From: Pseudomonadota bacterium
GTDB taxonomy: Bacteria; Desulfobacterota; Desulfobacteria; Desulfobacterales; RPRI01
DNA: 35,206 bases
Reading direction: 5' to 3'
NCBI GenBank assembly: GCA_018817425.1
Contig: JAHITX010000098.1
Coordinates: forward strand, 1-35,206
Made by a program: the position numbers and the translations under genes. The notes below the pieces were generated by a model that ran no database searches, had not been told where the DNA came from, and worked only from the letters and a program-made list of their open reading frames with translations. Positions 1 through 35,206 of this stretch are shown one piece after another (positions within the stretch are counted from its first letter, which is position 1; each line of letters starts with the position of its first letter).

Positions 1-140
1 AGCCAGTTTCAAAACGCCCCATTTTGGCCGATCTCTGCGTTGGGCTCAAATTTCAATCCTCGAAATACTCGATGTATTCCTGTGGTTGAAATTTTCTCCC
101 GCCTTGAGCTTGACCAAACTGAAACGTTTTGAAAGTGGCT
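1..140. repeat. 140-bp imperfect inverted-repeat element
   Basis: The stretch folds on itself end to end. Bases 1-16 match the reverse complement of 125-140 at 15 of 16 positions. Over the first 35 bases the two arms agree at 27 positions. An inner 9-bp pair (AAATTTCAA at 48-56 with TTGAAATTT at 85-93) and a central AATAC/GTATT pair complete the structure. No protein is encoded. It lies downstream of the lipoprotein gene at 191-703, so it could act as a bidirectional transcript-ending or RNA-stabilising hairpin, or be a non-autonomous mobile repeat. The left end may continue outside the window. No second copy was seen here. Confidence 0.72.
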
Positions 141-190
141 CCTTTGATTAAAAATTGATTTGCTGTTAACCCTGCCATATAGTCTCTCAG

Positions 191-703
191 TTATTTATCG
201 GCCTCATTTTTCTCCAGGGTTGTATCAATTGAAAGCCTGTCGTTTCCTGAACATAAAATTTCTTTTTGCCAAATTTTATACCCTTCCGATACAATCTTAA
301 GAGTAAATTCGTTGTTACGATATAAGTCAGTAGGATGCAGCGATGTCTCAACATCGGCAGGTATTAAGCTGAAAGGGATATAAACACCAAGACTTACAAT
401 ACTCCAAAAAAGCGTGAATCCAGGTTGTGTTATCCAATAGCTAACCTTCCTGGTTTTTTTATCAATTTGTTTTTCATATCGCACTGTATGATCTATTGGT
501 GTATCTCCCACATAGTTGTTGTTAATAAGAACCTTTCCATCAGGAACACTTGCAACTGATATTTTTGTTGTCGTGGTTCGGTAATAGGAGCCGCTTGGCT
601 CCCAGGCTGTAGCGCAACCGTTAAGAAATAATATCAGAACACATAAGAGTATGCATAAAACATGTCGATAATATTGCCATCGTGATTTTAATATCTTATT
701 CAT
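191..703 (-). CDS. PEGA-domain lipoprotein
   Basis: A 170-residue predicted lipoprotein. The N-terminus is basic, followed by a hydrophobic stretch (about residues 15-29) ending in a lipobox, LFLNGC, with the lipid-modified cysteine at residue 30. Residues about 48-75 (SVPDGKVLINNNYVGDTP) look like a PEGA domain, a small beta domain common in bacterial surface proteins. A second hydrophobic patch around residues 95-115 (FWSIVSLGVYIPFSLIP) may contact the membrane. A GAGGAG ribosome site lies just upstream of the ATG. Its last codons and downstream flank recur at 1466-1525. The specific role is unknown; the lipoprotein assignment is firm and the PEGA call is probable. Confidence 0.75.
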   Translation of the reverse strand: MNKILKSRWQYYRHVLCILLCVLILFLNGCATAWEPSGSYYRTTTTKISVASVPDGKVLINNNYVGDTPIDHTVRYEKQIDKKTRKVSYWITQPGFTLFWSIVSLGVYIPFSLIPADVETSLHPTDLYRNNEFTLKIVSEGYKIWQKEILCSGNDRLSIDTTLEKNEADK

Positions 704-814
704 AGGTTTTAGCTCCTCTTCTCTCTCTACTAAAATCTTAATCCAACTGATTATAAAACTCTCGTATAGTCCATAAAAGGTGGGTTCTAAAAGTTGTTAA
801 TACTCCATCAGTAG

Positions 815-1423
815 TTATGTTATATTTCTAAGAGAGTCGGAAGATAGTATAGCTTCTTGAGTTTTCTCAAACAGGTCTTGCAAAGCCATCTTAAAACGCT
901 TTTCCATATTTGCTCCACCTGTAACAATATTACCAGTTTGTCCCGTGCCAACTCCTTTGACTGTTTCCTGCCACACAGCTTTTCCTTTTGGATCTGTTAA
1001 TTTCCATTCAACAATAATCGATAATATTGCATTTGAAAAAGCGGTTGCTCCTAATGATTGCTCAACAAAAATTACCTTTGGAGTCATGATATATTTTATC
1101 TCAGTATTCTGAGTGGGATTTACACCTTCTAATACTACTGAATTTGCAAAGACTCTTTTCATTAACTGCTCAGTTTGATGTGCCAAATTTTCGCCTATAG
1201 GTAAAATAAAAGTATCACCTATTTCCTTTTTTTCCCATTTTACATTGCGAAACTCATCAGTCATAACAAGACCGACAGAAAGATTAATCTTATCATTTAC
1301 AGGCATCAAATTGATTTCATGAAGTGGTTGGTTGTACAGATGAGTACATCCACTAATAAAGAATATAATCAAAAAAAGGCTTGTAATATAGTGACGATGC
1401 TGAAATTTTATATGGTTTTTCAT
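815..1423 (-). CDS. Lipoprotein of unknown function
   Basis: A 202-residue protein with a signal peptide ending in the lipobox FFISGC, so cysteine 26 is probably lipidated and the protein anchored at the outer membrane. The mature part has a conserved-looking GxGTGQTGNIVTGG segment near residues 155-170 and a helical C-terminus. The general layout (lipoprotein, beta-rich middle, alanine/glutamine helix at the end) recalls YajG-like lipoproteins, but I cannot assign a family from reading alone. A GGAG ribosome site precedes the ATG. It lies between the PEGA lipoprotein and the response regulator, all on the minus strand, with about 110 bp to the PEGA gene. Confidence 0.65.
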   Translation of the reverse strand: MKNHIKFQHRHYITSLFLIIFFISGCTHLYNQPLHEINLMPVNDKINLSVGLVMTDEFRNVKWEKKEIGDTFILPIGENLAHQTEQLMKRVFANSVVLEGVNPTQNTEIKYIMTPKVIFVEQSLGATAFSNAILSIIVEWKLTDPKGKAVWQETVKGVGTGQTGNIVTGGANMEKRFKMALQDLFEKTQEAILSSDSLRNIT

Positions 1424-1492
1424 GATTCTATCTCCTCAAATTTAATAATTTAATAATAAATTTTCTGTTAACACTGCCATATAGTTTCTTGG

Positions 1493-1660
1493 TTATTCAT
1501 CCGCCTCCTTTCTATCCAAGGTTGTTTTTCCCTGTTCTCCTATCCTGTAAAGCTTTTCCAGCGCTGCTTTGCGCACTTGAAGCGGCAGGATGTATATATG
1601 TGATATGTCGAGGAAAGAAGCGATGAAGCCAATGCAGGTATGATTTGAAGGAACTCGGTA
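1493..1660 (-). pseudogene. Remnant tail of a PEGA-lipoprotein-like gene
   Basis: The stretch 1466-1525 matches 164-223 without gaps at 50 of 60 bases. The second copy covers the end of the PEGA lipoprotein gene and its downstream flank. In the matching frame this copy reads TTLDRKEADE followed by a stop, against TTLEKNEADK and a stop in the intact gene. The frame stays open upstream to about 1660, but there is no start codon with a ribosome site, and that part does not resemble the lipoprotein. It sits directly behind the response regulator stop. I read it as the leftover of a tandem duplication. Confidence 0.5.
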
Positions 1661-1664
1661 TCAA

Positions 1665-2306
1665 TCACTCCAAAATCCCCTCACGTCTTGCAATCGCAGC
1701 TGCCTCGGTGCGATTATTTGCATCCATCTTGAAAAGCAGATTGCTTACATGGTTGGCAACGGTTCTTATGTCGATTCCAAGCTCTGTTGCGATTGCTTTG
1801 TTGTTTTTTCCTTTGTTTATCAATTGCAATATTTCCAGCTCTCTTTTAGTCAATTCATAGCCGTCCTTTTCTGCTGCATGTCGCACCACATTAAGAATTT
1901 TTTCGGTCATGAGGGGGGTCAGATACGCATGTCCGCGATGCACAGTGCGGATCGCGTTTACAATAACGTCAGGGTCCTGCACCTCTTTTTTAAGCAGAAA
2001 CCCTGATGCGCCTGCCTTTACAGCATTCCTTAACGTGTCTTCGTCCGGAAATTCGGTAAATACCAAAACCTTTGTTTCCGGGAGCGCCTTTTTTATCGCA
2101 GCAGTGGCCTGAATGCCCAGCTTTACTCCATGGAAAAGGACGTCCATAAGCACGACATCCGGTTTTAATTTTACTGCTCTTTGGAATCCTTCCCCGACTT
2201 CCTCAACTGCGCCTACAATCTGAATATTGCCGGCTTTGCCAAGGACAGCAACGAGTGCTTCCCGGCACATCCAATGGTCTTCAAAAATAAAAACTTTGAT
2301 AAGCAT
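1665..2306 (-). CDS. NarL/FixJ-type response regulator
   Basis: A 213-residue two-component regulator. The receiver domain (about 1-125) has acidic residues E9/D10, the phospho-acceptor D55 in VVLMDVLFHG, T84 and the lysine at K106/K107. The C-terminal LuxR-type helix-turn-helix (about 150-205) has the usual LTKRELEILQLINKGKNNKAIA start and the DIRTVANHVSNLLFKM recognition region. It lies 77 bp behind the histidine kinase gene on the same strand and is its likely partner. Target genes are unknown; the lipoprotein genes downstream are candidates. The space between kinase and regulator is a long palindrome that could uncouple their expression. Confidence 0.92.
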   Translation of the reverse strand: MLIKVFIFEDHWMCREALVAVLGKAGNIQIVGAVEEVGEGFQRAVKLKPDVVLMDVLFHGVKLGIQATAAIKKALPETKVLVFTEFPDEDTLRNAVKAGASGFLLKKEVQDPDVIVNAIRTVHRGHAYLTPLMTEKILNVVRHAAEKDGYELTKRELEILQLINKGKNNKAIATELGIDIRTVANHVSNLLFKMDANNRTEAAAIARREGILE

Positions 2307-2348
2307 GCTTGTTCCTATAGCATATTTGAATGTCTTTTATCATGAGCA

Positions 2349-2398
2349 GATACACACAAATAATCTGGTAATTTATTACCAGATTATTTGTGTGTATC
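2349..2398. repeat. 23-bp perfect inverted repeat between kinase and regulator
   Basis: Arms 2349-2371 and 2376-2398 are exact reverse complements around a 4-nt loop. The right arm contains the stop codon and last few codons of the histidine kinase gene (stop at 2384-2386); the left arm lies in the leader of the response regulator. The stem is AT-rich and not followed by a run of T on the minus strand, so it is not a classical terminator. Possible roles are an RNA-processing or stability hairpin, attenuation between kinase and regulator, or a protein binding site. Confidence 0.85.
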
Positions 2399-3619
2399 GT
2401 TCTTTTCGGAAATCATGTCAGATGGAAAAAGCACCGGGAGTGTGAGTATCACGTTGCAACCCTTACCTGGTGCTGTATTAATTTCAACAGTACCGTTTAG
2501 CTCTTTTGCCCTGTATTTAAGACTATCAAGTCCTGTGGTACTCCCGCCGGTTTTCTCCTGAAGCTTGAATCCTGTTCCCATGTCTGTAACTTTAATAATT
2601 GCGGATTCGTTCGAACGCTGAAGCAAGATCACACCGCTGTTCAGTCCCGAATGTTTCCATGTATTCATCATAGCTTCACTCAAAAAGCGGCGAAAGGACA
2701 TTACGGAACATAAAGGAAGACAGAGTTCCCGGCATTCCGTTATCACACTCCAGGATAACCCGGTCATGACCTCGGCAATTTTCGCCTCCTCTTCAGCAAG
2801 CGGTATGATGTCGCATAATGCCAGGCTATTGCCGTTGCTTTTCCCATTTTTTAGGGTGTCCATAACCTGGTTCATTTCGTTTTTCAGATAATTCATCCCC
2901 CGCCAAATCCATCGTATTTCCTCCGAGATTTCATCCTGGGAGGATTGAACGTTTTTTACCAGCGGGTTCATCTTCAGAAGAATGGCGGTTACCATCTGCT
3001 TTGCGCCGTCATGCAGTTCCAAAGCAAGCTGTGTGTTTGCCTCCATTTTGGTTTTTTCCACTTCAGCCCGTGATAATATTTCTATTTTTTTCAAGAGTGT
3101 GCTGAAGTATCCGAGGATCGCTCCCGCCGTTGTATAAATAAGCCCCGCCCCCATCCGCATGTCCCAGTTGTTGACAAAAAACACCTCCATGCAAGGCAGG
3201 CCGCAAGAAGGATCTTTGACCACAGCAGCAATAGTAAGGACAGCCGCTGAGACGTATGCTCCCATCCTGCCATGAACAATGGTAAGCAGGATCATTGAGG
3301 TAATGGTATATCCGAAATATGAGCTGCGCCAGCTGCCGCCAATCTGTAAGATTCCCACAGAAATCAGAAGGTCAGCATACAGCAACCACGGGTATTTTTT
3401 CAGAACAGCCGTTACTTTTTTATAAAACAACAACGAAAAGACGCTATATGCAAGAAGTGGATATGCTATCTGTCCATACCACTCCAGCATCCAGGCAGGG
3501 AGGGTCGGCCTTATGGGTAGAGTAAAAATAACGAGGATAACAGCGACAACGCGAAGCAGTAAAACGGCAAAAAACATTCTGCCTGTATCCGTATAATTTA
3601 TGTGAGTATTGTCCGCCAT
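2384..3619 (-). CDS. Membrane-bound sensor histidine kinase (LuxR-regulator partner type)
   Basis: A 411-residue kinase. The N-terminal half has about five or six hydrophobic segments between residues 15 and 175, with no periplasmic sensor domain, so the membrane part itself may sense. A short coiled linker leads to the dimerisation/phospho-acceptor helix LALELHDGAKQ, with H203. The ATPase domain has the N-box with N319, the G1 motif DMGTGF (D346) and TTGLDSL. This HK7-like arrangement pairs with NarL-type regulators, fitting the regulator gene next to it. AAGGAG lies 6-7 nt before the ATG. The final codons form one arm of a 23-bp palindrome. Confidence 0.9.
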   Translation of the reverse strand: MADNTHINYTDTGRMFFAVLLLRVVAVILVIFTLPIRPTLPAWMLEWYGQIAYPLLAYSVFSLLFYKKVTAVLKKYPWLLYADLLISVGILQIGGSWRSSYFGYTITSMILLTIVHGRMGAYVSAAVLTIAAVVKDPSCGLPCMEVFFVNNWDMRMGAGLIYTTAGAILGYFSTLLKKIEILSRAEVEKTKMEANTQLALELHDGAKQMVTAILLKMNPLVKNVQSSQDEISEEIRWIWRGMNYLKNEMNQVMDTLKNGKSNGNSLALCDIIPLAEEEAKIAEVMTGLSWSVITECRELCLPLCSVMSFRRFLSEAMMNTWKHSGLNSGVILLQRSNESAIIKVTDMGTGFKLQEKTGGSTTGLDSLKYRAKELNGTVEINTAPGKGCNVILTLPVLFPSDMISEKNDTHK

Positions 3620-3649
3620 TCAAGCTCCTTAAAGGTCATTCAATATTAG

Positions 3650-3690
3650 TTAAAAAAATTATCGAAAGTTTCCTTGATAAAGTTTTTTAA
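3650..3690 (-). terminator. Candidate weak terminator between the DUF805 gene and the kinase gene
   Basis: On the minus strand the sequence forms a hairpin of about 13 bp (TTAAAAAAC-tTTATC against GATAA-TTTTTTTAA, with a one- to two-base internal mismatch), whose 3' side is a run of seven T. It lies after the stop of the DUF805 gene and just before the histidine kinase start. The stem is poor in GC, so termination would be inefficient. Confidence 0.4.
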
Positions 3691-3837
3691 ATATGTCAGT
3701 TTAACGCCAGAGAAAAAGGAAGGCATATTTAACACAGGAAAACCTACAGATAGCATACAGATTGATCGAAGTTGATTTTTTAGAATGCTTTCTCAAGAGC
3801 TCCTATATTTTAATAGAATTTAATTGATCAGTTCTCA

Positions 3838-4962
3838 TTATTCCTTGTAGATACCAGCTATATCACGACAATAGTTACCTTCAGGAGTTTCAACCACTAA
3901 ATAAAAAAATTTCTGGCTTATGGGATTCTGTTCGAGAAATGCCTTGGCCGTCAATGCGTCCGGAGCAGTATGGATGCGGTAAATTGCGGTTTGACCCACA
4001 TCAGACGTGCGGTCTTCACGAAGGAATTTAACCTTTTGTATATCTGTCACCGATTTTTGGGCAACGGTTCTGATATCTTTTATGGGTTCCTGCTCATTAT
4101 TAAGAATGCCGCCATATTTTAAAAAGCATTCTTTGGTTTTTACCCAGAGATCGCGAGCCAAATCATCGCCACAAAGGATAGCCTCGTACTTGCCATCGTT
4201 TCGCCGATAATATCCGAATGTCAGAGTTTCCGTACAAATCAGCTTGCCGCTGTCCCCGGTGCGGTGAACAACGCCGGTATCCAATAATGCCTTCCGAGCG
4301 TTTTCTTCATTGTCAAATGTATACAATATAAAGGGATCGAGTTTTTTCGAAGCGTTTCGTGCCAGCCAAAAAACAACAGCTTCCTGATAGGTTTCCTGTC
4401 TTGTGCCACGATTATCTTTTTCTTTCCAAATTTTTGTCTTATTACCATCCTCTGCCGAAGCAATGGAAGCGGGAAGCTCCTTGCTTACCTCCTCAATCTC
4501 AGCAAGTTGGGTTTGGGCGTGTAGCGCCTCAGTTGTAAGTTTTTCTGGAGCTGTGTTCCGAACAACATCTTGATTTGTTTCAGGCTCGACCTTGACATCA
4601 TCAATGTTCCTATCGGTATGCTGATGCTCTGTGGCGTGTTTTGATGTAGTGTAAGAAGATATCGGGTCTGGTCCGAAACTATTACTGCCTCTCTGGCCCG
4701 CCTGAACCGCAAAAACCAGATTAACTATAGGTACAAAGAACCACCATCCACTATGACCTGTGTCTTGCATCCTGCGAACGCCTACAGCGATAGACGGTAT
4801 CATAACGGCAAGATGGAAAAGTTCTATGATATAGTCTATTCTAACAAAACTTAACACAAACAAGATGATCATGTTGAATAGAAAGAACATCCAAAATTCT
4901 TTGCGCCGAGCTCGTCCATTTAATACCGCATATTTTCTTAACACCTCGAAGTACCAGTTCAT
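3838..4962 (-). CDS. DUF805 membrane protein with a long C-terminal extension
   Basis: The start is placed at 4962, because AAGGAGGC lies directly upstream; an in-frame ATG at 5022 would add 20 unlikely residues. The first about 105 residues (MNWYFEVLRKYAVLNGRARRKEF onward) are a DUF805 domain: three or four membrane helices with the typical RRMQDTGHSGWWFFVPI segment and FGPDP near its end. DUF805 proteins usually stop there, at about 120-150 residues. Here about 270 soluble residues follow. They comprise an acidic linker and a region rich in aromatic and charged residues that I do not recognise. Function is unknown. The neighbours are signalling and repeat proteins on the same strand. Confidence 0.75.
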   Translation of the reverse strand: MNWYFEVLRKYAVLNGRARRKEFWMFFLFNMIILFVLSFVRIDYIIELFHLAVMIPSIAVGVRRMQDTGHSGWWFFVPIVNLVFAVQAGQRGSNSFGPDPISSYTTSKHATEHQHTDRNIDDVKVEPETNQDVVRNTAPEKLTTEALHAQTQLAEIEEVSKELPASIASAEDGNKTKIWKEKDNRGTRQETYQEAVVFWLARNASKKLDPFILYTFDNEENARKALLDTGVVHRTGDSGKLICTETLTFGYYRRNDGKYEAILCGDDLARDLWVKTKECFLKYGGILNNEQEPIKDIRTVAQKSVTDIQKVKFLREDRTSDVGQTAIYRIHTAPDALTAKAFLEQNPISQKFFYLVVETPEGNYCRDIAGIYKE

Positions 4963-5049
4963 GTTGCCTCCTTCTATTATGGTTATTTCGGGCCTCTGGT
5001 CAGGGATAAGGTAAAGAGCCAAAAGCTGGCTTAGCCTCTTTCTGATCCA

Positions 5050-5511
5050 CTAATAGTTATTAAACACTTCTTCTGTACTTCGCTTTCCAATATCCATTAG
5101 GCGCGATGCTTCATCCCTCATTTTCTTCATGTCTTTGCTGAAATATGATTATACTTTTCCCGCAAGGCACTCTCAGTGCAGGACAATACGTTAGATTCAT
5201 CACCCCAAGGGGAATTCATAAGCAGCTCTGCAATGTCCTTGTGTCCATTCTCTGATGCCACATACAGCGGGGAAACCTTTTCGTTGCTGATATCATTTAC
5301 TCTTGCGCCATTCTCCAGTAACGATTTCACTATTTCCAGATTCCCCTGCCGGGAGGCAAGAATTAAAAGTGTCTCCCCATTTGACATTTTTACTGAGACA
5401 TCTACAGGCTTGATCATACCAAACCAGACCCGGTTTCAATAGGCTTCTCACTTCAGCGATATTACCGTTCTTCACAGCATCAATTAGTTTATTATCCTTT
5501 GCGGTACCCAT
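5050..5511 (-). pseudogene. Ankyrin-repeat protein with two apparent frameshifts
   Basis: A strong ribosome site (AAGGAGGC) precedes the ATG at 5511. The frame reads GTAKDNKLIDAVKNGNIAEV, an ankyrin repeat opening, and loses the fold near 5415. The next frame carries MSNGETLLILASRQGNLEIV, then LLENGARVNDI, VSPLYVASENGHKDIAELLM, two more good ankyrin repeats, and stops at 5127-5129. Returning to the first frame there gives MKKMRDEASRLMDIGKRSTE and a stop at 5050-5052, a plausible helical tail. Two compensating-type shifts therefore fit one original gene of about 150 residues. Either the gene is decaying or the assembly has indels. Ankyrin repeats bind proteins; no other domain is visible. Confidence 0.65.
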
Positions 5512-5542
5512 CAAAGCCTCCTTTTCTATTCGCTTATGAGTT

Positions 5543-5664
5543 TATATATTTTCAAATATTCTCTTTGCCTGTGAGCTTATCAGGGGGTCCTCATGCTTCA
5601 TCAGTTCTTCTTTCATTGACCCTACGCTGGTGTTTATACATGGGAGCGTATTTGTCTGAGTCGT
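5543..5664 (-). pseudogene. Duplicated tail of the small HEAT-like gene
   Basis: Bases 5543-5610 match 7264-7331 at 61 of 68 positions, the 3' end of the small gene at 7246-7536. The copy still reads EELMKHEDPLISSQAKRIFENI and a stop, against EELMKHEDPLISLQATILFENI in the intact gene. The frame is closed by a stop upstream at 5665-5667, and there is no start. It lies just after the HEAT/TPR gene, consistent with a tandem duplication that has since lost its 5' part. Confidence 0.6.
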
Positions 5665-5686
5665 TCAACAATGCCTGGATTATTAT

Positions 5687-7231
5687 TCAGTTCATAATTG
5701 ATTTCAAAGGCTTCAATGCTTCTTTCCAACGATAGCTTGCCATGTAAAGGCTTGAAAGGTTAACAAGGGCTTTCCAGTTTTCCTGGTCAACCTTAGTGGC
5801 TTCCTCAAAGTCTGCCAATGCTTTATTATCATAACCTTGTTGATAATTAGCAGCTCCACGGTCCAAATACGTACTCGATAAAATTTTCCTAATATCACTT
5901 TTATCCGGTAATTTTGAAATTATTGGCGCCAGATCTGCAATCACTTCGTCGAATTTGCCATCCTTCTTCCTGTCAATATAGTATTGTGCTTTGGCCTCAA
6001 GTTTATTGATTTCTTTATTGTTTGAAATACTTTTTCTGCTTTTACCCTCATCTATCGGTGTTGAAGAAGCAGCATTTCTTTCAAGAAGATGGGATTTGTT
6101 TTTAATAGCCAATTGACGCACACGCTCGACCGTTTCCGGAGAGAGACTGGTATTTATTTTGCTCGAAGTTTTATATTTTAGTTGTTCAAGTACGTTGATC
6201 ACTTCCGGCTGTCCGAGCTCGCGATACAGTATGCTGAGATATTGAACTGCGGTATGGACACTTTCATAGAGGGCCTCTTTGAAATTCAGGACCTTCTTGA
6301 ATTCATCCAAAGCCTTTTCTATGACATTCGTCTTTATATACATTTCACCAAGGTTCGCATGCACATACCCCTGCCTCAACGGATCGAGGCCTTTTATAAG
6401 CGCCTCCTCAAAACAGCGTATTGCAGTGGCATCGTCTCGATTGTTCATATTCTGAATAGCTTTTTGAAAGGAGTCTCCTCCTGGACCGGCACTGCCAAGT
6501 GTTGAGCTTTCAACTAAAATAATGGTTAAATACTCTTGCGTAATCTTGGGAACATGTGTCTTATCGTTTTTGTTAAAATCAGGTAAGTCAGCGGCAGTTG
6601 GTTTAGATTTGGCACCATGGGAATTAGTTTCTGTTAAAGGCATTTCGCCTCGCTCAATCGCTTCAACAGCGTTCTTTGCTTCCTTCAGCCCTGCTCCTGT
6701 TTGCTCACGATATAGCTTGATCGCCTTGATTTTATTGCCTGTCTGCAAATGCTCATGGATGTGTGAGATATCAATCCCGGCAGACGCGGGTTTATCCTCA
6801 ATCGTATCATTCAAAACACGCGCCGCATTAACGTCCATAACACGCTGCAACTCTTCTACCGCTTGACCCGTTCTTGGGCTACATTGTAATTTATCCTTAT
6901 CGTAGTTAAATGCTTTCGCTATAGCCCGGAATGTCTCCATGTCCTTTTCATTGTAATCAAATTTTTCAAGGACCTTAGCGCGTAGATTTGGATCCGTTAA
7001 ATTTTCTAAAGCAGCATACCGCGCTTCCCAACTATCGCTTGTTAAGGCAACATCAGCAAGTCGAGTTTGATCCGTCAGTCTGTACACGGCTGCACTTCGT
7101 ATTGTATCATCGGCGTCTTTCTTGGCAATTTCAGCAAGTTTGGTCTGATTAGAAAGTTTCTGAACTGCACCTAGCCGCACAAAAACATTGCTATGTTTCC
7201 ACTTAGGTCGAAACAGGTCCTTAAATCCCAT
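5687..7231 (-). CDS. HEAT-like / L7-L12-like / TPR protein
   Basis: A 514-residue soluble protein. Residues about 12-110 contain short helical repeats (VRLGAVQKLSNQTKLAEIAK, IRSAAVYRLTDQTRLADVAL, ARYAALENLTDPNLRAKVLE), HEAT-like or variant leucine-rich style. Residues about 154-195 (HLQTGNKIKAIKLYREQTGA, then GLKEAKNAVEAIERGE) resemble the C-terminal domain of ribosomal protein L7/L12, known to be reused in non-ribosomal proteins. TPR-like repeats follow at about 260-345 and 425-514. A strong AAGGAGGT site precedes the ATG. No enzyme motif or signal peptide is seen, so it is probably a cytoplasmic scaffold. The neighbouring Ser/Thr kinase suggests a signalling role, but this is inference. Confidence 0.75.
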   Translation of the reverse strand: MGFKDLFRPKWKHSNVFVRLGAVQKLSNQTKLAEIAKKDADDTIRSAAVYRLTDQTRLADVALTSDSWEARYAALENLTDPNLRAKVLEKFDYNEKDMETFRAIAKAFNYDKDKLQCSPRTGQAVEELQRVMDVNAARVLNDTIEDKPASAGIDISHIHEHLQTGNKIKAIKLYREQTGAGLKEAKNAVEAIERGEMPLTETNSHGAKSKPTAADLPDFNKNDKTHVPKITQEYLTIILVESSTLGSAGPGGDSFQKAIQNMNNRDDATAIRCFEEALIKGLDPLRQGYVHANLGEMYIKTNVIEKALDEFKKVLNFKEALYESVHTAVQYLSILYRELGQPEVINVLEQLKYKTSSKINTSLSPETVERVRQLAIKNKSHLLERNAASSTPIDEGKSRKSISNNKEINKLEAKAQYYIDRKKDGKFDEVIADLAPIISKLPDKSDIRKILSSTYLDRGAANYQQGYDNKALADFEEATKVDQENWKALVNLSSLYMASYRWKEALKPLKSIMN

Positions 7232-7245
7232 AGATACCTCCTTTG

Positions 7246-7536
7246 TTATTTGCTTATCCCTTTTGATATATTTTCAAATAATATAGTTGCCTGTAAGCTT
7301 ATCAGTGGGTCCTCATGCTTCATCAGTTCTTCCAAGCATGGCACACATTTTGATCCATACAAAATCAAGGTTTTTTCAGCGCCTTCTCTGGTAGCCTGCC
7401 ATTGGGATTCGTCGTTTATGATTACAAGCATGGTCAGCACAAGCAATGCAAGATGACCGGGATAAATGGCGCCGATATCTCCTAATGCTTGCACTTCTGC
7501 AAAACGCAAAAGGGGGGTTGGTTTCAGCAACGTCAT
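7246..7536 (-). CDS. Small HEAT-like protein, start probably disrupted by a frameshift
   Basis: The 96-residue frame is made of amphipathic helices (RFAEVQALGDIGAIYP, LALLVLTMLVI, EGAEKTLILYGSKCVPCLEE) like a HEAT-type repeat protein. The ATG at 7536 has no ribosome site. A better-placed beginning is in another frame: ATG at 7558 gives MRTMQAKNDVAETNP and leads into a run of six C (minus strand, 7512-7517). Removing one C would join it to LLRFAEVQALGD in this frame. The true gene may therefore start at 7558 and carry a one-base insertion here, or that frame is chance. Its tail is duplicated at 5543-5610. Confidence 0.5.
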   Translation of the reverse strand: MTLLKPTPLLRFAEVQALGDIGAIYPGHLALLVLTMLVIINDESQWQATREGAEKTLILYGSKCVPCLEELMKHEDPLISLQATILFENISKGISK

Positions 7537-7618
7537 TTTTAGCTTGCATGGTTCTCATTTTGAATCAAAAAGTACACCTCCTTTTAAATGAACACAATAG
7601 CAGCTACCTATCAAAAGC

Positions 7619-8119
7619 CTAACAAATTCCAAGCTGAATATCTATCCAGGCAAGCACCTGGGTTACCTGCCCGATTTTATCGAGATGGTAGGGCGAGGCT
7701 ATTTTAAGAAAACGTTGTAAATATTCTTTGCCTTTCAGATAGTTGCCGATTTTCAGGTAGCTTATTCCGCAGTCATGGAAAATAGGCGGGTAAATACGAT
7801 CCAGTTCGGTCTTTGAAAGGGTGTAGTCAACACAGGCATCTTTGGGAATCTGCGACAGATCAATACTGAGCGCCTTTTCATAATCCTCTATGGCCGCTAT
7901 ATAATTCTTCTCTTTTGCGAAAAGATAGGCACGTTTGGAATAGGGTATGATATACAAAGGCGTTATTTGAATCGCACTGGTGTAGTACTCGGCCGCTTCT
8001 TTGTCTTGCCCGCGTTCCTCGCAAATGCCGCCGATATTCATAAGAGCAATTGAATTTCGGGGATATAACTCCAAAGCCTTATTAAAATCCGATAAAGCTT
8101 CCTCATATCGCCCAAGCAT
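7619..8119 (-). CDS. TPR repeats cut off from the upstream kinase by a stop codon
   Basis: This 166-residue open frame begins at an internal ATG (MLGRYEEALSDFNKALELYP) and contains three TPR-like units, among them GGICEERGQDKEAAEYYTSA and RAYLFAKEKNYIAAIEDYEK. It is in the same frame as the kinase gene upstream. The 84 bases between them (8120-8203) read on as an uninterrupted TPR (FEKALDDFSRAIELGHYESY, then TNRGSTYQ) after a single TAA. There is no ribosome site at the internal ATG. It is therefore best seen as the C-terminal third of one kinase-TPR protein of about 625 residues. Whether it is still made separately is unknown. Confidence 0.7.
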   Translation of the reverse strand: MLGRYEEALSDFNKALELYPRNSIALMNIGGICEERGQDKEAAEYYTSAIQITPLYIIPYSKRAYLFAKEKNYIAAIEDYEKALSIDLSQIPKDACVDYTLSKTELDRIYPPIFHDCGISYLKIGNYLKGKEYLQRFLKIASPYHLDKIGQVTQVLAWIDIQLGIC

Positions 8120-8203
8120 TTGATAAGTACTGCCCCGGTTGGTGTAGGATTCATAATGGCCTAACTCAATGGCGCGGCTAAAATCGTCTAGTGCTTTTTC
8201 AAA

Positions 8204-9490
8204 TTATTGAAGCCTTCTATAACAGATGCCGCGCTTGTAAAGACTGATGACATTTTTATCATCCAGGGCAATGGCTTTATCATAATCGCTCAGGGCTTTA
8301 TGGAGTTCTCCCAGATTGTTGTAGAGATTGGCTCTCCCGTTGTAGGAGAGCGGCCGATCCGGAAATAATCGGATGGCCGATTCGTAATCGACCAGGGCTT
8401 TTTCTGTCTGGCCCATGTCGGCAAAGGCTGAACCGCGGCTGTTGTAAGCAATCCAGTTGAGTTCGGGCTCATGGGTTGCGCTTAACGCTTGGTCCAGACA
8501 GATAACGGCATCCTGATATTGCCCTAATCCAATAAGCGATATGCCTTTATCGAGCATCTCTCTTTTATCCAGCGATTGCATCGATTCTAAACTCTTTGGG
8601 ATTATTTTGCCGGTCATTTGATAGTAAAGATCGACAACTTCTTTCTTCAAAACATTAAAATCAGGGATGCGCTTAAGCGGATTTTTTTCTAGACATTTTA
8701 AAATCACATCGTTGAGTCCGGTTGGGCAGTCACTTCTTTGCTCTTTCGGCTCTATCGGAAATTCCTGAAAATGCTTTTCTCTGTAAAGCCTGTGGGCCAA
8801 TGCCAAATCATTGTTTTCGTCAACTAAAAAAGGTATGGTTCCGGTGACCATTTCATAAAGCACACATCCGAAAGAATAGATATCGGAGCGGACATCCAGT
8901 GGGGTTTTAGTAAACTGCTCAGGAGACATGTAGGCGAGTGTGCCCCATCCGTTTGAGGCTTTCTCGTTGTCAAATGCGCGGGACAATCCGAAGTCGGTTA
9001 TTTTTAAAGTGCTTTGGTTGTGAATCAGGATATTGGCGGGTTTGATGTCGGCATGCACGAACTGTTTGCCGATACTTCGCATTTTTTTCCGGGCATAGAC
9101 CATGCCGTCGCAAAACTGCCCGGCAAAATCAAAAACTGTTTCCAAAGGCAGGCGCCTGCCGGTCATGTGGTCCGCTAAATCAAGGCCATAATTAAAATTG
9201 CTTGCGATGTATTCTAAAAAAATGTAGGGTCGAAAGTATATGTGTGCCACTGAATAGGCCCGGACGATATTGCTGTGACTATCCAGATGTATCCAGGTTG
9301 CAGCCTCCTGAATGAATCTATTAACGACCTGATTGTTGGATAAAAACCTGTCCCGAAAGGTTTTTAAAACGATCATTTCCCTTTCAAATTTGTTGTAACA
9401 GATAAAAACAAGGCCCATGCCGCCTTTTTTGATATCAAAGATTTCATAATGTCCATCTATGATTTGGCCGATTTCCCATTTTTCAGACAT
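8204..9490 (-). CDS. Ser/Thr protein kinase with TPR repeats, truncated by an in-frame TAA
   Basis: A Hanks-type kinase. Counting from a GTG at 9499 (the ATG at 9490 is three codons later and preferred), it has a glycine-rich loop KKGGMGLVF (24-32), lysine K46, the catalytic loop FVHADIKPANILI with D151 and N156, DFG at 169-171, GTLAYMSPEQF in the activation segment and DIYSFG at 206-211. The catalytic loop has HAD instead of HRD. TPR repeats follow from about residue 313. There is no transmembrane segment, so it is cytoplasmic. It starts 9-19 bp after the FHA gene stop, a typical kinase-FHA pair. The frame ends at TAA 8204-8206 in the middle of a TPR, while the repeats continue in frame to 7619. 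Confidence 0.88.
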   Translation of the reverse strand: MSEKWEIGQIIDGHYEIFDIKKGGMGLVFICYNKFEREMIVLKTFRDRFLSNNQVVNRFIQEAATWIHLDSHSNIVRAYSVAHIYFRPYIFLEYIASNFNYGLDLADHMTGRRLPLETVFDFAGQFCDGMVYARKKMRSIGKQFVHADIKPANILIHNQSTLKITDFGLSRAFDNEKASNGWGTLAYMSPEQFTKTPLDVRSDIYSFGCVLYEMVTGTIPFLVDENNDLALAHRLYREKHFQEFPIEPKEQRSDCPTGLNDVILKCLEKNPLKRIPDFNVLKKEVVDLYYQMTGKIIPKSLESMQSLDKREMLDKGISLIGLGQYQDAVICLDQALSATHEPELNWIAYNSRGSAFADMGQTEKALVDYESAIRLFPDRPLSYNGRANLYNNLGELHKALSDYDKAIALDDKNVISLYKRGICYRRLQ

Positions 9491-9508
9491 GAAATACACT
9501 TTCGATTA

Positions 9509-10177
9509 TTACAGGTCCAGGATATAACCATAGCCGCGGATGTTGTTTAGAAACCGGCTGTATGCGCCTAATTTATGGCGCATACGCATCATAAGCACAT
9601 GAATCTCTTCTTCCGATGTAAAAGGCTCACCTTTTTCATCCCTGGCTCTTTCGGGCCAGACCGCTTCTTTAATTTCCGAATGGCTGACTACTTTTCCCCG
9701 GTTTTTATAAAGAACGCCAAAAAGTTCGTAAAGGTTTCCCCTCAAAACGATTTTTTGGCTCTCAATAAAAAGCTCTCTGCGGTCAGCATTGAACCGGATT
9801 TGCAATTCTTCCGATTCTTCATGCATGGTTACTGTTGTGGGCTTCACCTCGTAAGAGAATAAGAGTATGGCCGTATCATTGGCCAGGCGCAGGCGGTCGC
9901 CGTTGCCAAGCTCATAAAAGGTTGATTTCTCCAATTTTTTGTCGTTGATTTTCGTCCCGTTTTTACTATTTTTATCAACGGCCTGATATGATCCATTCTT
10001 CCATTCGATTAAAAGATGATTACGTGAAATGACAGGGTTGCTGAATGCAATATCCGGTTCGTCCGCAGAGAATTGACGTCCTATGGAGATACTTTTTTTA
10101 GATAAAGGAATGAGAGTTCCTTTGTCGTAAGGGTTGCCTTTTTCAATAAATATATATGCTTTATGAATTCGGGACAT
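9509..10177 (-). CDS. FHA domain / winged-helix DNA-binding protein
   Basis: A 222-residue protein with two domains. Residues about 25-110 form an FHA phosphothreonine-binding domain with the usual landmarks: GR (33-34), SRNH (51-54) and NGT (73-75). Residues about 125-222 look like an OmpR-type winged helix (ELFGVLYKNRGKVVSHSEI, VLMMRMRHKLG, ending IRGYGYILDL). This is a recognised architecture for kinase-controlled transcription factors. The kinase gene follows within 20 bp on the same strand, so the kinase may phosphorylate this protein or a partner it binds. It is the first gene of the minus-strand locus, divergent from nuoA. Confidence 0.85.
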   Translation of the reverse strand: MSRIHKAYIFIEKGNPYDKGTLIPLSKKSISIGRQFSADEPDIAFSNPVISRNHLLIEWKNGSYQAVDKNSKNGTKINDKKLEKSTFYELGNGDRLRLANDTAILLFSYEVKPTTVTMHEESEELQIRFNADRRELFIESQKIVLRGNLYELFGVLYKNRGKVVSHSEIKEAVWPERARDEKGEPFTSEEEIHVLMMRMRHKLGAYSRFLNNIRGYGYILDL

Positions 10178-10485
10178 GTTTACTACAACATAAGTGATTG
10201 TTCCCGTTCACTCCGCTCTAAAGATAGACTGAGCGGCTAACGTTATTTCCATCAGAACAGTTGAATTAAAAATTGGTTGGAATAAAAGCATGTTATTTAG
10301 AGCATGTCAATATGAAAAGGCCATAATGCCAGGTAAACCTTATTTGGAATTGATGTATTATTTTTAAAAAAGTAAAGAGTTTTATATTTTTTTTCTTGAC
10401 AATTGTTCATTCAACCAGCTATGTGAGCCGAAACAATTACTTTAAGTTATGAATTTTTTATGTGAGGTTATGGGAGTTATAAGTC
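10178..10485. other. Divergent intergenic region
   Basis: About 308 bp between the FHA gene (minus) and nuoA (plus). It has a 6-bp inverted repeat (CCGCTC at 10213-10218, GAGCGG at 10231-10236) near the FHA start and, closer to nuoA, a T-rich tract with a candidate promoter. No coding potential was seen. Confidence 0.6.
10396..10425 (+). promoter_or_regulatory. Candidate promoter for the nuo operon
   Basis: TTGACA at 10396-10401 matches the -35 consensus exactly. TATGTG at 10420-10425, 18 bases downstream, could be a weak -10 box. A T-rich tract precedes it, as in an UP element. It lies about 60 bp before the nuoA start and faces the right way. Confidence 0.5.
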
Positions 10486-10872
10486 GTGTTTTCTCAGATG
10501 CTGCAAGCCGGCCTATATGATTTTTTCTTTGTTTTTATTTTTTTTATAGTTTCCCTTGCGTTGCCGGTTGTTATGGTAACGTTAAATTCCTTGATAGGTC
10601 CTAACTATCGTGGGAAAAGGAGAGGGGAGACTTATGAAAGCGGTGTGGCTCCAATCAGAACTGCCTGGATCCAATTCGGAGCATCCTATTATCTTTTCGC
10701 CCTGATTTTTTTAGCCTTTGATGTGGACGTACTTTATCTCTTTCCGGTGCTCATGGTTTATGGTCAGGAAGGATCTGGTTATGGCGAATTGATTGAACTC
10801 TTTATCTTCCTCTTTATCATTTCTCTGGCGATTGTATATGCCTGGCGGAAAGGAGTATTTGAATGGAGATAG
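10486..10872 (+). CDS. nuoA: NADH-quinone oxidoreductase subunit A
   Basis: A 128-residue membrane subunit of complex I, first of the operon. Three membrane helices are visible. The conserved core runs [15 protein letters not shown] and then [18 protein letters not shown], whose acidic residues lie near the quinone channel in characterised complexes. The start is GTG at 10486 with GGGAG nine bases upstream; an ATG four codons later is possible. The stop overlaps nuoB by 10 bases, implying coupled translation. Confidence 0.95.
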
Positions 10873-11414
10873 AGAAAAGTCCATATTGTGCAACTACAAT
10901 GGCTACAGATGGAGCGCCTGCAGTACTGGGATTTACTTCTGTTCAGGATTTATTGAATCTGACAAGGGTTAATTCTTTATGGCCCATTACTTTTGGAATT
11001 GCATGCTGTGCTATAGAGATGATGGCCGCAGGAATGGCCCGCTTCGATCTTGACAGGTTCGGGACTATTTTTAGAGCAAGTCCGCGACAATCCGATGTTA
11101 TGGTTGTTGCCGGAACAATATCAAAAAAACTTGTTCCGACTATAAAAAATCTTTATGAACTGATGCCCGGTCCAAAATGGGTTATGGCGATGGGCAATTG
11201 CGCTATTTCCGGCGGGCCGTTTGCTTATGAAGGGCAGTACGCAATAATTAACGGAACGGACAAGATAATTCCCGTTGATGTTTATATTCCCGGATGTCCC
11301 CCACGCCCGGAGGCTTTTATCCAGGGACTTCTTAAATTACAAACCTTGATTAGTAAAGGAACAATGGATGCTAACCGAAGGGCAGAAAAAGCTGCTAGAA
11401 GAGCTGCAAAATAG
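10863..11414 (+). CDS. nuoB: NADH-quinone oxidoreductase subunit B
   Basis: A 183-residue peripheral subunit holding the terminal cluster N2, which passes electrons to quinone. The four ligands are visible: the adjacent C48 and C49 in [12 protein letters not shown]113 in [10 protein letters not shown], and C145 in [10 protein letters not shown]. The start overlaps the end of nuoA. The last about 15 residues are basic and alanine-rich ([12 protein letters not shown]) and overlap the nuoC start by 47 bases, which is longer than usual. Confidence 0.96.
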
Positions 11415-11862
11415 TCTGGCTAAATCAGTACCTGAAGCAGATATCAGCCAGAGTGATTATGCCCGTACAGGCTATCACCTGGAATTTAAGTCGAATCAGG
11501 TTGGTATGCGCAGGGTAGCTTCGGCTATGAAAAACAGGCGATTTAACCTGGAAACCGTCACAGCGGTTGATTTCATAGATTCATTTGAGATCGTTTACCT
11601 TTATTTTGATTATAATCAGGAAAATATCCGTGTAATGGTTCGGATACGTGTGCCCAAAGATGAACCGCCTTTTACTATTTCGGCGATTTATACGGGTGCT
11701 ATTTGGCTGGAACGGGAGGTTTACGACTTTTTTGGTATCCAATTTAAAGAACACCCGGATTTAAGGCGTATACTCAATCCCGATGATGCAGATTATTTCC
11801 CATTACTTAAGAACTTCGGTAAGACTACTATAACCGATGAAATAGATGATATGACATGTTGA
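11368..11862 (+). CDS. nuoC: NADH-quinone oxidoreductase subunit C
   Basis: A 164-residue separate NuoC (not fused to NuoD as in E. coli). The family signature is present: [20 protein letters not shown], then [14 protein letters not shown]. It forms part of the Q-module next to NuoB and NuoD. The ATG at 11368 lies inside nuoB, with AAAGGA six to seven bases upstream, giving a 47-bp overlap in another frame. No good later start was seen, because the helical segment before the core would be lost. It overlaps nuoD by 7 bases. Confidence 0.93.
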
Positions 11863-12983
11863 CCATCAAAACCGTAGACGACATAAATATTAATGAGCGG
11901 CTTTATCAGCTCAATCTAGGCCCTCAGCATCCGAGTACCCACGGAGTTTTGCATTTTTTGCTGACACTTGACGGCGAAGTTGTAGTCAAAGCTGAAATGC
12001 TTATCGGCTATACGCATCGGGGCCATGAGAAAATGGCTGAAAACCGAATCTATGAACAGTTTTATCCAAATTCTGCACGAATGGATTATCTTTCCGGCAT
12101 GATTTTCAATACCGGATATTGTGAAGCTGTTGAAAAGCTTTGTGGTATTGAGGTTCCAAAAAGAGCGCAGTATATCAGGGTTATTACTTCAGAGCTTAAT
12201 CGTGTCGCCAGCCACCTTCTTGGAGTTATGGATTTTGTTATGGGCTTAGGGGCATATACACCTTTTCTTTATGGGTGGGATGACCGTGAACAAATACTTG
12301 ATCTGCTTGAGACGATTACCGGATCACGTCTTACCTATAATTATAGCCGGTTTGGCGGAGTTCGTTTGGATATCGATCAGGCTTTTTGCGAAGGTGCCCG
12401 GCGTTTTATAGATCGGCTCAGAGGGCGGTTCAAACTCTACAATGATTTGATAACAGGGAACATAATATTTATAAAACGTACCACCGGAGTTGGAGTTATC
12501 AGCAAGGAAGTGGCACTTGAATATGGTGTTACCGGTCCGGCATTACGCGGCTCCGGTGTAAGCTATGATGTGCGTAAAAGCGAACCCTATTCATCATATC
12601 AGGATTTCAAGTTTGAGATTCCGACAAGGGAAGAAGGCGATTGTATGGCCCGCTATCTGGTACGGATGGCCGAAATGGAGCAAAGTTTAAACATTATTGA
12701 ACAGGCTTTGGATAACTTGCCTGAAGGCCCGATTCGTTCAGACGTAGCCCGCTTTGTAACACCGCCTGTCAAAGATTGTTATTATTCCTTTGAAAGTGCC
12801 CGTGGCGCTGTTGGTTTTTATATAGTCAGTGATGGTACGCGTATTCCATATCGTCTGAAAGTGCGCGCGCCTTCTTTTTCTAACCTATTTGTTATGAGTA
12901 AGATTGTTCCTGGACATTTTGTTGCCGATCTTATTGCTATTTTTGGCAGTATCGATGTAACGGTTCCGGAGATTGACCGGTGA
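11856..12983 (+). CDS. nuoD: NADH-quinone oxidoreductase subunit D
   Basis: A 375-residue quinone-site subunit related to the large subunit of NiFe hydrogenases. The N-terminal [16 protein letters not shown] loop, the [12 protein letters not shown] segment and the [10 protein letters not shown] region are typical. The paired CxxC nickel ligands of hydrogenases are absent, so this is a true complex I subunit and not a group 4 hydrogenase. It ends [12 protein letters not shown] and overlaps nuoH by four bases (GTGA). Confidence 0.96.
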
Positions 12984-13981
12984 ATATGACACAACTTCCT
13001 ATTATTAAAGATATTTATGGATTTTTAGGCCCGGATATGATGGCGGGTGTTGTAGGGCTTCTGCTTGTTTTAATGTTTGTACCTTTAAATTCCGCTTTCC
13101 TTGTATACGTCGAGAGAAAGGTTGCGGGACATATACAACTTCGTCCCGGTCCTATGGAAGTCGGCCCTCATGGAATTTTACAGAGCCTTATTGATGCAGT
13201 AAAATTGATGTGCAAAGAAATGATAACCCCTGATGCAGCAGACAAACCTCTTTTCTGGCTGGCTCCCTGCATAGCTGTAATTCCGGCTATTGTTTGTTTT
13301 GTTGTGATTCCTTTCAGCTCGGTAATGCAGATCAGAGAGATGAATGTGGGTATTTTATTGATCTTTGCATTTTCAAGTATTTCAGGTTTATCATTATTGA
13401 TGGCCGGATGGGCTTCAAACAATAAATATTCATTGATTGCCGCTGTCCGGGCTGTTGCTCAGAGCATAGCTTATGAAATACCGCTTCTGCTTTCCGCAAT
13501 GTCGGTTATTCTCATGAGCAATTCTTTTAAGATGAGTGAAATTGTTGCAGCTCAATCACCATATTTTTGGAATGTTATGGTGCAACCGGTTGCTGCTGTT
13601 ATTTTTATTATCTGTTCAACGGCAGAAACGAACCGGGCTCCATTTGACCTTGTTGAAGCCGAATCCGAACTGGTTTCAGGATTTCATACCGAATATACCG
13701 GTATGAGAGATGCTCTGTTTTTCATGGCGGAATATACAGCCATGTTTATAGCTTCTTCCATGGCCGTAGTTCTGTTTTTTGGCGGTTGGCATGGGCCTTT
13801 TTTCTCCGGAATTTTCTGGTTTGTTCTAAAGGCTTACTTACTTGTTTTTGTTACCGTCTGGATAAGATGGACTTTCCCAAGGCTTCGTTTTGATCAGCTT
13901 ATGAATTTTGCATGGAAAGTGCTTATTCCGATAGCTCTTGTAAACCTTTTGGTAACGGCTATTTTTATTAAGGTGTTTTAA
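12980..13981 (+). CDS. nuoH: NADH-quinone oxidoreductase subunit H
   Basis: A 333-residue membrane subunit with about eight helices that forms much of the quinone chamber and joins the peripheral arm to the membrane arm. Conserved segments are [20 protein letters not shown], the [15 protein letters not shown] helix, and [20 protein letters not shown] with its acidic cluster, then [18 protein letters not shown]. The start is GTG at 12980, overlapping the nuoD stop; an ATG two codons later is an alternative. Confidence 0.96.
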
Positions 13982-14439
13982 TGAATACTCCGTATGGCTT
14001 CAAACAGTACGTTAAAGAAATATATACAGGATCAAAGAGCCTCCTCATAGGTATGAGGGTAACTTTTCAACATCTCTTTAAGCCTATTGTTACGGTTCAG
14101 TATCCACGTCAAAAACCTGTAATGACTCCTCACTTCAGGGGACATATCGAAGCCATTATGTTTGATGACAACAAGAGCCACCACTGTGTTGCCTGCGGGT
14201 TATGTGCGCGAACCTGTCCTTCGCATGTTATTAAAGTTCAGGGGGAAAAAACAAAGGCTAGTGATAAAAAATACGGAAAAAAGTATTTTATTGATTTTAC
14301 AAAGTGTAGTCTTTGCGGTTTGTGTGTTGATGTTTGTCCTGAAAAGACGCTTAAATTTTCCAATGAATATGAATTGGCCTTTTTATCTCGCTGGGATGGG
14401 GTTATTGATATAATGCAACGGCTTGAGGAAAGTAAATGA
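13981..14439 (+). CDS. nuoI: NADH-quinone oxidoreductase subunit I
   Basis: A 152-residue ferredoxin-like subunit with two [4Fe-4S] clusters (N6a and N6b). The ligands are C69, C72, C75, C79 (CVACGLCARTCP) and C109, C112, C115, C119 (CSLCGLCVDVCP). An amphipathic N-terminus anchors it to the membrane arm. It relays electrons to NuoB. The ATG overlaps the nuoH stop by one base and the end overlaps nuoJ by four. With NuoE, F and G absent, this is the likely first fixed docking point for electrons. Confidence 0.95.
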   Translation: MNTPYGFKQYVKEIYTGSKSLLIGMRVTFQHLFKPIVTVQYPRQKPVMTPHFRGHIEAIMFDDNKSHHCVACGLCARTCPSHVIKVQGEKTKASDKKYGKKYFIDFTKCSLCGLCVDVCPEKTLKFSNEYELAFLSRWDGVIDIMQRLEESK

Positions 14440-14972
14440 CAACCACGATTTCAGATCTGATACCGCCGATTATGGTAGCGCAGGCTGCCTTTGCGCTGAT
14501 GATTGTTTTCACGCTATCAGGTGCATTTTTAGCGGTAATACCGAAAAAAATAGTACATAATATTTTGGGCCTTTGTCTTGCCATGTTTGGAATAACAGGG
14601 GTTTATCTTTATCTTGGCAGCCAATTCGTAGCTATGATGCAATTGCTTATATATGTCGGTGCTATCTGCATGACTTATATATTTGCGATAATGCTTTCAC
14701 CTCCGCTTGAAAAAGAATTGCCAAAAAGGAATAAATTAAAAGTTATAACTTCGGCGGCAGTAAGTTCGGTTGTTTTTATCGTTATGGTCAAGATGATTAT
14801 GAGCCTTAAATTTGAACCACTGACAGATATAACCCGTGACTGGTCCATCAAAGCTCTTGGGCATGAACTGCTTGGCCGTTATTTTCTTGTTTTCGAATTG
14901 ATTTCTCTGCTTTTGGCCATTGCAATTATAGGTTCTATTATGGTCGCAAGTTTTGTCCGGAAAAAGGATTAA
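14436..14972 (+). CDS. nuoJ: NADH-quinone oxidoreductase subunit J
   Basis: A 178-residue membrane protein with five hydrophobic segments. The third contains the conserved LLIYVGAICMTYIFAIML stretch, corresponding to the helix with a pi-bulge that couples quinone chemistry to pumping in complex I. The ATGA overlap with nuoI and the three-base gap to nuoK show tight operon packing. Confidence 0.93.
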   Translation: MTTTISDLIPPIMVAQAAFALMIVFTLSGAFLAVIPKKIVHNILGLCLAMFGITGVYLYLGSQFVAMMQLLIYVGAICMTYIFAIMLSPPLEKELPKRNKLKVITSAAVSSVVFIVMVKMIMSLKFEPLTDITRDWSIKALGHELLGRYFLVFELISLLLAIAIIGSIMVASFVRKKD

Positions 14973-14975
14973 CAC

Positions 14976-15284
14976 ATGGAATGTCTTACAACATATTTAA
15001 TTCTTGGCGCTTTGTTATTTTGTATCGGAATATACGGAATATTACAGCATTCCACTCTTATAGGTATGCTTATCGCAACCGAACTGATGCTAAACGGTGC
15101 TGCCATTAATTTCATGGCCTTTAATATGTTTTTATCAAAAAACCCGGCATCAGGTCAGATATTTACTTTGTTTATCATGGGTGTTGCGGCTGCTGAGGCT
15201 GCCGTTGCTCTGAGTATTATTATTACCGTCTATCGTAATTTTAAGACAATTAATGCTGATAGTGTCAGCGAACTGAAAGGTTAG
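14976..15284 (+). CDS. nuoK: NADH-quinone oxidoreductase subunit K
   Basis: A 102-residue subunit with three helices, related to MrpC. The second helix has the conserved glutamate (LIGMLIATELMLNGAAINFM) and the third has the second one (AAAEAAVALSIII); both lie on the proton path in known structures. It is followed by a 14-bp gap and the first antiporter-type subunit. Confidence 0.95.
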   Translation: MECLTTYLILGALLFCIGIYGILQHSTLIGMLIATELMLNGAAINFMAFNMFLSKNPASGQIFTLFIMGVAAAEAAVALSIIITVYRNFKTINADSVSELKG

Positions 15285-15298
15285 ATACTTAAAGCCAA

Positions 15299-16825
15299 AT
15301 GGAAACCATTATCACTATAAAGCCGGTTGTTGCAGTACTGATATCTCTTTTTGCCTCACTGCTGATTATGGCTACTCCCAAAAAACCAAATCTTAGAGAG
15401 ACCTGGTCTGTTTTAGGCGCAGTGGCTACTTTTCTTACAATCCTTTCCATGATGCCACTGATACTGTCGGGGAAAGCACTTGAATATACGCCCTTTGTTA
15501 TATTGCCTGGCATTTCGCTAAAATTCAGGGTTGATGCTCTTGGGCTTATTTTTGGAATAATAGCCTCCTTTCTCTGGATTCTGGTTACGTTTTATAATAT
15601 CGGTTATATGCGTTCTTTAAAGGAACATGCGCAAACCAGATATTATACCTGTTTTGCTTTAGCTATATTCGGGGCTATAGGTGTTGCCTTTTCGGGTAAT
15701 TTGTTTACTTTGTATTTATTTTATGAGCTTATCACAATATTTACATATCCGCTGGTTTCCCACCATCAGGATGAAGAATCCTATGAGGGTGCCAGAAAAT
15801 ATATGGTATATCTTACCGGTACGGCAAAGTCATTTTTCCTTCCGGCAATTGTTTTAACATATATTTTAGCAGGCACTTTAGATTTTGCCCCATCCGGTAT
15901 AATGCACGGAATATTTCCGGAAACGGCAAATCCTACTCTTGTTACAATTACATATATTCTGTACCTTGCCGGATTTGCAAAAGCTGCGCTTATGCCTTTT
16001 CATAACTGGTTGCCTTCGGCGATGGTTGCGCCTACACCTGTTAGTGCTTTGCTCCATGCAGTGGCCGTTGTTAAAGCTGGAGTTTTTTGTACAAGCAGGG
16101 TTATGCTTTCGGTTTTTGGTGTTGAACTGATGAATTCCTTAAATTTAGGTATTCCTACTGCCTATCTGGCATCATTTACCATTCTGATGGCTTCAATTAT
16201 TGCTCTTACCAAAGATGATTTAAAAGCAAGGCTTGCCTATTCTACAGTAAGTCAGCTTTCATATGTTATTTTAGGTGTTGCTCTTCTTACTCCAAGTGGA
16301 GTTACAGGAGGGCTGATTCATATTGCAAACCATGCTTTTTCCAAGATAACGCTTTTTATGTGTGCAGGATCTATTTATGTATCTCTTCACACTAAGAAAA
16401 TCAGCGAAATGGGCGGTATCGCAAAACAGATGCCATTTACTATAGCAGCATTCAGTATTGCAGCGTTAAGCATGATCGGAGTTCCTCTTGTTTGCGGATT
16501 TGTGACTAAGTGGTATTTGGCAATTGGAACAATGCAGGCGCATAATACTATTCTTCTGGTAGTCCTGCTGGCCAGTACTATTTTAAATACTGCTTATTTC
16601 TTTCCTGTGATTATAAAAACTATATTTGGAAAGCCAAGGGAAGGTGATCCGGGAGCCCTTCATAGCGGGCGTCATGAAGCACCTGCAGTTATGGTGATTC
16701 CTTTGTTACTAACAGCTACAGCTTCCGTGCTTATGGGTCTTTATCCGGACTTTTTTATGAATATTGTAAAGTCGTTTGATCCGGATTACTTAATGAATAC
16801 AATCAAGGCGGTTTTAACATTATGA
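15299..16825 (+). CDS. Extra antiporter-type subunit (MrpD/NuoM-like)
   Basis: A 508-residue protein with about 14 membrane helices from the proton-conducting antiporter family. Visible marks are the glutamate in LYLFYELITIFTYPL, the lysine in YLTGTAKSFFLPAIV, the conserved MPFHNWLPSAMVAPTPVSAL loop with its broken helix, and the following lysine in HAVAVVKAGVFCTSRV. It lacks the long lateral C-terminal helix of NuoL. Since a NuoL-like subunit, NuoM and NuoN all follow, this is a fourth antiporter module. It is closer in feel to MrpD of cation/proton antiporters, so proton or sodium transport are both possible. It overlaps the next small gene by four bases. Confidence 0.88.
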   Translation: METIITIKPVVAVLISLFASLLIMATPKKPNLRETWSVLGAVATFLTILSMMPLILSGKALEYTPFVILPGISLKFRVDALGLIFGIIASFLWILVTFYNIGYMRSLKEHAQTRYYTCFALAIFGAIGVAFSGNLFTLYLFYELITIFTYPLVSHHQDEESYEGARKYMVYLTGTAKSFFLPAIVLTYILAGTLDFAPSGIMHGIFPETANPTLVTITYILYLAGFAKAALMPFHNWLPSAMVAPTPVSALLHAVAVVKAGVFCTSRVMLSVFGVELMNSLNLGIPTAYLASFTILMASIIALTKDDLKARLAYSTVSQLSYVILGVALLTPSGVTGGLIHIANHAFSKITLFMCAGSIYVSLHTKKISEMGGIAKQMPFTIAAFSIAALSMIGVPLVCGFVTKWYLAIGTMQAHNTILLVVLLASTILNTAYFFPVIIKTIFGKPREGDPGALHSGRHEAPAVMVIPLLLTATASVLMGLYPDFFMNIVKSFDPDYLMNTIKAVLTL

Positions 16826-17124
16826 ATTTTGCTGAACCAATACAATATTTAAGAGACAATCTTAAAAAAGTAAAGATTGCTATGTGGATATGTATAGCAG
16901 GGTCTCTTGTGTTTGATGTTTGTATTAAACTTTTTGGCGCGCATCATGGTGCTGAACATGGAGAGCATCATGTTCTTACATTGGCGGAAAAGATTTACAT
17001 TTGGGCAGAAACGGTTCCATGCTTCTGGTCTATTTTCGGTCTGATATGCACGATTCTACTTATTCGGGTTATGAAAGGGTTATCGCATACTGTGTTGATG
17101 AGAAAAGAGGGTTACTATGAATAA
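16822..17124 (+). CDS. Small two-helix membrane protein of the complex I operon
   Basis: A 100-residue protein not belonging to any standard complex I subunit I know. It has two hydrophobic helices (about 20-37 and 62-83) separated by a histidine-rich loop, AHHGAEHGEHH. It overlaps both neighbours (ATGA with the upstream antiporter subunit, 8 bases with the NuoL-like gene), which argues that it is a real, co-translated component. A guess is an accessory subunit that bridges the extra antiporter module, or a histidine loop that binds metal; neither is shown by sequence. Confidence 0.75.
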   Translation: MNFAEPIQYLRDNLKKVKIAMWICIAGSLVFDVCIKLFGAHHGAEHGEHHVLTLAEKIYIWAETVPCFWSIFGLICTILLIRVMKGLSHTVLMRKEGYYE

Positions 17125-18886
17125 TTTCATACATCCGGCGATATTTTTTATTTTTGGTGCATTGCTTATCCCGCTGATTCCGAAAAAGTTTAAAAAAATA
17201 TTTTTGCTCGGATTGCCGCTTATTGCATTTTATTGTGTACTTACCATGAAAACTGGTGTGTATGGTGCTTATAATTACTTGGACTTTAACATAGTATTTG
17301 GACGTGTTGATAGATTAAGTATCGTTTTTGCACATGTTTTTACACTAATGTCTTTTATAGGTGTACTTTTCGGCATTCATGTCGAAGATGATTCACAACA
17401 TATAGCTTCCTATTTTTATGTAGGCGGTTCATTAGGGGTTGTTTTTGCAGGAGATTATCTTACGGTATTTATCTTCTGGGAAATGATGGCGCTGGCATCA
17501 ACATTTTTAATCTGGTTCAGACGTGAACCGGCATCATTAAAAGCAGGTCAACGTTATCTTCTTATGCATATATTTGGCGGGCTTCTTTTGCTCGGAGGTA
17601 TTTTCCTGCATTACCAAAACACGGGAACTATAGCATTTGTCCAGCTTTTCCCGGAAAATGCCGGAATTGCCGAATACCTGATTCTTGCCGGATTTGCACT
17701 AAATGCTGCTGTATTTCCTCTGCACGCCTGGCTTCCGGATGCGTATCCTGAGGCAACAGTTACAGGCGCAGTATTTATGTGTGCTTTTACTACCAAAACA
17801 GCAGTATATGTTTTAGCCCGTGGTTTTCAGGGTTTTGAAGTTCTGGCAATTATGGGTACGGTAATGACTATTTATGGAGTTTGTTACGCTACCATTGAAA
17901 ACGATATGCGGCGCATTCTTTCTTACCATATTATAAGTCAGGTAGGCTACATGGTTGCCGGCGTGGGGATAGGTGGCGCACTTGCAATAAATGGTGCTTG
18001 CGCTCATGCTTATGCCCATATCCTTTATAAAGCACTGCTTTTTATGGGGGCAGGTTCTGTTTTAATGATGACCGGAACATCCAAATTAAATGAATTGGGT
18101 GGCCTTTATAAGTATATGCCTTTAACAATGATTTTTTATATAATTGGCGGCATTTCAATTTCCGGTTTTCCTTTTTTCAGCGGATTTGTTAGTAAATCAA
18201 TGGTAATTGCAGGCGCTGCAGAAGGTGGCCACCAGTATTTGATGATGTTGATGTTGTTGGCAGCTGTAGGTACATTTCTTTCTGTTGGATTAAAGCTTCC
18301 ATATTTTGCTTTTTTTGGAAAGGACTGTGGCATTAAGCCGAAAGAACCGCCTAAAAATATGCTTTGGGCGATGGGTATTGCAGCATTTCTATGTTTTATA
18401 ATCGGCGTTTATCCGAAAGCATTATATGTATTGTTACCTTACAAAGAAGCAGCGCTTGAATTTCATCCTTATAATATGGCGCATATGTCGGAAACTTTAC
18501 AGATCCTGCTTTGTACAGGTCTTGGATTTTTCTTACTGCTTAAGAGATTACAACCTGAAGACAAAATCAATCTCGATTTTGACTGGTTCTATCGCAATAT
18601 CTTAAATGGATTTATATGGTTTGACCAAAATATAATCCAGAAAATTGATTCTGTTTGGGGTAATGTTTGGAAGAATGTTGGAATTAAAGTATTGATGATG
18701 TCTATAGCAAGATTTTTTGCATGGTTTGACCGTTGGGCGATAGATGGTGTGGTTGATAATGTAGCATATGGAACCAGATGGATTGGAGATAAAGCTCGAA
18801 AAATTCAAACGGGAAATCTGCAAAACTATCTGGCCTTAGCTATTTTAATGATTTTTGTTATTGTCGGTGTTCACTGGTTTTTATAA
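17117..18886 (+). CDS. nuoL: NuoL-like antiporter subunit
   Basis: A 589-residue membrane protein of the same antiporter family. Key positions are the glutamate in VFIFWEMMALASTFLIW, the lysine after ASLKAGQRYLLMHIFGG, and AAVFPLHAWLPDAYPEATVT with the lysine in FTTKTAVYVLARG. After the core it has about 110 extra residues: a long amphipathic stretch (IWFDQNIIQKIDSVWGNVWK, then DRWAIDGVVDNVAYGTRWIG) and a last helix introduced by IQTGNLQNYLALAI. That tail is the NuoL-type lateral helix and anchor, so I call it NuoL-like, although the core also resembles MrpD. It is followed by a 108-bp gap before nuoM. Confidence 0.8.
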   Translation: MNNFIHPAIFFIFGALLIPLIPKKFKKIFLLGLPLIAFYCVLTMKTGVYGAYNYLDFNIVFGRVDRLSIVFAHVFTLMSFIGVLFGIHVEDDSQHIASYFYVGGSLGVVFAGDYLTVFIFWEMMALASTFLIWFRREPASLKAGQRYLLMHIFGGLLLLGGIFLHYQNTGTIAFVQLFPENAGIAEYLILAGFALNAAVFPLHAWLPDAYPEATVTGAVFMCAFTTKTAVYVLARGFQGFEVLAIMGTVMTIYGVCYATIENDMRRILSYHIISQVGYMVAGVGIGGALAINGACAHAYAHILYKALLFMGAGSVLMMTGTSKLNELGGLYKYMPLTMIFYIIGGISISGFPFFSGFVSKSMVIAGAAEGGHQYLMMLMLLAAVGTFLSVGLKLPYFAFFGKDCGIKPKEPPKNMLWAMGIAAFLCFIIGVYPKALYVLLPYKEAALEFHPYNMAHMSETLQILLCTGLGFFLLLKRLQPEDKINLDFDWFYRNILNGFIWFDQNIIQKIDSVWGNVWKNVGIKVLMMSIARFFAWFDRWAIDGVVDNVAYGTRWIGDKARKIQTGNLQNYLALAILMIFVIVGVHWFL

Positions 18887-18994
18887 ATTGATATTTATTG
18901 AACCGGATGAATTTATTTGAAGTTATCAATGTTATCCGCCTCGGGCGGGATTACGAAGCCTTCAGGTTTAATTACTTCAGGAAAATATATATAA
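18887..18994 (+). other. Intergenic gap inside the nuo operon
   Basis: 108 bp between the NuoL-like gene and nuoM, the first wide gap in the operon. It contains a short GC-rich hairpin (CCGCC at 18936-18940, GGCGG at 18944-18948, three-base loop) without a T run, so it may slow or stabilise the transcript and not end it. Confidence 0.4.
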
Positions 18995-20497
18995 ATGGAT
19001 TTTTTAATTCCCAATCAGCTTAATTATCCCATTTTGAGCGTTTTAATCTTTGCGCCCCTGGCCGGAGCTTTTGTTCTTTTCATGATCCGGAATGAGACTG
19101 TTGCAAGAGTATGGACTTTATTTGTGAGTCTGGCTGTTTTTGCGCTTTCACTGCCTCTTTATTTTAATTTTGATCAAACTACTCCTAAATATCAATTTGG
19201 AGAGCATTTTTCTTGGATTCCTGCATTTGATATAAATTATACTCTTGGAATAGACGGGATTAGTCTGCTTCTTGTGCTTTTGAGTACAATGCTTATACCA
19301 ATATGTGTTTTGGCATCCTGGAAATATATTGACAAGAGGGTTAAGGAATTTCATTTCTGTCTTCTTCTTATGGGCAGCGCATGTGTGGGAATTTTTACAT
19401 CTCTGGATTTTGTGCTGTTTTATATTTTCTGGGAAGCAATGCTGATTCCAATGTATTTGCTAATAGCTGTCTGGGGTGGCACGGAAAAAGTTTATGCATC
19501 AATCAAGTTTTTTATTTACACAATGGTTGGAAGTGTATTTCTTTTAGTCGCAATGATTGCCCTATATCTTAAAACCGGCACTTTTTCTATTCCAACTCTA
19601 ATGACAATGACTCAGACTTTTTCTTTTAGTTTTCAATTCTGGGTATTTCTTGCATTTGGGATTGCTTTTGCCATTAAAGTTCCGATGGCTCCGTTTCATA
19701 CATGGTTACCTGCAGCGCATGTTCAGGCACCAACGGCAGGAAGTGTTTTGCTTGCAAGTATATTGCTGAAAATGGGAACGTATGGATTTGTTAGATTTTG
19801 TCTGCCCATAACGCCCAATGCGAGTTTGCATTTTGCTCCATACATTCTTGTTATGTCCGTTATATCTATTGTCTATGGCGGATATGTAGCTCTTGGGCAA
19901 ACCGATATGAAAAAGCTTATTGCTTATTCTAGTGTTGCTCATATGGGTTTTGTTACACTTGGTACATTTTTCTTTAATAAGTATGGTCTTGAAGGGGCCA
20001 TATTGCAGATGATAAATCATGGAATAACAACCGGTGCCCTCTTTTTATGTGTAGGTATTATTTATGAAAGGAGTCACAGCCGTTTGATAGCAGATAATGC
20101 CGGAATTGCAAAAATAATGCCGATTTATATTGGATTTTTTGGTTTTTTCTGTCTTTCTTCAATGGCGTTTCCCGGTACAAACAGCTTCGTTGGTGAGTTG
20201 TTGATTTTGATAGGAGCTTTTGCGGATTATAAAATAATCGGTGCTTTGAGTATTCCGGGAGTTGTACTTGCCGCGGCGTATATGCTGCATTTGCTTCAGA
20301 GAGTTGCTTGGGCTGGAAAACCGGATTCACATCATTTTTTTGATTTAAAATTAAGAGAGATTATTTACTTAGTTCCTCTTGTAATTTTGGTTTTATGGAT
20401 TGGTTTTTCTCCTGGCCCATTTTTGGATGTTATTCATGTGAGTGTTGGTCATCTTTTGGAACAGATACATATGGCAGGCGCTGTACCTTTACATTAA
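18995..20497 (+). CDS. nuoM: NADH-quinone oxidoreductase subunit M
   Basis: A 500-residue antiporter-type subunit with about 14 helices. Signature segments are YTLGIDGISLLLVLLSTML near the N-terminus, the glutamate in FYIFWEAMLIPMYLLIAVWG, and AIKVPMAPFHTWLPAAHVQA followed by LLASILLKMGTYGFVRF with its lysine. The loop FPGTNSFVGELLIL is typical of NuoM. It pumps one proton per cycle in the accepted model. It is separated by 108 bp from the NuoL-like gene and 124 bp from nuoN. Confidence 0.94.
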   Translation: MDFLIPNQLNYPILSVLIFAPLAGAFVLFMIRNETVARVWTLFVSLAVFALSLPLYFNFDQTTPKYQFGEHFSWIPAFDINYTLGIDGISLLLVLLSTMLIPICVLASWKYIDKRVKEFHFCLLLMGSACVGIFTSLDFVLFYIFWEAMLIPMYLLIAVWGGTEKVYASIKFFIYTMVGSVFLLVAMIALYLKTGTFSIPTLMTMTQTFSFSFQFWVFLAFGIAFAIKVPMAPFHTWLPAAHVQAPTAGSVLLASILLKMGTYGFVRFCLPITPNASLHFAPYILVMSVISIVYGGYVALGQTDMKKLIAYSSVAHMGFVTLGTFFFNKYGLEGAILQMINHGITTGALFLCVGIIYERSHSRLIADNAGIAKIMPIYIGFFGFFCLSSMAFPGTNSFVGELLILIGAFADYKIIGALSIPGVVLAAAYMLHLLQRVAWAGKPDSHHFFDLKLREIIYLVPLVILVLWIGFSPGPFLDVIHVSVGHLLEQIHMAGAVPLH

Positions 20498-20621
20498 TAT
20501 TAAATGCAGCATGTTATTTTTAAATAATTTTAACAAATATAATAAACTCGTATAAAGCTAAATTTAATTAAATGAGCCTTATTAAGTTTTCAATTTCAAT
20601 GATTCTAAGGAATAAATAATA

Positions 20622-22040
20622 ATGGATGTCGTATTATTTCTGCCGGAAACCTATCTGCTCTTGATGGCACTGGTTTTTTTCTGCCAATCTTTATGGAAAT
20701 CATCTGCTCAATTGAATCAGGGTATAGCTGTATTTCTTTCCGGCATCGGAGTAATCATTAATCTTTATACTTTTAATATGACCGGAGATCTTTTCCATCT
20801 ATCTTACCGTGTTGATCTTTTTTCACAAACATTTAAGTTTCTAATAAGCGTTGGGCTGTTTTTAATTACAATACTTTGTATGAAGAATAAAAGTATAGAA
20901 GAAAAGCTACAGCCTGAGTTTTTTATGTTTCTTTGCATAAGTGCATTAGGTCTTATGCTTATGGTAAGCAGTGTTGAGCTTATAACAATATTTATTGCAA
21001 TGGAATTATCTTCATACTCACTTTATATCCTAATACCGATAAGTAAGGATATAAGTCATGGAAGAATAGAGGCTGCTGTTAAATATATTCTTTTCGGAGC
21101 AGCTGCTACAGCTATTATGCTTTTTGGTATGAGTTATATCTTCGGTATTACACAGACTACATACCTGTCAGAAATTATGTTAAAAATGCCGGAAATAATT
21201 GGGCAGCCGATTGGTGTAGTTGGTCTTCTTTTGATTCTTTGCGGATTTTTCTACAAACTATCAGTTGTTCCGTTTCATTTTTGGACTCCTGATATATATG
21301 AAGGCACTGCAAATGAGACAGTTACATTTATTGCAACTATGCCTAAGCTGGCAGCAGCAGCATTACTTATAAGGATTGTAAGTCTTGCCGCTCCCGGATC
21401 GGTTGATCTGGTTCAGGTTTTGGTTGTTATTGCTGCTGTTTCAATGACTTTCGGAAATATTGCAGCGCTTGTACAAAAAGATCTCAAGCGTCTTCTTGCT
21501 TATTCCAGCATTGCTCATGCAGGTTATATACTGCTTGGTATTTTAACTCTAAAAGTCGATGGTTATTCAGCAGTTGTTTTTCATATTACAGCATATATGC
21601 TTATGAATCTTGCATGCTTTCTTGTTATAACCAATGTTTCAAAGGAAGGGAAAAATGTTACTATAAGCGATCTTTCCGGTCTTCATAAGCGTTCTCCATT
21701 GCTGGCCTTTACTTTAGCAGTTGGTTTTTTTGGTCTTGCCGGGATTCCACCTACGGCAGGATTTACAGGAAAATTCTTCCTTTTTATTGCTGCTTTAAAT
21801 GAAGGGCACCTTGCATTGATCATAATAGCTGCTGTAAATACGGCTATTTCTATTTATTATTATCTTAATGTTGTTCGTGCGGCATATGGTCAGGATCCTG
21901 ATGGATTACCGGCAGTGCAAGTAAGTTTTTCACATAGATTATTAAATTACAGTTTAATAATTGCTATATTAATTTTGGGTACTATACCTTCAAGATTTAT
22001 TGAATTGGCGCGAACAGCCTGTGAAACGATAAAATTGTAA
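20622..22040 (+). CDS. nuoN: NADH-quinone oxidoreductase subunit N
   Basis: A 472-residue antiporter-type subunit, next to NuoJ/K in known complexes. Marks are ELITIFIAMELSSYSLYILI, the lysine in YKLSVVPFHFWTPDIYEG, the following TVTFIATMPKLAAAALLIR, and GLAGIPPTAGFTGKFFLF, a NuoN hallmark. AAGGAA lies upstream of the ATG at 20622. The gap before it (20498-20621) is AT-rich and shows no clear promoter or terminator. Fifteen bases separate it from the truncated NuoF-like gene. Confidence 0.94.
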   Translation: MDVVLFLPETYLLLMALVFFCQSLWKSSAQLNQGIAVFLSGIGVIINLYTFNMTGDLFHLSYRVDLFSQTFKFLISVGLFLITILCMKNKSIEEKLQPEFFMFLCISALGLMLMVSSVELITIFIAMELSSYSLYILIPISKDISHGRIEAAVKYILFGAAATAIMLFGMSYIFGITQTTYLSEIMLKMPEIIGQPIGVVGLLLILCGFFYKLSVVPFHFWTPDIYEGTANETVTFIATMPKLAAAALLIRIVSLAAPGSVDLVQVLVVIAAVSMTFGNIAALVQKDLKRLLAYSSIAHAGYILLGILTLKVDGYSAVVFHITAYMLMNLACFLVITNVSKEGKNVTISDLSGLHKRSPLLAFTLAVGFFGLAGIPPTAGFTGKFFLFIAALNEGHLALIIIAAVNTAISIYYYLNVVRAAYGQDPDGLPAVQVSFSHRLLNYSLIIAILILGTIPSRFIELARTACETIKL

Positions 22041-22054
22041 ACGGAGTAAAATAA

Positions 22055-22783
22055 ATGTCGGCAGAAGCTACAAATTGCATAGAAAAACCACAGGCCCATG
22101 AAATGCCGGGTATTGCTGGTAATCAGCCAAGAATTACGGTTTGCGGAGTTGGGAATTCAGCATCTTCCTGTGGGGGGGGTGCTATATATAAGGGTTTAAT
22201 AGCAGAATCTAAACGTCTCAATATTCCAGTTGTTATAGAGCCTGCAAAATATGGTTGTAGTGGTAAATGTAATAATGGTACATATATCAGTTTGCCACAT
22301 CTTGGACTTTTCTATCACAAAGTAAAAGAAGCCCATATTCCAATAATTATAAAAGAAACAATAGGAAATAATAAAATATTATTTCCTATATTATATGTCA
22401 ACCCTCTTCAGAGCATACGTGAGGATCTGATATGGGATAAAACAAGCTGTTGTATAATGACCATGAATCCTTCTGTTTGCATGGTTGAAATTGCAGAGTA
22501 TCTTATAAAATTTCATGCTAACGAGTCTTGTGGTAAATGTGTTCCATGCCGTTTGGGAATTCAGCGGCTTATAGAACTTATTTCTGGTGTTGCAAATGGA
22601 AAAGCACCTGATAATGCAGTTGTTCAGATGGAGACTATGATTCAACTCACAGATCAGGCAGCATATTGCGATTTTGCCGGAAAAGTATCGAAAATAATTA
22701 TGGCCATTGTTTCAAATTTTAAGGATGAATTTGAAAAACATATAAAAGAGAAAAAATGCCGGTTTGGAGTTTGTAGTTTATAA
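22055..22783 (+). CDS. NuoE/NuoF-like iron-sulfur protein without the FMN/NADH domain
   Basis: A 242-residue soluble protein. Residues about 25-105 look like a thioredoxin-fold [2Fe-2S] domain (cysteines 30, 39, 68 and 72), as in NuoE or the start of HndC-type subunits. Residues about 128-240 match the end of NuoF: ESCGKCVPCRLG with C159, C162, C165 and, 39 residues on, C205, the ligands of cluster N3, followed by FKDEFEKHIKEKKC. The roughly 200-residue flavin and NADH-binding domain that normally lies between them is absent (no GRGGAGFPTG-like loop). It can carry electrons but not oxidise NADH. It directly follows nuoN, so it probably serves this complex. Confidence 0.82.
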   Translation: MSAEATNCIEKPQAHEMPGIAGNQPRITVCGVGNSASSCGGGAIYKGLIAESKRLNIPVVIEPAKYGCSGKCNNGTYISLPHLGLFYHKVKEAHIPIIIKETIGNNKILFPILYVNPLQSIREDLIWDKTSCCIMTMNPSVCMVEIAEYLIKFHANESCGKCVPCRLGIQRLIELISGVANGKAPDNAVVQMETMIQLTDQAAYCDFAGKVSKIIMAIVSNFKDEFEKHIKEKKCRFGVCSL

Positions 22784-22803
22784 TTAATAGGTATACCGGC
22801 ATT
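22755..22803. other. Candidate hairpin around the NuoF-like stop
   Basis: AATGCCGGT at 22755-22763 is the exact reverse complement of ACCGGCATT at 22795-22803, with a 31-base loop that contains the stop codon. The sequence after it (ATTGTTTTGG) has a short T run. It could be a weak terminator or processing site before the ferredoxin gene. Confidence 0.3.
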
Positions 22804-22850
22804 ATTGTTTTGGCTGGTTATAAATGATATAGACGGAAAAGAGAAAAAAT

Positions 22851-23036
22851 ATGTTTAAAATTGATGTGAATCCGGATAAATGCGTAGGAGACGAAGAATG
22901 TATAGAGGTCTGTCCGGTAGATGTATTTCAACTGAAAAATGGTAAATCTGTTCCTGTAAGGTCAGATGATTGTCTAGGTTGCGAAAGTTGTGTTCAGGTT
23001 TGTGATTTTGTGGCTATTACTATTACTGAGGTATAA
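22851..23036 (+). CDS. Two-cluster ferredoxin with an Asp ligand position
   Basis: A 61-residue ferredoxin. The second motif, CLGCESCVQVCD, is a full CxxCxxCxxxC set. The first, CVGDEECIEVCP, has C11, D14, C17 and C21, so aspartate replaces the second cysteine. This CxxDxxC arrangement is known from Pyrococcus furiosus ferredoxin and Desulfovibrio africanus ferredoxin III, whose cluster can switch between [3Fe-4S] and [4Fe-4S]. It lies 67 bp after the NuoF-like gene, last in the operon. It may be the mobile electron donor to, or acceptor from, this complex I; that role is inferred from position. Confidence 0.85.
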   Translation: MFKIDVNPDKCVGDEECIEVCPVDVFQLKNGKSVPVRSDDCLGCESCVQVCDFVAITITEV

Positions 23037-23395
23037 ATTTAAAAAGCCTGCATTAATATTTTCAAATCATTTAATATCCTCAACTGCTGTTGACGGAAAT
23101 TATTTATCTAATTAATTTTTACCATGTCAGCTGTAAACACGTCCCCCAATAATGTATATTGTTTTTTTAGAGATTAAGGCACATTTGAAGTTCTTTTATT
23201 AAACAAAGGTTTGATTTCATTATATTCTAAATGTCTTAAACTAAGTTTTGTTTGATTATTTGAGCTAAAGCAAATGTATTTACAATTGCCTTAAAACTAT
23301 GAGGATGCCTCTATTGCAATTTATAAATTCTGATTTCCAAATATAAATATACTTCTATTGTTAAAACTTTGCTTAAAGCATTATAAGGTGAATAT

Positions 23396-23433
23396 ATAAC
23401 TTATATATGACATGTATGTCATATATAAGTTAT
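23396..23433. promoter_or_regulatory. 18-bp perfect inverted repeat, candidate operator
   Basis: ATAACTTATATATGACAT (23396-23413) is followed by a two-base spacer and its exact reverse complement (23416-23433). It ends 62 bp before the -35 box of fdhA, a position suited to an activator or to a repressor acting by looping. The short spacer suggests recognition as double-stranded DNA by a dimer and not an RNA hairpin. Confidence 0.55.
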
Positions 23434-23495
23434 TAGATAAATTCAATATATTTTAATTATTAAGTTTGTTTTTTCTTGACTTGTTTATCAAAATT

Positions 23496-23525
23496 TTGAC
23501 ATATATAACATCGAATAAAGATAAT
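23496..23525 (+). promoter_or_regulatory. Candidate sigma-70-type promoter of fdhA
   Basis: TTGACA at 23496-23501 and GATAAT at 23520-23525 are spaced by 18 bases; the two boxes match consensus at 6 and 5 of 6 positions. Transcription would start near 23532, giving a leader of about 85 bases. Confidence 0.6.
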
Positions 23526-23617
23526 AAAACTATAACATAGCAACACATATTTGTTTACTGTGTCTTACTGTGAAAAGTTTAAATTAATAATAAATAAAAC
23601 CGATAGCGGAGTAATGT

Positions 23618-26600
23618 ATGTCTAATGTATCTCTAACTATTAATGGTCAAACAGTTATTACGGAATCCGAAAATACACTGCTGCAAGCAGCAAGGCAGGA
23701 AGGTATATTTATACCAACCCTTTGTCATCATCCCCTTTTAAAACCTGAAGAATCTTGCAGGATATGTGTGGTTGAAGTCAAGGGAGAATCCAGGCCGGTA
23801 ACATCCTGTTCTTTCAAGGTTGCTGAAGGGATGGAAGTTCAAACTGATACATCAAAAATCAGGGAATTTCGTAAAAATATACTTTCTTTACTACTTGAAC
23901 AGCATTATGGAGATTGTTTAGCGCCATGTCATATGACTTGTCCCGGACATCTTGATATCCAGGGTTATGTTGCTCATATTGAAAGAGGCAATCCTATAGA
24001 AGCTCTTAGGCTTATAAAAGAAAAGACTCCTTTTGCTGCATCACTTGGAAGGGTATGTCCGCATCCATGTGAAAATGAATGCCGACGCACACGTGTTGAA
24101 AAAGCAATAAACATAAAAGATTTGAAAAGATATGCAGCTGATTATGCTGCCGAGCGCGGAATCAGAGTAACACCTGCACCACCTCCAGATACAGGCAAAA
24201 AGGTTGCAATAATAGGAGGCGGTCCTGCAGGGCTTGCCGCAGCATATTATCTGCGTCTTAAAGGCCACGGTGCTACCATATATGACGCCATGCCCAAGCT
24301 TGGTGGTATGTTAAGATATGGTATTCCCGAATATCGTCTTCCAAAGGCTGTGCTTGATCAGGAGATACAGGAGATTTTAGATCTTGGCGTAGCGGTTAAT
24401 ATAAACAAGAAATTCGGAAAAGATTTTACTCTGGCATCACTAAAAAGCGAGGGATATGATGCTATATTTTTAGCCATAGGAGCATGGAATTCTTATAAAC
24501 TTGGAATTTCAGGAGAAGAGATGCGGGGAGTCATGTCCGCCATCGAATTTCTGATTCGAACAGCATCCGGAGATCCGCCACCAGTTGGTAAAAAAGTGGT
24601 AGTAATCGGCAATGGGAATACTGGCATGGATGCCGCACGAAGCTGCCTTCGCATGGGAGCAGAAGAAGTTATAATGCTTTATCGCCGGACAAAAGCAGAA
24701 ATGCCTGCTAACCCGCAGGAGATCCATGATGCTGAAGAAGAAGGCGTAAAGATACATATACTGGCTACTCCGACAAGAATTATTTCCAAAGACGGAGCTT
24801 TTTCCGGTGTTGAATATCTTAAAAATGAACTAAAAGCAGCAGACAGCAGCGGTCGCCCGAGTCCTGTTCCTATTGAAGGTTCCGAAACAATTCTAGAAGC
24901 CGATCAGGCTATTATATCCATCGGACAATTTTCCGATGTACAATTTTTGAAAGAAGATACCGAACTTAAAGAAGCCTCGTTCACGAGAAAAGGAATACCA
25001 GAAACGGATACAAGCACCCTTCAATCATGTATCCCGTACCTGTTTTTAGGTGGAGATCTTTTAAGAGGTCCAAGAACTGTTATTCAGGCAAGTGCTGACG
25101 GTCGAGAGGCCGCCTTGTCTATCCACAGCTATCTGACAGATGGAGCTGTTATATGTGATGTACAACCTTTTAATATAGTGAAAGGGAAATTGAGTGAGGT
25201 AGATCCGGTTAATTTTGAAAATATTAAAAGCCGTCCGCGTAACGAAACCCCGATTCTTCCGGTTTCTCAAAGAGTTAAAAGCTTTGAAGAAGCTGAACTG
25301 GTGTTATCCGAGACTCAGGCCAAAGAAGAAGCTGAAAGATGTCTTTCCTGCGGCTGCCTGGACAGTTTTGATTGTCTTCTTAGAAAATATGCAACAATTT
25401 ATGATGTTGATGCAAGCAAACTAGCTTTCTGGAAGAGCCCCAAATATAAAATAGAAAATTCACATCCATTTATAACTGTTGATCCGAACAAGTGCATCGT
25501 ATGCCGCAGATGTGCTGTAGGATGTGATAACTACCAGATTCAGTATGCTATAAAAGTAGATGAGGTTTCCGGTGAAGACCGAACCGGTCCGCCACAATAT
25601 GCTCCAAGTATTAATGATAAGTGTGTTGACTGCGGTTTATGCGTAGGCAATTGTCCTACCGGCGCACTCCAGGAAAAGACAAAAGGCAAACCCGGTCCTT
25701 TTGAGCTTAATAAAATTCGAACAACATGCACATATTGTGGTGTCGGATGTCAGATATATCTTGCAACATCAGGAAACCAGATAGTAAATGTTCAAGGTGT
25801 TCCGGGAGTTGCGCCTAATTACGGGCATCTTTGTGTAAAAGGAAGATTTGCATTCGATTTTGTTAATAGTCCTGAGAGGTTGCGCAAACCTTTGATAAAA
25901 CAAGATGATGGCAGCTTCAAGGAAGTAAGTTGGGAAGAAGCATTAGATCTTGTTGTACGCAGGTTTGCAGCAATAAGAGATGAATACGGGCCTGATACAT
26001 TGGCCGCTCTTACTTCTGCAAGGATCACAAATGAAGAGAATTATGTGGTGCAAAAACTTGCCAGAGCCGTATTTAAAACTAATAATGTAGATCATTGCGC
26101 GCGTCTCTGACATTCCTCTACAGTGGCCGGTCTGGCCGCCGCATTTGGAAGCGGAGCAATGACAAATACTATTGGAGATCTTGATGAAGCGGATGTAATT
26201 TTACTTACAGGCTCAAATACTACCGAAAATCATCCTGTAATATCTTCTTATATCAAGAGAGCAATAAAATTTAAAGGAACAAAACTGATTGTTGTAGATC
26301 CAAGAAGAATTAATATGACCTTGTTTTCAAAAAACTGGCTCAGGCCAAATCTTGGAACTGATGTTGCCTGGATTAATGGCATGATTCATGTAATTATTAA
26401 GGAAGAACTTTTTGATAAAGATTTTGTTCAAAACCGTACAACCGGTTTTGAAGAATTAAAAAAGGCGGCAGAAAAATATACACCTGAATATGTTGAAACA
26501 ATAACAGGCATTCTTTCGAAAAGTCTTATTGAAGCAGCAAGGATGTACGCCGGAGCAAAGGCGGGTGCCATTGTTTACTGCATGGGCATCACCCAGCACA

Positions 26601-27745
26601 CAACAGGAACAGACAATGTAAAGTCTTTGGCAAATCTTTCCATGCTTTGCGGCAATCTTGGAATCAGAGGTGGAGGCGTAAATCCACTGCGGGGCCAGAA
26701 TAATGTTCAGGGTGCATGTGATATGGGAGGGCTTCCTGATGTATTTTCCGGTTATCAGAAAGTTATTGATCCTGTTGCAAGAGAAAAGATGGAAGCTGCC
26801 TGGGGTGTTTCGGGCCTTTCGGATAAGCCGGGTTTAAAGGCTACCGAAATGATACCGAAAGCCCATGATAAAAGTTTAAGAGCGCTTTATATTGTAGGCG
26901 AAAATCCGCTTATCTCCGATCCTGATATTAATCATGCCGAAAAATGCATAAAGAATCTCGATTTTCTTGTTGTGCAGGATATTTTTATGACAGAAACGGC
27001 AAAGCTTGCAGATGTGATTTTGCCTTCAGCCTGTTTTGCAGAAAAGGAAGGAACGTTTTCAAATACCGAGCGCAGAGTTCAGCGGGTGAGAAAAGCAGTT
27101 GAGCCGCCGGGAGAAGCAAAAGAAGACTGGAAAATTACCTGTGAAATTGCAAACCGCATGGGATATCCAATGGCATATGAAAGCAGTGAAGCCATACTGG
27201 AGGAAATTTCCAAAGTAACTCCTGCTTATGCCGGTATAAATTATGACCGGATAGATCAGGAAGGCATTCACTGGCCATGTCCGAGTTTAGATCATCCGGG
27301 TACGCCTATTTTACATACGCAGGCTTTTCCCATAGGAAAAGGTGTATTTCATGCTATTGAATATATACCTCCGGCTGAACAAACTGATAACGAATATCCA
27401 TTTTATCTGACAACAGGCCGAGTTATTCATCAATACCATACCGGCACCATGACAATGAAATCGGATGGAATAAATGAAAGGGCTCCGGAGAATTTTGTTG
27501 AGATTTCCTCTTCTGATGCAGAAAAATTCGGTTTTGAAGATGGATCAATGGCAAAAATTATGTCTAGAAGAGGAGACATTACCGCAAAAATAAAAATATC
27601 CGCAACTGCAGTTAATGGAACGGTTTTTATCCCATTTCATTTTGCAAAATCTGCCGCAAACAAATTGACAAATGCTGCCCTTGATCCTGTTTCAAAAATT
27701 CCTGAATACAAAGTCTGTGCAGTAAAGTTGTCAAAAGCAGCTTGA
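23618..27745 (+). CDS. fdhA: Selenocysteine formate dehydrogenase fused to a GltD-type flavoprotein
   Basis: A 1375-residue cytoplasmic protein (no Tat signal), provided UGA 26108-26110 is read as selenocysteine 831; both halves share one frame and join as DHCARLUHSSTVAGLA, the FdhA active site. Order of domains: [2Fe-2S] (C36, C47, C50, C64); GltD-type Fe-S helical domain (C100, C104, C108, C147, C151, C155); FAD site IIGGGPAG (198-205 region); NAD(P) site VVIGNGNTGMDAA (about 328-340) followed by LYRRTKAEMPA; two [4Fe-4S] motifs (C626-C636, C669-C679); molybdopterin domain with C704, C707, C711, C739. It likely interconverts formate and CO2, passing electrons to NAD(P) or ferredoxin. CGGAG lies 6 bases before the ATG. 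The YRR motif hints at NADP(H), as in GltD, but this is not proven. Confidence 0.9.
26123..26139 (+). promoter_or_regulatory. Bacterial SECIS element
   Basis: GUGGCC (26123-26128) pairs with GGCCGC (26134-26139), including one G-U, around the loop GGUCU (26129-26133). Exactly 18 bases separate the UGA from the loop. As I recall E. coli fdhF, its SECIS has the same GGUCU loop at the same spacing, the SelB recognition feature. This supports selenocysteine insertion and not termination. Confidence 0.88.
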
Positions 27746-27780
27746 TGATTTTTTAATAAAAAAAATAATCATAAAATATA

Positions 27781-27817
27781 AAAACCCGTTATTGGTATTA
27801 TTACAATAACGGGTTTT
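27781..27817 (+). terminator. Rho-independent terminator after fdhA
   Basis: AAAACCCGTTATTG (27781-27794) pairs perfectly with CAATAACGGGTTTT (27804-27817) around a nine-base loop, with a T-rich end. It begins 35 bp after the fdhA stop and separates it from the efflux gene. A-rich sequence on the left would also allow reverse-strand termination. Confidence 0.85.
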
Positions 27818-27901
27818 ATATTTGCTGCACAAAATATTTCTTGACGATCACATCTTTAATGCACATCATTGTAAATAATGAATTATTTATAAAAGATTTA
27901 T

Positions 27902-27930
27902 TATAATTGCTATAGATTGTACGCATACAA
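27902..27930 (+). promoter_or_regulatory. Candidate -10 box and small operator before dmeF
   Basis: TATAAT at 27902-27907 is a perfect -10 box but has no clear -35. It is followed at 27917-27930 by TTGTA-cgca-TACAA, a 5-bp inverted repeat overlapping the expected start site. A metal-responsive repressor site is conceivable; no regulator gene is adjacent. Confidence 0.35.
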
Positions 27931-27949
27931 ATAAATAAGGATAAATAAA

Positions 27950-28906
27950 ATGCACGTACATTCTCTTGAAACCTGGCAGCATAATCATGATTTTGCAGTT
28001 ATTCATGAAAAAGGCGAACGGCGTACCTTGCAGGTTTTAATCATGACGGCTGTTACAATGGTTGTTGAAATAATTGCCGGTGTTATATTCGGTTCCATGG
28101 CTTTGCTGGCTGACGGTTGGCACATGGGAACTCATGTCGCTGCTTTCCTGATAGCATTACTTGCATATAGATATGCAAAAAGACACGAGAATGATCCATT
28201 GTTTACTTTCGGTACCGGCAAGGTAAGCGTTTTGGGCGGATTTACAAGCGCAGTGACTTTGGCTGTAGTTGCTTTGGTTATGTCTATTGAGTCAATACAG
28301 CGAATTATAAATCCGCAACAAATTCATTTCAACGAAGCGATTGGGGTTGCAATACTCGGCTTGTTTGTTAATATAATTTGCGCTTATATTTTGCAGGGCC
28401 GTCATGATCATTCACATGGAAAACATAAGCAAAAACATGATCACCACCATGACCATAATTTAAGAGCAGCCTATTTTCATGTATTGGCCGATGCTTTGAC
28501 TTCATTGCTTGCAATTGTGGCGCTTTTTTCCGGAAAAATGTTTGGTTGGAATCATCTCGATCCGGTCATGGGTATTGTCGGAGCTTTGGTCATAACCCGC
28601 TGGTCATATAGTCTGCTGAAAGAAACCGGTCCGATTTTGTTGGATAAAAATATTGAAGAAAAACAAAGGGCTGAAATAAAAACTAAAGTGGAATCTGACT
28701 CGGACAATCGGATTGCCGATCTTCATTTATGGAAAGTAGGACCTAATGATTATGCAGTTGTAATTTCTTTGGTTACGCACTTTCCAAAAGCTGTGGAACA
28801 TTACAAGGGGCTGTTGAAAGACATACATAATTTATCTCATATTACAATTGAAGTAAATCAATGTATTGGAGAATCGTGTGTTGTTCCGAAACCAACAACA
28901 ATTTAG
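27950..28906 (+). CDS. dmeF: Cation diffusion facilitator, DmeF-type Co/Ni efflux
   Basis: A 318-residue inner-membrane transporter with six helices and a cytoplasmic C-terminal domain. The N-terminus HSLETWQHNHDF and the membrane motif LLADGWHMGTHVAAF are typical of DmeF proteins, which export cobalt and nickel. The metal site would use D55 and H58 of helix II and H and D of YFHVLADALTSLLA in helix V. A histidine-rich loop (HDHSHGKHKQKHDHHHDHN) lies between helices IV and V. The C-terminal domain carries IADLHLWKVGPNDYAVVISL. It is monocistronic as far as seen, behind the fdhA terminator. Metal specificity is inferred from family likeness. Confidence 0.85.
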   Translation: MHVHSLETWQHNHDFAVIHEKGERRTLQVLIMTAVTMVVEIIAGVIFGSMALLADGWHMGTHVAAFLIALLAYRYAKRHENDPLFTFGTGKVSVLGGFTSAVTLAVVALVMSIESIQRIINPQQIHFNEAIGVAILGLFVNIICAYILQGRHDHSHGKHKQKHDHHHDHNLRAAYFHVLADALTSLLAIVALFSGKMFGWNHLDPVMGIVGALVITRWSYSLLKETGPILLDKNIEEKQRAEIKTKVESDSDNRIADLHLWKVGPNDYAVVISLVTHFPKAVEHYKGLLKDIHNLSHITIEVNQCIGESCVVPKPTTI

Positions 28907-28961
28907 AGTATTGTTTGCCGTATTTGATGGGTAAGAAATGCAAAAAAAAAGGGGATAAATA

Positions 28962-29333
28962 ATGAGTTTAGATTCGCAAGGTGTAAACGTTAACGTAAAA
29001 ATGGATAAAGATAACCTTTACATGGAGGAATCTTTTTCCGATTTAACATCCGGTTATATCAGAAGGCTTACGCCTGTAACACAAGATGGTTTGCCGGATA
29101 CAACAAGAAAGACAATTTTTATCGCACAGACTCAGGTTATGACGCAAGGCGGGCCTTTACCTATTCAGGGTCCGATAGAAGCAGATAGTCTAAAAGATGC
29201 TTTGGAAAAATTTCCAGATGCAGTGAATGCTGCTATTGAACAACTTATAGAAAGATCAAATGAAATGCGCCGTGAGGAAGCTTCCAAGATAGTTCTGCCG
29301 GGTTCTGAAGTAAGCAGTATTTTTACAAAATAA
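28962..29333 (+). CDS. Conserved-looking small cytoplasmic protein of unknown function
   Basis: A 123-residue soluble acidic protein without signal peptide or membrane segment. Residues about 25-75 look like a beta-rich part with RRLTPVTQDGLPDTTRKTIF, and the rest is mainly a helix (LKDALEKFPDAVNAAIEQLI, then ERSNEMRREEASK). GGGGAT lies upstream of the ATG. It sits 50 bp before the PhoB-type regulator on the same strand and may share its transcript. I do not recognise the family. Confidence 0.7.
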   Translation: MSLDSQGVNVNVKMDKDNLYMEESFSDLTSGYIRRLTPVTQDGLPDTTRKTIFIAQTQVMTQGGPLPIQGPIEADSLKDALEKFPDAVNAAIEQLIERSNEMRREEASKIVLPGSEVSSIFTK

Positions 29334-29383
29334 ATTTATTTTTAACAACATACTTTTGCCATATTTCCATATAAGGAAAGTAT

Positions 29384-30079
29384 ATGCCGAAGGAAAAAAT
29401 TTTGGTGGTTGATGATGAGGAAGATATACTCGAACTCATCAGACATAACCTTGCCAGAGAAGGATACAGAATTATTTGTGCCTCTGACGGCGAGAGCGCA
29501 GTAAATATGGCTAAAACTGAAAAGCCGGATGTGATTGTGCTTGATTTGATGCTGCCGGGGATAGACGGCTTCGAAGTAGCAAAAAAACTGAAATATAATC
29601 AGCAAACACGCAATATTCCGATTGTCATGCTAACTGCAAAAGGAGAAGATGCGGATATTGTAACCGGTTTGGAGATAGGTGCGGATGACTATATTACAAA
29701 GCCTTTTAGTCCGCGTGTATTGATCGCGAGGATCAGAGCGGTCATCCGCCGCCGCCAAAATCAGAAAGAAGATACTGAAAGCGATTTGCTTCTTATTCAT
29801 GATCTTACAATAGATATTGATAAAAGAAGTGTTTTGGTGGGCGACAAAGAGGTTGAGCTGACGTTTACTGAGTTTCAGGTTCTTTGCTGCCTGGCAAAAC
29901 GGCCCGGATGGGTTTTTACCCGCTCTCATATTGTAGATATGGTTCGCGGAAGTGATTATCCTGTTACCGATCGCAGCGTAGATGTGCAAATTGTGGGGTT
30001 GCGTAAAAAACTGGGTGTGTGTGGCGATTATATTGAAACCGTCAGAGGAGTTGGGTATCGTTTCAGGGAGAAGCCTTGA
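29384..30079 (+). CDS. phoB: PhoB/OmpR-type response regulator
   Basis: A 231-residue regulator. The receiver (about 5-120) has the acidic pair D10/D11, phospho-acceptor D54 in VIVLDLMLPGIDGFEV, T84 and K106 in DDYITKPFSP. The C-terminal winged helix (about 135-230) ends with VDVQIVGLRKKLG and ETVRGVGYRFRE. It overlaps the kinase gene by four bases (TTGA). The kinase has PhoR-like architecture, so phosphate control is a good guess, but no pst or phoU gene is in the window; the symbol is tentative. Confidence 0.88.
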   Translation: MPKEKILVVDDEEDILELIRHNLAREGYRIICASDGESAVNMAKTEKPDVIVLDLMLPGIDGFEVAKKLKYNQQTRNIPIVMLTAKGEDADIVTGLEIGADDYITKPFSPRVLIARIRAVIRRRQNQKEDTESDLLLIHDLTIDIDKRSVLVGDKEVELTFTEFQVLCCLAKRPGWVFTRSHIVDMVRGSDYPVTDRSVDVQIVGLRKKLGVCGDYIETVRGVGYRFREKP

Positions 30080-31860
30080 ACAAAAAAGGTAAAACAAAAA
30101 AACTTTTCTGGAAACTTTATCCTACTTATTTGCTGATATCTGTTATCTCGGTAGTTGCGGTAAGCTGGTATGCATCCAGTTCCATGCGCGAATATTTTTT
30201 GAAACAAACCCATACATACCTTAAAACAAGAGGGTATCTACTTGAAAAACAGATTAAGCCGCATCTGTTTCCCCTTAATACTTCATTTATCGATTCGATA
30301 TGTAAAAGAGACGGGCAGCTTACTGATACCCGCTTTACTGTTATACTTACAAACGGTGAAGTAGTTGGTGATACGCAGGAAAATCCTGACAATATGGATA
30401 ATCACCGTAATCGCCCGGAAGTGCAGCAGGCAATTAATGAAGACCTGGGAAGTTCTTTTCGATACAGCAAAACCCTTCATCAGAAAATGATGTATGTGGT
30501 AATCCCGGTAAAAAAAGGCAATGAAATTATCGCATTTATCAGAGCATCGCTTTCAATATCTTCCATTGATGAAACCTTATACCATATTTATAGAAGTATT
30601 GCATGGGGAGGATTGTTTATAGCGCTTTTTGCAGCGGCATTAAGTTATCTTGCTTCCCGCTATGTCAGCCGCCCTATTGAAGAAATAAGAAATGGAGCAA
30701 AACGTTTTACGGAAGGTGATTTGAAATATCGTCTGCCCTCAATTGAGACGGAAGAACTCGCAAGCCTTTCGACATCCTTGAATCATATGGCCGGGCAGCT
30801 GGAAGAAAAAATTGAAAACTCGAACCGGCAGCAAAATCAACTTCAAGCAGTATTAACCAGTATGGTGGAAGGTGTTGTAGCAGTTGACAAAGAAGAACGT
30901 ATTATAAGCGTCAATCAGGCTGCCGCAAAAATATTTGACAGCAGTACTGAAGAATTGCAGGGGCGACTGATTCAGGAAGTAATCAGAAATCGGGATTTGC
31001 AGGGGTTTGTTAAAAAGGCGCTTTTAAATGAAGCGCGTGTTGAACAGGATATCTTTTTTTATAAAAACGGCGAACGTATTATTAATGCTTACTGTAATCC
31101 CTTGCAGGATATAGATGGAAAGCAAATCGGAACGCTTGTTGTAGTATATGATGTTACTCATCTAAGGCGGCTTGAAAATATACGCAAAGATTTTGTGGCA
31201 AATGTCTCACATGAAATCAAGACGCCGCTTACTGCTATAAAGGGATTTGTTGAAACTCTTCAACAGGGAGCTTTTGATAATCCGGAAGAATCCAGGCGTT
31301 TTTTGCAAATTATTTCCAAACATGTTAACCGCCTGAATTCAATTGTTGAAGATCTGTTAAGCCTTTCAAGGTTGGAACAGAAAGATAAACAACAGCAGCT
31401 TAAACCAGAAACCATTCAAATCAGGCACATCCTGATATCGGCAATTCAATTGTGCCAGCCAAAAGCAGATGATAAACATATTATCATTGATCTTGATTGC
31501 AAAGAAGAACTGACGGCTAAACTTGATCCTAACTTATTTGAAGAAGTTGCCGTAAATTTGATTGATAATGCTATAAAATACAGTCCTGAAGGAAAAATTG
31601 TTAAAATTTCAACTGAAGAAAATGATTCAAAGATAGCGATTCATTTTATGGATCAGGGCGTCGGTATTGGCAAACAGCATCTTGATCGTCTTTTTGAAAG
31701 GTTTTACCGTGTTGATGCGGCGCGCAGCCGCAATCTGGGCGGGACTGGCTTGGGGCTTGCGATTGTAAAGCATATTCTCCAGCTCCATGGCGGGCACATT
31801 ACCGTGGAAAGCACACCCGGTGCGGGAAGCACCTTCAGCATATTCCTGCCGAAAACATAA
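30076..31860 (+). CDS. phoR: PhoR-like sensor histidine kinase
   Basis: A 594-residue kinase starting at TTG 30076, overlapping the regulator stop, with AGGGAG nearby. Order: helix 1 (about 14-32), a periplasmic sensor of about 135 residues, helix 2 (about 175-193), HAMP (194-247), PAS (about 252-365), the phospho-acceptor domain with H379 in FVANVSHEIKTPLTAIKGFV, and the ATPase domain with N498 (NLIDNAIKYSPEG), DQGVGIG and GGTGLGLAIVKHIL. This is the layout of PhoR in Gram-positive and many delta-type bacteria. Function as a phosphate sensor is inferred. Confidence 0.9.
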   Translation: MNKKGKTKKLFWKLYPTYLLISVISVVAVSWYASSSMREYFLKQTHTYLKTRGYLLEKQIKPHLFPLNTSFIDSICKRDGQLTDTRFTVILTNGEVVGDTQENPDNMDNHRNRPEVQQAINEDLGSSFRYSKTLHQKMMYVVIPVKKGNEIIAFIRASLSISSIDETLYHIYRSIAWGGLFIALFAAALSYLASRYVSRPIEEIRNGAKRFTEGDLKYRLPSIETEELASLSTSLNHMAGQLEEKIENSNRQQNQLQAVLTSMVEGVVAVDKEERIISVNQAAAKIFDSSTEELQGRLIQEVIRNRDLQGFVKKALLNEARVEQDIFFYKNGERIINAYCNPLQDIDGKQIGTLVVVYDVTHLRRLENIRKDFVANVSHEIKTPLTAIKGFVETLQQGAFDNPEESRRFLQIISKHVNRLNSIVEDLLSLSRLEQKDKQQQLKPETIQIRHILISAIQLCQPKADDKHIIIDLDCKEELTAKLDPNLFEEVAVNLIDNAIKYSPEGKIVKISTEENDSKIAIHFMDQGVGIGKQHLDRLFERFYRVDAARSRNLGGTGLGLAIVKHILQLHGGHITVESTPGAGSTFSIFLPKT

Positions 31861-32200
31861 AGCTTGCTTATTCATATATTTATATACGATAAAGAACTCA
31901 GCATTTGTTCCTATCCAATCTCCATGGTTTATCAGAGTGACGATTTCTTACTAGTCCATCAATATTGACTTTATGATATTTTATAATACAATAAAAACAA
32001 TTGAACTTATAAACGAACCTATCTGATTGTAATATTCTGACAATTTTTCATCAACTTTTGTTATCATTTGAATGGTGTTAAATAGTATTATGCCAATGAA
32101 TAATGAGCAATCCTTAATGGAACATCCCAAAGATTATAGAATTGCAGAAAGTAATAACTGCGGATTAAAACTAGATTGTTTATATTGACGTTTTTTAACA
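31861..32200. other. Intergenic region, nothing recognised
   Basis: About 340 bp of AT-rich sequence between the PhoR-like gene and the next plus-strand gene. I see no convincing terminator directly behind the kinase gene, no tRNA and no coding frame. TTGACG near 32185 lies too close to the next start to be its -35. Confidence 0.5.
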
Positions 32201-32920
32201 ATGGAAAATAGTATGAATGATTCAAATAAAACTATTGTTTTTAACTATAAATTCAAATTCAATAATAATTTTGAAAAAGAATTCAATGTCGAATTGGATT
32301 CAAAAACCCTGAATTTGACACATACCCCGAAGAGTCCGGCTCCGGAATGGGCAAAGTTAAATTTTTTCAAATGCCCGAATTGTACTTTGGATGAGACCAA
32401 GCATCTATTGTGTCCAATCGCTGCAAATCTTGTTGAATTGGTAGATTTCTTTCGGAATATGATTTCCTATAGTGAAGTTGATATGCAGATACAATGCAAA
32501 GAGCGTGGATACTTTAAACATACAACGTTGCAACAGGGGATCAGCTCTTTGATCGGGATATATATGGTTACAAGCGGCTGCCATGTTATGGAAAAACTGA
32601 AACCGATGGTTCGTTATCATTTACCGTTCGCATCGATGTTGGAAACCGAATATCGGGCACTATCGATGTATTTACTTGCACAGTACTTTTTGTATAAACA
32701 AGGCAAGCAACCTGACTGGGATTTGAAACACCTCGTTGATATTTATTCAGACATACAAATCGTTAATAAAAGTATTTCCCGGAGGCTGACCAATATAAGT
32801 ATTCAGGATGCAGCGCTTAATGCATTGATCAAGCTCGACATATTTGCAAAACGCATATCAGTGTCAATAGATAGAAATATTCTGGACGAAATTGAAAATC
32901 TGTTTGGTGCATATTTTTAA
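32201..32920 (+). CDS. Conserved protein with a cysteine-rich motif (DUF6901-like)
   Basis: A 239-residue soluble protein. Residues 1-45 form a beta-like part (FNYKFKFNNNFEKEFNVELD). The FFKCPNCTLDETKHLLCPIA segment near residue 50-70 holds three cysteines and a histidine that could bind metal. A conserved-looking core follows: TTLQQGISSLIGIYMVTSGC and MEKLKPMVRYHLPFA. The rest is helical. I believe this matches a family known as DUF6901, recalled from memory and not checked. The ATG at 32201 has no clear ribosome site; the ATG at 32213 is an alternative with GGA upstream. It precedes a large sensor kinase by one base, so the two may work together. Confidence 0.72.
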   Translation: MENSMNDSNKTIVFNYKFKFNNNFEKEFNVELDSKTLNLTHTPKSPAPEWAKLNFFKCPNCTLDETKHLLCPIAANLVELVDFFRNMISYSEVDMQIQCKERGYFKHTTLQQGISSLIGIYMVTSGCHVMEKLKPMVRYHLPFASMLETEYRALSMYLLAQYFLYKQGKQPDWDLKHLVDIYSDIQIVNKSISRRLTNISIQDAALNALIKLDIFAKRISVSIDRNILDEIENLFGAYF

Positions 32921-32921
32921 C

Positions 32922-35206
32922 ATGCGTAAAATGGATGGCAAAATGAAAAAGTTACCCAAGATAACAGAACCTGAAAGTCAGAATGCTACTGCTTTTCGTA
33001 AGCAGGCTGAAGAGAACGCATTGGGGAAAGAGGCCACCTTGCCGGAAAATTTGGAGGCAATGTCAGCAGAAGAAATACAGCAGTTGCTTCACGAACTTCA
33101 GGTGCATCAGATCGAGCTTGAGATGCAGAAAGAGGAATTACTCCGGATGCATGCAGAGCTCGATGCGGAGCGCACACACTATTCAGATCTGTATGATCTC
33201 GCTCCAGTAGGCTATTATACAATCAGTGAAAAGGGGCTGATTCTGGAAGCGAACCTTACCGCCGCAACTCTGCTGGGCGTAGCCCGTGGTGCGCTGGTCA
33301 AGCATCTTTTGACCCGGTTCATCTTTACCAAAGACAGAGATATCTATTATCTGCACAGTAAACAACTCTTTGAAACCGGTGAGCCACAAGAGTTTGAACT
33401 CAGGATGATAAATAAGGATGGATCTTTATTCTGGGCACATCTGGTTGCGACAGCTGTGCAGACCGACGAAACCACTCCCGTATGTCGGGTCATTATAAAC
33501 GATATTACTTTTCACAAACTACAAGCGCATGAGCACGAGTTTACAGCAAGCTTGATTGAACTGGTTAACACGCCGGGCGATTTCCGGGAAAACATGTCGG
33601 ACCTTGCTGCTGCCCTGCAAGGTTGGTCGGGGTGTGAAGCCGTCGGCATCCGCCTGCGCGACGAAGATGATTATCCATATTACACGACTCGTGGTTTTGC
33701 GCCTGAGTTTGTTCAAGCGGAAAAGTACCTCTGTGCGTATGGCCCGGACGGTAAAATTCTGCACGATGGTGCAGGAAACCCCATACTGGAATGTATGTGC
33801 GGAAACATACTGTGCGGCCGTTTCGATTCCGCCAAGCCTTTCTTTACCGCTAGTGGGAGCTTCTGGTCCAACAATACCACCGCTTTGCTTGCCAACACCA
33901 CAGAAGCTGACCGCCAGGCCCGCACCCGAAACCGATGTAATGGTGAAGGGTATGAATCAGTGGCTCTGATCCCCCTGCGCATAGGCAATCAGGTTTTCGG
34001 ATTGCTTCAATTCAACGACCGCTGTACGAACCGGTTTACTCCAGACCTTGTTGAACATTATGAAAGAATGGCCGACAGTCTGGCTATTTCCCTTTCAAGA
34101 CGGCAGGCCGCGGAGATGCTGAGGGAAACAAGTGACTATCTGAACAGACTGATCGACTATGCAAACGCACCGATAATTACCTGGGACACGGAGTACAGGA
34201 TTACCCGTTTCAACCATGCCTTCGAGCGTCTTACGGGTTATACTGCTGAAGAGGTTATGGGTCAGGATTTGTCCATCTTCTTTCCGGAAACAAGTCGCGA
34301 TAAGTCGCTTAACAAAATCAAGGCTACCTCACTCGGTGAATATTGGGAGTCGGTGGATATTCCGATTCGTTGCAAGGACGGGGTGAGCCGAATCGTACTT
34401 TGGAGTTCAGCTAATATTTATGCTCAGGACGGCAAGACACTTTTAGCCACCATTGCCCAGGGCCAGGATATCACCGACCGTATGCGGGCAGAAAATGATA
34501 TACGAAAAATGAACGCCGATTTAGAGCAGCGTGTCATCAAACGCACCGCGGAGTTGGAAGCCGTCAATAAGGAACTGCTTGCCTTCTCATACTCTGTTTC
34601 TCACGATTTGCGTGCGCCCTTAAGGAGCATTGACGGGTTTAGCCGAATCCTGCTTGAGGATTATCAGAAAAACCTGGATGATAAAGGAAAGGCTTTTCTG
34701 GAGAAGGTCTGCAAAGCTTCACAGCGAATGGGTTTGCTGATTGATGACATGCTGAAACTCTCAAAGATAACCCAGACCGAATTAAAGCGGGAAGCTGTTG
34801 ATTTGAGTGTTATGATAGGGGTGATTGCTAAGGAGCATCAGATGAGCAATCCCGGCAGAGTCTTTGATGTTAACATCCGGGAGGGAATCATGGTTAAGGG
34901 TGATCCCCATTTGATTAATATTGCCATGGAAAACCTTGTAGGCAATGCCTTTAAGTTCACGGGCGAAAAAGAGCATCCTAAAATTGAGTTCGGAACAATT
35001 GTCAGAGATGGCGAGACGGCCTGTTTTATCCGCGACAATGGTGCAGGGTTTGAAATGGCCTATGTAAACAAACTGTTCGGAGCCTTTCAGCGCCTCCACA
35101 CAGCCGATGAGTTTCCGGGAACCGGGATTGGCCTTGCGACAGTTCAACGCGTTATAAATCGGCACGGGGGCAAGATCTGGGCGGAAGGGGAAAAAGGAAA
35201 AGGAGC
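32922..35206 (+). CDS. PAS-GAF-PAS sensor histidine kinase, cut by the window end
   Basis: One uninterrupted frame from ATG 32922 (other ATGs at 32931 and 32943) to the window end, at least 761 residues. The first about 85 residues are a coiled region (EEIQQLLHELQVHQIELEMQ). PAS 1 follows (YDLAPVGYYTISEKGLILEA), then a GAF domain with the cysteine cluster ECMCGNILCGRF and ALIPLRIGNQVFGLLQFND. Next are PAS 2 (ITWDTEYRITRFNHAFERLT), a short coiled coil, the phospho-acceptor helix FSYSVSHDLRAPLRSIDGF and an ATPase domain with NLVGNAFKF, DNGAGFEM and GTGIGLATVQRV. No membrane helix, so it is cytoplasmic. Only the last few residues should be missing. It is richer in GC than the nuo region. Confidence 0.88.
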   Translation, partial: MRKMDGKMKKLPKITEPESQNATAFRKQAEENALGKEATLPENLEAMSAEEIQQLLHELQVHQIELEMQKEELLRMHAELDAERTHYSDLYDLAPVGYYTISEKGLILEANLTAATLLGVARGALVKHLLTRFIFTKDRDIYYLHSKQLFETGEPQEFELRMINKDGSLFWAHLVATAVQTDETTPVCRVIINDITFHKLQAHEHEFTASLIELVNTPGDFRENMSDLAAALQGWSGCEAVGIRLRDEDDYPYYTTRGFAPEFVQAEKYLCAYGPDGKILHDGAGNPILECMCGNILCGRFDSAKPFFTASGSFWSNNTTALLANTTEADRQARTRNRCNGEGYESVALIPLRIGNQVFGLLQFNDRCTNRFTPDLVEHYERMADSLAISLSRRQAAEMLRETSDYLNRLIDYANAPIITWDTEYRITRFNHAFERLTGYTAEEVMGQDLSIFFPETSRDKSLNKIKATSLGEYWESVDIPIRCKDGVSRIVLWSSANIYAQDGKTLLATIAQGQDITDRMRAENDIRKMNADLEQRVIKRTAELEAVNKELLAFSYSVSHDLRAPLRSIDGFSRILLEDYQKNLDDKGKAFLEKVCKASQRMGLLIDDMLKLSKITQTELKREAVDLSVMIGVIAKEHQMSNPGRVFDVNIREGIMVKGDPHLINIAMENLVGNAFKFTGEKEHPKIEFGTIVRDGETACFIRDNGAGFEMAYVNKLFGAFQRLHTADEFPGTGIGLATVQRVINRHGGKIWAEGEKGKG

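Follow-up and report, generated by a model that had tools for sequence, protein, structure and literature searches.

A short NuoF lacking the FMN/NADH domain as a candidate extra subunit of a complex I without NADH-oxidising module

Complex I without its NADH module is found in many anaerobes, and how electrons are fed into it is an open question. The stretch of DNA analysed here (the window, 35,206 nucleotides; contig C98 of G000, a genome of 5.12 Mb in 147 contigs) raises this question in a specific form. Directly behind its complex I genes lies a gene encoding a 242-residue protein that resembles two separate parts of NuoF. What is this protein, does it belong to complex I, and which electron donor would it serve? 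The relevant features of the window are as follows:

10486..14972, + strand: nuoA, nuoB, nuoC, nuoD, nuoH, nuoI and nuoJ (nuoJ from gene order and sequence reading)
14976..15284, + strand: nuoK (from gene order and reading)
15299..16825, + strand: antiporter-type subunit 1, 508 residues (PF00361)
16822..17124, + strand: 100-residue protein between two NuoL-like genes, without Pfam match; a similar short protein is found in G435, G398 and G470
17117..18886, + strand: antiporter-type subunit 2, 589 residues (PF00361)
18995..20497, + strand: antiporter-type subunit 3, NuoM-like, 500 residues (name from gene order and reading)
20622..22040, + strand: nuoN, 472 residues (PF00361; name from gene order and reading)
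22055..22783, + strand: short flavin-less NuoF, 242 residues; thioredoxin-like (Trx-like) [2Fe-2S] domain at about 23-112 (C30, C39, C68, C72) joined to an N3 [4Fe-4S] domain at about 131-241 (C159, C162, C165, C205)
22851..23036, + strand: ferredoxin, 61 residues, between the short NuoF and the formate dehydrogenase (FDH); first cluster motif CxxDxxC by reading
23618..27745, + strand: FDH, 1375 residues, with an inserted GltD-type FAD/NAD(P)H domain; a neighbour, whose ORFs 23618-26110 and 26123-27745 form one frame across a TGA
26108..26110, + strand: in-frame TGA, probable selenocysteine (DHCARL-U-HSS), with SelB in the genome
26123..26139, + strand: SECIS-like hairpin whose loop reads GGUCU; G006 and G001 have one as well

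No nuoE, full-length nuoF or nuoG was found in the operon, in agreement with the first-pass annotation of this DNA, to which we add the ferredoxin gene at 22851-23036 and the FDH read through its TGA. Between 15299 and 22040, four antiporter-type subunits (PF00361) and the 100-residue protein replace the usual NuoL/M/N, and by similarity the same is true of f80 operons.

Domains and cysteines of the short NuoF

The short nuoF starts 14 bases behind nuoN, with a GGAG ahead of its ATG. Its N3 domain is recognised by Pfam, residues 146-229 aligning with positions 2-85 of the 85-position NADH_4Fe-4S model (PF10589) at an E-value of 2.9e-19; no other Pfam family was matched, and the same holds for the six orthologs even at E<=1. 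The Trx-like first domain is recognised by profile comparison only: when a profile of the six orthologs was compared with HydB of structure 7q4v, residues 23-112 matched chain residues 4-92 (i-Evalue 1.1e-4) and residues 131-241 matched chain residues 429-539. PF01257, the NuoE-type Pfam model, gave eight matches over the genome and none inside the window, the first domain of the short NuoF falling below that model. The spacing between the two matched stretches is 336 residues in HydB, where it accommodates the FMN, NADH and SLBB parts, versus 18 in the short NuoF. The first-pass description of a Trx-like [2Fe-2S] domain fused to the N3 tail of NuoF, with the FMN/NADH domain skipped, is thus borne out by both the PF10589 match and the 7q4v profile.

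No FMN/NADH-binding domain was detected in the short NuoF by Pfam, by the 7q4v profile alignment or by an FMN-loop pattern. In its loose form, this pattern is present in five of the five long NuoFs of the genome and in none of the 26 short proteins; a stricter form caught just three of the five long ones. Against the NCBIfam NuoF equivalog TIGR01959, the short NuoF scores 62.3 bits, the cut-off being 558.65.

Four cysteines per cluster had been noted in the first pass, and indeed C30, C39, C68 and C72 of the first domain and C159, C162, C165 and C205 of the N3 domain are invariant across the six genus orthologs; these residues are the presumed cluster ligands. Among all 26 homologs described below, the four N3 cysteines align without exception, the first domain always holds at least four cysteines, and the first domain's final cysteine is always 86 or 87 residues from the first of the N3 domain. 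The first cysteine pair is CX4C in four f86 members versus CX8C in the genus.

The N-terminal Trx-like [2Fe-2S] domain followed by N3 is the order seen in HydB-type NuoFs, which occur in bifurcating hydrogenases and similar enzymes (7q4v and 8a6t among others). HydB continues into a C-terminal ferredoxin domain; the short NuoF stops at that point, two residues past C240, and the C-terminal 2[4Fe-4S] domain of the HydB type is absent from it. An AlphaFold model of the short NuoF alone, computed from the single sequence, was poor (mean pLDDT 48.2, pTM 0.36) and was set aside.

Three short NuoFs of f153 (G745, G674 and G763; L105, L106 and L109) have long C-terminal tails, giving totals of 547, 654 and 505 residues. 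By reading, the tails of L105 and L106 are acidic and of low complexity, with a Lys-rich terminal stretch, and the G745 and G674 proteins lack the last cysteine pair.

Distribution of the short family and its link to complex I

A first search of 59 related genomes found a full-length short NuoF in the window genome and in G001, G002, G003, G006 and G009 of the same genus, and in 0 of the 49 genomes from other families of the order. A sample of the class (389 genomes) yielded one more carrier, G246, and a sample of the phylum (395 genomes, E<=1e-32) yielded 20 carriers including the window genome; in both, at most seven candidates per genome were scored, so that remote or concealed short NuoFs may have escaped detection. 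The resulting 26 loci (six from the genus, G246 and 19 from the phylum) fall into families f1, f30, f80, f86, f130, f137 and f153.

The same short protein is indeed found next to nuoN in other genomes: its gene lies directly downstream of nuoN in 25 of the 26 loci. The exception is G527 (L100), where nuoE and a nuoF encoding 1036 residues stand between the two. The first-pass annotation had regarded an intact NuoF at this place in relatives as evidence against its reading; none of the 26 loci has one, the extra nuoE-nuoF pair of G527 lying ahead of the short gene. Its view that the protein is not a random deletion remnant also holds, given 26 genomes of seven families, a spacing of 86-87 residues between the domains and the position behind nuoN. 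The long NuoF of G527 is 47% identical to the NuoF of C79 in the window genome, and a full and a short NuoF thus occur within one operon.

Two trivial origins were ruled out. A recent deletion in one genome is incompatible with the short form being present in 26 loci of seven families, and an assembly artefact with the same gene order in six genus genomes (in G001 and G003, in pieces over several contigs).

In a tree of the N3 region, the 26 short NuoFs lie on one side of a branch and 18 long NuoFs on the other, with support of 100/100. The long set derives from 38 frames containing the N3 motif, of which 17 belonged to the short family and were already among the 26, three of long type were excluded for insufficient length or for want of the GSGG stretch, and the remaining 18 were used. 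This motif had missed four NuoFs of the window genome; when they were added (22 long NuoFs), the split was retained at 100/99. Both trees were computed without an E. coli-type NuoF, and in both, G246 and some f86 members were flagged for long branches. Three further short N3 frames (G212, G368 and G363) sit at contig ends, where they include or could include full-length NuoFs that have been truncated.

Six of the ten genus genomes, G000, G001, G002, G003, G006 and G009, encode the Nuo-type NuoD belonging to this operon, and precisely these six carry the short NuoF; G004, G005, G007 and G008, 85-97% complete, have neither. G001 and G002 contain one further NuoD-like match each. Orthologs of the window ferredoxin (62-100% identity) are confined to the same six genomes, the G003 copy being cut (67% over 39 residues), and a second ferredoxin type, 53-57% identical, is common to all ten. 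By arithmetic, the chance of one such six-of-ten match is 1/210, uncorrected for shared ancestry. Across the phylum sample, NuoD was detected at E<=1e-75 in 303 of the 395 genomes, among them 19 of the 20 short-NuoF carriers; in the twentieth, G527, nuoD is cut at a contig end. The short NuoF is characteristic of a less common type of complex I, roughly one-sixteenth of those sampled at E<=1e-32. At that threshold, G499 (f80, 76% complete) has NuoD and no short NuoF match. We took a constant genomic link to the nuo core genes as the sign of a complex I accessory protein, and the short NuoF displays it, both in its place behind nuoN (25/26) and in its presence and absence across the genus.

The genus provides a natural comparison, namely one locus with and without a block of nuo, short nuoF and ferredoxin genes. 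In G004, G005 and G007 (L161, L162 and L163), the FDH gene comes 15-49 bp behind thrS (measured on the longest ORFs), and nuo, short nuoF and ferredoxin genes are absent between them. In the nuo-bearing relatives G001, G002, G003, G006 and G009, thrS stands ahead of nuoA; it is not found upstream of nuoA in the window itself. thrS was identified via TIGR00418 in G004, G007 and G002, and by reading in the others. FDH follows the ferredoxin on the short-NuoF contig in G000, G006, G009 and G001, and on another contig in G002; the G003 contig stops inside the ferredoxin, and G008 gave no FDH match above the family cut-off. Comparing the thrS-FDH and thrS-nuo...ferredoxin-FDH arrangements delimits the gained or lost block as nuoA-N, short nuoF and the ferredoxin gene, with FDH outside. 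Both gain and loss of this block are compatible with the genus data. As judged from gene content, the short NuoF and the ferredoxin go with complex I, and the selenocysteine FDH is separable.

Neighbouring formate dehydrogenase and NuoG-like genes

With its single TGA read through, the window FDH matches the FDH family at 876 bits (cut-off 666.25) and has the active site DHCARL-U-H. The TGA followed by His, the family match and a SelB in the same genome (380.9 bits) are the features by which we defined a selenocysteine FDH. An in-frame TGA is present at the FDH active site in G000, G006, G001 and G002. A hairpin with a GGUCU loop, a loop type known from SECIS elements, is present in three loci, with z-scores of -0.81, -1.55 and 0.06; its folding energies are little better than those of shuffled sequences, it has no Rfam match, and nothing in an Rfam scan of the window reached the gathering score. 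Between the ferredoxin and FDH genes, four promoter-like sites were counted versus 7.5 expected, which is no evidence for promoters there.

The GltD-type domain is present in the FDHs of G000, G006 and G009 and absent from those of G001, G002 and G003. Paralogs of the GltD-type FDH are found in the window genome on C7, on C82 and at the end of C40. The GltD domain of the window FDH is 93% identical to that of the C7 paralog (L146:8490-12614), the catalytic part only 50%, which suggests exchange of GltD domains between FDH paralogs. A G006 paralog on C13 has Cys instead of the TGA (DHCARLCHAS).

Outside the genus, the gene behind the short nuoF varies. It encodes a NuoG/FDH-like protein in eight loci (G655, G570, G727, G546, G593, G710, G693 and G527; in two frames in G570, with a 132-residue ORF between in G727, and cut by the contig end in G527) and a GltD-NuoG fusion in four (G504, G476, G556 and G246, the last with frame breaks). 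Eight of the 26 loci have no FDH/NuoG-like gene beside the short NuoF (G435, G398, G470, G745, G674, G763, G520 and G733), and in two, G002 and G003, the contig ends behind it. On the G520 contig, a 1242-residue FDH-like frame lies about 13 kb away. None of the 12 NuoG/FDH-like and GltD-NuoG proteins was seen to have the Sec/Cys-His pair found at the active site of FDH, G246 (frame break) and G527 (contig end) being uncertain. Two of the loci, L101 and L107, score 384 and 413 bits as Fdh-alpha and 355 bits each as NuoG, below both cut-offs. The GltD-NuoG fusions of L112, L114, L115 and L082 have no visible Sec/Cys, and the L082 frame is broken; in such fusions the NAD(P)H site has possibly moved from NuoF to NuoG. 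When ORFs of at least 50 residues from the 20 non-genus loci were compared with the window ferredoxin by BLAST, none matched at E<=1e-4.

Electron input and alternative explanations

On balance, we favour the view that the short NuoF is a true additional component of a complex I without NADH-oxidising module, and that it has kept the Fe-S domains of the HydB type while the FMN/NADH and SLBB parts are gone. From the patterns above we infer its assembly with complex I and its cluster binding, as well as the donor, direction and path of the electrons. Since the FMN/NADH part is missing, the short NuoF should not take hydride from NADH; without FMN, single-electron exchange would be expected. The protein would then most likely be a flavin-free Fe-S adaptor linking complex I to a carrier of single electrons such as ferredoxin, perhaps reduced by FDH. 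Four antiporter-type subunits would suit a large potential drop, for instance from ferredoxin to menaquinone. An adaptor for a non-NADH donor was also what the first-pass annotation proposed. The part of this that stands is a conserved, flavin-less NuoF tied to complex I and fit for the role; the adaptor function itself is a reading of the sequence. A conserved and dedicated Fe-S-only derivative of NuoF provides a concrete candidate for the input site, together with a set of genomes for testing it.

Either ferredoxin or the GltD-type domain of the FDH had been put forward as the donor. Within the genus, the ferredoxin of the cassette appears the better-supported of the two. The FDH/GltD link is weakened, because FDH stands directly behind thrS without complex I in three genus genomes, because the FDHs of G001, G002 and G003 have no GltD domain, and because 8 of the 26 loci have no FDH/NuoG-like neighbour. 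Three f80 carriers have neither a ferredoxin of the window type nor an FDH/NuoG-like neighbour, so another carrier may serve there. As a NuoG/FDH-like gene follows in 12 of 26 loci, a NuoG-type partner is possible outside the genus, and in other families the short NuoF may pair with it instead of with ferredoxin alone. Where a NuoG-like or GltD-NuoG protein follows, the two might form a joint flavin-less N-module, or the GltD fusions might contribute a different flavin site.

A bolder, and in our judgement doubtful, proposal is that an active selenocysteine FDH has replaced the NADH module, occupying the position of NuoG and being docked onto the core by the flavin-less NuoF. The complex, with its four antiporter-type subunits, would be an ion-pumping formate:menaquinone oxidoreductase (fed with NADPH via GltD as another option), or would make formate in reverse. 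If true, this would bridge FDH and NuoG, relatives filling the same place with NuoG/FDH-like or GltD-NuoG proteins without the catalytic residue. FDH does follow the short NuoF and ferredoxin in all four genus loci with a long enough contig (G000, G006, G009 and G001) and follows the ferredoxin in G002, a NuoG/FDH-like gene comes after the short NuoF in 12 of 26 loci, and the FDH retains the cluster cysteines common to those proteins, including the first four of the [2Fe-2S] domain. However, three genus genomes that lack this complex I still have FDH next to thrS, GltD-type FDH paralogs occur in other contexts in the same genome, and three of the four f80 carriers have no adjacent FDH/NuoG-like gene.

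It is improbable that the short NuoF is a structural plug or assembly factor capping the lost N-module site, with clusters that merely stabilise it and ferredoxin electrons passing straight into NuoI as in 11-subunit complexes. Such N-module-free 11-subunit complexes exist and ferredoxin use has been proposed for them (PMC11238625), but the cysteine pattern of the short NuoF is conserved over deep divergence.

We give still less credence to the idea that the short NuoF belongs to the FDH, or to a soluble enzyme made up of FDH and ferredoxin, and that nuo is just its genomic neighbour. HydB-type NuoFs generally partner FDHs and hydrogenases, as the names of the matched structures also indicate, and the FDH gene is two genes downstream; yet in 25 of 26 loci the short gene keeps its place behind nuoN, with a variable gene coming next, and the genomes whose FDH has no nuo beside it (G004, G005 and G007) do not carry it. 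That the protein is a functionless, degenerate remnant, as the absent FMN/NADH domain might suggest, is scarcely credible and contradicted by its conservation, with genus orthologs of 55-78% identity, open frames, invariant cysteines and homologs in six further families.

For the favoured reading, an extra complex I subunit, the closest published case is NUO-2 of Nitrospina gracilis and Kuenenia, a form of complex I in which NuoF does not bind FMN and for which exchange with ferredoxin has been proposed, in Nitrospina in the direction from quinol to ferredoxin; the Kuenenia copy was formerly annotated as a formate:quinone oxidoreductase (PMC3578206). The likeness lies in an FMN-less NuoF within a complex I variant. 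As described there, NuoF2 of NUO-2 keeps its NADH domain, has extra [4Fe-4S] clusters and is accompanied by NuoE and NuoG, whereas the short NuoF of the window lacks the FMN/NADH region entirely, and neither nuoE nor nuoG is present in its operon. Complex I without NuoEFG, with ferredoxin or a donor not known, is described for the anaerobes Desulfitobacterium (PMC11238625) and Desulfurivibrio dismutans (PMC12142623). They share with the window a core without N-module, to which the window adds a dedicated NuoF-derived candidate subunit. The FDH resembles cytoplasmic FdsABG-type FDHs in its NuoG-like N-terminal clusters (PMC11238625) and recalls the FDH beside nfnB in Seep-SRB1g (PMC10553843) in its NfnB/GltD-type association. 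It differs from both in having the GltD-type domain inside the FDH and no adjacent NuoE or full-length NuoF. Our search of the open-access literature, a scope outside which subscription papers and preprints fall, found no description of a NuoF consisting of Trx and N3 domains only. This form thus appears to be new, FMN-less NuoFs and NuoEFG-less complex I being already known.

Separate nuoE and nuoF genes were also sought in the rest of the genome; the first-pass annotation had regarded a complete and clearly co-expressed nuoEFG there as refuting its reading, and this refutation did not materialise as stated. Five full-length NuoFs (C23, C47, C138, C40 and C79) and five strong NuoEs (C79, C47, C138, C128 and C40) were found; by reading, they lie in other enzyme clusters with DsrC-like, benzoyl-CoA-reductase-like, MetF-like, old-yellow-enzyme-like and FDH genes, in which nuo core genes are absent. 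These NuoE/NuoF sets could act on complex I in trans. NuoC is represented by the window copy and by a weak match in a 506-residue protein of C60, in a hydrogenase-like cluster by reading. The DsrC-like and benzoyl-CoA-reductase-like translations, again by reading, hint at sulfate reduction or the degradation of aromatics. In the relative G001, a second complex I (L076, G001:C110) has its own NuoE and a full-length NuoF of 633 residues, and between its nuoC and nuoD lies a gene for a 271-residue protein similar to the start of a 1088-residue protein of C47.
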